Shown piece by piece: positions 1-64,000 of a stretch of 64,000 bases of DNA (its first letter is position 1; every line of letters begins with the position of its first letter). Location of the stretch: contig NZ_CP006019.1 in the NCBI RefSeq assembly GCF_000725425.1, positions 1-64,000 on the forward strand, read 5' to 3'. The translations under genes were made by a program, and so were the position numbers. Source of the stretch: Palaeococcus pacificus DY20341 (GTDB lineage Archaea > Methanobacteriota_B > Thermococci > Thermococcales > Thermococcaceae). A model generated the notes under the pieces. It saw nothing but the letters and a program-made list of their open reading frames with translations. It was not told where the DNA came from and did no database searches.

Positions 1-2
1 GG

Positions 3-299
3 GTTGATTTAGACAGGAACAGCCTGGGTAAAGCTGAGTTTAATGATGCACTCACTGCACTTTTAATAGGGCTCAATGAAATGGTAGCGGCGTTAAACCT
101 GGAGGAAGAGTTCCAAGAGACGGTATTCGAGAGGATTGCTTTGATGATACTTGACAGACTATCCAAAGGGGCCTCGGAAGGAGATATAATTACGTTTTTA
201 GTGGAAAAAGTTGGTTTGGATAGGAAAGAAGCTGAAATGCTGTTGGAGGAGGTCATAAAATCTAAATCTGAGACCGGAGTTAGCATGGATTACATTTAA
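3..299 (+). CDS. C-terminal part of an unrecognised protein (cut by window edge)
   Basis: The reading frame is open from the first bases of the window and ends with TAA at 297-299. The first internal ATG is at 81, but codons before it (for example VDLDRNSLGKAEFNDALTAL) read as ordinary protein, so the real start probably lies outside. The visible 98 residues are acidic and helical, with heptad-like leucines and the tail MDYI. No domain is recognised. It sits upstream of orc1/cdc6 in the same direction, next to the candidate origin. The function is unknown. Confidence 0.6.
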   Translation, partial: VDLDRNSLGKAEFNDALTALLIGLNEMVAALNLEEEFQETVFERIALMILDRLSKGASEGDIITFLVEKVGLDRKEAEMLLEEVIKSKSETGVSMDYI

Positions 300-415
300 G
301 TGCTTTTTTCTTTATGTTCCTTAGCAATTCTACTTAGTGTTGGGTGATATATTTACAAGAACTTGTCCAATAAAGCTATAAACCTTAATACCCTCTATTA
401 TTAGTGCTTCCTGTG

Positions 416-437
416 GTTCCACTGCTTCGTGTGGAAC
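416..437. repeat. ORB-like inverted repeat
   Basis: GTTCCAC at 416-422 and its exact reverse complement GTGGAAC at 431-437 are separated by 8 bases. The arms match the TTCCA/TGGAA part of the archaeal origin recognition box. It lies in the candidate origin upstream of orc1/cdc6. Orc1/Cdc6 binding is inferred. Confidence 0.5.
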
Positions 438-562
438 TTGTTGGGCATGATATGTTTATGGCTAACTGAGGTTTCAATAAGTTCCAAAATTTAACTAGTT
501 TACAGACATAAAGTTACAAACAGCTCCATAAAATCATATGTCCCTTTAAAAGGCAAGTTTAA

Positions 563-576
563 TTTCCAGTGGAGGG
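563..576 (+). promoter_or_regulatory. ORB-like motif overlapping the orc1 ribosome binding site
   Basis: TTTCCAGTGGAGGG at 563-576 contains TTCCAGTGGA, close to the mini-ORB core, and its 3' part (GGAGGG at 571-576) is also the Shine-Dalgarno for the ATG at 583. Binding of Orc1 here could couple origin binding to its own expression. That is inference. Confidence 0.4.
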
Positions 577-582
577 TTAAAG

Positions 583-1839
583 ATGAACAATGAGCAGACT
601 TATTTAGATTCGCTTTTTGAGAAGTATCTCCATGCAAAGAGAATATTCAAACACAAAGAGGTCCTTAGGCATAGTTACACCCCCAAAGAGCTCCCCCACA
701 GGAGAGAGCAAATTGAAACTTTGGCTCACATATTGGTGCCAGTTCTTAAAGGCGAAACCCCATCAAACATATTTGTTTATGGAAAAACTGGGACTGGAAA
801 GACTGTCACTATAAAGTTCGTGACGGAGGAACTGAAAAAAGCTTCCAAAAAGTACTCCGTCCCCGTTGATGTTATCTATCTTAACTGTGAAGTTGTAGAT
901 ACTCAATATCGTGTTTTGGCCAATATTGTCAACTATTTTAAGCACGAAAGTGGCTTTGAGGTTCCTTTGGTGGGGTGGCCTACGGATGAAGTCTATTCAA
1001 GGCTTAAGGAAGTTATAGATGCTAAGGAGCGCTTTGTCATAATAATTCTGGATGAGATTGACAAACTCATAAAGAAGAATGGAGATGACATTCTCTACAA
1101 TCTAACACGTATAAATACTGAGCTTCAGAATGCTAGAGTAAGCATAATTGGAATTTCAAACGATCTCCGTTTTAAGGAATACTTAGATGCTAGGGTTTTA
1201 TCGAGCTTAAGTGAAGAGGAGGTAGTCTTTCCACCTTACGATGCTTCTCAACTTAGAGATATCCTAGAACAAAGGGCTAAGTATGCTTTTAATGATGGAG
1301 TTTTGGATGCGGCAGTTATCCCATTATGTGCCGCTTTGGCAGCTAAAGAGCATGGAGATGCTAGAAAAGCATTGGATTTGCTTAGAGTGAGTGGAGAGAT
1401 AGCTGAGAGAGAAGGTGCAGAGAAAGTCCTTGAGAGGCATGTAAGAAAGGCTCAAGAAAAGATTGAGCATGATACGATGGAGGAGGTTATAAAAACGCTC
1501 CCCCTCCATTCGAAGCTTGTTCTCTACGCTGTTGTCGTTTTGGATGAGAACGATGCTTTGCCAGCTAATACGGGTGAAGTCTATGTGGTGTATAAGGAGA
1601 TATGTGAAGCCCTCGATGTGGAACCTCTGACGCAGAGGAGGGTCAGCGATTTAATAAACGAGCTGGACATGCTCGGCATCATAAACGCAAAAGTCGTCAG
1701 CAAAGGACGTTATGGAAGAACAAAGGAGATTCGCTTAAATATTCCAGCATTCAAGGTCAAAAACATGTTTAGGAGAGATTATCACCTCCAATCTTTGCTG
1801 GCTATGGACTTCCTTAAGCAGAGGAGGTTGTTTGCATGA
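583..1839 (+). CDS. cdc6: Orc1/Cdc6 replication initiator
   Basis: This 418-residue AAA+ protein recognises the origin and helps load MCM. The Walker A motif GKTGTGKT is at residues 67-74, Walker B IIILDEID at about 153-160, and a sensor-1 stretch with GISND follows. The last 120 residues form the winged-helix DNA-binding domain (TQRRVSDLINELDMLGIINA). Length fits the family. GGAGGG at 571-576 sets the ATG at 583. The stop overlaps the start of the DP1 gene by ATGA, so initiator and replicative polymerase are translationally linked, as in other Thermococcales. Confidence 0.97.
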   Translation: MNNEQTYLDSLFEKYLHAKRIFKHKEVLRHSYTPKELPHRREQIETLAHILVPVLKGETPSNIFVYGKTGTGKTVTIKFVTEELKKASKKYSVPVDVIYLNCEVVDTQYRVLANIVNYFKHESGFEVPLVGWPTDEVYSRLKEVIDAKERFVIIILDEIDKLIKKNGDDILYNLTRINTELQNARVSIIGISNDLRFKEYLDARVLSSLSEEEVVFPPYDASQLRDILEQRAKYAFNDGVLDAAVIPLCAALAAKEHGDARKALDLLRVSGEIAEREGAEKVLERHVRKAQEKIEHDTMEEVIKTLPLHSKLVLYAVVVLDENDALPANTGEVYVVYKEICEALDVEPLTQRRVSDLINELDMLGIINAKVVSKGRYGRTKEIRLNIPAFKVKNMFRRDYHLQSLLAMDFLKQRRLFA

Positions 1840-3785
1840 AAAAGCTCGTTGAAGATCTGATTAAAAATAATTACCTCATAACCTCTCCCGCATACTATCA
1901 GCTCTCCACTTACTATGAAAACAACGAGTTTTCCTTGGCTGAGCTCATAAAGTTTGCTAAGAATGAGTTTAACACTTTTATAATAGATGAAAATATTGCG
2001 AGAGCTTTTCTCCAATCAAAAGGCATTGTGTCATCGGGACTCGAAATATACACCTCTGCTCCAGTGGAAACAAAACTCAAACCTGAAGAAAGCTCTTCTG
2101 AAGTTTTAGTTGAACAAAAGGATGAATTGTCCTTTAAAGATGAAAACTCTGTTGAACTTGCTTCAAATGTTGAAAAAATCCAAGAAAATGCTGTTGCTGT
2201 TGAAGAGAGTCCTTCGAGCGATATTATTTCGGAAGAGCTTATACTTAATGAGGATGTTGCCGAGCAGAGCTTTGTTTCCACTGGAGAAGAAACCTTTGAA
2301 GAAAGCTTTGTTTCCAATGGAAATGGGGATAATGGAGAAAATGGTGTAGCTGCCAAAGCTTCCTATGGTGAATATGGGGTTTTAACTCCTTTGGAAGAAG
2401 AACCTCCTGAGGAAGTTGGTGAAAAAAGTTATTCCACTTACAAGGACTTTAGAATTGTTCCAAAAGAAGGATTTAAGCCGAAGGCATTGGAGATGGAAGC
2501 CAAAGCTAAAGTGGTGTTTGATGTAAAGAATGTCAAGCTCTCTCCGCCTAAAGCAAAAAATGCCAACGGAAAAGAAGGTGAAATCGTAATTAAATCCTAT
2601 GAGCTGTTTTTCAAGAGCCGCTTGAGGAAAATGAGGAGAATTTTGAGGGAAACACATGAGCTTAGAGGTGTAGTTGACATTGGCCGTTTAAGCTACACGA
2701 GCGGCTATGAGGATGAAGTTGTGATTATAGGGCTGGTCAACTCGAAAAAAGAGACTGCGAAGGGGTTTACATTTGAGGTGGAGGATGCTACAGGTGTCGT
2801 TAGGGTTTTTATTGGCAGGGACAAGGAAGACTATAGGAAGTCTTTTGAAGTTTTGCCAGATAGTGTGGTTGCCTTCAGCGGTCACTATTCAAAAAGGGGC
2901 CTATTCTTTGCAAATAAGCTCTTTTTACCGGATGTTCCACTTTACAGGCGTGAGAAGCCACCTCTCGAAGAAAAGGTTTATGCTGCGCTTATAAGTGATA
3001 TTCATGTTGGAAGCGATCAATTCTGTGAAAAAGCATTCATGAAGTTTTTAGAATGGTTAAATGGCTACGCGGGGAGTAAAGACGAAGAAGATATTTTAGA
3101 CCGGCTGAAGTACATTATAATAGCTGGAGATGTCGTAGATGGTGTTGGTATATATCCCGGCCAGTACAATGAGCTTGAGATTCCGGACATATTTGACCAG
3201 TATGAAGCTTTGGCCAACCTCTTAGAGAACATTCCCAAGCACATAGAAGTTTTTATTGGGCCAGGGAACCACGATGCTGCAAGAACAGCCCTTCCTCAAC
3301 CGGGCTTTTACGATGAGTATGCATATCCGCTCTACAAGCTTAAAAATGTTACAATAATCAGCAACCCCGCTGTTATAGATCTTCACGGTAGAAAGTTTTT
3401 AGTAGCTCATGGTAGGGGTATAGAGGACATAGTGGGTGTTATTCCTAAAATGAGCCACCATGAACCTGCAAAGCCAATGGTTGAGCTCTTGAAGCTTAGA
3501 CACCTTGCCCCCACGTTTGGAGGAAAAGTGCCAATAGCTCCTGACCCAGAGGATTTGCTCGTCATTGAAGATGTTCCTGATTTTGTTCAAATGGGACACG
3601 TTCATGTTTTGGACTATCAAATTTATAGGGGTGTGTTCTTGCTCAACAGCGCCACATGGCAAGCCCAAACTGAGTTCCAGAAGATGGTGAACATCGTACC
3701 TACGCCCGCTAAAGTTCCAATTATAGATGTGGATACAGCACGATTGAAGACCGTAGTTGATTTTAGTAAATGGTGCAATGTTTGA
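1836..3785 (+). CDS. polB: DNA polymerase D small subunit DP1 (proofreading exonuclease)
   Basis: DP1 is the 3'-5' exonuclease subunit of the archaeal replicative polymerase PolD. Of its 649 residues, about 1-80 form a helical N-terminal domain and 80-230 a low-complexity acidic linker. An OB fold follows at roughly 270-370, then a calcineurin-like phosphoesterase domain with SDIHVGSD near 389, GDVVDG, GNHDAAR near 477 and GHVHVL near 587. The start ATG overlaps the orc1 stop, and DP2 starts 10 bases after the DP1 stop. The linker carries a repeated SFVSxG segment whose DNA contains ORB-like motifs. Confidence 0.96.
   Translation: MKKLVEDLIKNNYLITSPAYYQLSTYYENNEFSLAELIKFAKNEFNTFIIDENIARAFLQSKGIVSSGLEIYTSAPVETKLKPEESSSEVLVEQKDELSFKDENSVELASNVEKIQENAVAVEESPSSDIISEELILNEDVAEQSFVSTGEETFEESFVSNGNGDNGENGVAAKASYGEYGVLTPLEEEPPEEVGEKSYSTYKDFRIVPKEGFKPKALEMEAKAKVVFDVKNVKLSPPKAKNANGKEGEIVIKSYELFFKSRLRKMRRILRETHELRGVVDIGRLSYTSGYEDEVVIIGLVNSKKETAKGFTFEVEDATGVVRVFIGRDKEDYRKSFEVLPDSVVAFSGHYSKRGLFFANKLFLPDVPLYRREKPPLEEKVYAALISDIHVGSDQFCEKAFMKFLEWLNGYAGSKDEEDILDRLKYIIIAGDVVDGVGIYPGQYNELEIPDIFDQYEALANLLENIPKHIEVFIGPGNHDAARTALPQPGFYDEYAYPLYKLKNVTIISNPAVIDLHGRKFLVAHGRGIEDIVGVIPKMSHHEPAKPMVELLKLRHLAPTFGGKVPIAPDPEDLLVIEDVPDFVQMGHVHVLDYQIYRGVFLLNSATWQAQTEFQKMVNIVPTPAKVPIIDVDTARLKTVVDFSKWCNV
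2059..2071 (+). repeat. ORB-like motif inside DP1 (copy 1, forward)
   Basis: CTCCAGTGGAAAC at 2059-2071 is one base from the mini-ORB-like core TTCCAGTGGAAAC as I recall it. It extends to a 16-base block (2059-2074) that recurs exactly, inverted, at 2271-2286. It lies in the variable acidic linker of DP1. Confidence 0.5.
2271..2328. repeat. ORB-like motifs inside DP1 (copies 2 and 3)
   Basis: Positions 2271-2286 are the exact reverse complement of 2059-2074. A second related unit, TTTCCAATGGAAATGGGG, lies at 2311-2328 and ends in a G-run, as ORBs do. At protein level the pair gives a SFVSTG...SFVSNG repeat. Whether DNA binding or protein repetition drives the similarity is not resolved. Confidence 0.45.
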
Positions 3786-3795
3786 GGTGGTTTAA

Positions 3796-6700
3796 ATGAG
3801 TGAACTCTACAGTGAGAATATGAAAGCTTATTTTGAGATGCTCCAGAGGGAGATTGATAAGGCTTATGAAGTTGCTCAAAAGGCGCGTGAGCAGGGAAAA
3901 GACCCTATGCGAGAGATTGAGGTTCCTCAAGCTACCGATATGGCAGGACGTGTTGAAAGCCTAGTTGGTCCTAAAGGCGTTGCTGAGAGGATTAGAGCTT
4001 TGGCAAAGGAATACGGTAAGGAGTTGGCTTCTCTTAAAATCGTTGATGAAATCATAGAGGGCAAATTCGGCGATTTGGGAAGCGAAGAGAAAATAGCTGA
4101 GCAAGCTGTGAGGACTGCTTTGGCTGTTCTCACTGAGGGCATAGTTTCTGCTCCACTCGAAGGTATAGCTTACGTTAAAATAAGGGAGAACCCGGACGGC
4201 AGCAAGTACTTGGCCTTATACTATGCTGGGCCTATTAGGAGTAGCGGTGGAACAGCTCAAGCACTGAGTGTTCTCGTTGGTGACTACGTTAGGAAAAAGC
4301 TTGGCTTGGATGGGTATAAGCCAACTCATGAAGAGATAGAGCGCTACGTTGAGGAAGTGGACTTATACCACAGGGCAGTTACGCGCTTGCAATACCACCC
4401 TTCGGCGGATGAAGTTAGGTTGGCGATAAAGAACATTCCAGTGGAAATAACGGGTGAAGCTACGGATCAAGTTGAGGTGAGCGGATATAGGAACCTGCCT
4501 AGAGTAGAAACGAACCAGCTTAGAGGTGGAGCCATCTTAGTTTTGGCCGAAGGTGTGCTTCAAAAGGCCAAAAAGCTCCTCAAGTACATTGACAAGCTTA
4601 ATGTTGAGGGATGGGAGTGGCTCAAGGAGTTTGTGGAGAGTAAGGAGAGTGGAAAGAAAAGCGAAGCCGTGAAGAGCGAGCCTTTGGAGGAAGCCAAGGA
4701 AGAGATAAGTGTCAAAGTCGAAAAGGGCTTCTACTATGGGTTATATGAAACATTTAGGGAGAAAATCGCTCCAAATAAGAAGTACACGAAGGAAATAATT
4801 GGGGGAAGGCCCCTCTTTGCGGAGCCTTCAACAAACGGTGGCTTCCGCTTGAGGTACGGGCGCTCAAGGACGAGCGGCTTTGCAACGTGGTCAATCCATC
4901 CGGCAACAATGCTCCTCGTTGACGAGTTTTTAGCGGTAGGAACACAAATGAAAACTGAGAGACCTGGAAAAGGGTGTATTGTAACACCAGCCACAACGGT
5001 TGAAGGTCCTATAGTCAAGCTCAAAGATGGAAGCGTTCTCCGCATTGAGAATTATGAGACTGCCTTGAAAGTTAAGGATGATGTTGATGAAATCCTCTAT
5101 TTGGGGGATGTCCTCGTAAACTTCGGCGACTTCGTGGAGAACAACCAAACCCTTTTGCCTGCGAATTATGCAGAGGAGTGGTGGATTCAAGAGCTTGTCA
5201 AAGCCGTTGAAGAGATTTATGAAGTTAAATTGGAGCCTTTCGCAGAAAACGACGAGGATGCTTTGGAAGAGGCAGCGGACTACTTAGATTTGGAAAAAGA
5301 GTTTTTAGCTAAACTCCTCTACGATCCGCTTAGGGTTAGGCCCAAGGTGGAGGAGGCCATTCACCTCTCTCGCGTTTTGGGGATTCCTCTCCACCCTTAC
5401 TACACTCTCTATTGGAACACAATAAGTGTTGAAGAGCTCATTAGGCTGCAAGAAGCTTTGGTGAATGCTCAAATAGAATGGGATGATTTTAGGGGAATTA
5501 AGTTTGCTAAGAGGGTTTTGATAGGTGAGTTCAGTGTTAAAAGGGCGCTTGAGCTTTTAGGTCTACCTCACTATATAGACGACGGCTTTATAGTCGTTGA
5601 TTATCCCTGGAGTGCTGCGCTTTTAGTTCCTCTCTTAAACCTCGAGAAGAAGCTCACGCCAAAGGAGTTCTACACTCCAATAGATTTAATAAACGAAGTC
5701 AGTTCAATAAAGCTCCGCGATAAGGGCATAAGCTGGATTGGTGCAAGAATGGGGAGGCCCGAGAAGGCCAAGGAAAGAAAGATGAAACCGCCCGTTCACG
5801 TGCTCTTTCCAATAGGCTTGGCTGGAGGAAGCTCGAGAGACATATACAAGGCATATGAAGAAGGCAAATCAACAACGGTTGAGATAGCCCACTTTAAATG
5901 TCCCGAGTGCGGCCACGTGGACATCTTTCCAACATGTCCCCGCTGTAACTCCAAGACGGAGCATCTCTACACATGTCCAAAGTGCGGCCATAGCTCAACG
6001 GAAGAAAAAGTCTGCCCTAACTGTAGGATAGACATGAGGCCCTATGCTAGATACTCTTTCAAGGTTAGCGATTACCTAGTTCCAGCAATGAGGAACGTGC
6101 GCGTTAATACTCTTGATAAGCTTAAAGGCGTTTTGGGAATGAGTTCGGCATTTAAGCTGGCCGAGCCCCTTGAGAAGGGTATTCTTAGGGCTAAAAACGA
6201 CGTTTACGTGTTCAAAGACGGCACGATTAGGTTTGATGCTACAGATGCTCCAATCACTCACTTCCGCCCGAGGGAAGTTGGGGTTAGCGTTGAAAAATTG
6301 AGAGAGCTGGGCTACACCCACGACTTCGAAGGGAAGCCCTTGGTGAGCGAAGACCAGATTTTGGAGCTTAAGGTTCAAGATGTTATACTCCCAAAGACTG
6401 CCGGTGAGTACTTGGTTAGGGTAGCCAACTTTATAGACGACTTGCTCGAGAAGTTTTACGGTCTTGAGAGGTTTTATAATGCTGAGAAGATGGAGGACTT
6501 GGTTGGTCACCTTGTTATAGGCTTAGCTCCGCATACATCAGCAGGAATAATTGGGCGTATAGTGGGCTTCGTTGACGCTTTGGTTGGTTACGCCCACCCG
6601 TATTACCATGCAGCGAAGAGGAGGAACTGCTTCCCAGGAGATACGAGGATTTTAGTTAATATCGACCGCATGCCAATGAGAATTACGCTTAAAGAACTCT

Positions 6701-9042
6701 ACGAACTCTATGAGGGTGAGAACTATGAGAACATGGTTTACGTTAAGAGAAAGCCTAAGAAGGATATTAAGGTTTATTCTTTCGACGTAGAGAGTGGAAG
6801 GGTTGTTTTAACGGACATCGAGGATGTTATAAAGGCTCCTTCAACTGACCATCTAATAAAATTTGAGCTTGAGACAGGGAGGAGCTTTGAAACGACGGTT
6901 GATCATCCGGTTTTGGTCTATGAAAACGGCGAATTCAAGGAAAAGAGAGCTTTCGAGGTTAAGGAAGGCGACTTCATATTGGTGCCAAAGATTGATTTTG
7001 AAGAGCCGAATATAGAGGAAATTGATCTCCTGGAAGAGTTTGCCAAGTTTGAGGAGCTTCAAGATGTGATAATGGTTCGTGGAATTGCTGAGTGGCTTGA
7101 AGGAATTATCTCCAAAGAGCAAGCTAAAGAGCTCTACGATTACATAAGGAGAGACTCAATTCCGCTTTCAACGCTCAAGAAAATACTTCAAGAGAAAAGC
7201 TTATCAATCAAGGATGTCCCGTGCGGGGCCTACTTTGGAGTGAAGCGCGATCGCGTGAGGATTAGGCGTTTCGTCCCTATTAAGCCGCTCTTAAAGCTCA
7301 TTGGCTACTATCTTGCGGAGGGCTACGCGAGGGAGAGCAACAGCGTTTATCAGATAAGCTTCTCAAACGGGGATAAAGAGACTAGAGAAGATATTAAACG
7401 TGCCCTTAGGGAAGCTTTTGGAGATGGCTTTGGAATCTACGAGCGTGGGGAGAAAATAACTGTTGGCTCAAGGATCATCTATTTACTGTTCACTAGAGTT
7501 TTAAAAGCTGGAAGCGGAGCTAGAGATAAAAGAGTTCCATCCTTTGTCTTTAAACTCCCGAGGGAAAAGGTTAGGCACTTGCTTCGCGCCTACTTTGAAG
7601 GGGATGGAAGTGCTATAAAAACAGCCGCTCGTGTAGTTGTTTATAGTGTCAACAAGCCTCTCCTTGAAGATATTGAGACACTACTCTTGTCCAAGTTTGG
7701 TATCAGGGGATATTACACCATGGACAAGAATGCCAACAGAGGGAACGCCCGTGGAAGACTCTATCATATTGAGCGCGGAAACGAGCCGCCAATATCTAAG
7801 GTGTATGCTCTCAACATAGCTGGTGAATATTATGACCAGTTCTTTGGGGAGATTGGCTTCACTAGTGAGCGTAAGAACTCTGTTTATGACTTACACAAGA
7901 ACAGAAATCGCATTAAGGATAAGTACTTTACTGAAAATGGATGGCTCCTTAAGGTCAAGCGTGTTGAATACATTAAACCAGAGGAAGAATTTGTGTTTTC
8001 ATTAAATGCAAAGAAATACCATAATGTTATAATTAATGAAAATATTGTAACACACCAATGTGACGGCGACGAAGATGCTGTCATGCTCCTTTTGGACGCT
8101 CTCCTCAACTTCAGCAAATACTATCTCCCAGAGAAGCGCGGTGGTAAGATGGACGCTCCGCTGGTCGTTACCACGCGCTTAGACCCGAGGGAAGTTGACA
8201 GTGAAGTCCATAACATGGATGTTGTGCGCTATTACCCCTTAGAGTTCTATGAAGCAACCTACGAGCTCAAATCTCCAAAGGAAGTTAAAGTTATAGAGCG
8301 CGTTGAAGATAGGCTTGGAAAACCTGAGATGTACGAGGGCATTAAGTTCACCCATGACAGTGATGACATTGCTTTAGGTCCTAAGCTAAGCATGTACAAA
8401 CAGTTGGGAGATATGGAGGAGAAAGTTAGACTCCAGCTTGAAGTAGCTAGAAAGATTCGTGCTGTTGACGAGCACCACGTTGCTGAGACGATAATTAACT
8501 CCCATTTAATCCCTGATTTGAGGGGTAACCTGAGGAGCTTCACGAGACAGACGTTTAGGTGCGTCAAGTGCAACACGAAATATAGGAGGCCTCCTCTAAA
8601 TGGTAAGTGTCCTAAGTGCGGTGGAAAGATAGTCCTGACGGTATCAAAAGGAGCAATTGAGAAGTATCTATCGACCGCGAAAATGCTCGTTACTGAGTTT
8701 AAGGTTCTTGATTACACAAGACAGAGGATATGCATAACCGAGAAGGACATAGACACGCTGTTCACAAACGTCTTTCCAAAAGTTCAAACGTTATTGCCAA
8801 TTGGAACTTCCGACGATGTTTGTCAGAAGATGGTGCTCACAAGGAAAGGAGTTTTGAGAGAGAAGCCTAAAAAGAATGGGAACGGCAAATCTTGGAATCC
8901 AAGCAATGACTTTAAAAAGCACTTAAAAAAGGCCGGTAGGCCTGAGAAGGAAGAGCCTAGGAAAGAGACGCCAAAGCTGAAGGAAAAGAAGCCTAAGAGA
9001 AAGAAGGTAATTGGATTGGATGAGTTTTTTGGGACTAAATAG
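3796..9042 (+). CDS. polC: DNA polymerase D large subunit DP2 with in-frame intein
   Basis: The 1748-residue precursor includes the catalytic subunit of PolD. The extein holds a zinc cluster at about 701-742 (CPEC, CPRC, CPKC, CPNC), the catalytic NCDGDED motif, a second zinc module near 1588-1610 (CVKC, CPKC) and a C-terminal PIP-like tail IGLDEFF that would bind PCNA. A 477-residue intein splits NCDGDED exactly between N and C. GAGGTGG at 3784-3790 supports the ATG at 3796. It is the third gene of the orc1-DP1-DP2 operon and overlaps the convergent kinase gene by 8 bases at its 3' end. The extein alone is about 1271 residues, normal for DP2. Confidence 0.97.
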   Translation: MSELYSENMKAYFEMLQREIDKAYEVAQKAREQGKDPMREIEVPQATDMAGRVESLVGPKGVAERIRALAKEYGKELASLKIVDEIIEGKFGDLGSEEKIAEQAVRTALAVLTEGIVSAPLEGIAYVKIRENPDGSKYLALYYAGPIRSSGGTAQALSVLVGDYVRKKLGLDGYKPTHEEIERYVEEVDLYHRAVTRLQYHPSADEVRLAIKNIPVEITGEATDQVEVSGYRNLPRVETNQLRGGAILVLAEGVLQKAKKLLKYIDKLNVEGWEWLKEFVESKESGKKSEAVKSEPLEEAKEEISVKVEKGFYYGLYETFREKIAPNKKYTKEIIGGRPLFAEPSTNGGFRLRYGRSRTSGFATWSIHPATMLLVDEFLAVGTQMKTERPGKGCIVTPATTVEGPIVKLKDGSVLRIENYETALKVKDDVDEILYLGDVLVNFGDFVENNQTLLPANYAEEWWIQELVKAVEEIYEVKLEPFAENDEDALEEAADYLDLEKEFLAKLLYDPLRVRPKVEEAIHLSRVLGIPLHPYYTLYWNTISVEELIRLQEALVNAQIEWDDFRGIKFAKRVLIGEFSVKRALELLGLPHYIDDGFIVVDYPWSAALLVPLLNLEKKLTPKEFYTPIDLINEVSSIKLRDKGISWIGARMGRPEKAKERKMKPPVHVLFPIGLAGGSSRDIYKAYEEGKSTTVEIAHFKCPECGHVDIFPTCPRCNSKTEHLYTCPKCGHSSTEEKVCPNCRIDMRPYARYSFKVSDYLVPAMRNVRVNTLDKLKGVLGMSSAFKLAEPLEKGILRAKNDVYVFKDGTIRFDATDAPITHFRPREVGVSVEKLRELGYTHDFEGKPLVSEDQILELKVQDVILPKTAGEYLVRVANFIDDLLEKFYGLERFYNAEKMEDLVGHLVIGLAPHTSAGIIGRIVGFVDALVGYAHPYYHAAKRRNCFPGDTRILVNIDRMPMRITLKELYELYEGENYENMVYVKRKPKKDIKVYSFDVESGRVVLTDIEDVIKAPSTDHLIKFELETGRSFETTVDHPVLVYENGEFKEKRAFEVKEGDFILVPKIDFEEPNIEEIDLLEEFAKFEELQDVIMVRGIAEWLEGIISKEQAKELYDYIRRDSIPLSTLKKILQEKSLSIKDVPCGAYFGVKRDRVRIRRFVPIKPLLKLIGYYLAEGYARESNSVYQISFSNGDKETREDIKRALREAFGDGFGIYERGEKITVGSRIIYLLFTRVLKAGSGARDKRVPSFVFKLPREKVRHLLRAYFEGDGSAIKTAARVVVYSVNKPLLEDIETLLLSKFGIRGYYTMDKNANRGNARGRLYHIERGNEPPISKVYALNIAGEYYDQFFGEIGFTSERKNSVYDLHKNRNRIKDKYFTENGWLLKVKRVEYIKPEEEFVFSLNAKKYHNVIINENIVTHQCDGDEDAVMLLLDALLNFSKYYLPEKRGGKMDAPLVVTTRLDPREVDSEVHNMDVVRYYPLEFYEATYELKSPKEVKVIERVEDRLGKPEMYEGIKFTHDSDDIALGPKLSMYKQLGDMEEKVRLQLEVARKIRAVDEHHVAETIINSHLIPDLRGNLRSFTRQTFRCVKCNTKYRRPPLNGKCPKCGGKIVLTVSKGAIEKYLSTAKMLVTEFKVLDYTRQRICITEKDIDTLFTNVFPKVQTLLPIGTSDDVCQKMVLTRKGVLREKPKKNGNGKSWNPSNDFKKHLKKAGRPEKEEPRKETPKLKEKKPKRKKVIGLDEFFGTK
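6628..8058 (+). other. PolD large-subunit intein with LAGLIDADG endonuclease
   Basis: The intein starts at Cys945 of the precursor (CFPGDTRIL) and ends at Gln1421 (NIVTHQ) before the +1 residue Cys1422. The N-terminal block with TTVDHPVLV supplies the splicing TxxH motif. Two dodecapeptide-type motifs, LIGYYLAEGYA near intein residue 225 and LLRAYFEGDGS near 320, mark a full-size LAGLIDADG homing endonuclease. The last residue is Gln instead of the usual Asn. The related P. abyssi PolII intein also ends in Gln and splices (established knowledge). Retained acidic residues suggest the endonuclease may be active. Confidence 0.93.
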
Positions 9043-10099
9043 CTCCCCTGTCTATCAGCCCGAGCTCCTCTCCGTCTTCCCTAACTCTTATTCTTCCAAA
9101 GCGGATCTCTCTCACCTTTTTCATCTCTTCTTCACTTAGAGGGGCTAGAACTTCAATCCATTTTTCTCTAAAGTTTATGAGCTTTAGAATCCCCACACCA
9201 ATACAGAAGCCGTCCTCGTCTATTAGCCCTACTAAAAGATTGCTTAGCTTTTCAAAGTCGATGTAGTGGAGAACTCTCTTGTCTATCTGCCTTGAATAGT
9301 GCTCTAGATCTGCCTTGACAGCTATGTACTTTTCTCCCATCTTTTCGCCGTAAAAGACGAGCCACTTGAATAAGTTGCCCAGCATCTCCAGTTCTTCTTT
9401 AGTGAGCTCCCTCCCCTGGAAAAGCTGCGTACCTGAGATAATGTAGTCATTTAAGCTCAGCCGGTAAGTTTTTGAATTTTGGAAATATGCTTTCCACTTT
9501 TCTCTCCTTATTCTTCTTCTCTCGCTCGGCTCATGTATTTTGGCATCTTTACTCACTTCCAGATTGATTATCTCTATTTTATTTTTGAACGGCTTTAAAA
9601 TGTTCTCGAGCTCATTCCTACGCTGCAGTGCGAGTATTAAATCTGGCTTAACAGTTTCAATTTTTAACCTCTTTAGTTCAGCACCTTGACCATGGACGTA
9701 GCCTGTCAGGTCTACCAAAATGATATCTGCTCTTTGAGTGCTTAAATCTACTAAACGTTTGAGTCCTGCAACCATTTCGCCGAAGAATTGATTTGGAGTC
9801 GTGCTTCCTATGAAATAGCTCTTTTCAGCCTTTAACTCCGAGAACGAAGTAAATTTGTCTCTTGGAAATGTTAAACTTATTGTGGTGGGGGGCAGAATGC
9901 CTTTTTGACCTATATCAGCATCAATTATTCCGATTTTGAACGTCTCAATCAGTTTGTTTGCTAAATATGTGATTAGAGTACTCTTTCCGGTGTCGATATC
10001 ACCGAGCACAAAGATTATCTTTGGTCTTTTTGATTCTATAACTCCAATGGCCTCCTCTCGGTCTTTAGGGACATCCGTAATATACTTAGCTTTGTTCAT
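9035..10099 (-). CDS. Clp1/Grc3-type polynucleotide 5'-hydroxyl kinase
   Basis: This 354-residue protein has a P-loop GDIDTGKST at 33-41, the GxxxxGKST form typical of the Clp1/Grc3/Nol9 RNA 5'-OH kinase family, followed by DADIGQKG and a later TGYVHGQGAELKRLKIE segment also typical of it. The C-terminal third is the substrate-side domain. The family phosphorylates RNA or DNA 5'-OH ends in tRNA and rRNA processing; the Pyrococcus horikoshii member has been shown to do so (established knowledge). The start is the ATG at 10099. It is transcribed toward DP2, overlapping that gene's end by 8 bases. Confidence 0.85.
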   Translation of the reverse strand: MNKAKYITDVPKDREEAIGVIESKRPKIIFVLGDIDTGKSTLITYLANKLIETFKIGIIDADIGQKGILPPTTISLTFPRDKFTSFSELKAEKSYFIGSTTPNQFFGEMVAGLKRLVDLSTQRADIILVDLTGYVHGQGAELKRLKIETVKPDLILALQRRNELENILKPFKNKIEIINLEVSKDAKIHEPSERRRIRREKWKAYFQNSKTYRLSLNDYIISGTQLFQGRELTKEELEMLGNLFKWLVFYGEKMGEKYIAVKADLEHYSRQIDKRVLHYIDFEKLSNLLVGLIDEDGFCIGVGILKLINFREKWIEVLAPLSEEEMKKVREIRFGRIRVREDGEELGLIDRGAI

Positions 10100-10197
10100 G
10101 TTTTGTATTCAAAGCAAAAAACATAAAAAGGTAACTCTAAAATTACCTCACACTCAATGGACGTATGCAAACTTCGAGCCGCATGATGTTTGGAGAA

Positions 10198-10225
10198 TGT
10201 TTGCAAACAATGTTGTTTACAAACA
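10198..10225. promoter_or_regulatory. Tandem palindromic operator upstream of the Lrp-like gene
   Basis: TGTTTGCAAACA (10198-10209) is a perfect 12 bp palindrome. TGTTTACAAACA (10214-10225) repeats it with one changed base, 16 bp centre to centre. They lie just upstream of a TTTATTAAT TATA-like box near 10234. Spacing of about one and a half helical turns suggests a dimeric or multimeric regulator, possibly the adjacent gene product itself. The regulator identity is inferred. Confidence 0.5.
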
Positions 10226-10295
10226 CCAAAAACTTTATTAATGTGTTCAAGCCATAACTTAAAATTAGTAAAACTTTCGAAGGAGGTGTGTTAAG

Positions 10296-10763
10296 TTGGT
10301 GGAAATGGAACATTCATTAACAACAAGACAGATTGAGTTGCTCAAAAAGTTGTATAAAGAAGGAAAGACTATTGAGGTTCATACTGTTGAAAAAACTCAA
10401 GATGAGCTTGCTGAGGAGCTTGGTATAACTAGACAAGCTTTAAGCAATCACCTTAAAGTTTTGAAGGAGTTTGATTACATAAGAACTGGAAGAGGGTTCA
10501 TTGACTTAACTGGAAAAGCTTTGGAGCTCTTAGGTGAAAAGAAGGGTGATGTGTTTATATTCGTCAGAATTGAGCCAACAAAGAGGAAAGAGGTTTACGA
10601 CAGCATCAAAAAGCTCAAACTAAAGCGCATCCATAGAGTAACTGGGGACATCGATTTAATAGTTGAAGCGGATAAGACCAAGCTCGATGAGGTGCTGGAG
10701 GAGATAGCATCTCTCGATGGTGTGAAAGAGACCATAACTCATGTTGTACTGGAAACATTGTGA
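10296..10763 (+). CDS. Lrp/AsnC-like transcription regulator
   Basis: This 155-residue regulator has an N-terminal winged helix-turn-helix (TQDELAEELGITRQALSNHL, residues about 30-50) and a C-terminal RAM/AsnC effector domain (VFIFVRIEP...HRVTGDIDLIVEA...GVKETITHVVLETL). AAGGAGGTG at 10280-10288 places the start at TTG 10296, with GTG 10299 and ATG 10305 as alternatives. The N-terminal HTH is longer and differs from canonical Lrp, so the target genes are unknown. The palindromes at 10198-10225 suggest autoregulation or control by another factor. Confidence 0.85.
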   Translation: MVEMEHSLTTRQIELLKKLYKEGKTIEVHTVEKTQDELAEELGITRQALSNHLKVLKEFDYIRTGRGFIDLTGKALELLGEKKGDVFIFVRIEPTKRKEVYDSIKKLKLKRIHRVTGDIDLIVEADKTKLDEVLEEIASLDGVKETITHVVLETL

Positions 10764-10790
10764 TTTTTAATTAAAAGTTAAAAATGGAGC

Positions 10791-12173
10791 TTAAAGCTCC
10801 TTCAAATATTTTCCATATTTTACTAATGCATAGACGGCCTCTACTCCATCTTCAACCGTCTCAAAAACTGGGATACCGACTTTCTCAATTCTTCTTGCCA
10901 TCTCTTCTGGATACCTTCCACCTGGAGCAACGAAAACTATTGGTTTTCCATACTCCTGCATCTTGGCAAGTTTCTCCACTATTCCTTCATCTAACGCTGG
11001 GCTCTGGAAGAGTGCGATAACTACGAGCACATCGACATTTTCATCCTCGAGAGCATATCTCATCGCTAATTCATATCTAGTTGATGGAGCATCACCTATG
11101 ATATCTATTGGGTTCCTGTAGCTCATGTGGTGGGGCAAAACGCCTTCTTCAATCGCCTTCGCGAACTTTTGCTTTGTCTCTTCGCTCAGCTCGGCCATTT
11201 TCATGCCTTTTTCTATTATCCCATCGCTCATCATGACTCCAGCGCCGCCACCGTTGGTTACTATTGCAACCCTGTCTCCATTCGCAGGCTTTTGCATCGC
11301 CAAAACTTTGGCATAATTGAAGAGCTGGCGCATTGATTTGGCGTTTAAAACTCCCGTTTGCTCAAAGGCTGCTTCATAAATTGCGTAACTTCCAGCCAAA
11401 GAGCCCGTGTGAGAGGCGGCTGCTTTAGCACCCGCTTCAGTCCTTCCGCTCTTTAAGACAATGACAGGCTTCTTTCTCGTGGCGGCATTTGCAGCTTTTA
11501 AAAACTTTCTACCGTCTTTAACACCTTCCAGATAAGCCGTAATGACTTTTGTTTTTGGATCATCCTTTAGGTACTCCATAAAGTCGCTCTCATCTAAATC
11601 TGCCATGTTTCCAAGGCTTATGAACTTGCTCATTCCGACTTCATGCCTCGCAGCCCAATCAAGAATAGCCGCTCCAAAGGCACCGCTCTGGCTCATGAAT
11701 GCGATGCCACCAAATTCAGGCCTTGCTTGCCTTTCTGGAGGGTTAAATGTAACATCAAATGTAACTTCAATGTTTGTAATCCCCAAACAGTTTGGCCCGA
11801 CTACTCTTATTCCCCACTTTCTCGCTCTTTTTACTAATTCTTCCTCTAGATCGGCCTTTCCAGCCTCTTTAAACCCTGCACTTATGACAACTGCCCCCTT
11901 AACCCCTTTTTGTCCGCATTGATCTATGATATCGGGAACGAATTTAGAAGGAACCGCGATTACTGCAACATCGACATTCTCTGGGACATCTAAAATGCTT
12001 TTATACGCTTTTAATCCAAGAACCTGCTCTTCCTTGACATTAATTGGATATATTTTTCCTTTAAAACCGTAATTTACTAAGTTTTTCATGATAGCATTCC
12101 CAATCTTTCCTTCTTTGTTGGAAGCCCCAATAACGGCAACACTCTTGGGATAGAATAAAAAGTCTAAATTCAT
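10791..12173 (-). CDS. Acyl-CoA synthetase (ADP-forming) alpha subunit
   Basis: The 460-residue protein matches the alpha subunit of archaeal NDP-forming acyl-CoA synthetases, which make ATP from acetyl-CoA or aryl-CoA during peptide and sugar fermentation. The CoA-binding Rossmann domain begins SVAVIGASNKEGKIGNAIM. The phospho-relay histidine lies in AASHTGSLAGSY near residue 254, and a GGAGVMMSDG loop follows. AGAGGTGG five bases upstream selects ATG 12173 over the GTG at 12182. A GTTTATAAAA-like TATA lies near 12253-12262. No beta subunit is in the window, and the paralogue class (acetyl, aryl or succinyl) cannot be told here. Confidence 0.9.
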   Translation of the reverse strand: MNLDFLFYPKSVAVIGASNKEGKIGNAIMKNLVNYGFKGKIYPINVKEEQVLGLKAYKSILDVPENVDVAVIAVPSKFVPDIIDQCGQKGVKGAVVISAGFKEAGKADLEEELVKRARKWGIRVVGPNCLGITNIEVTFDVTFNPPERQARPEFGGIAFMSQSGAFGAAILDWAARHEVGMSKFISLGNMADLDESDFMEYLKDDPKTKVITAYLEGVKDGRKFLKAANAATRKKPVIVLKSGRTEAGAKAAASHTGSLAGSYAIYEAAFEQTGVLNAKSMRQLFNYAKVLAMQKPANGDRVAIVTNGGGAGVMMSDGIIEKGMKMAELSEETKQKFAKAIEEGVLPHHMSYRNPIDIIGDAPSTRYELAMRYALEDENVDVLVVIALFQSPALDEGIVEKLAKMQEYGKPIVFVAPGGRYPEEMARRIEKVGIPVFETVEDGVEAVYALVKYGKYLKEL

Positions 12174-12418
12174 TTTTTCCACCTCTTTCTAAGCCTATTG
12201 TCTATACCTGAACTGACATATGTCGAAGTTTGATTTTCTTTGGAAGTTTTACGTTTATAAAATTTTCTGAATTGGATATTTTATCCATTAATACATCCCA
12301 TGTTTTATATTTTTCCTGAATTTTAGCAATAGAAGCTTATGGAGGGGATACTATTTCATTTAGAACTAGCAAGCTTCTCAGTAAAAGAATACTTTAACAA
12401 AAACTGCCAAAATTTGTA

Positions 12419-12494
12419 TGGTAGCCCCGCGGGGATTCGAACCCCGGTCCAGGGATCCAGAGTCCCCGATGCTTGGCCGCTACACCACGGGGCT
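12419..12494 (-). tRNA. tRNA-Gln (CTG anticodon)
   Basis: The reverse complement folds as a cloverleaf with acceptor AGCCCCG/CGGGGCT, anticodon stem GGGGA/TCCCT, loop CTCTGGA giving anticodon CTG, and T-loop TTCGAAT. The discriminator A and CCA are encoded at 12422-12419. Confidence 0.93.
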
Positions 12495-12779
12495 ATCCAC
12501 TAGAAAGTATCAACTTGAGTTTTTAAATTTAATCCCTCAACATTTGCCTGACAGCCTTTGAGTTTGAATGTCTTAATTCATTGGCGTGTGAATTGCGAAT
12601 TTGCTCTGGAAGCTAAATATGGTCATGTTTGTTTCGTTAGTCCTTTGTACCTTGAAGGAGACTATTACAGTGAAACACTCACAAAATAGCCATCAAATTA
12701 GGAATTCACTACAAAAATTGCGATTTTAGAAAGACATACCAACCTTGATCAAACTTCACCTTCGCGAAGTTTGTTACGA
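12495..12779. other. Intergene between tRNA-Gln and tRNA-Lys
   Basis: Apart from the hairpin element at 12741-12776, the stretch has a plus-strand open frame from 12552 to about 12683 (with ALEAKYGH and SPLYLEGDYY) that ends in a stop. Read with a small shift it would continue as AIKLGIHYKNCDF. It could be the relic of a coding gene or chance. AT-rich sequence near 12520-12535 may hold the tRNA-Gln promoter. Confidence 0.35.
12741..12776 (-). repeat. Hairpin element 3' of tRNA-Lys
   Basis: On the minus strand this follows the tRNA-Lys CCA by three bases. It starts TAACAAACTTCGCGAAGG and ends GATCAAGGTT, with arms AAACTTCGC and GTGAAGTTT able to pair around GAAG. It matches 20920-20955, which lies 3' of tRNA-Gly, at all but one position. 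Confidence 0.75.
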
Positions 12780-12857
12780 TGGCGGGCCGGCCGGGATTCG
12801 AACCCGGGACCACCGGGTTAAAAGCCCGGTGCTCTAACCAGGCTGAGCTACCGGCCC
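12780..12857 (-). tRNA. tRNA-Lys (TTT anticodon)
   Basis: The reverse complement has acceptor GGGCCGG/CCGGCCC, D-stem GCTC/GAGC, anticodon stem CCGGG/CCCGG with loop CTTTTAA (anticodon TTT), and T-arm CCGGG-TTCGAAT-CCCGG. Discriminator G and CCA are encoded at 12783-12780. Confidence 0.95.
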
Positions 12858-12971
12858 TCGGATAGCACTAACCTACATCCTTTTATAAAGTTTATGGTGG
12901 GACTTAAAATTCTTTGACAAGAGAATTAACCGTAGTAAGAATTTCCCTAGAGAATAATTAATTTTAGAATC

Positions 12972-13049
12972 TGGCGCCCGGGTCGGGATTTGAACCCGAG
13001 TCACGGGAGTGACAGTCCCGTATGATGGGCCTGGCTACACCACCCGGGC
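12972..13049 (-). tRNA. tRNA-Asp (GTC anticodon)
   Basis: The reverse complement has acceptor GCCCGGG/CCCGGGC, anticodon stem CGGGA/TCCCG with loop CTGTCAC (anticodon GTC) and T-loop TTCAAAT. Discriminator G and CCA are encoded at 12975-12972. It lies a few bases downstream of the 5S rRNA on the same strand, so both probably share one transcript. Confidence 0.94.
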
Positions 13050-13056
13050 ATTTTAG

Positions 13057-13181
13057 TGGCCGGCGGCGTCCCCGGCTTCCCGCCCCCTCTCGGAAGGCAG
13101 TACAACCGGGATCGCTGGCGGGCTTAACTTCCGGGGTCGAAACGAGTCCGGGTGTGGCCCCGCCGCTGTGACCGCCGTGCC
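13057..13181 (-). rRNA. 5S rRNA
   Basis: The reverse complement contains the conserved archaeal 5S segments: GGCGGTCA near the 5' end, GGACTCGTTTCGACCCCGGA, AAGTTAAGCC and GCGGGAAGCC, with complementary ends CGGCGG/CCGCCG. The length of about 125 nt fits. The exact ends are estimated from helix I and from the TATA box about 25 bases upstream. It heads a 5S-tRNA-Asp unit away from any 16S/23S operon, as is usual in Thermococcales. Confidence 0.93.
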
Positions 13182-13203
13182 GATACATACTCATACACGG
13201 TTG

Positions 13204-13213
13204 CTTTATAAAC
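13204..13213 (-). promoter_or_regulatory. TATA box of the 5S-tRNA-Asp unit
   Basis: On the minus strand GTTTATAAAG is preceded by the purine-rich CGCAAA, a BRE-like element. It lies about 25 bases upstream of the 5S 5' end, the expected archaeal spacing. Confidence 0.8.
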
Positions 13214-13289
13214 TTTGCGGTTTAATGGTCTAAAAAGGGGACAAGTTTAATAACATCTTACCTACTTAATTTTTTAGTGGTGAGTGATA

Positions 13290-13865
13290 ATGGGATTAAT
13301 AGAAGATAAGGCATTGGTGGAAGCTGCTCTTTTCGTTGCGGGAAGACCTTTAAGCGTTAAAGAGCTTTCTAAGGCCTTAGGCATAAAATCTCTCGACTAT
13401 TTGGAAAAGCTCATAGAGCTTTTAGCTGCTGAATATGCAGAGAGAAAAAGTGCTATAGAAATCGTTAGGGTTCTTGGCGATAAGTATGTTCTTCAATTGA
13501 AGCAGGACTATTCACAAAGAGTTGTCCATTTAATGCCGAGACCGGATTTAAGAACTGGGGAATTAAAGACACTAGCTTTGATCGCGTATCTCCAACCAGT
13601 TGAACAGAGCAAAATAATAAAGCTCAGGGGAAGTCAGGCTTATGAACACATAAAACACCTTGTGAGTATGGGTTTGATATATGCTGAGCCTCATGAACGA
13701 ACAAAACTCTTGGGAACAACACCTAAATTCGCTGAACTCTATGGATTCCCAGAGAATGATCCTATAATCATAAAGGAATCCTTTAAAAAAGTCATACACG
13801 CTGAATATGCGGATTTAATAGAAAAGATAGAAAGAGACAAATTAGGGGAAAAGGGAATAGAGTAA
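13290..13865 (+). CDS. scpB: Segregation and condensation protein ScpB
   Basis: The 191-residue protein has the two winged-helix layout of ScpB: LVEAALFVAGRPLSVKELSK at the N-terminus and the family block RPDLRTGELKTLALIAYLQP followed by RGSQAYEHIKHLVSMGLI. ScpB binds the kleisin ScpA in the SMC condensin complex that shapes the chromosome. GGTGAG at 13279-13284 favours the ATG at 13290 over the GTG at 13284. The gene stands alone between the 5S unit and the RPA operon; no scpA or smc is in the window. Confidence 0.9.
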   Translation: MGLIEDKALVEAALFVAGRPLSVKELSKALGIKSLDYLEKLIELLAAEYAERKSAIEIVRVLGDKYVLQLKQDYSQRVVHLMPRPDLRTGELKTLALIAYLQPVEQSKIIKLRGSQAYEHIKHLVSMGLIYAEPHERTKLLGTTPKFAELYGFPENDPIIIKESFKKVIHAEYADLIEKIERDKLGEKGIE

Positions 13866-13993
13866 TTTCTTAAGGCGTAAGTTCTACTATTTTCTTTTAA
13901 ATAAGAAATTTTGGCTTTTCATCTCTTTTTTGAGCTTTAGAAGGCCAAAAATTTAAATACCCGAAGGGTAAATTACTATTTAGGTGAGTGGTT

Positions 13994-15046
13994 ATGAGTG
14001 TACTGACAAAGGAGCAGATTGTTGAGCTCATTAGAAAGCAAAAAGGCCTCAGCGTTAAGGAGATAGAGGCCAAAATTAGAAATATATCCCAAAGAGACGG
14101 CATTTCTGAACATGCTGCAGCACTGCTTTTGGCTGAAGAACTTGGAGTTAATTTAGGAGAAGGCGCTTCTTTAATGCACATTGAAGACTTGGTTCCTGGG
14201 ATGGTTGAGGTAAATATTGTCGGTAGGGTTATGAGAAAGTTCTCGCCTAGAATCTACAAAAAGAAGGATGGTAGTCAGGGGAAAGTTGCGAGCTTATTAA
14301 TCTACGATAACACTGGGAACGCGAGAATAGTTCTTTGGGACTCCCAAGTGGATAAGTATTTCAACGAGGTTCAGGTAGGCGACATTATAAAGGTTATAGA
14401 CGCTGTTGTTAGGGAAGGAATGGGTGGAATAGAGCTCCACGTCAATTTTAGGAGCAGATTAATTGTTAATCCTGACGATCCTAGAGTTAAGGAAATTCCT
14501 GAGCTTCAAAAGGTTAGGCGCTATTCTTACACGAGGAAGCCAATCGGTGAGCTTATGGATGGAGACAAGTTTGTTGAAGTTAGAGGAACAATAGCAAAGC
14601 TCTATCGCGTTGCGGTTTACGATGCATGTCCACAGTGTAGGAGGAAGGTGGATTACGATCCATCAATGGACGTTTGGATTTGTCCTGAGCACGGCGAGGT
14701 AGAACCGACTACAATGATTATACTTGACTTTGGTTTGGATGATGGAACGGGTTATATTAGAGTTACACTCTTTGGGGAAAACGCAACAGAGCTCTTAGGT
14801 GCTGATCCTCAGGTCATAAAAGAAAAGATGGAAGAGCTAACAAATTCAGGTCTTACGGCAAGAGAAGCGGGTAAAAAGCTTGTGGAGGAGGAGTTTTATC
14901 CGTTGGTCGGCAGGGAAATTATAGTAAGAGGAAACGTCTTTGAAGATCGCTTTTTAGGAACTCTGCTCAGGGCATCTTCATGGGATGATGTAGACTATGT
15001 GAGAGAGATAGAGAGAGTTAAAAAAGAGCTAGAGGAGGTAATGTGA
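13994..15046 (+). CDS. rpa41: Replication protein A, RPA41 subunit
   Basis: This 350-residue protein is the large subunit of the trimeric archaeal single-strand DNA-binding complex. The first OB fold runs from about residue 57 (VEVNIVGRVMRKF) to 155, and a second follows a four-Cys/His zinc motif (CPQC...CPEHGE, about 214-235). GGTGAG at 13983-13988 supports ATG 13994. TTTAAATA at 13952-13959 is a good TATA box, so this is the promoter-proximal gene of the RPA41-RPA14-RPA32 operon known from Pyrococcus furiosus. The RPA14 start follows its stop by one base. Confidence 0.93.
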   Translation: MSVLTKEQIVELIRKQKGLSVKEIEAKIRNISQRDGISEHAAALLLAEELGVNLGEGASLMHIEDLVPGMVEVNIVGRVMRKFSPRIYKKKDGSQGKVASLLIYDNTGNARIVLWDSQVDKYFNEVQVGDIIKVIDAVVREGMGGIELHVNFRSRLIVNPDDPRVKEIPELQKVRRYSYTRKPIGELMDGDKFVEVRGTIAKLYRVAVYDACPQCRRKVDYDPSMDVWICPEHGEVEPTTMIILDFGLDDGTGYIRVTLFGENATELLGADPQVIKEKMEELTNSGLTAREAGKKLVEEEFYPLVGREIIVRGNVFEDRFLGTLLRASSWDDVDYVREIERVKKELEEVM

Positions 15047-15047
15047 G

Positions 15048-15419
15048 ATGGAGGAGCTTCAACCCCAAATTAGGCGTAGAAAACCTGCAGTTGAACGTAA
15101 AATAGGGGAGATAACCGAGAGCGATACAAGGGTGTCTCTAATTGGTAAAGTGATTAAAGTTGACAAGCTTGATTACATGTTTACAATTGATGATGGCACC
15201 GGCGTTGCAATAATAGAGAGCGAGGAGAACGTTCTACCAAAAATTGGACAAATAGTGAGGGTAATTGGAAGGATTATTAGAAACGAGGAGATGCACATTT
15301 ATGCAGAAGTAGTGCAGGACTTCAGCGACGCTAAGTTGGAGTACTTAGAAGAAGTTCAAGAGCTTGAGAGGAGAGTTCTGCCTAGATTGGAGAATGCTTT
15401 AGTGTGGTGGTCTGAATGA
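15048..15419 (+). CDS. rpa14: Replication protein A, RPA14 subunit
   Basis: This 123-residue single OB-fold protein (VSLIGKVIKVDKLDYMFTID, then GTGVAIIES and VRVIGRIIRN) is the small subunit of the archaeal RPA heterotrimer. It bridges RPA41 and RPA32. It lies between them, and its TGA overlaps the RPA32 start as ATGA, which suggests coupled translation and equal stoichiometry. The length matches the Pyrococcus subunit. Confidence 0.92.
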   Translation: MEELQPQIRRRKPAVERKIGEITESDTRVSLIGKVIKVDKLDYMFTIDDGTGVAIIESEENVLPKIGQIVRVIGRIIRNEEMHIYAEVVQDFSDAKLEYLEEVQELERRVLPRLENALVWWSE

Positions 15420-16225
15420 AGAAGAGGTTGCCTGCCACTAGGGTTTATGTTAAAGACATATTGGATGGATTCTACATAAAGAGTGAGGGAGATTTTGAGC
15501 CCAACTACCTAATAACCAAGGATGCTAAAAAAGTTTATCGCGCTAAAATAGTTGGAACAGTTGTTAGGGAGCCAGCAGTTGCTGAGGATGAAACATATGG
15601 AAAATTCCAGCTTGATGATGGGACAGGTGTTATATGGGTTTTGGGCTTTAGAGACGACACCAGATTCATTAAGCTCGTTAATAAGGGGGATTTGGTCCAG
15701 ATAATAGGTAAAGTTGCTGAATGGAGAGGGGATAAGCAAATTTTGGTGGAAGGCGTTTACAAGGTTCATCCAAATGCCTGGATACTTCACCGCTACGAGA
15801 CACTAAAAGATAAAGTGGAGCACATAAAGAAGGCCAAAATAGCCTTGGAAATATACAACACCTATGGCATAACTGCAAAAGCTAAGGTTATAGCTAAAAA
15901 CAAAGGCGTTACCGAAGAGCTTTTGCACACGGTAGATGAGCTCTATGCCATAATGATGGAGCGCCAAGCTGAGGAAGCCTTAGAGGAAGCTTTGGAGGAG
16001 CCCATTGAAGAACTTGAAGCACCAAACGAGGAATTGGAAGAAGTCAAAAAGGAAGTAATTGCCCTTTTGAAGGGGAAGAAGGGAACTCCGGTGTCGAAGA
16101 AGTATATAACCAAGAAGCTCCAGCAGAAATTTGATGAGGAAACCATTGAAGATGCTATTCACGAACTCCTGGCAGAAGGGGAAATTTTTGAGCCAGAAGT
16201 GGGCTATTATCAGCTCATTGAATAG
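15416..16225 (+). CDS. rpa32: Replication protein A, RPA32 subunit
   Basis: The 269-residue protein has an N-terminal OB fold (KIVGTVVREPAV, FQLDDGTGVIWVLGF, about residues 35-130). An acidic linker rich in EELEAPNEELEE follows, and a C-terminal winged helix (KKYITKKLQQKFDEETIEDAIHELLAEGEIFEP), the module that in RPA32 contacts repair and recombination partners. It is the last gene of the RPA operon. T-rich sequence after the stop (16236-16260) could end transcription. Confidence 0.92.
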   Translation: MKKRLPATRVYVKDILDGFYIKSEGDFEPNYLITKDAKKVYRAKIVGTVVREPAVAEDETYGKFQLDDGTGVIWVLGFRDDTRFIKLVNKGDLVQIIGKVAEWRGDKQILVEGVYKVHPNAWILHRYETLKDKVEHIKKAKIALEIYNTYGITAKAKVIAKNKGVTEELLHTVDELYAIMMERQAEEALEEALEEPIEELEAPNEELEEVKKEVIALLKGKKGTPVSKKYITKKLQQKFDEETIEDAIHELLAEGEIFEPEVGYYQLIE

Positions 16226-16275
16226 CAACACAAACTTTTTAATCCTCCCCTATTTTATTTGGTTAGGGATACCTA

Positions 16276-17121
16276 ATGGAGCTTAAAGCGTTTGTTGAAA
16301 TAATGAGGCCTCATAATTGTATTTTGGCTGGCTTAGTGGGAATACTGGGTGCTATGGTGGCTATAGGGCAATTTCCTCCAGTAGATAAGGCTATATTGGT
16401 ATTTTTAGTCGTTTTTTTGGGATGCTCTGGAGGTAACACAATAAATGACTACTTTGATTATGAGATTGACAAGATAAACCGCCCCACTAGACCTTTGCCG
16501 AGGGGAGCTATGGCGAGAAAAACGGCGCTCATTTATTCGATTTTTCTCTTTGCAGTTGGGCTGATATTAGCTTATAAAATAAACATCCAGGCACTTCTCG
16601 TTGCTGGAGTGGCATACTCCTTAATGGTGCTCTATGCTTGGAAGCTTAAACCCCTTCCCTTTATCGGGAACTTGGTGGTGGCATTTTTGACAGGTATAAC
16701 TCCAATTTACGGTGCCATTGCAGTCGAGAAAATAGGCTTCGCAGGATATTTGGCCTTAAGCGCTTTCTTGGTCAACGTTTCGAGGGAGATTATGAAAGAT
16801 ATAGAGGATGTGGAAGGGGACAAAGCGGAAGGTGCTAGAACACTTCCTATAATTTGGGGGGAGAAAAAGGCAGCATATTTAGCATCTTTCTTTGCTTTCG
16901 CAACGATTTTATCTTCTTTCCTCCCAGTCAGGGTGGGAATTGGCATAGGCTACGTCCCTATTTTGCTCGTTGACGCTTTAGTACTAAAGGCAGCATACGA
17001 CATTTTAAAAGATCCTCGTCCGCATGTTGCAGGGAAGTCTCAAAAGAAGCTTAAAATCGCCATTTTACTTGCAGTTTTGAGCTTTTTAGCTGGCTCAATG
17101 ACATCGGAGGTGAGATTATGA
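16276..17121 (+). CDS. Digeranylgeranylglyceryl phosphate synthase (UbiA family)
   Basis: This 281-residue integral membrane prenyltransferase adds the second geranylgeranyl chain to GGGP, a committed step of archaeal ether-lipid synthesis. It shows the UbiA first aspartate motif NDYFDYEIDKINRPTRPLP (about 57-75) and a second motif DIEDVEGDKAEGARTLP, with about eight hydrophobic helices. The stop overlaps the ATG of the next gene as ATGA, which ties the unknown protein at 17118 to it. Lipid context also includes the tetraether synthase candidate at 59996. Confidence 0.9.
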   Translation: MELKAFVEIMRPHNCILAGLVGILGAMVAIGQFPPVDKAILVFLVVFLGCSGGNTINDYFDYEIDKINRPTRPLPRGAMARKTALIYSIFLFAVGLILAYKINIQALLVAGVAYSLMVLYAWKLKPLPFIGNLVVAFLTGITPIYGAIAVEKIGFAGYLALSAFLVNVSREIMKDIEDVEGDKAEGARTLPIIWGEKKAAYLASFFAFATILSSFLPVRVGIGIGYVPILLVDALVLKAAYDILKDPRPHVAGKSQKKLKIAILLAVLSFLAGSMTSEVRL

Positions 17122-17498
17122 AGTTTGGAGACAAGTTGGTGGATTATTTGAAGGGTGAAGAGCTCTTCACTGTTATTACATTTAAAACTCCCTATGGTCC
17201 AGTTGAGACCTTAGACAAGCTTGTAAGCTTAATTGAAGAGCTTGGGTGGAATGTAGAGTTTAAAGCAAATTGGTGGACTGCTGATGTTCCCTACGGCGTA
17301 ATTAGAATAGATGCAACTCAAGATGGCAGGGAGAAAATAGTGCTCGGAAGGTGGATTCTAGGGCAGGAATGCAGGCTCATGAAAGTTGAAAACATGGAGC
17401 TTGAAAAGGGAAAAGAAGAATTTTATAGAATGGTTGACAGCATCACATCAACTATGATTCACGACCCTGCAATTAGAACCATGAGGGAGCAATACTAA
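17118..17498 (+). CDS. Unrecognised 126-residue protein coupled to DGGGP synthase
   Basis: No family is recognised. The protein is soluble, with the pattern of an alpha/beta fold and several aromatic residues (ANWWTADVPYGVIRIDAT, RWILGQECRLM, YRMVDSITSTMIHDPAIRTMREQY). It has no signal peptide or membrane segment. The ATG lies inside the stop of the DGGGP synthase gene, with GGAGGTGAG just upstream, so the two are almost certainly co-expressed. A role in lipid synthesis is only suggested by the overlap. Confidence 0.75.
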   Translation: MKFGDKLVDYLKGEELFTVITFKTPYGPVETLDKLVSLIEELGWNVEFKANWWTADVPYGVIRIDATQDGREKIVLGRWILGQECRLMKVENMELEKGKEEFYRMVDSITSTMIHDPAIRTMREQY

Positions 17499-17573
17499 CT
17501 CTTCGCTAATTTTTTAAACTCTTTCTTGTTTATTTCTTTCAAAAAATGTTGTGGATTTTACAAGGTGATGATG

Positions 17574-18122
17574 ATGAAAGACGAGCTTATAAAAATGATT
17601 TTTGATGAGGAGTGCATAAAGTTTGGGCACTTTGTTTTAACATCCGGAAAAGAGAGCAATTACTATATTGATGTTAAGAAGCTCATAACGAATCCCAAGG
17701 CACTGAAGCTCATTGCAAAGCTTATGAATGATGAAGCACAAAAGAGAGGGATTTCCTTTGATAAAGTTGCTGGCCCAGAGTTGGGAGCGGTTCCAATAGC
17801 AACTGCTTTAGCTTTGGAAACCGACAAGCCATTATTGATAGTGCGCAAAAAGAAGAAATCCCACGGCACTGGAAAGCAGATAGAAGGGGAAATTACAGCA
17901 GGGGATAGGATCCTTCTCGTTGAGGACGTGACGACTACCGGTGGGAGTGTTTTAAGGGCCGCTAAAGTTTTGGAGGGTGAAGGCGCTAAAGTCGAGGCAA
18001 TAATGGTCGTCGTTGATAGAGAGGAAGGCGCAATAGAAAGTCTGGGGAAAGAAGGCTATACTTTGATACCTCTCGTCACAGTGAGCGAGCTCTTTGAGTA
18101 TAAAAATAAGAGGGGGCTATAA
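17574..18122 (+). CDS. pyrE: Orotate phosphoribosyltransferase
   Basis: PyrE joins orotate and PRPP to give orotidine monophosphate in pyrimidine synthesis. The 182-residue protein has the N-terminal [17 protein letters not shown] segment, the catalytic loop [10 protein letters not shown] and the PRPP-binding motif [13 protein letters not shown]. Three in-frame ATGs occur at 17568, 17571 and 17574; GGTG at 17564-17567 fits the last best, giving MKDELIKM. The 3' end overlaps the convergent ferritin-like gene by six bases. Confidence 0.95.
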
Positions 18123-18593
18123 ATTTTCATATTCTTTATAGAGGAGCTCGTAGTGCCCTCTTTCCATTAAGCTGAGCTGTTTAAATGCTTGCTTGGCTCC
18201 TTCATCCCCCACAACACTCGCTAGGTAGTCATAAACTTGAGATGCTACCGTTTCAGATAACATTGCGAGCTCTAGAACATGAACCTCGTCTTTTGCCTTT
18301 TTGAGATCCTCATAAACAGAGAATGCCTCTAAAGGATAGGCATTAAACTTAAGAGGCTCCTTCTCGGGATAAAGCATTTTAAATAATCTTTCTAGTGTTT
18401 CTTTGTGCTTAGCTTCTTGCTCTGCCAGGTATTTGAATCTCTCTCTAAGTGTACTGTTCTCAATTCTCTCAGCGAGATCTAGATACATCCGGTTGCTATC
18501 CGTTTCGGCACTTATAGAATAGCTTATAATCTCCCAAGGCTCTAAATTTCGGAGGATGTTAATAAGATCCTCCACCAATCCTTTATCGATCAT
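18117..18593 (-). CDS. Ferritin-like/rubrerythrin-family diiron protein
   Basis: From the ATG at 18593 (GGTGG just upstream) the protein has 158 residues and is almost all helical. Carboxylate and histidine pairs fit a four-helix ferritin-like site: [39 protein letters not shown] and [10 protein letters not shown]. Rubrerythrin-domain proteins reduce peroxide or bind iron. The C-terminal rubredoxin domain of true rubrerythrin is absent. An upstream ATG at 18635 would add 14 residues without a ribosome site. Confidence 0.8.
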
Positions 18594-18667
18594 TATGACC
18601 ACCGCATTTGGGCTTGTTTTCAAGATATAGTACATTTTCTGGGGGTAGTAAAGGATAAAAGAAACAA

Positions 18668-18943
18668 TCAGCCCAGATAATCCTCTATAGTCCTTGCTCT
18701 GACCATAACATTTGCTTTTTCTTTACCATAGAAAATCTCGACAAGACCATCAGATTCTAAGCTTTTAATTGTTCTAAGCAGATGGGGCATTGGAGTTTCG
18801 AGTTCTTCACTCAACTTTTGAAGATTCACGGCTTTTTTCTTTACAACCAAAAGGTGGTATATCATGTCTTTGCCGTGCATAGAAACACCGTATTTAATTA
18901 TGTTGTTGCAAACTAATAAACATTGCTGAACATTCATTGCCAT
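18668..18943 (-). CDS. Small winged-helix transcription regulator
   Basis: About 91 residues, with a winged helix made by LQKLSEELETPMPHLLRTIK and SDGLVEIFYGKEKANVMVRA. The preceding segment has two Cys (CLLVC) spaced so they could respond to redox or metal. The start is uncertain: ATGs lie at 18943 and 18958, and none has a clear Shine-Dalgarno. It is divergent from the RNA methyltransferase gene and may share the symmetric TATA at 18988-18997. Targets are unknown. Confidence 0.65.
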   Translation of the reverse strand: MAMNVQQCLLVCNNIIKYGVSMHGKDMIYHLLVVKKKAVNLQKLSEELETPMPHLLRTIKSLESDGLVEIFYGKEKANVMVRARTIEDYLG

Positions 18944-18987
18944 AATGCCAAAAATCATGGTCAATGTACATATTTGCCCCACTCAAC

Positions 18988-18997
18988 TTTATAAACA
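18988..18997. promoter_or_regulatory. TATA box between divergent genes
   Basis: CTTTATAAAC at 18988-18997 is nearly symmetric. On the plus strand a transcript would begin about at the ATG at 19018, which implies a leaderless mRNA. On the minus strand it is also placed to serve the winged-helix gene. Confidence 0.6.
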
Positions 18998-19017
18998 TAT
19001 TGCATAAAATTCAATCC

Positions 19018-20271
19018 ATGAGGGTGGAAATAACCAAGCTCAGCCAGGAAGGCTTTGGAATTGCAAAAGTTGGGAAGAAAAAAATTCATGTTCCTTTCAC
19101 AGCCCCAGGAGATGTTGTGGAGATTAATAAGTGGCATCGTGAGAGGAGGAAGCTAGTTGCTCATGATTATGAAATCATCGAATATTCAAAAGAGCGTGTT
19201 GAGCCTAAATGTTCCTATTTTGGTCTCTGTGGTGGTTGTCTTCTCCAGCATTTACCTTATGAAGAACAGCTCAGGTTCAAAAAATCTAAATTAGAGGAAA
19301 TATTGGGCTTTGAAGTCGATGTTATTCCTTCACCGGAAATCTATGGTCATAGGAACAGGATTGACGTGGCAATAACAACCAGCGGGATTGGCTTTAGGCG
19401 TAGAGGGACTTGGTGGGATGTGATAAACATAGATGAGTGCCCTGTTTTTGGTAAGCGCAGTAAAAAAGCTTTAAATGCTTTAAGAGAGTTTATCGAAGAT
19501 TTCAAACTCGAACCATGGCATCTGGAGAAAAGTGAGGGCTTTTTGAGATACATTGTTTTAAGAGAAGGAAAGTTTACGGGCGAATTTATGGTCAACATTG
19601 TCACAGATGAAGGAGATTTACCTGAAGAAGTTGAATCTTACTTTGATTTTGCAGATTCACTCTATTGGAGCGTCAATAATACTAAGAGCGACGTTTCCTA
19701 TGGTGAGCCAAGACGCTTTTGGAAGAAAGAGTTCATCACTGAGGAGCTTGATGGTGTAACTTACCTCATCCATCCGAACAGTTTCTTCCAAACAAACTCC
19801 TATCAAGCGGTGAATTTGGTTAAAGAGGTAGCAGAGCTCGCCGAGGGTCAAAAAATCTTAGATCTTTATTCCGGTGTTGGGACTTTTGGGGTTTATCTTG
19901 CCAAAAGGGGTTTTGATGTTGAGGGTGTTGAGATTAATCCTTTTGCCGTTGAAATGGCAAACAAAAACGCCGAACTTAACGGTGTTAATGCAACGTTTAG
20001 AGTGGGGGAGGACAAAAGTGTTGAGAGCTTGGCGGATTATGACACCGTTATAGTGGATCCGCCTAGAGCAGGATTGCATCCAAAGCTCATTAGGAAAATT
20101 TTAAAAGATAAACCTGAAACTTTGGTTTATGTTTCGTGCAATCCTAAAACCTTAGCACAGAATTTAGATGCTCTAATTGAACATTATGAAATAAAAGATG
20201 GTGTAGGTTTAGACATGTTTCCCCACACTCCTCACGTAGAAATGGTTGTTAAGCTTAAATTGAAAGTTTGA
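19018..20271 (+). CDS. RNA (uracil-5-)-methyltransferase of the RumA/TrmA family
   Basis: The 417-residue enzyme begins with a TRAM domain (VEITKLSQEGFGIAK). It has an Fe-S cysteine set (CSYFGLCGGC, later ECPVFG), a SAM Rossmann domain (ILDLYSGVGTFG) and the catalytic pair VDPPRAG and SCNPKTLAQNL, in which Cys attacks uracil C6. Such enzymes make m5U in tRNA position 54 or in 23S rRNA; Pyrococcus abyssi has paralogues of both kinds, so the substrate is open. There is no ribosome site before ATG 19018, but the TATA spacing predicts a leaderless message. Confidence 0.9.
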   Translation: MRVEITKLSQEGFGIAKVGKKKIHVPFTAPGDVVEINKWHRERRKLVAHDYEIIEYSKERVEPKCSYFGLCGGCLLQHLPYEEQLRFKKSKLEEILGFEVDVIPSPEIYGHRNRIDVAITTSGIGFRRRGTWWDVINIDECPVFGKRSKKALNALREFIEDFKLEPWHLEKSEGFLRYIVLREGKFTGEFMVNIVTDEGDLPEEVESYFDFADSLYWSVNNTKSDVSYGEPRRFWKKEFITEELDGVTYLIHPNSFFQTNSYQAVNLVKEVAELAEGQKILDLYSGVGTFGVYLAKRGFDVEGVEINPFAVEMANKNAELNGVNATFRVGEDKSVESLADYDTVIVDPPRAGLHPKLIRKILKDKPETLVYVSCNPKTLAQNLDALIEHYEIKDGVGLDMFPHTPHVEMVVKLKLKV

Positions 20272-20338
20272 AGTTCGAGACCGAAAGGTTCAAAAAGTTA
20301 AAATACTTTAAAAACCCAAATTACATGGGGGTTACGAT

Positions 20339-20767
20339 ATGGGAATCGATGAGAGAGATAGGATAATACTTGATATACTTTCCAAGGACGCGAGGACGCC
20401 TTTTACAGAGATAGCGAAGGTTTTGGGCATAAGTGAAACTGCGGTGAGGAAGAGGGTAAAATCCTTGGAGGAAAAAGGGGTCATCAAAGGCTATAAAGTT
20501 GAAGTGGATCCCGCAAAGTTAGGCTATGGGTTGGTAAGCTTGACAGGAATAGATACTTTGCCTGAAAAACTATTTGAGGTTGCAGAGAAGGTCAAAAGCT
20601 TTGACTTCGTGAAGAACCTGTATCTCACGAGCGGTGACCACATGATAATGGCTGAAGTTTGGGCAAAGGACGGCGAAGATTTAGCGGAGATAATCTCCAC
20701 CAAGATTGGAAAGCTTGAGGGTGTTATAAAAGTCTGCCCTGCTATAATATTGGAGAAGATTAAATGA
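20339..20767 (+). CDS. lrpA: Lrp-type regulator LrpA
   Basis: The 142-residue protein closely resembles Pyrococcus furiosus LrpA. The N-terminal helix-turn-helix ([20 protein letters not shown]) is followed by the RAM domain with [19 protein letters not shown] and [17 protein letters not shown]. furiosus LrpA forms octamers and represses its own promoter (established knowledge). A TATA-like TACTTTAAAA lies at about 20303 and a GGGGG ribosome site precedes ATG 20339. It stands alone, upstream of tRNA-Gly. Confidence 0.9.
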
Positions 20768-20838
20768 TTTTCACGTTTAATTTTTAAATACTCTGGGGGA
20801 TAAAGCTTTTAAGGCTTTTATTTCTTATTATCTATCGC

Positions 20839-20916
20839 GCGGTGGTAGTCTAGCCTGGTCTAGGACACCGGCCTCCCAAGCAGGTGACCCGGGTTCAAAT
20901 CCCGGCCACCGCACCA
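20839..20916 (+). tRNA. tRNA-Gly (CCC anticodon) with an anticodon-stem mismatch
   Basis: Acceptor GCGGTGG/CCACCGC, D-stem GTCT/GGAC, T-arm CCGGG-TTCAAAT-CCCGG, discriminator A and encoded CCA are intact. The anticodon loop CTCCCAA gives CCC. The anticodon stem CCGGC/GCAGG contains a G29-A41 mismatch where GCCGG would pair fully. A TATA-like CTTTTAAGG lies near 20808. Confidence 0.92.
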
Positions 20917-20919
20917 TTC

Positions 20920-20955
20920 TAACAAACTTCGCGAAGGCGAAGTTTGATCAAGGTT
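20920..20955 (+). repeat. Hairpin element 3' of tRNA-Gly
   Basis: It starts four bases after the tRNA CCA. Arms AAACTTCGC and GCGAAGTTT pair perfectly around GAAG, followed by GATCAAGGTT. The same element, in the same orientation to its tRNA, lies 3' of tRNA-Lys at 12741-12776. Confidence 0.78.
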
Positions 20956-20991
20956 CGTGATTTTTAGATGTTAGGACTTGAATGAAGGGTG
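20944..20991 (+). repeat. 48 bp imperfect direct repeat, left copy
   Basis: It begins TTGATCAAGGTTCGTGATT and ends AGGACTTGAATGAAGGGTG. It matches 21420-21467 at 42 of 48 positions without gaps. Its first part overlaps the hairpin element of tRNA-Gly. Confidence 0.8.
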
Positions 20992-21048
20992 CATTTCCCA
21001 CTGGATGTCTCTTTTGCACGTAGAAACAGTTAGATCAAGTTAATTTGC

Positions 21049-21099
21049 GTAGATTCACTCCAGCAGGCACCTGAAGGTGCTCAAAAAACATGAATCTAC
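21049..21099. other. Nested stem-loop, possible structured RNA
   Basis: GTAGATTCA at 21049-21057 pairs perfectly with TGAATCTAC at 21091-21099. Inside it GCACC (21067-21071) pairs with GGTGC (21076-21080) around a TGAA loop. No C/D or H/ACA box was found with confidence. It could be a small RNA or a regulatory hairpin. Confidence 0.4.
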
Positions 21100-21419
21100 T
21101 CAAGGGGCAAAATTAAACTCTGTTTTAATGTTGAATCACACTATAATCACTTGAAATGCCATTGGGGAGCAATTTAACGAGGAATCACAGACTTTTGATT
21201 AAACTTTGCTTTGCAAAGCGCTGGCAGAAAATGGTTTACTGTTCTTGAGAATGTGAGTTGAAGTGGGCATTCCATTTTACTCGACAGTTTTAATTTGAAT
21301 TTCCCTTTGAAGAGCTAAAGCATAAAGGGGATTTGCTTTCTTTTTGACGCTCTTCGAGCGTCTACCCAGAGGAATCCTACGATAAAACACATATTAAGAA
21401 GAAATCAACCACCACAAAC

Positions 21420-21467
21420 TTGATCAATGTTTGTGATTCTTGGATGTCAGGACTTGAATGAAGAGTG
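21420..21467 (+). repeat. 48 bp imperfect direct repeat, right copy
   Basis: It begins TTGATCAATGTTTGTGATT and ends AGGACTTGAATGAAGAGTG. The partner is at 20944-20991; the offset is 476 bp. It lies just beyond the 3' end of the UPF0201 gene. Confidence 0.8.
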
Positions 21468-21517
21468 GAAATAACTAAAAAGCAGGTAATCTTCGAAGAA
21501 AACACACTAAAAACCTC

Positions 21518-21925
21518 TCATTCAATCGGCACTCCATCCTTAGTCCTTGGTGCGAGCCACTTTATGAGCTTATAGGGGTTCTTTGAACGAATTATTATTG
21601 TTATCGGGCCCAAAGGGGATTCCTCGTTGAAGTTGACTTTTCCAGCGTAGGCAACTTGCTTGTGCACTTTGAATATAATCTCTTCTCCAAAAGTACCCTC
21701 CTCAAGTATCATTCTGGCAGTGTCAAGTATTGCCTGTCCTCTAAATAGCTCATAGAGCCTTTGAAGTGCTTTTTTGCTCTTTGTCTTTCCTGTTAGTATA
21801 ATGTAATCACCCTTATCAAAGGCATCGAACTCTAAATCGGCCACTAAATTGAGCATAGCTATCTTAACCTTCTCAATATCCTCAGTGGGATAAACATGAG
21901 CCTCAACTTCAACTTCCTCAAACAT
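21518..21925 (-). CDS. UPF0201-family RNA-binding-like protein
   Basis: The 135-residue protein fits the archaeal UPF0201 family ([20 protein letters not shown] at the start, [18 protein letters not shown] in the middle, and [13 protein letters not shown] at the end). The fold resembles an L5-like RNA-binding domain, but the function is not established. AGGGGTGAG precedes ATG 21925. It lies 22 bases downstream of the flavodoxin gene on the same strand. Confidence 0.85.
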
Positions 21926-21947
21926 GCTCTCACCCCTTTGAACATCT

Positions 21948-22424
21948 TTATGATGCCTTTTGAATTTTTCTCACAAAGTCTTCAACTTTTTTAGTGAACT
22001 CTCTGTTCTCTACTTCCTTTTCTTTGACTTCCAAAGTCGCTATTGGCTTTTCTTTGCACAGCTCTTCCATGTGTTTAAAAGAATTACCATTACTATCATC
22101 ACATGTGCAGAAAAATGCTACATCTTTAAGCTTATCCGAGTAAAGGTGGAGATACGTCCTAATAGGCGCTGAGATCGTACCAACCCACACGGGGGTCCCT
22201 ATTATCACTAAGCCATATTCACTTGGATCTTTTTCAATCTCATTGATTTTTGTAAGTCTCTTAAACATTGCATCCAGTCCTGACCTCAAAAATCCGAATG
22301 GTCCTTTACGGTTCTTTGTATCTATTATCTCTTCAAGATCAGCGTTCAAAGCTTTAGCAAGTGCTTGGGCAACTTTTTTGGTGTTGCCGCTCCGTGAATA
22401 AAAAACAACTAAAATTTTTGCCAT
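21948..22424 (-). CDS. Flavodoxin
   Basis: A 158-residue flavodoxin-like protein. The FMN phosphate loop [12 protein letters not shown] is at about 7-18, and the isoalloxazine-side loops [12 protein letters not shown] and TCDDSNGN follow. Flavodoxins carry one or two electrons for cytosolic redox enzymes. The ATG at 22424 (MAKILVVF) is chosen over the GTG at 22433. It lies upstream of UPF0201, probably in one transcript. Confidence 0.9.
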
Positions 22425-22496
22425 TGATATCACTAACTAAATTGACAAAGGAAAGCTTATAAAGGATTGCATCAATAATATTAGGGTGTCCTAAAA

Positions 22497-23306
22497 ATGT
22501 TAGAGAACTTCATTACGGCACTGAGCAACTATCTCTTAACTGTTTCTGAAGGCAATACTATGGTCGTTGTTCTCTATGCAGGCCTTTTTGTGGCTTTAAT
22601 GACTAGTTTAGGCTCATTAATGGCTTTGTTTGCTCACCAAATGCCCACATGGAGTATCGATATTAGCCTATCATTCGCTGCTGGTGTTATGCTTGTAGCG
22701 AGCTTTACGAGCTTAATTCTACCTGCCATAGAATCTACGGGAAGATTTTTGCCTGCTGGAATAGGAATTTTTCTCGGTATCCTTCTCATTTACGCTGTAG
22801 ACACTCTAATTCCTCATGAGCACTTAGTTAAGGGCTATGAAGGTCCAAAAGAATTCAAAGACAAGCTTAGAGTTGTTTGGCTTATCGTTTTGGCGGTTAT
22901 AATCCACAATCTTCCCGAAGGCCTTGCTGTAGGAACTTCTATAATCTACGATGTCCAGACAGGTTTGGTAACAGCCCTAGCTATTGGAATCCAAGATTTT
23001 CCGGAAGGACTTGTCGTGGCTTTACCTTTAGCGGTGCTCCAAAAGAAGAGGTTTCAACCAATAGCCATAGGTGTTTTGAGTGGAGTTGCGGAGATGGTGA
23101 TGGCTTTGATTGGGGCCCTGTTTTTCGGCGTTTTTAAGTGGCTCCTCCCCTATGGGCTCGGCTTAGCAGGAGGAGCAATGCTCTACGTAACTATAAAAGA
23201 GATGATACCTGAGATTTATGCAAAAAAGAAAAATGAGACTCTCATAACAGCAGGCTTCTTTTTGGGCTTCTATGTTATGCTGTTCCTCGACTCAATGCTC
23301 GGCTAA
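22497..23306 (+). CDS. ZIP-family divalent metal transporter
   Basis: The 269-residue protein has about eight membrane helices. The metal-site motifs HNLPEGLAVG in TM4 and QDFPEGLVVALP in TM5 are diagnostic of ZIP zinc/iron transporters. The usual His-rich cytoplasmic loop is reduced to IPHEHLVKGYEG. AGGGTG about ten bases upstream supports ATG 22497. The metal cannot be told. The gene is divergent from flavodoxin and overlaps the end of the UPF0200 gene by 4 bases. Confidence 0.9.
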   Translation: MLENFITALSNYLLTVSEGNTMVVVLYAGLFVALMTSLGSLMALFAHQMPTWSIDISLSFAAGVMLVASFTSLILPAIESTGRFLPAGIGIFLGILLIYAVDTLIPHEHLVKGYEGPKEFKDKLRVVWLIVLAVIIHNLPEGLAVGTSIIYDVQTGLVTALAIGIQDFPEGLVVALPLAVLQKKRFQPIAIGVLSGVAEMVMALIGALFFGVFKWLLPYGLGLAGGAMLYVTIKEMIPEIYAKKKNETLITAGFFLGFYVMLFLDSMLG

Positions 23307-23857
23307 ATCAGTTCAAGCTTTCTTGCTATTTTTAATATTTCTATTCTATAGTCATCTAAGCTGTTTTCGTTAACTATGAGGTAATCTGCCAATGCAATGA
23401 CACTTCCAATGCCGAACTGTAATTCCTTCCAATCCCTCGCTTCAAAGTCCTCCCATGTCGCTGGATCATCACTCCTACCGCGCCTGCTCAGTCTTTCAAA
23501 GCGCTTTTTTGGTGATGAATGGACAGCTATGACCACTGTTTTTTCCTCTGGAAAAGCTTCTTTAAAAGTTTGTATTTCCCCTAATGAGCGAATACCATCG
23601 ATTATTATGGCATCGTGCTCTTTTAAGAGCTCTTTCACCCTAGGAATACAGAGTTTTGCCACCGCGTTATCTCCAAGCTCTTGTCTAAGCTGTATGCTGA
23701 CTTTTGCCATACCTTCCGGTGTTTTTGGTATGTTTCGCTTATTTGCTTCCTCTCTAACGATATCACCCATGTTAACGTGAGGAACTCCAAAACGTCTAAA
23801 AACCTTTACTACCTCTCCTTTGCCGGAACCGGGCATTCCTACAACGTATATTATCAT
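23303..23857 (-). CDS. UPF0200 P-loop kinase-like protein
   Basis: From ATG 23857 the protein has 184 residues. It has an N-terminal P-loop GMPGSGKGEV (about 7-16), VNMGDIVREEANKR and an adenylate-kinase-like lid RLSRRGRSDDPATW. The family is annotated as nucleotide or dephospho-CoA kinase-related; the substrate is unproven. An upstream TTG at 23872 would add five residues. It sits downstream of hel308 on the same strand. Confidence 0.85.
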   Translation of the reverse strand: MIIYVVGMPGSGKGEVVKVFRRFGVPHVNMGDIVREEANKRNIPKTPEGMAKVSIQLRQELGDNAVAKLCIPRVKELLKEHDAIIIDGIRSLGEIQTFKEAFPEEKTVVIAVHSSPKKRFERLSRRGRSDDPATWEDFEARDWKELQFGIGSVIALADYLIVNENSLDDYRIEILKIARKLELI

Positions 23858-23903
23858 CTTCGCCCACACCAAAATAATTGGAGAAGGTTTAAAAAGTTAA
23901 CTT

Positions 23904-26078
23904 TCATTTTAAAAATGCATCTAACGTCCCTTTCTTGGCTTTCTTCTCCTTAATTTTGGGCATCTCGAGGTTTAGTGCCTTGTAAATCTCTTTTAGCACT
24001 CCGACACCTATTCCCTCCACCTTTAAGAGTTCTGCGGGTTTTGCATTTGCCATATCTTCAATGCTCTTAAATCCAGCTAAGTAAAGGGCTCTTGCTCTCT
24101 TTCTTCCGACCATTGGGAGCTTAACTAGCTCTAAAAGCTCTTCTCTAACGCCATGCTTTACTCTGAGCCTTAAGTCTTGGAGGAACTGTAGAACTTCTTT
24201 TTTGGGCTCGAAAAGCTTGTAAATCTCAATTAGTGAGTAGAGGAGCCAATCTGCTAAGTCCAAAACTCTATACAAGTCTCCGCTGTCAATGCCATAGCTC
24301 TCCAAAATTTTCTCTTCTCTAACCTCGTTTATCCAATCGAGAAGAAGCTTAGCCGTCTTCACCTGGCCGAGGAATATTTGGACCTCGTAGTCCTCATAGT
24401 AGGGTATCTCTGTGTAGAAGTGCTCTTCCATTTCATAGGCATAGTCAAAGAGGTCATCCATCTCCTTTCGTTTAGCCCTAAGGGTGTTGAGATCTGGTGA
24501 GGAAGCCAAGAGCTGGAATACACCTAGAGGATTTGGATTTTCCTCCAGATTTGGAAGAGCATCTTTAAAGCGCTTTGCTGTTAGAGGGTCTATGTAGAGC
24601 TGGGAGGTTCTTATTCCAAATGGGAGGGGTATGAAGCGGTCTTCCAGATCTATGTCGATGAAGCCGTTTTCAAAGAAGAAGTAGACTATTTTTTTAGCTT
24701 TTTCTTCAAGTAGCTCAACATTCTTGCGTTGATGGTAGAAGAATGTCTTCTCTAAAAACCTAACCAGCTCTAAGAAATCTTTAACCCCAAAGTTGGTTAT
24801 CAAAGCTAAAACTTGGCTCCTAAAAGCGGATTCATTTGAGAGCATTGAGAAGAGCTTTTCGGGTTTTCCGAGGATGTATTTCTTGAAAACTTCCCTTGGA
24901 TCTTCGCTTTCCTTTGCAACGATTATAGCCTCCCCTTCTTTGTCGTACTTTGGCCTTCCAGCTCTACCGAGCATCTGTTGTATCTCGAGAACGGGAATAC
25001 TAGTCCATCCAAAGGAGGAGTATCTCTTAGTGTCTCTCACGATAACGCGGAACGAGGGGAGATTTACTCCAGCGCTTAAGGTCGGAGTCGCGGTAATTAC
25101 CTTAATCAAACCCTCCCTAAATGCATCTTCAATCAAAGTCCTCTCTTTTCTCCCCAAACCAGCATGGTGAAAGGTAACTCCATTCACCAATACCTCTTTA
25201 ACCTTCTCATTAGTCGGATTGCTCTCGAGCTCATCCACCAGAGTTTTGAGCCTTCTCTGCTCAGCCTTTGTCAATAAACGTTTAACTTTCTTTCCAAGCC
25301 TAATTGCCTCTCGCTCGGCACTCCTTCTCGTGTTAACGAAGACCAAAGCTTGCTTTCCTCTCTTTATGGCGTCTATAACGAGGGAGTCCCAAGTCTCGCC
25401 AAACCTCTGGATGCTCTCATCTTCCCAAATAACCTCTCCATTGTAGAACACTCCTTTTTTAAGCTGGACAGGACGCCAGTCGCTTACAACAAGCTTTGCG
25501 TTGAGCCACTCCGCTAATTCTTCTGCATTTCCAACTGTAGCACTCAACCCCAAAATCTGCGCTTTGCCGAGCAGGTGTGAGAGGGTCATCTCTAAAGTTG
25601 CCCCTCTATCAAAAGATCCCAAGAGATGGATTTCATCGGCAACTACCAGCTTAACATCCATTATCCATCTGGATTTGTGCCTTAAGAGAGAGTCAAATTT
25701 CTCCGATGTGGCTATTATTATATCGTAGCTCCCCAACCACTCATCACCGCTGTCATAGTCTCCGGTTGTCATTGCAACCCTCACACCAAAGTTTTCCCAT
25801 TCCTTAAACTCCCTGTACTTCTCTTCAGCTAATGCTTTAAGGGGCACAATGTAAACGGCTTTTCCCCCCTCTTTGAAAAGCTTGTTGAGCATGACTATTT
25901 CAGCCACCAATGTTTTTCCAGAAGCAGTTGGGATTGCTAAAAGCAAGTTTTCTCCACTTAAAACTCCACTCTTTAATGCATCTGCCTGGGGAGGATATAG
26001 CTCTTCGATCCCTCTCCTCTTCAAAACGTTTATTATGCGCTCGTCAACACCCAGTGATTTCAGTTCATCAACTCTCAT
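23904..26078 (-). CDS. hel308: ATP-dependent DNA helicase Hel308/Hjm
   Basis: The 724-residue superfamily-2 helicase acts on stalled forks and Holliday-like junctions. It shows the Q motif near 28-33 (YPPQAD), Walker A PTASGKT near 50-56, DEIHLLG, the motif IV-VI set (FVNTRRSAE, TPTLSAGVNLP, QMLGRAGRP), a winged helix, ratchet, and C-terminal HhH (LVKLPMVGRKRARALY). The tail GTLDAFL looks like a PCNA-interaction box. GGAGTGA selects ATG 26078 over the upstream start at 26111. Confidence 0.95.
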   Translation of the reverse strand: MRVDELKSLGVDERIINVLKRRGIEELYPPQADALKSGVLSGENLLLAIPTASGKTLVAEIVMLNKLFKEGGKAVYIVPLKALAEEKYREFKEWENFGVRVAMTTGDYDSGDEWLGSYDIIIATSEKFDSLLRHKSRWIMDVKLVVADEIHLLGSFDRGATLEMTLSHLLGKAQILGLSATVGNAEELAEWLNAKLVVSDWRPVQLKKGVFYNGEVIWEDESIQRFGETWDSLVIDAIKRGKQALVFVNTRRSAEREAIRLGKKVKRLLTKAEQRRLKTLVDELESNPTNEKVKEVLVNGVTFHHAGLGRKERTLIEDAFREGLIKVITATPTLSAGVNLPSFRVIVRDTKRYSSFGWTSIPVLEIQQMLGRAGRPKYDKEGEAIIVAKESEDPREVFKKYILGKPEKLFSMLSNESAFRSQVLALITNFGVKDFLELVRFLEKTFFYHQRKNVELLEEKAKKIVYFFFENGFIDIDLEDRFIPLPFGIRTSQLYIDPLTAKRFKDALPNLEENPNPLGVFQLLASSPDLNTLRAKRKEMDDLFDYAYEMEEHFYTEIPYYEDYEVQIFLGQVKTAKLLLDWINEVREEKILESYGIDSGDLYRVLDLADWLLYSLIEIYKLFEPKKEVLQFLQDLRLRVKHGVREELLELVKLPMVGRKRARALYLAGFKSIEDMANAKPAELLKVEGIGVGVLKEIYKALNLEMPKIKEKKAKKGTLDAFLK

Positions 26079-26151
26079 GCTATCACTCCACTGGCATATA
26101 ACTTTAAGCAAAGTTTTTTAGCTCTTTCCCCAAGTTTAGAGTGGTGGGGTT

Positions 26152-26730
26152 ATGAGAATTGCAATTCCTTATTTAATCTTTGAGGTGAAGGGAAAGGAGT
26201 ATATGATAGATGCTTACTTTTCAAAGAAGGTTGAGCGAATAGAAAGGGTAAGCGCCCTTATACGGCCCTTCGATAGGAGCCTCAGGAGGGAGTGCGAGGG
26301 CTCATTGGAGCCTTTAATTAAGGAAGAGGATTTGGAAGGTTTTTTGAAAGAGGTGTTTAGAGAGGTTTACGAACTTTCTGGTGAGAAGCTCAAGAGTCGT
26401 TTGAGCCACATGAGGCGGTGGAACATTTTTAGGCTTCTCGGGCTCCCTACGGGATATAAACGGCACTTAAAGGAGGAAGAAGAGCTTGCAAAGGAAAACA
26501 GAGAAGCCTTGCTGGCCCTTGCGATACTAAAAAATGTTTTAGGTATTAAAAGCCCTAAAGAGCTTGAAAATCTCCATATACTTGTCAGGGGCTACAGATA
26601 CTATGCAGTGGAAATTGGGGAGAGCATCTACAACGAGAAGGGCAAAGAGGACAAAATTTACGCTCAGCTTCTAAAAATTGATGAGAGCTTCAAAAAAGAA
26701 ATAGAGAGGATGGCTCACTTCTTTGAGTAG
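26152..26730 (+). CDS. Unrecognised 192-residue protein
   Basis: No known domain is recognised. The sequence is basic and helical in the middle (SRLSHMRRWNIFRLLGLPTGYKRHL) and acidic at the C-terminus, with a beta-rich start (AIPYLIFEVKGKEYMIDAYF). GGTGGGG precedes ATG 26152. It is divergent from hel308 and overlaps the end of the Dpp ATPase gene by 16 bases. It is probably a soluble Thermococcales-type protein. Confidence 0.7.
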   Translation: MRIAIPYLIFEVKGKEYMIDAYFSKKVERIERVSALIRPFDRSLRRECEGSLEPLIKEEDLEGFLKEVFREVYELSGEKLKSRLSHMRRWNIFRLLGLPTGYKRHLKEEEELAKENREALLALAILKNVLGIKSPKELENLHILVRGYRYYAVEIGESIYNEKGKEDKIYAQLLKIDESFKKEIERMAHFFE

Positions 26731-27695
26731 AGCCAGCAGGCTACATAGTGGTCTTTTTCCGCTTCTACTAATGGGGGTTCTTCTTTTCTGCAGATTTCCT
26801 TTGCAAATGGGCATCTTGGGTTGAAGCGGCATCCCTTTGGTGGATTAATTGGGCTTGGCGGTTCTCCTTCGATCTTTTGCCTCTTAGCTTTAAGCTCTGC
26901 CGCAAGCTCGGGGTCTGGGACAGGTATTGCCGAGAGGAGGAGTTGGGTGTATGGGTGAAGTGGGTTTTCGAAGATTTCATCGGATGGTCCAATCTCTACG
27001 AGCTTTCCTAGGTACATAACTCCCATTCTGTGGCTCATATATTTGACAACTCCCAAATCGTGGGATATGAAGAGGTATGTAAATCCAAAGTCCTTCTGAA
27101 GGTCTTTTAACGTGTTGAGAATGTTGGCTTGGACTGAAACATCTAGAGCGGATGTTGGCTCATCCAAAACTATGAACTCCGGCTTCATTGCTAAGAGCCT
27201 TGCTAGAGCTATTCTCTGTCTCTGTCCACCGCTGAACTCGTGGGGATAACGGTAAAGGTGCATCTCGTTTAATCCAACACTCTCTAAGAGCTTTATTACG
27301 AATTCTTCGGGGTCGTCTATATGGATTTTGTGGAATCTAACGGGCTCCATTATAACTTCAAACACAGTTTGTCTGGGATTTAAGGAGGAGTAGGGATCCT
27401 GGAACATGATTTGTGCTTTTCTTCTAAACCACTTCATTCCCTCCTTATCCAGCTCCATGATGTTCTTGCCTTCAAAGATTATCTCTCCATCTGTTGGCTC
27501 AATTAGTCTCAATATTGTCCTTCCCGTGGTGGTTTTTCCACAGCCACTCTCTCCTACAAGTCCAAATGTCTCTCCTTTGCGTATATCAAAGCTTATGTCA
27601 TCAACAGCTTTGACGTATCCCTTCGTGAAAAACAATCCTTTAACTGGGAAGTATTTCTTTAGATGTCTAACTTGAAGTATCGGCTCCAATTTCAT
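26715..27695 (-). CDS. dppF: Peptide ABC transporter ATPase, OppF/DppF type
   Basis: The 326-residue nucleotide-binding subunit carries Walker A GESGCGKTT, the signature FSGGQRQR, Walker B FIVLDEPTSALD and the oligopeptide-family C-terminal Cys motif (CRFNPRCPFAKEIC) that binds an Fe-S cluster in related proteins. The start at ATG 27695 follows the dppD stop by four bases. It is the last gene of a five-gene importer operon and pairs with DppD. Confidence 0.93.
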   Translation of the reverse strand: MKLEPILQVRHLKKYFPVKGLFFTKGYVKAVDDISFDIRKGETFGLVGESGCGKTTTGRTILRLIEPTDGEIIFEGKNIMELDKEGMKWFRRKAQIMFQDPYSSLNPRQTVFEVIMEPVRFHKIHIDDPEEFVIKLLESVGLNEMHLYRYPHEFSGGQRQRIALARLLAMKPEFIVLDEPTSALDVSVQANILNTLKDLQKDFGFTYLFISHDLGVVKYMSHRMGVMYLGKLVEIGPSDEIFENPLHPYTQLLLSAIPVPDPELAAELKAKRQKIEGEPPSPINPPKGCRFNPRCPFAKEICRKEEPPLVEAEKDHYVACWLYSKK

Positions 27696-27699
27696 CACC

Positions 27700-28677
27700 T
27701 CAATACAAGTGGCAGGCCACGAAGTGTCCGTCTTCAACCTCTTTCAATTCGGGCACCTTTTGCTTGCAAATTTCCTTTGCAAATGGGCACCTTGGATGGA
27801 ACCTACATCCTCCTGGCGGCTTGATGAGGTTGGGTACTGTTCCGGGAATAGCTTCTAAACGCTCGATTTTTGTCATTGGGTTTGGAACTGCTCTAAGTAG
27901 ACCTTGGGTGTATGGGTGGAGTGGGTTCTTGAATATCTGCTTAGCAGTTCCAATCTCCGCTATTTTACCCGCGTACATTACCGCAATTCTATCCGCCATT
28001 TCAGCAACTACACCCATATTGTGGGTGATTAAGATAACAGTGGTGTTGTATTCTCTCTTGAGTTTGTTCATCAACTCTAAAATTTGAGCTTGAACCGTAA
28101 CATCTAATGCAGTTGTTGGCTCGTCCGCTATGAGTATCTTAGGATTATTGGTTAGGCCAGTTCCAATAACAACTCTCTGCTTCATTCCACCGCTCATTTC
28201 GTGTGGGTAATTCTTAATTCTGCTTTCTGGATCGGGAATTAAAACTCTCTTTAATATGTCTAAAGCCTTCTTAAATCCGTCCTTCCAGTCTTTAACGGTA
28301 TTGTGGACCACCATTGCTTCCGCTATTTGGTATCCAACGTTGTAGAGAGGATCTAAAGATGCGTGTGGGTCTTGGAAAATGTAGGCTATGTCCTTCCCCC
28401 TAATCTCCCTTATCTCTTCTTCATTTAATTTTAGCAAATCAATTGGGCCGTTGTCTGAGTGGTATATTACGCTACCCTTTACTATCCTTCCGGGGCTCTC
28501 GATTAGTTGGGTTAATGCCCTTGATGTAACGCTTTTTCCACACCCCGTTTCTCCAACGAGGGCAAAAGTTTCTCCCTTATAAACATCGAAAGAGACGCTT
28601 TCAATGGCTTTAACTACTCCAGCATAGGTGTAAAAGTGAACCGTTAAATCCCTAACCTCTAAAATAGGCTCAGGCAT
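27700..28677 (-). CDS. dppD: Peptide ABC transporter ATPase, OppD/DppD type
   Basis: The 325-residue ATPase has Walker A GETGCGKS, signature MSGGMKQR, Walker B ILIADEPTTALD and the C-terminal motif CRFHPRCPFAKEIC. ATG 28677 overlaps the end of dppC by eight bases, with GGTGAGAG as ribosome site. It forms a heterodimer with the DppF product to power peptide or oligosaccharide uptake. Confidence 0.93.
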   Translation of the reverse strand: MPEPILEVRDLTVHFYTYAGVVKAIESVSFDVYKGETFALVGETGCGKSVTSRALTQLIESPGRIVKGSVIYHSDNGPIDLLKLNEEEIREIRGKDIAYIFQDPHASLDPLYNVGYQIAEAMVVHNTVKDWKDGFKKALDILKRVLIPDPESRIKNYPHEMSGGMKQRVVIGTGLTNNPKILIADEPTTALDVTVQAQILELMNKLKREYNTTVILITHNMGVVAEMADRIAVMYAGKIAEIGTAKQIFKNPLHPYTQGLLRAVPNPMTKIERLEAIPGTVPNLIKPPGGCRFHPRCPFAKEICKQKVPELKEVEDGHFVACHLY

Positions 28678-29827
28678 TGCTCTCACCTTCCTTTTCTTCC
28701 ATTTGCTTCGTCTTCTTAACTTTGAATTCTATGCTCCTTCTCGTCTTTGGATCGAGAATGTCCCTCAGCGTGTCACCCAATAGGTTCCAGCCCAATGCAA
28801 CGAGCGTAACCATGAATCCTGGGTATACGATCAACCACCATGCTTTTGGGAAGAACTGCGCACCATCGTAAACTATTCTACCCCAGTCTGCTATTGGTGG
28901 AGTAGCACCTAGTCCAAGGAAGCTCAATCCAGCTTCCATCAAAACGACACCACCGAAGTCTAAGGTGATGTAAACCAATATTGGGCCTATGATGTTGGGT
29001 AGGATGTGCTTGAACATTATCGTCCAAGAGCTTAGACCTATAGCCCTGGCAGCTTCAACATAGAGATTTTCCTTTTCCGTTAGGGTTGAACCTCTGGTTA
29101 TTCTTGCGTAAGCGGGCCACCAAACTATAATCATCGCTAAAATTACCGATAACAATCTTCCGAGGTTTCCAGCTTCTCTAACATCTAATGCAAACAGCCA
29201 AAGAACAAAGCCTTGAAGGTGAGCGTGACTTGAGATGAACGCTTGCAATCTCTCGGGCAAAACTGCGGAGAGTGCAATTGCTAATATCAATGCGGGGAAT
29301 GCCAAGAACATGTCTGTAATACGCATTACGAGCTCATCGACTTTTCCTCCATAGTAGCCTGCTGTTAATCCTAAGATGATTCCCAAAGGCACACCCAAAA
29401 CAATGACTATTATTGAGATTACAAATGATGTTCTAGCTCCGGCCAATAGGAGGCTTAGTAAGTCTCTTCCATAGTGGTCAGCACCTAGAGAGAATGTCAT
29501 TGATGTTCCCTGTTGTGGGAGGTAAATTTGGGTTCCTGGTGATGCTAAATAGGCGGTTCCATTTTCGAATAGTGGGAAGTAGTTGTATGGCCATGGAGCT
29601 AACCTTGGACCAAATACGCCTAAGAAGATGAATATCAATACCAAAGCTAATCCTATGAGTCCTGGAGGAGAGCGGTTTAAGGCATAGAGCATTAAGCGCC
29701 ACTCTTCCATTTTGGACTTGTTTTTCTTCTTCCAGTCTTTTTTAAACAAGTTGATAAATGAGCCTAAACAACTAACCACTGCATCTGCAAGCCTATCTAA
29801 AATTCCTTTCCTATACTCATCTTGCAT
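28670..29827 (-). CDS. dppC: Peptide ABC transporter permease, DppC type
   Basis: The 385-residue permease contains the BPD_transp_1 EAA loop (EAARAIGLSSWTIMFKHILPN) and six or more membrane helices. It is longer than bacterial DppC by about 80 residues: a charged N-terminal tail (KKDWKKKNKSKMEEW) and an extracellular loop of about 50 residues after TM1. GGGGGG precedes ATG 29827. It sits between dppB and dppD in the operon. Confidence 0.92.
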   Translation of the reverse strand: MQDEYRKGILDRLADAVVSCLGSFINLFKKDWKKKNKSKMEEWRLMLYALNRSPPGLIGLALVLIFIFLGVFGPRLAPWPYNYFPLFENGTAYLASPGTQIYLPQQGTSMTFSLGADHYGRDLLSLLLAGARTSFVISIIVIVLGVPLGIILGLTAGYYGGKVDELVMRITDMFLAFPALILAIALSAVLPERLQAFISSHAHLQGFVLWLFALDVREAGNLGRLLSVILAMIIVWWPAYARITRGSTLTEKENLYVEAARAIGLSSWTIMFKHILPNIIGPILVYITLDFGGVVLMEAGLSFLGLGATPPIADWGRIVYDGAQFFPKAWWLIVYPGFMVTLVALGWNLLGDTLRDILDPKTRRSIEFKVKKTKQMEEKEGESNA

Positions 29828-29838
29828 TTTAAACCCCC

Positions 29839-30840
29839 CTAGTACCTCACTCTTGGATCAATCACTGCATAGAGGATATCTACGATAAGATTAGCAGTAA
29901 CATAGACCAATGCGAATATGAATGTCACCGCTATAACTGCTGGGAAGTCGAGGTTTTGAATTGCTTGAATGGCATAACGTCCCATTCCTGGAATTCCAAA
30001 GACTGTCTCGGTAATTGGTGCACCGGCTAATAGACCGCCGAATTGTAAACCTAATACCGTGATAATTGGAACCAGTGCGTTTTTCAAAGCGTGTCTGTAA
30101 ACTCTAAGCTTTGGAACACCTTTAGCTTTTAGGAAACCTATGTAATCACTGCTTAAGGCCTCTAGGAAGGAGTTCCTCACGAACCTCGCCACGACACCTG
30201 AGCCGAGGAATCCTAAAACGAAGCCTGGGAGCCAAAATCTTCCGATGTGTTGCTTAAATAGTGTGAACTCTCCCGTTAGCAGAGCATCTATTAAGGGGAT
30301 GTGGGTTATTTGAGTAGACGGAGCTGGAGGAACACCGGCTAAATTTATAACTCTAAACTTGACAAAGAATATGAATATCAATATATATCCGAGCCAAAAT
30401 ACCGGCGTGGACACTCCAAGCAGAGCGAATATTCTAACAACAGTATCAATCCACGTATTTCTCTTAAGGGCGGAGAGTATTCCCAATGGAATTCCAATTA
30501 TCAGCACAAAGAAAAACGCCACCAGAGCCAGCTCAAACGTTATTGGAAAACGCCGGCCAACATCGTCCATGACTGGATTTGAAGTCCTTGGGTCAATTAT
30601 CTCATTCTTTGCAAGCCCTGAAACTAGGAACCAATACTGGTCATACCATGGATCATTGAGATGGTATTGCTCCTTTATTCTTTCTATTGCCTCTGGGGAT
30701 GCTTTTTCTCCTCCTGCCCAAGCTCTTGCTGGGTCTGCTGGAATTACATAGGCAATTACGAAAACTATAAGGGTAACTCCGATCAGAGTGGGCAAAAATG
30801 TCAGAATTCTTCTAATTAAAAACTTCTTCAATTCTGCCAA
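29839..30840 (-). CDS. dppB: Peptide ABC transporter permease, DppB type
   Basis: The 333-residue protein has the DppB N-terminal helix (FLIRRILTFLPTLIGVTLIVF), ITFELALVAF and the EAA loop (FLKAKGVPKLRVYRHALKNAL). The start is TTG at 30840, with GGGGGG five bases before it; no in-frame ATG lies near. It heads the permease part, about 140 bp downstream of the binding-protein gene, with T-rich DNA between. Confidence 0.92.
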   Translation of the reverse strand: MAELKKFLIRRILTFLPTLIGVTLIVFVIAYVIPADPARAWAGGEKASPEAIERIKEQYHLNDPWYDQYWFLVSGLAKNEIIDPRTSNPVMDDVGRRFPITFELALVAFFFVLIIGIPLGILSALKRNTWIDTVVRIFALLGVSTPVFWLGYILIFIFFVKFRVINLAGVPPAPSTQITHIPLIDALLTGEFTLFKQHIGRFWLPGFVLGFLGSGVVARFVRNSFLEALSSDYIGFLKAKGVPKLRVYRHALKNALVPIITVLGLQFGGLLAGAPITETVFGIPGMGRYAIQAIQNLDFPAVIAVTFIFALVYVTANLIVDILYAVIDPRVRY

Positions 30841-30976
30841 TTTTATCCCCCCGCTGATAATGATATTTCATGCATATAAAAATTTTATCATCAATGTACT
30901 CAAAGATACCTCCAAAGTACTAAACATAATTACAAAGAATTGGGCGCAATACAAAAGAAAAGAAGAGAAAAAGTTT

Positions 30977-33118
30977 TCAAGGCTTGTAGCCGTACTCCTT
31001 CTCCCAGAGGTCTTTGTTCCAGTAGTATGGGTTCAATTCAAGGACGATGTAGCTGTTCTCTTCGTATTCTTTAACATAGTATGGACCAGTACCGACTGGA
31101 TACTTGTGGACTAATTGGTGTGTTGGGTCTTCTTCTCCCTCTTGGACGTAGGGCTCCCAGGCGCTTGGGTTCTTACCGTTGTTTGAAGCCTTTAGTGCTT
31201 CCTCATACTTGTCTCCGAGGAGGTACTCCATTGGAAGCACTGAGAGGAATGGATCAGCCACAACACCGAGGATTGGAGCATATGGAGCTGGCATGACGAG
31301 CTTATAGACTCCTGCAGTCTCTCCGCTGTAGCCGAAGAGGTTGAGCAAGTCTTGCATTGATTTGACTTCAATGCTCTTTCCATCGTATTCAGCTACTATC
31401 TTTCCACTCTTCAATACGTCCTCAAACTCTTGCTCTGTTAGGGCTTGTGAGTTTTCAACATCCATGAACTCGGCTACCATCCATGAGACGCTGTGTCCCA
31501 ATCTTTGGACACGCCAGAATGTGAAGGCAACATCTGTTGCATCGATTGGGTATGTCTTGTCGTTCCATGGGTCATAAGCCTTAACGCCGCCTCTAATGAC
31601 GAAATACCACTCAGTTCCGTCCTCGTTGTGTGCCCAAGCAACAGCTAAGTCTGGTATTACTTTTTCGGTCTCCTCCTTCCAGTAAGTAACTAGTGTGTCG
31701 CCAATCTCATGCCAGATTTCCCATCCGAATGTCTCATAGGTCATTGCTGGGTCAAAGCTCTCTGGCCATCCAATTGTGCCTATAACATAGGTGTTTGGAT
31801 CGTTCTTGTAGTCCTTAATACCAATGTCCACTGTTGGTGCATTTGGATCTTCCCAGATGAGATCATACCTCTCAGCAAATGTTGGGTGGTAGTAGCGTCC
31901 CTTAACCCAGTCCCAGTAGACACGCATTTGCTTGTTTTGTCCAATAATGACCTCTGGAACGTACTTGTTGCCCTTGATGTAGAGGGCCTTGAAGAGCTCA
32001 GTTCTTACTTCTGGAGAGGTTTCTCTTCTAACTGCGACAACTAAGGCATCGACATTTGTGTCTCTGAAGAATGCTGGGTTGATAGCACCAAAGCCTTGGC
32101 CAGCTTCCATTAACTCTTGAATTGATGGGGTGTTCTCTTCGTCAACAACATAGCTTATAGCTATGACTTTCTTTCCGCTTGGCAAGCTAACGCTTGCGCC
32201 ACTTCCCTTTGAACCAACGACGATAACACTTGCATCGGTCTCAATGACTTCAGCTTCACTCATCATTGAGCTTATGTCATCAGCGGTTGCATCTACCTTA
32301 ACGTTGAGCTCCTTAAACTTGGTTGCTCCATAGAGGAATGGACCTGCCCAGTTGTCTGAGTCTAAATAGTCTGGCACCCAACCAACAACATAAACATCGA
32401 AGTCACCCTTGCTAACCTTTCCTAAGTAAACTGGCCACTCATAGCTTGATACTGTAACTTGGAATCCGAGTTGGCTCCAGACGTTTTGCAAGAATGTCAT
32501 GATCTTCTCACGAGCTGAGTTTCCAGCGTTATAAATGAGCTCAATCTTGTATTGTGTTGGGTCTATTCCGGCTTCTTGGAGCATTTGCTTGGCTTTATCT
32601 AAGTTATAGGTGTACTTCTCAATTCCGAATTCTGTGTAGCCTGGCCATGGCTTTGGAATTGGACCCCAGTTCCTCTCCATATTGCCGGAATATACAGTTT
32701 GGATGATTTGATCGTAGGGGATAGCGTAGGCTAGGGCTTCCCTAACTTTTGGGTTATTGAAAGGCTCTCTTTGGGTGTTGAATACGATAAATGTCAAAAT
32801 TGGTTGCAATATGTCAGTTTTAACTACTGAGTTGTATCCTTGGAATTCTAATCCTTTAACATCATTAATTCTCTCGGGTGGAATTGCAACGTTATCAACT
32901 GTTCCTGTTTGGAACAAGTTGATTCTTGCAATGGCATCATCGTTGATTACATACAAAACCTGCTTGTGGATTGCTTTTTGAGCGGTGGTCTCTGTTTGAG
33001 TTGTTTCGCTTGGTGTTGAAGTTGTTGTAGTTTGACCTCCTCCACCTATACATCCACTTGCAACAACTGCAAAGGCCATAAGGCCTATTAACAATATAGC
33101 CAGCATTGGTTTTTTCAT
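30977..33118 (-). CDS. dppA: Family-5 substrate-binding lipoprotein, apparently circularly permuted
   Basis: The 713-residue protein has a lipoprotein signal with lipobox VASGC (Cys23) and a Thr-rich linker to about 46. Compared with E. coli DppA the order of the SBP_bac_5 fold is switched. Residues about 50-430 match the C-terminal half of DppA (FNTQREPFNNPKVREALAYA, SYEWPVYLGKVSKGDFDVYV). Residues about 440-713 match the N-terminal half (GTIGWPESFDPAMTYETFG, VIPDLAVAWAHNEDGTEWYF, YPVGTGPYYVKEYEENS). GGAGGGG before ATG 33118 sets the start. It is the first gene of the dpp operon and should capture peptides or oligosaccharides outside the cell. About 105 residues before residue 400 show no clear match. 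Confidence 0.88.
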   Translation of the reverse strand: MKKPMLAILLIGLMAFAVVASGCIGGGGQTTTTSTPSETTQTETTAQKAIHKQVLYVINDDAIARINLFQTGTVDNVAIPPERINDVKGLEFQGYNSVVKTDILQPILTFIVFNTQREPFNNPKVREALAYAIPYDQIIQTVYSGNMERNWGPIPKPWPGYTEFGIEKYTYNLDKAKQMLQEAGIDPTQYKIELIYNAGNSAREKIMTFLQNVWSQLGFQVTVSSYEWPVYLGKVSKGDFDVYVVGWVPDYLDSDNWAGPFLYGATKFKELNVKVDATADDISSMMSEAEVIETDASVIVVGSKGSGASVSLPSGKKVIAISYVVDEENTPSIQELMEAGQGFGAINPAFFRDTNVDALVVAVRRETSPEVRTELFKALYIKGNKYVPEVIIGQNKQMRVYWDWVKGRYYHPTFAERYDLIWEDPNAPTVDIGIKDYKNDPNTYVIGTIGWPESFDPAMTYETFGWEIWHEIGDTLVTYWKEETEKVIPDLAVAWAHNEDGTEWYFVIRGGVKAYDPWNDKTYPIDATDVAFTFWRVQRLGHSVSWMVAEFMDVENSQALTEQEFEDVLKSGKIVAEYDGKSIEVKSMQDLLNLFGYSGETAGVYKLVMPAPYAPILGVVADPFLSVLPMEYLLGDKYEEALKASNNGKNPSAWEPYVQEGEEDPTHQLVHKYPVGTGPYYVKEYEENSYIVLELNPYYWNKDLWEKEYGYKP

Positions 33119-33459
33119 TGACACCCCTCCATTAAATTGGGCATCTATTTTTATATGGGGGTTTGGTAATAAAACTTTCGATTCTTTTATGCATTGCATC
33201 ACAAAAACAAGGTTTAAATGTTGGATTTTTTGACTCATGTTATATTTTCGTTGAAATCTGTGACATTATATGAATTCATTAAAAATGGTTAATATGCATT
33301 GAACTGCTTTAGCATTCTTTAATGAACATATTGTGATATTAAAGTTGCTTATTGTTGAAATGGGATGTTAGGAGCTCATTAAAATGCTACTTGAAATTAC
33401 GAAAACCTTAAATTGTAAAAAAGATGAGAGATATTTGACAACCAAATTTGGTGGTGTAA
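33119..33459. other. Intergene between dppA and the RAM-domain gene
   Basis: No gene is seen. A GTTTTATTACC TATA-like element for dppA lies at about 33164-33174 on the minus strand. Three related blocks with TTCATTAAA or TCATTAAAA occur at 33274-33288, 33313-33327 (inverted) and 33374-33387. They might be regulator sites. Confidence 0.4.
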
Positions 33460-33702
33460 ATGGTTAGAGCGTATGTTTTGTTGACGGTAGAGATTGGAAA
33501 AGTTGAAAAAGTCCTTGAAGAGGTCAATGCAATACCAGGCGTAATAAAAGCTGATGCAGTGACAGGCCCTTATGATGCAATAGTTCACATTGAGGCCGCA
33601 GATTTGGGAGAACTGACCAGAAAAATCCTGCATGACATACACAACATCGACGGCGTTATAGACACAACAACAGCAATAGTGGTAGAATTGGAAGAGGAGT
33701 GA
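33460..33702 (+). CDS. Stand-alone RAM (Lrp/AsnC effector) domain protein
   Basis: The 80-residue protein is only the ligand-binding domain of Lrp-type regulators (MVRAYVLLTVEIGKVEKVLE...GPYDAIVHIEA...VIDTTTAIVVELEEE), with no DNA-binding domain. Such SraM-type proteins form ring or dimer assemblies, can bind amino acids and may modulate full-length Lrp proteins. GGTGGTG precedes ATG 33460. Its stop is one base from the end of the convergent SRP19 gene. Confidence 0.88.
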   Translation: MVRAYVLLTVEIGKVEKVLEEVNAIPGVIKADAVTGPYDAIVHIEAADLGELTRKILHDIHNIDGVIDTTTAIVVELEEE

Positions 33703-34011
33703 TTACCTTCTCTTCTTGGGTTTTCTAAATTCCTTAATCTTTTCGGCTATTAGTCTTAATGTCTCTGATTTTCCATATCTGCTCTCGACTTTTATCATTC
33801 CTCTTATCTTAAACTCCTCATCAAGGCCTGAAAGTCTGGGGTTTAGCTTATTTTCGTCAATCTCGATTATCTTAGCGTCAATGTATCTGATAGCATCCAC
33901 GATTTCTTTGAGTTTTGGAGTGCTAACAGCTGAAGTTTTTGAAACTTGCCTGCCATACTTTTTTGATAACCTAGCATCAATCTCATTTGGCCAAATCACA
34001 AACTTCTTCAT
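33703..34011 (-). CDS. srp19: Signal recognition particle 19 kDa protein SRP19
   Basis: SRP19 binds the tips of helices 6 and 8 of 7S RNA and prepares it for SRP54. The 102-residue protein starts MKKFVIWPNEIDARLSKKYG and has the family RRxS-like stretch GRQVSKTSAVSTP, with a basic tail FRKPKKRR. GGTGGGAG precedes ATG 34011. It is divergent from the DUF257-like gene. Confidence 0.92.
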   Translation of the reverse strand: MKKFVIWPNEIDARLSKKYGRQVSKTSAVSTPKLKEIVDAIRYIDAKIIEIDENKLNPRLSGLDEEFKIRGMIKVESRYGKSETLRLIAEKIKEFRKPKKRR

Positions 34012-34105
34012 ACTCCCACCAAATAGAAGTCGAAGGCAAAAATAAAAAGGCTTTGGTTTCAAAAGGTTTAAGTGTGCATGTATGCTAAAAATTATAGGTG
34101 AGATC

Positions 34106-34723
34106 ATGGTCCCTATTAGAGAGCTGTTTCAAAAGGATGTTCAAATGGGTGATGTATTGCTTATTGAATATCCAAGTAACTATCCTATAGAGGATTTAGT
34201 TTGGGGAGAGATTATCCCCGAAATTGCGGAGAGTAGTTTAGTTCTGATTGATGACTTTTTTGGAGTAGGGGACCTAATGTTTAGAAATTATGTGAGGAAA
34301 TTATCTCCTTCTGAGTACAAACGCTTCTTTAAAATAGTCAAAAAAATAAAAGTTGTAAAGATCGGGCCTGGAAGGGCAAGCTATGGGGAGATTATAAACG
34401 AGATACCGGTGAGTTATGATACTCATGACTTCCTGAACAATTATTACATGTCCATAAATAAAGTGGCTAAGACTCAAACAAAGCCCCTATACTTTATTAG
34501 CATTGGAATTTCGGAGTATTTGTACTTTGGGAAAGAGAAAGCCCTCCAAACCCTTTTAATAACGAGGAGCTACCTGCCAATTGAAGATTGGGCATCTATT
34601 TATTTAATAAACAAAGATATGCTAGGTAAAGAAGCTGTGGCCCTTTTAGAGGAACTCGCTTCTTGGGTTGTGGATATATCGGGTGAAGAGGAGTTTAAAG
34701 TCAACTTAAAGAAAAAGATTTAA
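34106..34723 (+). CDS. DUF257-like protein (RecA/KaiC-like fold suspected)
   Basis: The 205-residue protein looks like the Thermococcales DUF257 group: GDVLLIEYPSNYPIEDLVWGE, then SSLVLIDDFFGVGDLMFRNY. A Walker-B-like LVLIDDFF is present, but no Walker A is seen. AGGTGAG at 34096-34102 supports ATG 34106. It lies 12 bases upstream of trmI and is probably co-transcribed. The function is unknown. Confidence 0.7.
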   Translation: MVPIRELFQKDVQMGDVLLIEYPSNYPIEDLVWGEIIPEIAESSLVLIDDFFGVGDLMFRNYVRKLSPSEYKRFFKIVKKIKVVKIGPGRASYGEIINEIPVSYDTHDFLNNYYMSINKVAKTQTKPLYFISIGISEYLYFGKEKALQTLLITRSYLPIEDWASIYLINKDMLGKEAVALLEELASWVVDISGEEEFKVNLKKKI

Positions 34724-34735
34724 TCGGTGATGTTG

Positions 34736-35497
34736 ATGATAAATGAAGGAGATAAGGTGCTTTTAGTTGATCCAAGGGGAAAGAGATACCTCTTAACTGT
34801 GAGAGATGAGGAATTCCACACTGATTTGGGAATACTTAAGCTCGGTGAGCTAATTGGGATGGAGTTTGGACAGAGCATAAAGACCCATAAAGAAAAAGAG
34901 TTTAAGGTTTTAAAGCCGAGTATAGTGGATTTTCTTGCTAAAATGAAGCGTGGTCCTCAAACAATTCACCCAAAGGATGCTGCACAAATAGTTGCGCACG
35001 CAGGGATTTCTCCCGGCGATTTTATTATTGAAGCTGGTGTTGGAAGTGGAGCTTTGACAATATTTCTAGCCAACATTGTTGGAAAAGAAGGAAAAATTGT
35101 AAGCTATGAAGTAAGGGAAGACTTTGCGAAGCTCGCTTGGAGGAATATAGTGTGGGCTGGCTTTGATGATAGGGTTGAGATAAAGCTGAAGAACATCTAT
35201 GACGGCATAGATGAGGAAAATGTCAGCCACATAATCTTAGATTTGCCTCAGCCTGAAAATGTTTTAGAGCATGCTATTAAAGCTCTAAAGCCTGGAGGAT
35301 TTTTCGTTGCATACACTCCCTGTGCAAACCAAGTAATCCGCTTTTACGCTAAGCTTAAGGAGTATAAAGGGCACTTTTCAAGGCCAAAGACTATAGAATG
35401 CTTGGTTAGAGAGCAGGAAGTTAAGGAAAATTGCTTTAGACCAAGCACGAGAATGCTTGCACATACTGGCTATTTAACATTTATGAGAAAACTCTGA
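34736..35497 (+). CDS. trmI: tRNA (adenine-57/58-N1)-methyltransferase TrmI
   Basis: The 253-residue enzyme is very like Pyrococcus abyssi TrmI, which makes m1A at tRNA positions 57 and 58 (established knowledge). It has the N-terminal beta domain (GDKVLLVDPRGKRYLLTV), the GPQTIHPKDAAQIV motif, SAM motif EAGVGSGALT and catalytic ILDLPQPENV. GTG 34727 and ATG 34730 are also in frame, but CGGTGATG best serves ATG 34736 (MINEGDKV). Confidence 0.94.
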   Translation: MINEGDKVLLVDPRGKRYLLTVRDEEFHTDLGILKLGELIGMEFGQSIKTHKEKEFKVLKPSIVDFLAKMKRGPQTIHPKDAAQIVAHAGISPGDFIIEAGVGSGALTIFLANIVGKEGKIVSYEVREDFAKLAWRNIVWAGFDDRVEIKLKNIYDGIDEENVSHIILDLPQPENVLEHAIKALKPGGFFVAYTPCANQVIRFYAKLKEYKGHFSRPKTIECLVREQEVKENCFRPSTRMLAHTGYLTFMRKL

Positions 35498-35633
35498 GTA
35501 ATTTCATCCTTTTTGTCACTTTTTTGAGTCCAATCCAGTCTTCAGCGTATTTTATAATTTGCTGGGATTGCTTTAATTCTCAGTTGTATTCGCCCAATAT
35601 TTTTCAATGTTTTTAACCTTTGGTTTACAATAC

Positions 35634-35684
35634 TTTTATAAACACAAAATGTTCTAAACGAAAATAGATGTTCAAATTCGAACA
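35634..35684 (+). promoter_or_regulatory. nfn/sud promoter with SurR-like site and inverted repeat
   Basis: TTTTATAAA at 35634-35642 is a TATA box; transcription should start near 35665. GTTCTAAAC at 35651-35659 fits the GTTn3AAC core reported for the redox regulator SurR in Pyrococcus. TGTTC at 35669-35673 and GAACA at 35680-35684 form an inverted repeat just downstream. Control by SurR is inferred. Confidence 0.55.
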
Positions 35685-35704
35685 CATGTACGGAGGTGTT
35701 CATT

Positions 35705-38016
<2,312 letters not shown>

Positions 38017-38137
38017 CCCTCTTTTTCTTTAACTTTTGAAGTGCTTTTTAAACCACCTAAAAGTTAGCTTCTGAGGCAGAAGTAGGTGCTTTCACAAAAG
38101 TTTATCAACTTTTTTGAGAATGGAATATAGGCGATGA

Positions 38138-38272
38138 AGAGCTCTAGGGTATCTGAGAGATGATGAAGGTCAGGAGCTGAGCCATCAGAAATGCGTTATT
38201 TTCGGTTCTTTTGAGTATATATTGACTGGTTTAAATAGATCAGGAAAATCAACAACATTAGTACGGTTATGA
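38138..38272 (+). pseudogene. Fragment of a P-loop ATPase gene
   Basis: Bounded by TGA codons at 38135 and 38270, this 44-codon frame reads through LRDDEGQELSHQKCVIFGSF to LTGLNRSGKSTTLVRL, a Walker A motif in its typical beta-strand/helix setting. There is no start codon with a ribosome site and no downstream Walker B, so it looks like the relic of an AAA or ABC-type ATPase. The match is by motif only. Confidence 0.5.
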
Positions 38273-38331
38273 GATGAGAAAAGCTTTCTAGGGGTGTCAT
38301 GTTTAGGGAAAGCTGTGTATGAAGCATAAGG

Positions 38332-38363
38332 TTTATATAGATATTTGAGCAATTGTTCAAATA
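38332..38363 (+). promoter_or_regulatory. TATA box and 22 bp palindromic operator
   Basis: TTTATATA at 38332-38339 is followed at once by a palindrome at 38342-38363 with a single mismatched pair; its core is TTTGAGCAATTGTTCAAA. Such sites resemble ArsR/SmtB-type operators. Placed between TATA and the expected start site, it should repress the methyltransferase gene at 38390 when bound. Confidence 0.6.
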
Positions 38364-38389
38364 AGCAATAATGATTTGGGGGGATTATT

Positions 38390-38953
38390 GTGTTGTTCTA
38401 CATTGGTTTGGGGATTGTTGTGCTCTTGAGCATCTACTGTTGGTTTGGGATAAAGAAAGCTTATGAAAAAGGAAAGACTTTGCCTCTTCGTGTTTCAATT
38501 GCGATATGGATATCGGACACGGTTCACTTCCTATTAGTGCTCTCAGCATCGAGACAAGGCATTTGGCCATTATCCATTAACAAGACAGTCGCTTTGGTGA
38601 TTGGGGTGGTCATGGGTGGCGTTGGACTTTTCATAATGCTGGTGGGAATGCTTGAATTTCACTCATTCAAGAAGATGTCGGGAATGGACACTTCAAAGCT
38701 CATAATCACTGGAATCTACAGGTACAGCAGAAATCCGCAGTATACTGGATGGTTTTTAGCGCTCTTGGGGATATCAATTGCAGGACGCTCACTCCTCGCA
38801 CTTTTGCTCACGATAGCACTTATTATCGGGATTCACTTGTATAACGTTAAGCTTGAGGAGCCGTATCTTGAGCGTATCTTCGGTGAGGAGTATTTGAAAT
38901 ACAAAGAGAGCACCTCGAGGTATTTTGGAATACCCACAAGAAGGAATAAATGA
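38390..38953 (+). CDS. Isoprenylcysteine carboxyl methyltransferase-like (ICMT/PEMT) membrane protein
   Basis: The 187-residue protein has about five membrane helices and the ICMT-family SAM-binding signature: GIYRYSRNPQYTGWFL followed by EEPYLERIFGEEYLKYKESTSRYFGIP. Archaeal members may methylate isoprenoid or phospholipid groups; the substrate is unknown. The start is GTG at 38390 after GGGGGGA. It heads a run of three rightward genes (ICMT-like, SAM methyltransferase, bicupin) and has a strong candidate operator. A second ICMT-like gene nearby is broken (40465-40776). Confidence 0.85.
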   Translation: MLFYIGLGIVVLLSIYCWFGIKKAYEKGKTLPLRVSIAIWISDTVHFLLVLSASRQGIWPLSINKTVALVIGVVMGGVGLFIMLVGMLEFHSFKKMSGMDTSKLIITGIYRYSRNPQYTGWFLALLGISIAGRSLLALLLTIALIIGIHLYNVKLEEPYLERIFGEEYLKYKESTSRYFGIPTRRNK

Positions 38954-39014
38954 ACACAGATGCTTGAGACAAGTTATAAATAATTTAAAATACAAACTAC
39001 AAAAGGCGAATAAA

Positions 39015-39698
39015 ATGGATTCCAAAGATCATGAAGTGTCACGGGTATATAGAACCAAGGCTCAGGCAAAAAAAGCCTACGACAGGATAAGCCGATTTTA
39101 CGATTATTTTGCAGGAGTTTTTGAGAAAAAATATAGAAATAGAGCGTTGGAGTTGCTGGGCATTAAAAAAGGAGAAATTGTGTTAGAGATTGGCTTTGGA
39201 ACAGGACACTGTTTGAAGAAAATGGCTGAACTGGTGGGTGAAGAGGGAAAGGTTTACGGTATTGACATTTCTTCTGGGATGCTGGAAGTTAGTAAAAAGA
39301 GGCTTGAAAAAGCTGGGCTGTTGGATAGAGTCGAGCTGTACTGTGGAGATGCCTCAAAATTGCCCTATGAGGATAATAAATTTGATGCTGTTTTCATGAG
39401 CTTCACCCTTGAACTCTTTGACACACCGGAAATTCCGAAAGTTCTTAATGAAATTAAAAGGGTCTTAAAACCCGGTGGAAGGCTTGGAATTGTCAGCATG
39501 TCAAAAGAAGGTGGGAATGTTTTGCTGAGGCTTTATGAGTGGCTCCATGAAAAGCTTCCCCAATATGTTGACTGCAGACCTATCTATGTTGAACAATCAA
39601 TAAGAGAGTCCGGATTCGAAATAAAGTACAAAGAAGAAGTGAAATTATTTGGGCTGCCGGGAGAGATCGTTATTGCTGTAAAGCTGCCTAAACCGTAA
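39015..39698 (+). CDS. Class I SAM-dependent methyltransferase (UbiE/MenG-like)
   Basis: The 227-residue enzyme begins with AYDRISRFYDYFAGVFEKKYR, a UbiE-like cap, then motif I VLEIGFGTGHCLKKM, VYGIDISSGML, GDASKLPYEDNKFDAVF and LKPGGRLGIVSM. Members methylate quinones, lipids or small molecules; Thermococcales lack classical quinones, so another isoprenoid substrate is possible. No good ribosome site precedes ATG 39015, but TTATAAATA upstream near 38975 suggests its own near-leaderless promoter. It lies 61 bases after the ICMT-like gene. Confidence 0.82.
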   Translation: MDSKDHEVSRVYRTKAQAKKAYDRISRFYDYFAGVFEKKYRNRALELLGIKKGEIVLEIGFGTGHCLKKMAELVGEEGKVYGIDISSGMLEVSKKRLEKAGLLDRVELYCGDASKLPYEDNKFDAVFMSFTLELFDTPEIPKVLNEIKRVLKPGGRLGIVSMSKEGGNVLLRLYEWLHEKLPQYVDCRPIYVEQSIRESGFEIKYKEEVKLFGLPGEIVIAVKLPKP

Positions 39699-39775
39699 AG
39701 GGGCAAACAAATGAATGACACAAATACAACAATGTTATATACTCTTTGAGCCAACAAAAAACAGGAGGGGTAAAA

Positions 39776-40459
39776 ATGCCAAAAGAGAGCTTCTTTCCGG
39801 ATATAATTACAAATCTGCCAAAAGCGGATATTCCAATTGAAGGATTGCATGCGTACCTTTTTCAAGGTGAAAACCAACAAATCCTTTTTATGAGCTTTGA
39901 AAAGGATGTAGAAATTCCAGAACATTCGCATGAGGCACAGTGGGGCGTCATTTTGGATGGTGAAATCGAATTAACCATAGATGGCAGGAAATACATTTTC
40001 AAAAAAGGCGACACATATTTTATTCCCAAAGGCGTCAAGCACAGTGCGAAGATTAAGAAAGGCTACAAGGATATAACATTGTTCAACCAAAAGGATAGAT
40101 ATAAGGCAAAGGGGACTACACAACCGAGAGCGCTATATGGAAAGATAGTAAAAAAGCAGGATGCAAAAAAGAGGGAGTTTAAAGGAGTTTTGTTCGATGT
40201 GTTGGCTGTTGGTGAAAAATCGATGATTACAAAGATGCACTATAAGGCCGGCGACCACGTGCCATTTCACAGCCACCCTAATGAACAAAGCGGATATGTT
40301 GTTTCTGGAAGGATTCGATTGAGATTTGGTGAATATGATGAAATTCTCGAAGCGGGGGATAGCTATTCAATACCAGTGGGCATGGAGCATAGCGTTGACG
40401 CACTGGAAGACTCTGTAGTAATAGATTTCTTTGTTCCTCCTAGAGAGGACTATCTATGA
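39776..40459 (+). CDS. Two-domain cupin (bicupin) protein
   Basis: The 227-residue protein holds two cupin barrels. The first shows EHSHEAQWGVILDGEIELTI and GDTYFIPKGVKHSA (about 45-95); the second shows HVPFHSHPNEQSGYVVSG and GDSYSIPVGMEHSV (about 160-210). Each has the His/Glu metal set. Cupins can be isomerases, dioxygenases or sensors; no specific activity is indicated. GGAGGGG seven bases upstream selects ATG 39776. It follows the methyltransferase gene by 77 bases and may belong to the same module. Confidence 0.88.
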   Translation: MPKESFFPDIITNLPKADIPIEGLHAYLFQGENQQILFMSFEKDVEIPEHSHEAQWGVILDGEIELTIDGRKYIFKKGDTYFIPKGVKHSAKIKKGYKDITLFNQKDRYKAKGTTQPRALYGKIVKKQDAKKREFKGVLFDVLAVGEKSMITKMHYKAGDHVPFHSHPNEQSGYVVSGRIRLRFGEYDEILEAGDSYSIPVGMEHSVDALEDSVVIDFFVPPREDYL

Positions 40460-40464
40460 AGTAA

Positions 40465-40776
40465 CTGCTGTTTTTTATTATTCCAGCGTCTTTAATCTTT
40501 TTCTCTGGCTTAGCTGTTACTTTTGGGATTTTATGGAGATTAGGGAGCTATCACTTTAGTTTAATGAATGTCATTGGATTACTCCTCTTTTCATCAGGTG
40601 TTCTCATGCGTAGAGCTGCTAAAAGAACCTTAGGAAAATATTATTTTCACGGACTTAAAACCACTCAAAAGCACAAGCATAAACACATTCGTCATTCAAT
40701 ATAAATTGAAAAGTTTGGGGAGCAATACATAGAGTACATGAAGAAAACCAAAAAATTAGTTCCTTACCTATACTAA
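40465..40776 (+). pseudogene. Broken ICMT-like methyltransferase gene
   Basis: Right after the bicupin stop an in-frame stop (40462-40464) is followed by LLFFIIPASLIFFSGLAVTF, two membrane helices and GKYYFHGLKTTQKHKHKHIR, ending in TAA at 40702. The C-terminal piece FGEQYIEYMKKTKKLVPYLY resumes in another frame at 40711-40776. Order and motifs are those of isoprenylcysteine methyltransferases, with the SAM-binding middle (RHPMY...EE) deleted and no start codon. It is a degraded gene, not the same sequence as 38390-38953. Confidence 0.75.
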
Positions 40777-40798
40777 GTGAATGGGGAAAGAAAGAAGC

Positions 40799-41203
40799 TC
40801 AAAGGCTCTCCAAATATTTGACGTAAGCTTCTGCATCCATTAATTCTCCGAGTTCCTCTTCAAGGTTTTCTGGCTTAATCTTTGCAATCCATGCTTCGTA
40901 TGGCTCTTCGTTAATTTTTTCTGGAGCATCTTCAAGTTCTTCGTTAACTTCGACTATTTCACCGCTTATTGGAGCATAAACTTCGCTAACGGCCTTAACG
41001 CTCTCGACTTCGCACAACGTGTCGCCCTTTTCAACAGTTGCACCGACTTCTGGGAGCTCAACATAGGCCAAATCGCCGAGCTCCTTTTGGGCATAGTCGC
41101 TAATTCCAACCAAAACTGTACCATCATCCATGACTTGGACCCACTCGTGGTCCTTGGTGTAGTAAAGCCCTTCCTTAACTTGATATTCTCCGACTTCGAT
41201 CAT
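40799..41203 (-). CDS. gcvH: Glycine cleavage system H protein
   Basis: The 134-residue H protein carries the lipoyl arm on the lysine in [13 protein letters not shown]. It has the family start [20 protein letters not shown]. It shuttles the methylamine and hydrogen between the P, T and L proteins. GGTGG before ATG 41203 supports the start. gcvT lies 1 kb away on the same strand, separated by a transporter gene; gcvPA/PB are not in the window. Confidence 0.95.
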
Positions 41204-41309
41204 GAGAACCACCGATTGTTTTACGAATGAAAAACATTTAAACCTTGCGGCCGCATTTGGACAAAATTCGACGGCAAATGTTTTAAGCTCTGCTGAACAT
41301 CTCTCACTC

Positions 41310-42170
41310 ATGGAAAGACAAAAGCTCGCCTACGCTTACGCACTCTTAGCAGTGTTCATGTGGTCAACAGTCGCTTCGGCCTTTAAGCTCTCTCTTAAAT
41401 ACTTCAACTATTTGAACCTCCTTTTCTATGCTTCACTAACCTCTCTAATTGTCCTCTTTTCTGTTTTGCTCTATCAAGGTAAGCTCTCTATGTTAAGCTC
41501 ATCGAGTATAAGGAACTCTGCTTTTTTGGGCTTGATAAATCCCTTCCTTTATTACATGATTCTCTTCAAAGCCTACTCGCTCCTTCCCGCCCAAGAGGCT
41601 CAGGCCTTAAACTACACGTGGCCCATAATGCTCGCACTCCTCTCAATTCCATTCCTCAAGCAAAAAATCGGCCTCAAAAGAATTTTGGGAGTTTTTATGA
41701 GTTTCTTTGGTGTTTTAATAATCGCAACTAGAGGTGACTTACTTTCCTTGAACTTTAGAAGTCCCCTTGGAACTCTTTTAGGCCTTGGGAGTGCAATAAT
41801 CTGGGCATCCTACTGGATACTCAACCTAAAGGATGAGCGCGACGATGTCGTGAGGCTCTTTCTAAACTTCGCATTTGGCTTTATATACATCGCTCTCTTC
41901 ATTCTCCTCTTTGGAGAACTTCAATTCGGCATCAAAGGCTTAGTGGGTAGCATCTACGTAGGCCTCTTTGAGATGGGTATAACTTTCTTAGTGTGGCACA
42001 AAGCGTTAAGTCTCTCAGAAACAACGGCCCAAGTGGCTAACCTGATCTATTTGACACCTTTCTTATCCCTAATTCTCATACATTTCATTGTTGGGGAAGA
42101 GATACTCGCATCAACGCTTTTAGGATTGGTCTTTATTGTAGGAGGAATAATAATGGGGAGAAAAGGATAG
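41310..42170 (+). CDS. EamA/DMT-family transporter
   Basis: The 286-residue protein has ten membrane helices in two EamA repeats ([39 protein letters not shown]) with the late [20 protein letters not shown] motif. DMT transporters export amino acids or other metabolites. It is divergent from gcvH and placed between gcvH and gcvT, so amino-acid export is a fair guess but not shown. The start ATG at 41310 has no clear ribosome site. Confidence 0.88.
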
Positions 42171-42185
42171 AAAGCAAATGTCGCT

Positions 42186-43379
42186 TCACTCCTCTCTAAA
42201 TGCTCCGTACTTCTTGGGGTCATAGAATGGTGGAGCCACTGTTACGGCCTTCTTCATCTTGCCTCTAATCTCTACTTCGAGCTCAACGCCAGGTTGAGCA
42301 AATTCTGGCTTGACGAAGGCTATTCCAATACCTATACCGAGGAGTGGTGAAGATGTACCGCTCGTTACCTCACCTATGAGCTCGCCATCCTTGTAAACCT
42401 TGTAGCCTTCTCTAGGAACACCCTTGTCAATCATCTTGATGTGAACGGCCTTCCTTGGAAGTCCTCTCTCCCTCTGCTTTAAGAGAGCGTCCTTTCCAAT
42501 GAACTCCTTGTCCCAGAAGATGGCAAAGTCGAGGTTGGCTTGGAGTGGGGTTACCTCATCAACGTCCGTGCTGAGGAGCTGGAGCTCTTTCGTCTCGTTG
42601 CCGTAGAGTGTGTAACCTGCTTCAAGCCTCAAGGTATCTCTCGCACCTAAGCCAGCTGGCTTTATGCCGTACTTCTCTCCGGCCTCGAGGATTTTGTTCC
42701 ATACATACAAAGCTTTCTCTGGCTTTCCGCGCTTGCTCTCGTCTGGGTGGTATGGGTTGGCATCTTCGAAGTAAACTTCCCATCCGTTCTCGCCAGTGTA
42801 GCCGCTTCTTGAGAGGAGCATCTTTATTCCATCGAGCTCAACTTCCTTAGCTTGGAACCACCATAAATCATTGATATCGATGCCGAAGAGGTCTTTAGCC
42901 AAATCCCTCGCCTTTGGACCTTGAATTGAGAACATGACGTAGTCATAAGTTTTGTTTTCAATCTCGAGGTCGAGCTCAGTGTATTGCTCAATTGCCCTCT
43001 TGATTGAGATGAACCAAGCGTAGAGCTTTTCAAATGCATCGCTGTCGCACACCATCATGTAAGTATCGTTGCCCATGTTGAAGACGAGTGTCTCATCCTT
43101 CACAGCACCCCTCTCGTTCAAAACGAGCGTGTAGGTTCCGCTTATTGCTGGGGGCCTTGAGATGTCATTGGTTGTGACGTATTGGAGGAACTTTAAGGCA
43201 TCTTTACCTCTAAAGAAGATTTCACCCATGTGTGAAACATCGAAGATTCCAACGCCGTTTCTTACCGCGAGGTGCTCTTCCTTTATGCTTGAGTACCAAA
43301 TTGGCATCTCCCAGCCAGCGAACTCTTCAACTTTTTTTGCATTCTCTTTGTGCCAGTCAAAAATGTGGACCCTCTTCAT
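42186..43379 (-). CDS. gcvT: Glycine cleavage system T protein (aminomethyltransferase)
   Basis: The 397-residue protein transfers the methylene from the H protein arm to tetrahydropterin or folate and releases ammonia. It starts with [23 protein letters not shown] and has [39 protein letters not shown] and the C-terminal beta barrel ([21 protein letters not shown]). GCGGTGA precedes ATG 43379. It is divergent from nucS. Confidence 0.95.
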
Positions 43380-43461
43380 AGTATCACCGCTATAAAATGT
43401 TTCGATGAAGATATAAACCTTCGCCCGCTAAGCTTATTAAGCCTCCATGGGAGTAGCTCTC

Positions 43462-44217
43462 ATGAAGGTCAAATCTAAGGAGAATCCAAGCGTTGAAGAA
43501 GTTGTTGAGATTTTGAGCGAGGGGCTCTCAAATGAGGCTATTATAACCCTCTTCGCCCACTGTAGTGTCTTCTATGATGGACGTGCTAAGAGCGAGCTTG
43601 GGGCGGGGGATAGAGTTATCATGATCAAACCAGACGGTACTTTTCTAATTCACCAAAAGGAGAAAAGAGTTCCTGTCAACTGGCAGCCGCCGGGGAGTAT
43701 TGTGAGCTTTCAAATTGAGGAAGGGAAGATAAAGCTGCGGAGCGTTAGAAGAAAACCAAAGGAAATCTTGGAAGTTGAGCTTTTGAAAGTTTACCTAATC
43801 TCATACTTCCAAGCCGAGGATTACGAAGCGCTTAATTTGATGGGGAGCGAGGCGGAGATGGCTGATCTAATCCTCCAAAACCCCAGCATAATTGAAGAAG
43901 GATTTAAGGCACTCCAAAAGGAGAAGCCAATAAAACACGGCATAATAGATATCTACGGCGTTGACAGAGATGGAAACATCGTTGTTTTAGAGCTCAAGCG
44001 CAGGAGAGCAGATTTGCATGCGGTAAGCCAGCTCAAGCGCTACGTCGATGCCTTAAAAGAAGAGCACGGGAGTGTTAGAGGAATTTTAGTCGCGCCATCT
44101 CTAACTTCTGGCGCAGAGAAGCTCTTGAAGGATTTAGGCTTGGAATTCAAAAAGCTAAACCCTCCAAAGCGCGAAAAAGCTCGAAAGGGAAAGCAGAAAA
44201 CACTCGACATGTTGTAG
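43462..44217 (+). CDS. nucS: Mismatch-specific endonuclease NucS/EndoMS
   Basis: The 251-residue RecB-like nuclease cuts both strands at DNA mismatches. Visible marks are the N-terminal DNA-binding domain (FYDGRAKSELGAGDRVIMIKP, VNWQPPGSIV) and the catalytic motif GIIDIYGVDRDGNIVVLELKR with D, E and K. A C-terminal tail KQKTLDML can bind PCNA. ATG 43462 (MKVKSKENP) aligns with known family starts; ATG 43447 would add five residues. Its stop touches the convergent DUF473 gene. Confidence 0.93.
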   Translation: MKVKSKENPSVEEVVEILSEGLSNEAIITLFAHCSVFYDGRAKSELGAGDRVIMIKPDGTFLIHQKEKRVPVNWQPPGSIVSFQIEEGKIKLRSVRRKPKEILEVELLKVYLISYFQAEDYEALNLMGSEAEMADLILQNPSIIEEGFKALQKEKPIKHGIIDIYGVDRDGNIVVLELKRRRADLHAVSQLKRYVDALKEEHGSVRGILVAPSLTSGAEKLLKDLGLEFKKLNPPKREKARKGKQKTLDML

Positions 44218-44598
44218 CTAGCCCATAGCCATCTCGTGGGGCATCATCTCTCTTACCTTGGCCTTTAGAACTCCTCCCTCTTCACCTACTTCCAAAACCT
44301 TTCCCAAACCTATGAGCCTCAGCTGAATTCTGCACACCATTTGCTCCCTCTCGTCGCTCTCTTCCCAGAGGATTTTTTGCTCCATGCGCTCCATCCTTAA
44401 AATTTCAGCTATTACCCCTTCCGTGCTTCGTGTAATATCTTGGAACGTCTCGTAGGTTAGGAAAACTTTGCGCCCCTCTTGGAGTTTTTCAAGGGCTCCA
44501 ATGTTTCTTGCATTTCTTATCTCCAACGTCCTATATGGGTTTCTTAAGAGGGAGTCCAGAGCTCTGCGTGAAATTCCGACGAGGACAATAAGCTCCAT
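44218..44598 (-). CDS. DUF473-family protein
   Basis: The 126-residue protein fits archaeal DUF473: LVGISRRALDSLLRNPYRTLEIRNARN, then KVFLTYETFQDITRSTEGVIAEI. No catalytic motif is known. GAGGTGAG precedes ATG 44598. It follows the PAC2-family gene by nine bases and is probably co-transcribed with it; the partnership hints at a role near the proteasome, which is inference. Confidence 0.78.
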   Translation of the reverse strand: MELIVLVGISRRALDSLLRNPYRTLEIRNARNIGALEKLQEGRKVFLTYETFQDITRSTEGVIAEILRMERMEQKILWEESDEREQMVCRIQLRLIGLGKVLEVGEEGGVLKAKVREMMPHEMAMG

Positions 44599-44607
44599 TC
44601 TCTCACC

Positions 44608-45330
44608 TCACAAATAGACGCTTTCATACTCTTTCTCGGCTCTCCTCCTCGCTTTCTCCATCTGCTCGTGCATTCTCCTAAGTTGCTCCTCAATCATCTG
44701 GGCTTCTTTTAAAAGGGGCTCTGTCGAAACTTCAATGGGTATGAGCTTTTTGATGATTTCAATGACATTTGCAGCTGCTCTCGGGTCGGGCCTATCTCCA
44801 AAAGTCTCTCCAAGAAGGACGTAGCTCTTTAACCCTTCTTTGCTCGCTTCCCAAAGAAGTTTTCCACTCATTCCGGTTATAGAGCCGTAGTTGAGTATTT
44901 TAACTCCCAGCTCTTCAAGTTCTTTGTTCTCTTCCTCGCTCCCTCCAACACCCCAAACGTTCATATCCTCTTTGAAAACTCCTATCCCCATGCCTCCGAG
45001 AGAGATAACTTTCTGGGCGCCGGTTTCTTTGAGGTATCCCACTATTTCTCTCGCTATTTCATTAACAAGTGTTGGTGGCGTGTATATATCAGCGATGGCC
45101 AGGATAATGTTGTCTTTTCCATAGAACCTCAGGGGTGGATTTGGCTTCCCTTCGAGGACTAAAGTTAGAGGAGGTATGAAAGGACTCTCAATGTAGCCTA
45201 TCATCTTCATATCAAGCTCTTTTGCTAAAAAATTAGCCGCTATGTGCCCAACTAATCCAATTCCAGGATAACCTTCTATGAAGAGGGGATTGTCAATTTT
45301 TGGGAGAATCAGCTCGACGGGCTTTTCCAT
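44608..45330 (-). CDS. PAC2-family protein, archaeal proteasome-assembly-chaperone homologue
   Basis: The 240-residue protein has the PAC2 fold signature LFIEGYPGIGLVGHIAANFL and VISLGGMGIGVF. The last three residues VYL match the HbYX (hydrophobic-Tyr-X) motif by which activators dock on the 20S proteasome. Pyrococcus PbaA and PbaB belong to this family; similarity to PbaA is likely, but I cannot separate the paralogues. A coiled tail rich in Glu/Arg (residues about 205-235) precedes the motif. Confidence 0.82.
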   Translation of the reverse strand: MEKPVELILPKIDNPLFIEGYPGIGLVGHIAANFLAKELDMKMIGYIESPFIPPLTLVLEGKPNPPLRFYGKDNIILAIADIYTPPTLVNEIAREIVGYLKETGAQKVISLGGMGIGVFKEDMNVWGVGGSEEENKELEELGVKILNYGSITGMSGKLLWEASKEGLKSYVLLGETFGDRPDPRAAANVIEIIKKLIPIEVSTEPLLKEAQMIEEQLRRMHEQMEKARRRAEKEYESVYL

Positions 45331-45472
45331 GGGATCACCCTAGAATAAATTAGTTTTCATGACTATTAAACTTTATTTCCTGCTCTGGAACATGTGGACT
45401 CTTTTCAGTTGATTTGCTATCTTAGGATAACCTTAAATAAACCAACTCTAAGAAATTAACAAGGTGATGTCA

Positions 45473-46246
45473 ATGCCAAAGATCGGGATAATTGGTGGTT
45501 CTGGTGTTTACGGAGTCTTTGACCCCAAGGAAAGCATAAAAGTGCACACACCTTACGGAAGACCTTCAGCTCCAGTGGAGATAGGCGAAATCAACGGTGT
45601 TGAGATTGCTTTCCTCCCAAGGCATGGAAAAACTCATGATATCCCACCCCACGAGGTTAACTATAGAGCGAACATTTGGGCCCTCCATGAGCTCGGCGTC
45701 GAGCGTGTAATAGGTATTACAGCTGTAGGTTCCCTCAGGGAAGAATACAAGCCCGGAGACATAGTAATTACCGACCAGTTTATAGACTTCACCAAAAAGA
45801 GGGAATACACCTTCTACAACGGGCCTAGAGTGGCTCACTTCAGCATGGCAGACCCATTCTGCCCAGAGATGAGGAAAGTTTTCATAGAGACCTCTAAGGG
45901 CCTGGGCTACGACACTCATGAGAAGGGCACTTATGTGTGCATTGAGGGGCCGCGCTTTTCAACGAGGGCTGAATCTATGATGTTCAGGAGTTATGCCCAC
46001 ATAATTGGAATGACGCTCGTTCCAGAGATTGTACTCGCTAGGGAGCTCGGAATGTGCTATGTTAACATAGCGGCAATTACAGACTACGACGTTTGGGCTG
46101 AAAAGCCTGTGGATGCCCAAGAAGTCGTTAGGGTCATGAAAGAGAACGAGGAGAAGATTAGAAAGATACTTCAAGAGGGCGTTCCTAAGATACCTGAAGA
46201 GAGGAAGTGCGGCTGTGCTGATGTGCTTAAGACGGCTTTTGTTTAG
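45473..46246 (+). CDS. mtnP: S-methyl-5'-thioadenosine phosphorylase
   Basis: The 257-residue enzyme splits methylthioadenosine with phosphate in polyamine/methionine salvage. It starts [15 protein letters not shown] and has the phosphate and base-site motifs [58 protein letters not shown] and [11 protein letters not shown]. Near its end CGCAD contains the CXC-type cysteines that form stabilising disulphides in the P. furiosus enzyme. AAGGTGAT points to ATG 45473. The deaminase for the same metabolite follows. Confidence 0.95.
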
Positions 46247-46294
46247 CAAGGTTTATATTCCCTTCCGTCCCCTTTTTATTTTAAGGTGAGAGCG

Positions 46295-47575
46295 ATGAGC
46301 ATTTTGATTAAGAATGGGAGAGTAATCTACGGTGAGAGCCTTGAAATTATGGATGCCGATGTTTATGTAGAGGGTAACAAAATTGTGAAGGTTGGAAAGG
46401 GCTTAAAAGAGAGTGCTGATGTGGTGATAGATGCGAAGGGCAAAGTTATTTCTCCGGGATTTATCAACACCCATACGCACTTAGCAATGACGCTCTTTAG
46501 AGGTCTAGCTGATGATCTGCCCTTAATGGAGTGGCTCCAAAACCACATATGGCCACTTGAAAGGAAGCTTACTCCAAAGGACATCTATTGGGGTTCTCTC
46601 CTTGGGGCTTTGGAGATGATAAAGAGCGGGACAACTACATTTGTTGATATGTACTTTCACATGGATGAAGTTGCTAACGCTGTTAATGAGGCTGGACTTA
46701 GAGCTTATTTGACTTATGGTGTGGTAGATTTAAGCAGTGAGGAGAAGGCCGAGAGTGAGATTAAAGAGGCTTTGAGAACCTTAAAATTCATACAAAAGCT
46801 CAACTCTGATAGGATAGAATTCATTTTTGGGCCCCATGCACCTTACACATGCTCCCCAGGATTTTTGAGAAGGATTAGGGAATTGGCCGATGAGCATGGT
46901 AAAATGGTCACAATCCACGTTAGCGAAACTAAAACTGAAGTTGAGCAAATTAAAGAGCAGTACGGCAAAAGTCCAGTCGAGCTTTTGGATGAGATTGGTT
47001 TCTTGAGGGACGATGTGATTATTGCACATGGGGTCTGGTTGAGTGAAAAGGACATCAGTATTCTCAAAAAGCGTGGTGTAACAGTGGCTCACAATCCCGC
47101 TTCGAATATGAAGCTTGCGAGTGGAGTGATGCCTCTAAGGGAGCTTTTAGAAGCCGGGGTGAATGTTTCCCTCGCCACAGATGGAGATGCGAGCAACAAC
47201 AACTTGGATATGCTTGAGGAGATGAAGTTAGCTGCTCTCCTCCACAAGGTACACACATTGGATCCAACCATAGCCAATGCGTACACGGTCTTTAAGATGG
47301 CGACCCAAAATGGAGCAAAAGCGCTAAAGCTGAACACTGGAGTAATAAAAGAAGGCGCTTTGGCAGATTTGGTTATAATTGACTTCAACAAGCCTCACCT
47401 AAGACCGATTCACAATATTATAAGCCACCTCGTTTATTCTGCAAATGGAAGCGATGTCGAGACCACAATAGTTAATGGAAAAATTTTGATGCTTGATAGG
47501 GAAGTTTTGAGCTTTGATGAAGAGAAGGTGTTGGATAAGGCTCAAAAGGTGGCTGAAGATTTGTTGTCAAGGTGA
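46295..47575 (+). CDS. mtaD: 5-methylthioadenosine/S-adenosylhomocysteine deaminase
   Basis: The 426-residue amidohydrolase has the zinc ligands HTHLAM, HVSETKTE and THDG-like ATDGDASNN. It also shows GPHAPYTCSPGFLRRIRELA, typical of MTA/SAH deaminases. These convert methylthioadenosine or SAH to the inosyl form. GGTGAGAG sets ATG 46295. It is adjacent to mtnP, so both act on methylthioadenosine, one by phosphorolysis and one by deamination. Confidence 0.92.
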   Translation: MSILIKNGRVIYGESLEIMDADVYVEGNKIVKVGKGLKESADVVIDAKGKVISPGFINTHTHLAMTLFRGLADDLPLMEWLQNHIWPLERKLTPKDIYWGSLLGALEMIKSGTTTFVDMYFHMDEVANAVNEAGLRAYLTYGVVDLSSEEKAESEIKEALRTLKFIQKLNSDRIEFIFGPHAPYTCSPGFLRRIRELADEHGKMVTIHVSETKTEVEQIKEQYGKSPVELLDEIGFLRDDVIIAHGVWLSEKDISILKKRGVTVAHNPASNMKLASGVMPLRELLEAGVNVSLATDGDASNNNLDMLEEMKLAALLHKVHTLDPTIANAYTVFKMATQNGAKALKLNTGVIKEGALADLVIIDFNKPHLRPIHNIISHLVYSANGSDVETTIVNGKILMLDREVLSFDEEKVLDKAQKVAEDLLSR

Positions 47576-47582
47576 TGGCTTT

Positions 47583-48155
47583 ATGAATTTAACAGAACTT
47601 ACCTTTGGAAATTTAACCTTTAAGCTCGCTCAAGGGGACATAACTAAGCTTCCAGCTGAAGCGATAGTTAATGCAGCAAACAAATATTTGGAGCATGGCG
47701 GGGGAGTAGCTTTAGCCATTGCCAAAGCTGCAGCTGGAGACCCTTATGAATACATCAAAATTAGCAAAGAGGCTATGAGAGAGCAGATTGGGAGAAATCA
47801 CATTGAGCACGGTGAAGTCGTTGTTACGCCCGCTTTAAACATGGAGCGCTTTGGAATAAAATATGTTATCCACACGGTTGGACCTTATTGTGGTGGAAAA
47901 TGGGATGAGAACTTAAAGGAGAAGCTGAAGAAAGCTATTCTTGGAGCTTTGAGAAAGGCTGAAGAGCTAAACATTTCTTCAATTGCATTTCCAGCCATAA
48001 GTGCCGGCATCTATGGGTGCCCATTGGGAGAGGTCGTTAAAACTTTCCTTAAAGTTGTGGAAGAGTTTTCAGGGGAAGCTGAGAGTGTTAAAGAAGTTTA
48101 TCTTGTGCTTTATTCAAAGAAAGATGCTGAAAGGGCTTTGAAAATCTTAGGCTGA
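47583..48155 (+). CDS. Macrodomain protein (ADP-ribose binding/hydrolase)
   Basis: The 190-residue protein is a single macrodomain: AQGDITKLPAEAIVNAANKY, HGGGVALAIAKAAG, VVTPALNMERFGIKYVIHTVGP and AFPAISAGIYGCPLGE. Such domains bind ADP-ribose and often deacetylate O-acetyl-ADP-ribose or remove ADP-ribose from nucleic acids or proteins. AAGGTGA near the end of mtaD supports ATG 47583. It precedes the NAD(P)HX repair gene, suggesting a NAD-metabolite group. Confidence 0.9.
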   Translation: MNLTELTFGNLTFKLAQGDITKLPAEAIVNAANKYLEHGGGVALAIAKAAAGDPYEYIKISKEAMREQIGRNHIEHGEVVVTPALNMERFGIKYVIHTVGPYCGGKWDENLKEKLKKAILGALRKAEELNISSIAFPAISAGIYGCPLGEVVKTFLKVVEEFSGEAESVKEVYLVLYSKKDAERALKILG

Positions 48156-48171
48156 ATTTGAGGTGGTGCTC

Positions 48172-49614
48172 ATGAAAATTGAGGATGTTTACATATGGGA
48201 TATAAACGCTAAGTGGCTCGGCATTTCACCTTTTCAATTGATGGAAAATGCTGGGGCAGGTGTGGCGAGGATAATTGAAGAGAAGTTTGGAAAAAACTTA
48301 AAAGTAGCGATTTTCTGCGGAACAGGCAACAACGGCGGAGACGGCTTTGTAATAGCGAGGCACTTGAGCTTTGAAAATAATGTTACTCTCTTTTTGGTCG
48401 GCGATGAGGTGAAAATCAGGAGCGAAGAGGCAAAGCACAACTGGGAAATTCTCAAAAAGCTCGATTTTGTAAAGATTAAAGTTCTCAAAGACTCAAGTCA
48501 AATAAAAGCTCTGGATTTGAAAGGTTTTGATGTCATAGTTGATGCTTTACTCGGCGCGGGAACTAAGGGAGAGCCGAGAGAGCCAATAAGGAGCGCTGTT
48601 GAGAAAATCAATGAATATGCTGGAAAAGCTAAGATAGTTAGTGTTGATCTGCCGAGCGGTTATCCCTCGAGCGTTAGGGTAACTTGCGACTTTGCAGTAA
48701 CTTTCCAATGGGACAAAGAGGAATACGAAGGTTTTGAAAGGATAATAGCAAAGATTGGCTATCCAAAGGAGCTCTACCACTTAGTTGGTCCAGGGGATGC
48801 AAAGTTTGCGTTAAGGAAAAAAGGAGAGTATAAGGGTCAAAATGGCAAAGTTTTGATAATCGGAGGAAGCGAGAACTACTTTGGGGCACCTTATTTAGCT
48901 TCAAAAGCTGCTTCCTATTTAGTTGACCTCGTTTATCTATCAATGCCTGAAGAAAGTGCGAGGAGAATAAACGACCCAGACTTAATCTTGAGACCCGTTA
49001 AAGGTAAGAACTTCTCAAAAGAGCACCTGGAGGAAGTCTTGGCTTTAGCAGAAAAGGTTGATGCCATAGCAATTGGAATGGGGATTGGATTGAGTGAGGA
49101 GACTAAAGAATTTGTAAGAGAATTCGTTAAGCACTGCAAGAAGCCAATGGTAATTGATGCTGACGCTCTCAAGGTCATAGCTGAGGACCTGAGCGTTTTA
49201 AGGGATAAAACTTTTGTTTTAACTCCACATGCTGGGGAATTCAAGATTCTCTTTGGTGAAAAGCCTGAGGGGAGCTTAGAGAAAAAAGCAAAGCTCGTCA
49301 CCGAGAAGGCGAGAGAAATTAACGGCACAATCTTGCTCAAAGGAGCTTATGATATAATAAGCGATGGGAAGACTTGGAAGTACAATAAAACAGGCAACAA
49401 AGGGATGACTACTGGAGGAACTGGCGATGTTTTAGCTGGTCTTGTTGGAGCTTTGCTTGCCATTGGAAATTCACCATTTAGAGCGGCTTCAGTCGGAGCT
49501 TTCCTTAATGGATTAGCGGGGGATAGGGTAAAAGAAGAGATGGGGGAGAACTTCACTGCGCTGGAGGTTGCTAAAAAAGTCCCGCACGCGATCAGGTGGG
49601 TGGTGGAGTTCTGA
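48172..49614 (+). CDS. nnrD: Bifunctional NAD(P)H-hydrate epimerase/dehydratase
   Basis: The 480-residue protein fuses an N-terminal epimerase (FQLMENAGAGVARIIEE, FCGTGNNGGDGFVIARHL, VDALLGAGTKG; about 1-205) with a C-terminal ADP- or ATP-dependent dehydratase (KVLIIGGSENYFGAP, IGMGIGL, DADALK, TPHAGEF, TGGTGDVLAG; about 215-480). It repairs damaged NAD(P)H hydrates, which form fast at high temperature. GAGGTGG precedes ATG 48172. Lysine-rich strands and length fit archaeal Nnr. Confidence 0.93.
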   Translation: MKIEDVYIWDINAKWLGISPFQLMENAGAGVARIIEEKFGKNLKVAIFCGTGNNGGDGFVIARHLSFENNVTLFLVGDEVKIRSEEAKHNWEILKKLDFVKIKVLKDSSQIKALDLKGFDVIVDALLGAGTKGEPREPIRSAVEKINEYAGKAKIVSVDLPSGYPSSVRVTCDFAVTFQWDKEEYEGFERIIAKIGYPKELYHLVGPGDAKFALRKKGEYKGQNGKVLIIGGSENYFGAPYLASKAASYLVDLVYLSMPEESARRINDPDLILRPVKGKNFSKEHLEEVLALAEKVDAIAIGMGIGLSEETKEFVREFVKHCKKPMVIDADALKVIAEDLSVLRDKTFVLTPHAGEFKILFGEKPEGSLEKKAKLVTEKAREINGTILLKGAYDIISDGKTWKYNKTGNKGMTTGGTGDVLAGLVGALLAIGNSPFRAASVGAFLNGLAGDRVKEEMGENFTALEVAKKVPHAIRWVVEF

Positions 49615-49623
49615 GGGGTTTTT

Positions 49624-50282
49624 ATGGATAGGAAAAACTGGGGAAGGCCCTTGTTTTTCTTTTTGTGGTTCTTTTTGCCTCCATGCTCTTCATTCAGTGG
49701 CTGGCCGAGGAAAAATACCCTATCATCGTTGATGCTTACTTCAGCACACCAGCGGAATTTAATGGGGTTCAGCTGCTTATGAGCTACCCGAACGAGGTTA
49801 CCCACGTTGCTCTCTTCAAATTCGAACTCTCCCCTGATGGTTCCCGTTACATTCGTGTTGAGAAAACCTTCGACATCAATCCGGATTATGTGGTAGCAGA
49901 GGTTCAGGACAAAGAGGAGACGCTTTACTGTCGCGCCGACTGGGAAAACGGAACCTTTATCGTCCGAGATTGGGAGAACTGCTCCGATAGTCTTACTGCT
50001 GCCTTAACGAGAAAAATAACCCTTCAGGCGTGTGTTAATGGTACTTATCTCGGACACACCGTTGAGCGGAAGTCCATAGTCTGGTTTCTCTTTAAGGCTT
50101 CCAACACAACGGAGTGCGTCAGCGACACCGTCGAGGTCGTCGGCAGGACATGGGGAATTTTCGTGAGGATTGCTGGAGCAAACGGGACGATTGTCTGCCA
50201 AACAGAGAAAGTGGAGGGAACGTATCTCTCCGACGAGGTCGTAACAATAAACGAAAAAGGGTGTGGGCCGAAAAAAGAATGA
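49624..50282 (+). CDS. Secreted or membrane-anchored protein of unknown function, reading frame interrupted
   Basis: A ribosome site (GAGGGG near 49613) and ATG at 49624 start MDRKN..., but the main frame enters from 49632 as EKLGKALVFLFVVLFASMLF. Adding one A to the run at 49633-49637 would join them as MDRKKLGKALVFLF. The downstream domain (GVQLLMSYPNEVTHVALFKF, several Cys, NxT sites) looks extracellular behind one N-terminal helix. No family is recognised. It is convergent with amyA, with five bases between, and shares its G/C-richer codon use. It could be a sequencing error, a real frameshift, or start at GTG 49665. Confidence 0.6.
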
Positions 50283-50287
50283 AGAGT

Positions 50288-51670
50288 TCAGCCAATCCCC
50301 GCGTAGCTCCAGACGGAGTAGCCATAATAACCATTGGCCGGATCGTGAGGTGGCGCCTCAAGATATACCCATCCGTTTGAATCGACCCACTTATCGACCC
50401 ATCCCCCGAGGTTGCCGGTGTATTCATGTATCGTTGAACCGGCGAACTTCGGAACATAGACCCACCTTCCTGCCCAGCCGCTTCCGAGATTGATGTATGT
50501 TATCAGTCCGGGCTTGCTTCCATAGCCATTCCTCACAAAGATAAGCTCATCGCTGTCGTAGTAAACTATTTCCGTGGTTCCGCCCGCCAGGTTGTTGTGT
50601 ATCCAGATTAAGTTGGTGAGCCTGTCCTTGTTGAGCCACTCTTCGTAGTCCCGGTAAAATATCGTTGGTTGTCCCTCATAGGTGAGAATGAATGCGTATG
50701 CTGGGTACTTGTTCCATATTATGTCCGTGTCGTGATTTGCCACAAAGGTTACCGCATCGAAGGGATCAACCGCAACTAAAACCTGTCCGTTCTGTATGGC
50801 GGAGACGAGTGCGGGGATGTTAGTGTTGTCAAAGGCCTCATCCATCTTGTAGTAGAGCGCGAAGTCAAAAGCATTGGCCCCGCTTCCTCTTATCCAGTCC
50901 AAGACGAGGTTTACGTTGGTGTCCCAGTACTCTCCGACTGCATAGCCGCCCCACCAGCTGAGCCAGTCCTTCACGACCCACGGGTCATAGCCCTTGACGT
51001 AATCGAAGCGCCACCCATCGAAGCCGACGCTTTTAAGATATGCCGCATAGCTCTCACTGCTCGCCCAGAGCCAGTACTGATCCCAGCTCTTGTCGTGGCA
51101 TATATCCGGATAGCCGCCGAAAGCTCCAGCATCACTGGCGTGAAGCTCGTTGGGATGGAAGTCGAGGTAGTTGGCGGTGTACTTGCCCGAGGCAACTTTA
51201 GAAAAGTCCGTCCATGTGTAGTCGTTCACAAAGGGGTTCCACTCCAAATCGCCGCCGGCGCGGTGGTTTATTACTATGTCGGCGTAGACCTCAAGCCCAT
51301 AGGAGTGGGCAGTGTTTATGAGGTCTATTAACTCTTGCTTTGAACCGAAGCGAGTCTCTACCGTTCCCATCTGATAGTATTCGCCGAGGTCAAAGTAGTC
51401 GTAGGGATCATAACCCATCGAATAGCCTCCGCTCATGCCCTTGGATGGCGGCGGGAGCCAGATGGAAGTTATTCCAGCAGCAGCCCAATCGGGAATTTTG
51501 GCCCTTATTGTGTCGTACCATATTCCACCCTCCGGAACGTCCCAGTAGAACGCTTGCATCATTACTCCGCCTTCTTCTGGGGATAGTGCTATTGCTTGCT
51601 CTGCTGTGAATGATAGCACTATCAAGAGCAGGCCAAAAATGGCCAGAACTTTTTTAAGACCTGTCCGCAC
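50288..51670 (-). CDS. amyA: Extracellular alpha-amylase (GH13)
   Basis: The 460-residue enzyme has an N-terminal signal peptide ([23 protein letters not shown]) with a mature start near LSPEEGG. GH13 conserved regions are present: VYADIVINH (I), [11 protein letters not shown] with the Asp nucleophile (II), VGEYWDTN with the acid/base Glu (III) and FVANHDTD (IV). The C-terminal beta domain ends SVWSYAGIG. It is very like the calcium-dependent secreted amylases of Thermococcus and Pyrococcus, which hydrolyse starch. GGGAGGTGAAA points to GTG 51670. An AAATTTAAATA TATA box lies near 51735-51747. Confidence 0.95.
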
Positions 51671-51816
51671 TTTCACCTCCCCCTGCTGGTCGGCAAATAT
51701 TTCGTGCTCAAAATATATCACTGGCAGTGAAATATTTAAATTTTTCTATTTTCGGGCATTGTTGCAAAGTTTTGGACATTGTGGTACAAATAGTGGAAAA
51801 TGTTATCTTGCGGACA

Positions 51817-51855
51817 GCCATAGCAGTATTGGGAAAATTACGGAATTGCTATGGC
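51817..51855. repeat. 9 bp perfect inverted repeat upstream of amyA
   Basis: GCCATAGCA (51817-51825) and TGCTATGGC (51847-51855) are perfect reverse complements 21 bases apart. The site lies about 100 bp upstream of the amyA TATA box and just beyond the 3' end of the ArsR gene. It could be an operator or a transcription-end hairpin; it does not match the TrmB-family maltose motif I know. Confidence 0.4.
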
Positions 51856-51873
51856 GGGACAGAAAAATGAACA

Positions 51874-52437
51874 TCAGTACCCATCTAATCCTATCATCTT
51901 CTTCAGCTGCCTAGCCTTATCGCAGAATTCGCATGAGTTAAGAAAGACAAGAATATTTAAAAAATGAAAGAGCTCTATTTCGCTCATTTCAACGTTCTCA
52001 ACTTTTTTTATTGGCTCCCTCGCCTTCTCTTCTATTTCTCGTAAGATGTCTCGAATAAGGTTTACTGTCTTTTCTTCGTTTTTTATTTCAAAGCCTGCCC
52101 TTTTGAGTATGGAACAAATTCGCTCTGCTTCTACTTGTAAATACTGAATTCTGAAAGCAACTACCTCTTCATCTTCTCCGTAGGGCTTTACTAAAAAGAT
52201 TCTAGCACTCCTTGCGTAGAGTACTTCGTTTCTTTCCTTGGCGACCTTCTCTAAAAATCCCGCATCTTCCAGTGCCTTAACATGACGGTAGATTGTAGAT
52301 CTATCCCTTTTCAAACGCTCGCTTAGCTCGCTTATTGTCATTGGTCGGTCTCTCAGCTGACTGAGGATTTTAAAACGCGTTTCCTCTGCTAAGAGCTTTA
52401 TCATATCAGGCTCAGTTACTACGATTACATCTCTCAT
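51874..52437 (-). CDS. ArsR-type winged-helix regulator
   Basis: The 187-residue protein starts with a winged helix (ETRFKILSQLRDRPMTISELSERLKRDRSTIYRHVKALEDAGFL). A helical C-terminal part with two Cys (NSCEFCDKARQLKKMIG) may bind metal or form dimers. It is transcribed toward amyA and lies directly downstream of the DUF211 gene, 9 bases away. The ligand and targets are unknown. Confidence 0.85.
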   Translation of the reverse strand: MRDVIVVTEPDMIKLLAEETRFKILSQLRDRPMTISELSERLKRDRSTIYRHVKALEDAGFLEKVAKERNEVLYARSARIFLVKPYGEDEEVVAFRIQYLQVEAERICSILKRAGFEIKNEEKTVNLIRDILREIEEKAREPIKKVENVEMSEIELFHFLNILVFLNSCEFCDKARQLKKMIGLDGY

Positions 52438-52446
52438 GGCAGACCC

Positions 52447-52752
52447 TCAAAATTCTTCGAGCTTATCCTGAGGAGTCTCGCTCTCCTCAATTATCCTCTT
52501 CCCTGCAGCTACCATGTCTATGCTGTGCACAACCCCACCGAATTCTTCAATCGTCCTGACTATCTCATCGTAGTCCAAGTTATCCCCAACTATTGTTATT
52601 TTGATGTTCTCTGTTTCTTTGTCAATTTCTACGAGCGTTATGTTGACACCATCCACTCCTCTGAGCTCGCTCAGTCCTAATGCCAGCTCTGTAACCATTG
52701 GCTGATGAGGCTTTAAAACGTCTAATACCAATAACCTAATTCCTCTTGCCAT
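52447..52752 (-). CDS. DUF211-family protein
   Basis: The 101-residue protein matches archaeal DUF211 (ARGIRLLVLDVLKPHQPMVTELALGLSEL, VNITLVEIDKETENIKITI), a ferredoxin-like fold that forms ring oligomers in solved structures and may bind metal. Function is unknown. It lies between two ArsR-type genes on the same strand with short gaps (9 and 25 bases), so it is probably part of one operon. Confidence 0.85.
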   Translation of the reverse strand: MARGIRLLVLDVLKPHQPMVTELALGLSELRGVDGVNITLVEIDKETENIKITIVGDNLDYDEIVRTIEEFGGVVHSIDMVAAGKRIIEESETPQDKLEEF

Positions 52753-52777
52753 AATTTCCCCCTACTCAAATCTAAGC

Positions 52778-53356
52778 TCAGATTTTAAGTATTTCGCCCA
52801 GCTTTTTGAAGAGCTCTAAGAACTCTTCATTCCTGCTCAGCTCTGCCATAGCAAGCCATTCTATAGCGGCAATAATATCTTCGTTTGAGAATTCCTTCAG
52901 ATTCTCTTCTTTTTCTTCGATCATTTTAGATATCTTCATTTTGGTCTCATGCTCTTTTTCGGTAATTTTGTCCATTATGTTGAGGAGCTCATTCTCATCG
53001 AACTTAAAGCCCAAAGCTTTGAAGATTTCAAGCTTCGTTTTTAGCCTCGTTCTTGCTAAGTAGCGGAGCTCTTCGTCACCTAAATAGAGGTTTATATAGA
53101 AAGCATCTGCTGTCCTCCCGTAGTACTTCTCCACAAGATTGCCTTTCATCTCAGTTCTCTTAACCTCGACTAATCCCGCTTCCTTTAGCTTTTCTACGTG
53201 GTGATATATCGTTTGAGGTGTTTTCTTTAATATCTCTGAAAGCTGAGAAATAGTCATCTCTCTATCTCTCAGGAGTCTTAAGATATGCCTTCTCGTATCT
53301 TCAAGCATTAACTTGATTACCTTTGGATCAGTAATAGTTTTGACCTTCCTATTCAT
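52778..53356 (-). CDS. ArsR-type winged-helix regulator with coiled-coil tail
   Basis: From ATG 53356 (GGGTGG upstream) the 192-residue protein has a winged helix (ISQLSEILKKTPQTIYHHVEKLKEAGLVEV) and a long charged helical C-terminus suited to dimerisation. It heads the ArsR-DUF211-ArsR run. Upstream (53370-53400) TTTAACGTT and TTTAAACGTT repeat near the expected promoter and may be its own operator. Confidence 0.85.
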   Translation of the reverse strand: MNRKVKTITDPKVIKLMLEDTRRHILRLLRDREMTISQLSEILKKTPQTIYHHVEKLKEAGLVEVKRTEMKGNLVEKYYGRTADAFYINLYLGDEELRYLARTRLKTKLEIFKALGFKFDENELLNIMDKITEKEHETKMKISKMIEEKEENLKEFSNEDIIAAIEWLAMAELSRNEEFLELFKKLGEILKI

Positions 53357-53443
53357 CTCGACCACCCAATTTTAACGTTCTAATTGTTGTTTAAACGTTA
53401 TGCAATATAACCTTTTCCCTGAAATAGGGGGTGAGTAATCCTT

Positions 53444-54118
53444 CTAAAATGCAAATTCCTCTTCTCCCGTTTGCTCAATAACCTCAGCAAAGTCCTCTTC
53501 TCCAACGAACGTGAACCCACAAGTGTCACATTTTAGAGAATAGCTTTCTCTTCTAAGTGGAGAGAAGCAGACCGGACAGCGGTATTCCTTATCATTGAGC
53601 TCATCAAAAATCTCGTTGAGCATAACCAAGAGCTTCAAATCATTCTCCCAATCCTCGTGAACCATGCCCCAATAGGGCATGCTTAGAGGATAGTCCTCCT
53701 CCAAAATGAGTGGATTTATGCCGAGGCTTCTAACTCCCCTAGGGAGTCTTTGGGCAGGTTCTATGGAAACTACAAACTGGTCGTAGAACTCTATGTATTG
53801 AGCTCTAACTGTCATAGCTGAGGAGATTCTCCTTTTTAATGGGTAAATTTGAAGGAAAAGTGTGTCATTAAAAGGCTCATGGGAAACTGTTACACCGACT
53901 TTTTTGTTCGCAAAGAACTGGATTATCTCATCTTCTTCCCTCTCTTCGCCCATAAACTTAAAATTAAGCTTCCTCAAAGCGCGTGAGAAAAATATGGGTT
54001 TTGGGAGAGAGCTTTGATTAACCAAGTACTCTCCTATCCATCCAGCCAATGCCATTGAGTAGCCTACAAAGGCCTGCTTGTAAACGCGGAGATAAGCTAC
54101 ACTGGGCACTAATTTCAT
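53444..54118 (-). CDS. Unrecognised protein with C-terminal zinc ribbon
   Basis: The 224-residue protein has no known catalytic domain. The C-terminal part has a zinc ribbon CPVC...CDTC (about 181-201). An earlier segment SHEPFNDTLFLQIYPLKRR and many aromatic residues suggest a folded alpha/beta body. ATG 54118 (GAGG upstream) is favoured over ATG 54127. It lies upstream of the ArsR group on the same strand and follows the ligase gene. Function is unknown. Confidence 0.72.
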   Translation of the reverse strand: MKLVPSVAYLRVYKQAFVGYSMALAGWIGEYLVNQSSLPKPIFFSRALRKLNFKFMGEEREEDEIIQFFANKKVGVTVSHEPFNDTLFLQIYPLKRRISSAMTVRAQYIEFYDQFVVSIEPAQRLPRGVRSLGINPLILEEDYPLSMPYWGMVHEDWENDLKLLVMLNEIFDELNDKEYRCPVCFSPLRRESYSLKCDTCGFTFVGEEDFAEVIEQTGEEEFAF

Positions 54119-54161
54119 AAGCCTCAAGTTTTATGTGCACTCTTTCTTTATACCTTTTTCG

Positions 54162-55841
54162 TTATTTCCCCCTCATTCTCTCCTGGAGTTCATAGAGCTG
54201 TGCCACTTTCTCTATGGTATCGGCTTCCTCAGGGCTTTTGTCTTCTCTGAGGCTTACGTAGCGCGGGAATCTCAATGCAAAGCCGCTCTCATACTTCGGA
54301 CTCTTCTGAATCTCCTGATATGCTATCTCCACGACCACTTTAGGCTCTATCACAACTTCTTTGCCTTCTTCTTTTATTATGAGGGGCTTAAGCATTTTCG
54401 TGAACTCCAACAAGTCTTCGTCTGTGAAGCCACTCCCTACCTTGCCGACAGGGACGAAGTCTCCGCGCTCTGGGTCGTAGGCTCCAAGGAGATAGGATGC
54501 AAACACATGCGCCCTTCTTCCTTCGCCCCATTCTGCTCCGATAATTACTAAATCAAGGTTTTCCATCGTCGGTTTAATCTTAAGCCACTTCTTACCTCTG
54601 TTTCCTGGCTCATAAACTGAGTCAAGCCTTTTGGCCATTAAGCCCTCATGCCCCATCTTTAGAGCCTCATTATAGAAGCGCTCAGCTTCTTCGACATTTT
54701 GTGTTACGAGCTTTTGAGCAAGCTTTATGCTTTCGCTCTCCTCTACAATACTCTCAAGCCTTGTTCTACGCTCCTTTAGAGGCAAATCTATCAATCCTTC
54801 CCCATCAATGTAGAGGGCATCAAAGAGGTTCAGCTCGAGAGGAATCTTTTCAATCATCTCCTCTATATTATATTTGCGCCTGAAACGCCTTAAGACGAAT
54901 TGGAACGGTTTGGGTCTTCCTTCCTCACCTATAGCAACAAGCTCGCCTTCAATTATTGCCCTCTCGGCCTTTATGGCCTTTCTAACTCTCTCCACAACTT
55001 CGGGAATTGATTTGGTAACGTTCTCCAGTCTCCTTGAGTATATCACCACTTCATTGCCGTCTTTATGCACCTGCACCCTCGCCCCATCGTACTTTATCTC
55101 GAACTCGACTTTGCCGCCCATTTCGAGTAGAGCATCTTTCACGCTTGGTGCCTGCTGAGCCAGCATTGGTCGTATTGGCTTTCCAACTTGAATGTGCACT
55201 TTGGAGAGGCCTTCGTTTCCTTCAAGTTTTGCCACCTTAGCCACGTATCCAAAGTCGCTTGTGAGCATGAAAGCTCTCTCGACCAGCTCAACTTTAACTT
55301 TGAAGGCCTCGCTTATTGCATCTCTCAAAAGGCCTTCAGCAACTCCCGTTCTCATAGTCGCTAGAATAGTTCTCGCCAAATACTTTCCTTCTTCGGGAGA
55401 AGCGTCCATAAAGAGATTGGCTAAAAGCTTGAGCTTTCTATCTTGGCTTCTCTCTCCGCTCGTTTCCGCAACTTTAACGAGCGTTTTATAAACGCGCTCT
55501 ATGGTTAAGGGCTGAGCAAAGAAGCTTTTCTGCTTCTTTTTCTTCAGGGCTAGAGCAACACTCTCTCCTAAATCGCCCGTATCCTTAATTGATTCCTCAA
55601 TCTCTTTGGCATCAATGCCTGTAGCCATCGAAACTGCTTTAATTAAGAGCTTTTCACCGACTCCAAGCTCGCGTTCATCCCAGTCGGGAAAGACTTTTCC
55701 AAGAATCATATATGGGATTATCTCCAAGAGCTCGGGCTTTTCAACGCTCTTTAAAAACTCTGCTACAAACTTTGTCTTTAGTATCTTTGATGAGGTTTTT
55801 TCTAAGTTTCTATAAAGCTCAGCGAGTTCTTTATACTTCAT
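54162..55841 (-). CDS. lig: ATP-dependent DNA ligase
   Basis: The 559-residue replicative ligase seals nicks. The adenylation motif [10 protein letters not shown] (lysine near residue 250) and later [25 protein letters not shown] and KKWLKIKP define nucleotidyltransferase motifs. The N-terminal DNA-binding domain and C-terminal OB fold ([14 protein letters not shown]) complete the family layout. GGTGGGAGG selects ATG 55841 over the upstream start. It lies downstream of pantoate kinase. Confidence 0.96.
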
Positions 55842-55882
55842 TCCTCCCACCTAAATAGAAAATTAGCGTTGGGAAATAAAAA

Positions 55883-56788
55883 TTATTCTCCTATCCACCG
55901 TTCCACCTTTGGCCTTCCCCTCCAAACATCACATATCTCGTACCTTTCAATCGAAAGATCCTTAAGAACCTCCTGCACGTTCGATATCTCCCCATCTTTC
56001 AAAAATGCAAACAAGCTCTTTCCTAGCATAACCATTGAACTTGGAAGCTTTAGCACTTTATCGAGTTCTTTGGCTATCTCCAAGAGCTCACCGCTTAAAA
56101 GCCCAGTATTTTCGGCAAAGCTCCTCGACAAGCGCATTAAATTCTCTACTTTTGGCTCTTTTAAAAGCTCTCTTAAGGCCTTTTGCCCTTCCACTTCTAT
56201 AATTTTCACTACATCGCTATCCAAAACATTCCTTGTTGATAAGCGCCCAAGAGGGACAGCTAAGATTTTGTAATCCTCAAAGAAGATATTGTCAACAACC
56301 CCAATACCCGGGGCTCCAGCTTTAACTCTTATCTCAATTCCCCCATGTACTTGAGCTATGACATCGCCAAGGCCTCCTTTGTTTAAAACCTCGTATTTGT
56401 GTGCTATTTGGCTTGCTTGGAGGAAAGTTTTGTTCTTAAAAACATAGGCTAGGGCTAAGGCTGTTCCTAACGCTCCCCCGGCACTATTCCCAAAGCCGTA
56501 TCCGTTAGGAAAATCGAAGTACTGCCAAATCTCCACTTCACCAATGTTTTCTTTTGGGATTATCTCATCTGCAACGGAATAGCTTATTTTAGCACTCTCC
56601 TTTCCCACGGGCTTGCCGTCGAATGCTACATGAATGTGCCTCTCTACTCCACCTTCCAAGTTTAGAAAAAGGTTCACGCCTTTATTCAAATTAACGCCTG
56701 CTCCTAAAGAACCGGCTAATAGAGGATTTTCATTAAACTTTGGAACGAAGAAAGCTGTTATGTGAGCTGGAATAAATGTTCTAATCAT
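55883..56788 (-). CDS. Pantoate kinase (archaeal CoA synthesis, GHMP family)
   Basis: The 301-residue GHMP kinase matches the archaeal pantoate kinase that phosphorylates pantoate to 4-phosphopantoate, in place of bacterial PanK/PanC. It shows the GHMP ATP motif GFGNSAGGALGTAL and an early LLAGSLGAGVNLNKG. GGAGGTGAG eight bases upstream selects ATG 56788. The partner phosphopantothenate synthetase is not in the window. Confidence 0.88.
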   Translation of the reverse strand: MIRTFIPAHITAFFVPKFNENPLLAGSLGAGVNLNKGVNLFLNLEGGVERHIHVAFDGKPVGKESAKISYSVADEIIPKENIGEVEIWQYFDFPNGYGFGNSAGGALGTALALAYVFKNKTFLQASQIAHKYEVLNKGGLGDVIAQVHGGIEIRVKAGAPGIGVVDNIFFEDYKILAVPLGRLSTRNVLDSDVVKIIEVEGQKALRELLKEPKVENLMRLSRSFAENTGLLSGELLEIAKELDKVLKLPSSMVMLGKSLFAFLKDGEISNVQEVLKDLSIERYEICDVWRGRPKVERWIGE

Positions 56789-56889
56789 CTGACTCACCTC
56801 CAAGAAAAGTTGGAGTTTGGGTTTTTAAAATTGGTGAAAATGGGGGAAAACAAAATAAAGGAAAAATTTGTGGTTCAACAGTACTTTTG

Positions 56890-58503
56890 TCACTCCTCAA
56901 CTACATAGGTGGGCACTTTTCCATGTGGAATGCCGTATTTCTTCCCGTACCACTCGCTTAGGAAGTACCAAGCGCCTACTAGGAGTACAATACCGAGTGG
57001 AAGGAGTACAACCCAGCTTTTAATGCCTATTGCGAAGAGGATGTAGAGTATCAAGCCGACTGAGGAAGCAGTTACTGCGTAGGGCACCTGCGTTGTGACG
57101 TGGTCTATGTGGTCGCTTCCAGAGAACATTGAACTCATAATTGTGGTATCGCTTATTGGTGAGCAGTGGTCTCCGAAGATACCTCCAGCAAAGACTGCAC
57201 CTATAGCTGCGAAGACCTCTGGACCGACCCTTCCGGTGACTCCATAGGCTAATGGGATAGCTATTGGCATCATGATTGAGAATGTACCCCATGAAGTTCC
57301 TGTTGTGAATGAGATGAACATTGCGATGAGGAATACGATTAGTGGAACAAGCCCTCCTGTAATTCCAGCACTCTTGGCTAAGTCAACTACGTATGGAGCG
57401 GTTCCAACAGCATCAGCGGCGCTCTTAATGCTCCATGCCAATACTAAGATTGTGTTGGCGATAATCATCTGCTTCATACCTTGAACTATGGCTGTTTCGG
57501 CTTCTTCAATTGTCATGTGTCTTGTTCCAACGACAAGGGCAAACGCTAAGACTACCATGGTGAATGAACCCCAGAGCAAAGCTGTGGCAGGATCAGAGTT
57601 TGAGAGGACTTCCATTATTCCATCTTTGAAGCTCCCTGCAGCGGCATATGTTTCTCCACCGCCACCCGTGTACCACATTCCATAGAGTGTAATGAACACG
57701 AGGGCTAGGATTGGCCATATGAAGAAGTGGACGGTTCCTCCTTCCTTTGGAGCTCCCAAGTCAATCTCTGTGGTCATCATTGGCTTAGCACCGTCGCGGA
57801 GGACTTTTCCTTCTGTTCTCGTTCTGTACTCGGCGTGGAGCATGGCTCCATAGTGCCTTTGGGTGTAAGCGATAATAAACACGAGAATTATCGCGAGTAT
57901 TGAGTAGAACCTGTAGGGGACGCTTGACATCCATGCAGCATACGCACCATAGTTAACGCCCAAGTCTTTGAATGAATCACCAATAAGGCCAATCTCATAG
58001 CCTATCCACGTTGAGACTAAGGCCAAACCTGCTACTGGAGCGGCTGTGGAGTCGTCTATGTAAGCGAGCATTTCTCTTGAAACTCTTGTTCTGTCTGTTA
58101 TGGGCCTCATTGTGTTACCAACGATGATTGTGTTTGTGTAGTCATCGAAGAACACCAAAACACCCAAGAGCCAGCCCATGAGTGAAGCGGCCCTGCTGGT
58201 TTTTACCCTCTTTGTTAGAGCTTTACCAATTGCCATTGCACCGCCGGACTTGTAGATAAGTCCAACACCAGCTCCAATGAGGAAGTCAAATAATAAAATT
58301 CTCGCGTTCCAGTCGTCGGTGGCATTAGCCACAATCCACTCCAAGCTCTGAGTGGTTCCGCCTAATGGGTTCCATCCTGAAGCCATTACTCCTCCAATCC
58401 AAACACCTGCAAATAGCGCTAGTATAACCCTCTTTGTCCAGATAGCTAATATAATGGCTACCAATGGCGGCAGCAACGAGAGCACACCAAAATCACCCAT
58501 CAT
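56890..58503 (-). CDS. NhaC-family Na+/H+ antiporter
   Basis: The 537-residue membrane protein has about twelve helices. Family marks are FFDDYTNTIIVGNTMRPITD, STAAPVAGLALVSTWIGYE, FTTGTSWGTFSIMMPIAIPL and GDHCSPISDTTIMSS. It exchanges Na+ and H+ (or acidic metabolites) and could support the sodium-based energetics of Thermococcus. GGAGGTG precedes ATG 58503. A TTTATATAAAT TATA-like box lies near 58556-58567. Confidence 0.9.
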   Translation of the reverse strand: MMGDFGVLSLLPPLVAIILAIWTKRVILALFAGVWIGGVMASGWNPLGGTTQSLEWIVANATDDWNARILLFDFLIGAGVGLIYKSGGAMAIGKALTKRVKTSRAASLMGWLLGVLVFFDDYTNTIIVGNTMRPITDRTRVSREMLAYIDDSTAAPVAGLALVSTWIGYEIGLIGDSFKDLGVNYGAYAAWMSSVPYRFYSILAIILVFIIAYTQRHYGAMLHAEYRTRTEGKVLRDGAKPMMTTEIDLGAPKEGGTVHFFIWPILALVFITLYGMWYTGGGGETYAAAGSFKDGIMEVLSNSDPATALLWGSFTMVVLAFALVVGTRHMTIEEAETAIVQGMKQMIIANTILVLAWSIKSAADAVGTAPYVVDLAKSAGITGGLVPLIVFLIAMFISFTTGTSWGTFSIMMPIAIPLAYGVTGRVGPEVFAAIGAVFAGGIFGDHCSPISDTTIMSSMFSGSDHIDHVTTQVPYAVTASSVGLILYILFAIGIKSWVVLLPLGIVLLVGAWYFLSEWYGKKYGIPHGKVPTYVVEE

Positions 58504-58853
58504 TTAACACCTCCAACTTTTTGGGAATGAATTTTGCAAATCGCATTTCTTCGGTATTTATATAAATCTTTCGGAGATTTTCTTGTTATGCTGACAATTT
58601 TTGAAGATTATTCTACAAACATGGCAATATACCGAATATCGCTACTGTATTGTAGTTGGTGTTTTTGAACGTATTTGCTATTTATAGTACTATCAAGTCC
58701 ATTAATGCGCTTTTATTTCATAAAAACCTTTCCCAAAAAAGCTTATGTTTTCAAGCCTAAAATCCTAGAAAAAGGTAGTGGAATAGAGATTAAACACAAA
58801 AAAGTATTCGGATGATGAATGCATATTCAATAAATATTTTAAGTGGGAAAATG
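58504..58853. other. Intergene upstream of the NhaC gene
   Basis: No gene is seen. The nhaC promoter TATA lies near 58556-58567 on the minus strand, and TTCGGTAT (58550-58557) has an exact reverse complement ATACCGAA at 58629-58636, which could be a regulator site. The rest is AT-rich; the UDG gene ends here. Confidence 0.4.
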
Positions 58854-59441
58854 TTACACAACGTTATTTATAATCTCCTTCATTTTCTGAAAATCTTTTT
58901 TGAGCTCTTCTTTTAGCACCGGTCGGTACAATGCTACCGCTGGATGGTACATTGGCATTATGACAATCTTGCCAAAGAGAGTTCTAGCTTCAAATGTTTT
59001 TCCGTGTATCTTGCTTATAGGCTCTGGAGTAAATCCAAATTTCTTTAGGATGTAGCTCATTGAGTGTCTTCCCAAAGGCACTATAACTTTGGGTCTTATA
59101 ATGTCTACTTGAATGTCCAAGTAAGGAGAGCAGGCTTTAATTTCATCATCAGTTGGATCTCTGTTGTTTGGGGGCCTACACTTAACTATGTTCGTTATAT
59201 ATACCTCATCTCTTCTTAAGCCAATGCTCTCTAAAAGTTCGTCCAGCACTTTTCCTGCTCTTCCAACGAAAGGCAGGCCCTTTTGATCTTCCCAGTAACC
59301 TGGAGCTTCTCCAACAAACATCACTTTGGTTTTGTAGCTCCCCGCTCCTGGAACTGCATTCGTTCTAAGTTCACCAAGAGGGCACTTTTTGCATGTCCTT
59401 ATTTTTTCTTCAAGCTTTCTTAGTTGTTCTTCCTTTGCCAC
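58854..59441 (-). CDS. Uracil-DNA glycosylase, family 4 (Fe-S)
   Basis: The 195-residue enzyme removes uracil from DNA, needed at high temperature. Cysteines CKKC near 17-20 and C...C in KCRPPNNRDPTDDEIKAC bind a [4Fe-4S] cluster. The catalytic motif GEAPGYWEDQKGLPFVG and the later MYHPAVAL are family-4 features. The start is GTG 59441, with GGAGAG upstream. It overlaps the upstream gene by 32 bases, so the two are linked. Confidence 0.93.
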   Translation of the reverse strand: MAKEEQLRKLEEKIRTCKKCPLGELRTNAVPGAGSYKTKVMFVGEAPGYWEDQKGLPFVGRAGKVLDELLESIGLRRDEVYITNIVKCRPPNNRDPTDDEIKACSPYLDIQVDIIRPKVIVPLGRHSMSYILKKFGFTPEPISKIHGKTFEARTLFGKIVIMPMYHPAVALYRPVLKEELKKDFQKMKEIINNVV

Positions 59442-59799
59442 GACTCACACTCTCCAAAGTTTGCTGTGCTAAATATGCGGTTAGGAGTTCTTTCCAAGCT
59501 GTGTAATATCCTCTCTCATAGTCATCTCTAAACTCATGAGAGACTATATTCTCAAAGTTTTTTAAAAGCTCCTTAGCTTTCTCTCTGTCGAACTCATTTA
59601 TGAGCTTGAATATCAATGCATCGCTCTCATTGTCTTTTAGAGCACTTACAAAGCCTTCTATTGCTCTACTGTATCCCTTTCCCCATTCATCTTCTCCAAC
59701 AATTTTTTCAAGCTTTTCTAAGTGTGTTTTGGCTCTGCTGAAGTCTCTTCTGAGAAGAGAGCGCACAAACATTTCCATCCTCATTTCCCGCGCTGGCAT
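59410..59799 (-). CDS. Unrecognised helical protein upstream of UDG
   Basis: The 129-residue protein is all helical and charged (RRDFSRAKTHLEKLEKIVGEDEWGK, KELLKNFENIVSHEFRDDYE). No domain is recognised. AGGGGTG precedes ATG 59799. Its last 32 bases overlap the UDG start, which suggests translational coupling. Its tail SRGKGRTTKKA is basic. A role in repair is suggested only by context. Confidence 0.7.
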   Translation of the reverse strand: MPAREMRMEMFVRSLLRRDFSRAKTHLEKLEKIVGEDEWGKGYSRAIEGFVSALKDNESDALIFKLINEFDREKAKELLKNFENIVSHEFRDDYERGYYTAWKELLTAYLAQQTLESVSRGKGRTTKKA

Positions 59800-59995
59800 C
59801 TTTTCACCCCTTTTACATACTTCCTCAGGGTATTTAACTTGTTCGGGAATAGTCCTAAGACTGCAACAAGTTGCATCATGATGATCACAATCAGGACTGA
59901 GATATAATTGGGTCATATCTATGAAGTTAAATCTGCATATTTACGCAAAACTTTTTATACCTTCTACTTGTAATAATCTACCAGAGGTGATAAGT

Positions 59996-61747
59996 ATGGA
60001 GGAGAGTGTGGGTGAGACACCAAGCGGCGAGAAGGAATTCGCCAAATCAACTAAGCGTATTCGTGAACTTATAGAATATCCTGAAATAACTGAAGAAGAA
60101 TTTAAAGAACTTCTCAAAAATGCTCCTTTTGGTTATGGGAAAGGATTACCTTACAAGACATATTCAATTTGCCCAGAAACGAGGAGCATAGTTCAAGCTC
60201 TTGTCTGGGAAAATGATGGTAAAGTTTGGATAACTAAAAAGTGTCCTGAAGGAATGCTCACCGATGTTTATTATGAAGATGTTGAGATGTTTGAGCGCTT
60301 TATGAAGTGGAGCTATGACTTCAAGCTCACCACGTTTAACGTTGAGAATACTGGTGTTAACTGTCCTCTCGATTGTGGTTTGTGCTCAAGACATCGCTCA
60401 CATACAAACCTTTTGAACATAGTTTTGACAAATAGATGTAACTTATCGTGCTGGTATTGTTTCTTCTACGCCAAAGAAGGTCAACCAATCTACGAACCAA
60501 CTTTAGAGCAGATTAGAATGATGCTCCGCAACGCCAAGAAGGAGCAGCCCGTGGGGGCCAATGCGGTGCAGTTCACGGGTGGAGAGCCAACAATAAGGGA
60601 TGATCTCATTGAAATAATTAAAATTGCCAGAGAGGAGGGGTATGATCACATCCAACTAAACACGGATGGTATTAGACTTGCATTTGAGCCGGAACTCGTC
60701 AAGAGAATCAGAAAAGCTGGAGTAAACACCCTCTACCTAAGCTACGATGGGATGACTCCACAGACTAATTGGAAGAACCACTGGGAGATTCCTCTAATTT
60801 TGGAGAACGTTAGGAGAGCAGACGGCCCAGGAGTAGTTCTCGTGCCCACAACTATTAGGAACGTAAACGACCATGAGCTTGGGGCAATTATAAACTTTGG
60901 ACTAAACCACCTTGATGTAATTAGGGGAGTCAACTTCCAGCCCATCTCAATGGTGGGGAGGGTTCCAAAGAAGGAGAGGCAGATGTTTAGAATAACAATC
61001 CCCGGAGCAATAGCAAAAATTGAGGAGCAAACCAATGGAGCGATAGCTAAAGAAGATTGGTATCCGATACCTATAGCCGGACACATAGCGAAATTCTTTG
61101 AGGAGTTCACCGATAGAAAATATTACATGACCTCTCACTTTGGCTGTGGTGCTGCAACCTACGTTTTCCTTGATGAGGATAGAGTAATCCCAATCTCAAG
61201 ATTCCTCGACGTTGAAGGCTTCGTTGAATTCCTTGAAGAAAAGGCGGAGGAGCTCAACAAGTGGAAGCACCTGCCGAAACTTGAGAAGCTTAAGGTTGGA
61301 GCAGAGATATTCCTTAAGTTCAAGAGCTTCTACGATGAGGAATACGCTCCAAAGAGCTTTGACGTGCTCAAAATAATGAAGAACGCCTTTGCTAAGGGAA
61401 CCTACGATGCATTGGGAGAATTCCATTATAAAACGCTTTTCCTTGGAATGATGCACTTCCAGGATGAGTACAACTATGATGTGCAGAGGGTAGAAAGGTG
61501 CGTAATCCACTACGCAATGCCAGATGGAAGAATCGTTCCGTTCTGTGCCTTTAATGTTATTCCAGAGCTTTATAGGGATAAGGCACAGGCCCAGTTCAGC
61601 TACTCATGGGATGAGTGGCTTAAGCTGCACCCCAATTGGGAATACAAGAAAGACAAGTACATTAGAACCAAGGAGTTCATAGAGGAGATGAAGGGAAGTG
61701 AGCTCTACAGGAAGACGTATCTTGAGCTCAAGAACTACTTCGAGTGA
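59996..61747 (+). CDS. tes: Radical SAM enzyme, probable tetraether synthase Tes
   Basis: The 583-residue enzyme has the radical SAM motif RCNLSCWYC (CxxxCxxC), an earlier cluster CPLDCGLC and HRSHTNLLNIVLTNR, an FTGGEPTIRDDL motif, and further Cys late (CVIHY, FCAFNV). This architecture fits the Tes/MJ0619 group that joins two archaeols into tetraethers. I recall that a T. kodakarensis member of this group near pantoate kinase and ligase is needed for tetraethers; the same neighbourhood is seen here. GAGGTGATAAG selects ATG 59996. The function is inferred from family and context; related pterin methylases are the alternative. Confidence 0.78.
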   Translation: MEESVGETPSGEKEFAKSTKRIRELIEYPEITEEEFKELLKNAPFGYGKGLPYKTYSICPETRSIVQALVWENDGKVWITKKCPEGMLTDVYYEDVEMFERFMKWSYDFKLTTFNVENTGVNCPLDCGLCSRHRSHTNLLNIVLTNRCNLSCWYCFFYAKEGQPIYEPTLEQIRMMLRNAKKEQPVGANAVQFTGGEPTIRDDLIEIIKIAREEGYDHIQLNTDGIRLAFEPELVKRIRKAGVNTLYLSYDGMTPQTNWKNHWEIPLILENVRRADGPGVVLVPTTIRNVNDHELGAIINFGLNHLDVIRGVNFQPISMVGRVPKKERQMFRITIPGAIAKIEEQTNGAIAKEDWYPIPIAGHIAKFFEEFTDRKYYMTSHFGCGAATYVFLDEDRVIPISRFLDVEGFVEFLEEKAEELNKWKHLPKLEKLKVGAEIFLKFKSFYDEEYAPKSFDVLKIMKNAFAKGTYDALGEFHYKTLFLGMMHFQDEYNYDVQRVERCVIHYAMPDGRIVPFCAFNVIPELYRDKAQAQFSYSWDEWLKLHPNWEYKKDKYIRTKEFIEEMKGSELYRKTYLELKNYFE

Positions 61748-61757
61748 GGTGAGAGAA

Positions 61758-62036
61758 ATGAAAGAGTTAGTTAAAATAGAACTCAATCTTAATAGTATCC
61801 CTCCAGAGAAGGCGCAAACTCTGCAGTATGAGCTCTCAAAGAACCTCGCCACATACAGGGTGTCCATAAACCCATATGCCAAAAGCGCTGTTATAGTATT
61901 TGATGAGAAAAAACTCTCAAAGGAGGAGCTTTTAAAGCTCTTCGAGCCTTATGGAGCGAATATGATAGGTATGGAGCGCTTAACTCTTGAAGAGCTCATA
62001 GAAAACAGCATGAGCTGGAAGAACGTGAATCCCTGA
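61758..62036 (+). CDS. Small HMA-like/ferredoxin-fold protein paired with tes
   Basis: The 92-residue protein has a beta-alpha-beta pattern like heavy-metal-associated domains (VKIELNLNSIPPEKAQTLQY, VSINPYAKSAVIVFDEKK, GANMIGMERL) but lacks the metal-binding CxxC. GAGGTGAG precedes ATG 61758, ten bases after the tes stop, so it is probably co-translated. It may assist or regulate the radical SAM enzyme; that is inference. Confidence 0.72.
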   Translation: MKELVKIELNLNSIPPEKAQTLQYELSKNLATYRVSINPYAKSAVIVFDEKKLSKEELLKLFEPYGANMIGMERLTLEELIENSMSWKNVNP

Positions 62037-62077
62037 TAGGATAACCTTTTATAACTTTCTTTTTCTAAACTTCTTCC

Positions 62078-62419
62078 ATGTACAAGGGACTGGCTATAAT
62101 CTTTGGATTTCTCTTCATGGGTGAGGCGATAGCGGAAATCTTTGAGCTTTCAGTGCCAGGCAACGTCATAGGCATGATGCTCCTCACTTTAGCACTTTTA
62201 ACCAATATCGTTAAGCTTGAGGATGTGGAGAGGGAAGCGGAGTTCTTTGTTAGAAATATGAGTGTAATGTTCATTCCTCCAGGCGTGGGCATTGTTTTGT
62301 ATTGGGGCCTAATTAAGAGCCAAGCAATTCCGATTTTTGGAGCTTTGATAGTCAGCTTCCTCTTGACTCTGCTCTTAACGGCCAAATTCGTTGAACTTCT
62401 ACGGGGGGAGAAAAAATGA
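62078..62419 (+). CDS. lrgA: LrgA/CidA-family membrane protein
   Basis: The 113-residue protein has four membrane helices and the LrgA motif FELSVPGNVIGMMLLT, with FVRNMSVMFIPPGVGI. Bacterial LrgA/CidA are holin-like and have been tied to pyruvate or glycolate transport with LrgB. The stop overlaps the LrgB start as ATGA. The substrate in Archaea is unknown. Confidence 0.88.
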   Translation: MYKGLAIIFGFLFMGEAIAEIFELSVPGNVIGMMLLTLALLTNIVKLEDVEREAEFFVRNMSVMFIPPGVGIVLYWGLIKSQAIPIFGALIVSFLLTLLLTAKFVELLRGEKK

Positions 62420-63090
62420 ACAGCTTTGGCATCTTTTTAACGCTGGCTGTGTTTTACCTTTTTTCAAAGTTCTACGAGAAGAGAAAAGTTTTTTACCTAA
62501 ATCCGGTTCTCCTGTCGATAATTGTGATATCACTCATCTTGAAGGGTTTTAAAATAAGCTACGACTCTTATATGGAGAGTGCTCGCTTTATAAGCTTCCT
62601 ACTCGGCCCAGCTGTTGTTAGTCTGGCTGTTCCCCTCTACAAGCAGCGGCATATCGTGAAAACATATGCAAAAGAAATCTCTGTTGGAGTCGTCTTTGGA
62701 GGACTTTTGGCTATAGCAAGCGCATTTTATATCGCCAAATGGCTTGGTGCAAATTTGGACGTTCTCTTGAGCATAGCTCCCAAGAGCATCACAACAGCGA
62801 TAGCGATAGGAGTTAGTGAGAAAATAGGTGGTATTCCGGCTTTAACTGCGGTTTTGGTTATTTTGACGGGAATCCTGGGCAACGCTGTGGGAGTTGAGCT
62901 CTTAAATCTTGCAAGAATTAAAGATAGGGTCGCGAGGGGATTAGCCATGGGAATCACGTCCCATGGTCTTGGCACCGCGCGCATAATACTCGATGATGAG
63001 CTTAGCGGTGCTGTTAGCGGTCTTGGAATGGCTTTAAATGGTATCTTCACATCTCTCGTGCTTCCCTATTTAATCGAACTCCTCAAGTAG
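62416..63090 (+). CDS. lrgB: LrgB-family membrane protein
   Basis: The 224-residue protein has about six membrane helices and the LrgB signature: FLLGPAVVSLAVPLYKQ, LSIAPKSITTAIAIGVSEKIGG, GITSHGLGTARI. It pairs with LrgA in a membrane transport or murein-hydrolase-exporter system in bacteria; Archaea have no murein, so small-acid transport is more likely. GGGGGGA precedes ATG 62416. It overlaps the convergent Tfx gene by 21 bases. Confidence 0.9.
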   Translation: MNSFGIFLTLAVFYLFSKFYEKRKVFYLNPVLLSIIVISLILKGFKISYDSYMESARFISFLLGPAVVSLAVPLYKQRHIVKTYAKEISVGVVFGGLLAIASAFYIAKWLGANLDVLLSIAPKSITTAIAIGVSEKIGGIPALTAVLVILTGILGNAVGVELLNLARIKDRVARGLAMGITSHGLGTARIILDDELSGAVSGLGMALNGIFTSLVLPYLIELLK

Positions 63091-63489
63091 CCACTCACTC
63101 ACCTTGAGCTTGTCTTGGTTGTCGAGGAAAAGTGTGAAATCTCTCTTTGCTATTCTATCATCTATGGGGGCGTGCTCGACCAGAAAAGCTATTATCTCTG
63201 CAGTGCTGTAGGGCACGTGGACTTTCATATCATCGGCTTTTTTGAAGAGCTTTTGAGGGATGTCAAATATGTCCTCGCCCTTCTTTATGTCAACGCTTAT
63301 TTTGGAGTTTATCTGCTCCCAAAGGAGAAGCGTATTTTTGGCTTTTTCAATTTTTTCGAGGGCTCTGTGTTCTAATATGCTTACATTTGCCCTAGTAGTG
63401 CCTAAGAGCTCGGCTATCTCACTCTGCTTCAACCCTTTTGCCCTCAAGCGCAAAATTCTAATCTGCTGTTCAGTTAAGAAGCTCTTCAT
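63070..63489 (-). CDS. Tfx-family transcription regulator
   Basis: The 139-residue protein opens with the Tfx helix-turn-helix (FLTEQQIRILRLRAKGLKQ, SEIAELLGTTRANVSILEHRALEKIEKA). The methanogen Tfx regulates a formylmethanofuran dehydrogenase operon; here the target is unknown. AGGTG upstream selects ATG 63489 over ATG 63504. It is convergent with lrgB and divergent from trpS. Confidence 0.85.
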   Translation of the reverse strand: MKSFLTEQQIRILRLRAKGLKQSEIAELLGTTRANVSILEHRALEKIEKAKNTLLLWEQINSKISVDIKKGEDIFDIPQKLFKKADDMKVHVPYSTAEIIAFLVEHAPIDDRIAKRDFTLFLDNQDKLKVSEWLLEEFD

Positions 63490-63504
63490 AGCAAACACCT
63501 GCAT

Positions 63505-63673
63505 TTAAACATCTTAATTTAACATTGATGTGACTATTAAAAACTTTTTCGATAGAAAACTTTAAATGTTCTTTCCCCCATCCTAAACCCATGTGCGGTG
63601 ATTGTTTTTGGCTCTGGTAAATTGAATGCTGTTCTCTTTTGGTTAGTGTTTATTGGCTTTGGAGGTGTTTTGA
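63505..63673. promoter_or_regulatory. trpS promoter and leader region
   Basis: CTTTAAAT near 63560-63567 is a TATA box that predicts a start site near 63590. The 80-odd base leader that follows contains a 9-codon ORF with two Trp codons (63591-63620) and a short second ORF (63626-63646) before the GGAGGTG of trpS at 63661-63667. No T-run terminator is obvious. Confidence 0.55.
63591..63620 (+). CDS. Putative Trp-containing leader peptide upstream of trpS
   Basis: ATG TGC GGT GAT ... TGG CTC TGG TAA encodes MCGDCFWLW. It starts at about the expected transcription start (TATA at about 63563), so it would be leaderless. Two of nine codons are Trp, immediately before tryptophanyl-tRNA synthetase. 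Translation and regulatory role are inferred; chance remains possible. Confidence 0.35.
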   Translation: MCGDCFWLW

Positions 63674-64000
63674 ATGGATTTTAAAGTTACGCCATGGGAC
63701 GTTGAGGGTTTAGTAGACTACGACAAGCTAATAGTGGAATTTGGGACGACTCCATTAACGAACGAACTTTTAGAGAAAACCAAGGAACTTACGAAGAGTG
63801 AGCTTCCCCTCTACTTCAGGAGGAAGTTCTTTTTCTCCCACAGAGACTATAACTTGGTGCTCAAAGACTACGAAGAAGGCAAGGGCTTTTTCCTCTATAC
63901 AGGAAGAGGTCCTTCGGGTCCTATGCACATAGGTCACATAATTCCTTTCTTCGCCACAAAGTGGCTCCAAGAGAAGTTTGGTGTTAACCTTTACGTTCAA
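63674..64000 (+). CDS. trpS: Tryptophanyl-tRNA synthetase, N-terminal part (cut by window edge)
   Basis: The visible 109 residues begin MDFKVTPWDVEGLVDYDKLI and include RRKFFFSHRDYNLVLKDYEE and the class I signature GPMHIGH. They match archaeal/eukaryotic-type TrpRS, which charges tRNA-Trp. GGAGGTG at 63661-63667 supports ATG 63674. The gene continues beyond the window. Confidence 0.95.
   Translation, partial: MDFKVTPWDVEGLVDYDKLIVEFGTTPLTNELLEKTKELTKSELPLYFRRKFFFSHRDYNLVLKDYEEGKGFFLYTGRGPSGPMHIGHIIPFFATKWLQEKFGVNLYVQ

Follow-up and report, generated by a model that had tools for sequence, protein, structure and literature searches.

The window, a 64,000-nucleotide stretch of the chromosome of the deep-sea archaeon Palaeococcus pacificus DY20341 (NZ_CP006019.1, positions 1 to 64,000), carries an intact dppBCDF operon whose first gene encodes a 713-residue family-5 solute-binding protein (SBP), termed P0001, with its start ATG at 33118. 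As in Dpp/Opp ABC importers, the SBP gene is followed by two permease and two ATPase genes. The protein body is divided into three blocks, named so that the canonical family-5 order is A-B-C. The features of the locus, with the basis of assignment in brackets, are:

33460..33702, plus strand: divergent 80-aa ORF upstream of the operon (synteny)
30977..33118, minus strand: circularly permuted family-5 solute-binding lipoprotein P0001, order B-C-A (Pfam, PDB matches, AlphaFold)
33050..33118, minus strand: signal peptide with lipobox ASG/CIGG, at the position it has in the Thermococcus orthologue (sequence; DNA collinear with the G086 gene)
32978..33049, minus strand: Thr/Ser-rich linker after the lipobox (sequence; residues 1-46 with pLDDT <50)
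32282..32977, minus strand: block B, residues 48-279, the canonical middle part, PF00496 positions 148-365 (Pfam, PDB matches)
32261..32281, minus strand: B/C junction, within residues ~278-289, new relative to C-A-B orthologues
31799..32260, minus strand: block C, residues 287-440, the canonical C-terminal lobe piece with an N-terminal extension
31793..31840, minus strand: C-A linker, residues 427-442, conserved in B-C-A and C-A-B proteins as a shared fusion point
30980..31798, minus strand: block A, residues 441-713, the canonical N-terminal part, with KEYGYKP as the new C-terminus
29839..30840, minus strand: DppB-type permease (Pfam)
28670..29827, minus strand: DppC-type permease (Pfam)
27700..28686, minus strand: DppD-type ATPase (Pfam)
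26715..27737, minus strand: DppF-type ATPase (ORF; similarity to ATPases of related operons)

The DppF-type ATPase probably starts at the inner ATG of MKLEPILQ. The divergent 80-aa ORF, which by eye may resemble an Lrp/AsnC ligand domain, is conserved ahead of the operon at the majority of Thermococcales loci examined. A scan for promoter-like patterns returned matches at chance number only. The P. pacificus dipeptide transport genes PAP_00150-00170 are reported to be expressed, at a level lowered with sulfur (PMC6981617); from their position near the chromosome start, we read these genes as the window operon.

P0001 has the signal peptide of a lipoprotein, with a lipobox recognized by inspection, and this signal peptide, the lipobox, and the Thr linker stand in place ahead of a B(48-279)-C(287-440)-A(441-713) body. 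SBP_bac_5 (PF00496) is the sole Pfam family found in the protein, scoring 217.6 bits against a gathering cut-off of 32.4. Rather than matching once from N to C, it is split into two pieces in reversed order, with residues 51-266 matching profile positions 148-365 and the C-terminal part matching positions 1-144. Each of the other PF00496 matches listed for the phylum runs as one collinear stretch, in some cases a partial one. The reversed order is a variation within the family, with homology to SBP_bac_5 retained. Comparison with PDB chains aligns residues 443-539 to the N-terminus of DppA, 666-701 to approximately 200-234, and 109-260 to 293-446; the DppA, HbpA, and OppA chains all match piecewise, the pieces together reading B-C-A against their A-B-C. 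The original ends are thus joined within a rotated chain, and new ends lie elsewhere. From the sequence, the first-pass annotation had described the halves as swapped relative to DppA/OppA, with a boundary near residue 440 and the natural end KEYGYKP continuing into AIHKQVLYV as in DppA. The swap, the boundary (C and A meet at 440/441), and the join are all borne out, as is the reversed profile order it had proposed to look for, no full-length N-to-C match being obtained.

As a single sequence, the C lobe piece (residues 349-419) matches the canonical C-terminus weakly; a single-sequence comparison of block C with PDB chains was likewise too weak (E 0.56), so profile-profile comparison was used. 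A C-block profile falls at the right place on solved family-5 C-termini with a weak match (best E 0.019), and against canonical archaeal C-termini it reaches 95.4% probability (E 1.7e-8) over 72 gap-free columns. In sequence comparison, no counterpart of the N-terminal extension of this block was seen among canonical outgroups. The PF00496 model itself stops short of the C-terminal lobe piece.

The AlphaFold (AF2) model of P0001, computed from an alignment of 75 rows that includes fragments of relatives, comprises one fold with a mean pLDDT of 85.6 and a pTM of 0.83, in agreement with the earlier expectation of one permuted fold rather than two complete domains. Values below 50 are restricted to the signal peptide and linker (residues 1-46) and to residues 251-255. 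The predicted architecture is the two-lobed SBP fold. Foldseek retrieves family-5 binding proteins (DppA/OppA/NikA) over ~370 aligned columns that form one contiguous arc, as would be expected if a sequential aligner can trace just a single arc when the chain is permuted. For a C-A-B orthologue, modelled with a pLDDT of 81.1, the Foldseek alignment covers ~495 columns, corresponding to the A-B arc. The circular-permutation reading of the first-pass annotation is supported overall, and we conclude with high confidence that P0001 serves a Dpp/Opp-type importer as its peptide-binding lipoprotein, a single two-lobed family-5 fold that is circularly permuted in the gene.

A misassembled repeat or a frameshift could mimic such an order, and 454 reads underlie the P. 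pacificus assembly (PMC4574382). An artefact of assembly or annotation is nonetheless barely credible. The gene is a single open frame, the genome is without a second close copy that could confuse assembly, and the same order occurs in two other, independent Palaeococcus genomes (G001, Guaymas MAG; 87-89% identity); with B-C-A in agreement across three Palaeococcus genomes, we reject this explanation. Moreover, strong purifying selection acts on the protein in Palaeococcus (dN/dS ~0.03-0.04 among the three genomes, with dS near saturation).

A phylogenetic survey, as the first-pass annotation had suggested, covered 94 Thermococcales genomes and found B-C-A confined to Palaeococcus (3/3 genomes examined). 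The orthologues are themselves permuted: in 56 other genomes (Pyrococcus/Thermococcus), C-A and then B are encoded on the same strand, with identity to P0001 of up to 84%, and C-A-B is the order in the other genera having the gene, as checked block by block in 36 proteins. Because PF00496 omits the C-terminal lobe, these C-A-B proteins look collinear to Pfam, and their permutation is hidden. The operon is conserved at the same locus across orthologues, and its permeases, ATPases, and SBP blocks show similar divergence from Palaeococcus, at about 80% identity.

Since the three blocks were compared separately, a chimera of halves from different SBP genes is conceivable. Such domain shuffling is very improbable, as blocks B, C, and A are similarly identical (82/78/86%) to one orthologue at the same locus (G086), and DNA identity to that gene is even, at ~77%, across both arcs. 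Every block matches one orthologue, and a two-gene chimera is rejected on that ground. At the DNA level, both flanks (5' and 3') and the signal peptide are collinear between the G086 and Palaeococcus genes and the two arcs are exchanged, which therefore indicates rearrangement in place and not a foreign gene. The lipobox, which the first-pass annotation took to be re-created by the permutation, is thus the original one, and only the body has been permuted. By eye, no remnant of block B, as a trace of duplication, was seen downstream of the gene in the intergenic stretches of the three Palaeococcus genomes, and a plasmid search for relatives returned distant partial matches only.

The locus varies elsewhere in the order. 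Some Thermococcus genomes carry a diverged SBP-dppBCDF operon at the same locus (L049, L063-L068), its SBP blocks being ~49-62% identical; this version is scattered on the rpoB tree, and in-place operon replacement is possible. Decayed operon copies (L051, L055, L054) comprise a large deletion in G078 and broken SBP genes in G028 and G014. One Pyrococcus genome (G007) has two C-A-B copies (L053, G007:C1:1812000-1826000, and the two ends of G007:C1), one of which is without adjacent transporter genes in the stretch read.

The nearest outgroup operon found, from another family of the same class (L057), encodes a canonical A-B-C binding protein, and in canonical outgroup proteins the blocks, wherever found, are ordered A, B, C. 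The C-A linker around EDPNAPTVDIGIKDYKND is gap-free with invariant residues in B-C-A proteins, C-A-B proteins, and a divergent C-A-B clade. This join is absent from the canonical order and shared by both permuted orders; it therefore has a single origin, and the two orders differ by an additional rearrangement, so that at least two rearrangements separate B-C-A and C-A-B from canonical A-B-C. Two independent permutations of an A-B-C ancestor would accord with the canonical outgroup, yet the gap-free linker with its invariant residues would have to arise twice; we consider this highly unlikely and reject independent origins because of the shared linker.

The maximum-likelihood SBP tree nests B-C-A within C-A-B, grouped with genera g4 and g5 (93/98), and the concatenated operon tree also nests it, beside two g3 sequences; the two trees place B-C-A differently, and its exact position is therefore unsure. 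When the divergent C-A-B clade serves as outgroup, the remaining C-A-B proteins are rejected as a single clade (p 0.008), whereas AU tests with a distant canonical outgroup leave C-A-B as one clade unrejected (p 0.097; p 0.157), and the rpoB tree gives a Thermococcales backbone without resolution. The trees favour the direction ABC to CAB to BCA without proving it. A different course, in which trimming of an ancestral A-B-C-A-B-C tandem fusion left C-A-B in most genera and B-C-A in Palaeococcus, is less likely but deserves serious consideration. It would account for the C-A linker common to both orders, the AU tests and rpoB leave the root position undecided, and a related family of the order includes a tandem-fused protein. 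It conflicts, however, with the nesting of B-C-A and with the rejection of a single ordinary C-A-B clade under the divergent outgroup, and the double-length form would have to survive several splits.

In the favoured stepwise course, each step would consist of an in-frame tandem gene duplication followed by trimming, which would place the termini in a different loop between strands of the lobes. The membrane tether would now enter at the start of block B, versus C or A in the other orders. We take D436 of DppA (precursor numbering) to hold the amino end of the bound peptide and R383 its carboxyl end. D436 aligns to D250 in the GWVPD motif of block B, and the DppA Arg at 383 is replaced by Asn197; both DppA residues are those mutated in a deposited structure (8z1z title). 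With D250 kept and the Arg changed to Asn197, P0001 may bind peptides through the free amino terminus and be less demanding at the opposite end. Peptides would then be passed to the DppBC permeases, feeding DppBCDF as for the C-A-B orthologues, and the function, judged from sequence, is likely ordinary peptide uptake.

Circular permutation recurs in Thermococcales family-5 SBPs. Outside the window, P. pacificus encodes in one copy an 814-aa family-5 protein, P0002 (G000:C1:1843260-1845701), that is rotated relative to PDB 7fi3, residues 497-744 corresponding to chain positions 4-253 and residues 31-494 to 261-722. At its gene (L061 3258-5702, minus strand; G000:C1:1843257-1845701), the product ends in a C-terminal Thr linker and membrane anchor, and two permease genes follow. 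Four-block profile placement of 67 7fi3-like proteins of the order Thermococcales recovered all four cyclic orders: adbc in 16 (canonical), dbca in 25, bcad in 14, and cadb in 9, the remainder being one 2085-aa bcadbcad protein and two incomplete sequences; these counts describe a sample, in which a few proteins were fetched twice, and are not frequencies. On a tree of 61 of these proteins, at least six order changes are required, the minimum for four states being three. Visual comparison of the sequences places the bcad break in the A|B loop where the P0001 termini lie, and the cadb break in the B-C connection that holds the termini of the C-A-B orthologues. The 2085-aa protein (L199 1879-8133, plus strand) holds two tandem bcad SBP units and Ig-like domains, and this bcadbcad arrangement indicates that in-frame duplications of such genes occur. 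We regard it as likely that Thermococcales family-5 SBPs repeatedly change circular order at a few loops and form a natural permutant series, probably via in-frame tandem duplication and trimming. Separately, a 1454-aa archaeal protein (L204 810-5171, plus strand) joins a family-5 SBP, PEGA repeats, and a protein kinase domain (Pfam), an architecture suggestive of a receptor kinase that senses peptides.

As a rule, a natural circular permutation stands alone, is ancient, and is difficult to trace. In the present case, rotation distinguishes close orthologues (up to 84% identical, in the same operon), and every four-block rotation is represented in a second family, which provides material for asking how genes permute, which loops tolerate new ends, and whether moved tethers or ends alter stability or transport at high temperature. 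The ends of these family-5 SBPs have been moved repeatedly in nature without visible breakage of the protein, and a Pfam SBP_bac_5 assignment can conceal permuted cases. The open-access literature yielded no account of a permuted SBP in family 5, archaeal ones included, or in Thermococcales; subscription papers, any on 7fi3 included, were outside this search.

P0001 shares with the DppA-OppA proteins of SBP_bac_5 (PF00496, cluster C) the fold, the A/B/C segments, the GW..D motif, and the operon type, and it differs from them in reading B-C-A instead of A-B-C and in a longer segment at the B-C join. By locus, operon, and sequence, it belongs to the orthologous group of the PF1408-type Pyrococcus dipeptide-binding lipoprotein (PMC3824201), with which it also shares the C-A linker, whereas the order there is C-A-B. 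The P. furiosus C-A-B orthologue is most likely PF1408 itself, the match being by signal-peptide likeness and size only; PF1408 is a lipoprotein found in culture supernatant and carries the same lipobox motif as P0001 (PMC3824201). TpMglB-2 of Treponema pallidum ("Type Ic") is likewise a natural circularly permuted solute-binding lipoprotein, of cluster B (PMC4990184); unlike P0001, it is a sugar protein with one known rotation, and its moved part is poorly conserved. The archaeal OppA-like family of PDB 7fi3, P0002 included, consists of family-5 SBPs from the same order as P0001, its bcad members using the A|B loop as P0001 does and its cadb members the B|C connection as the P0001 orthologues do, but this family is distant, bears a C-terminal anchor, and displays all four rotations.
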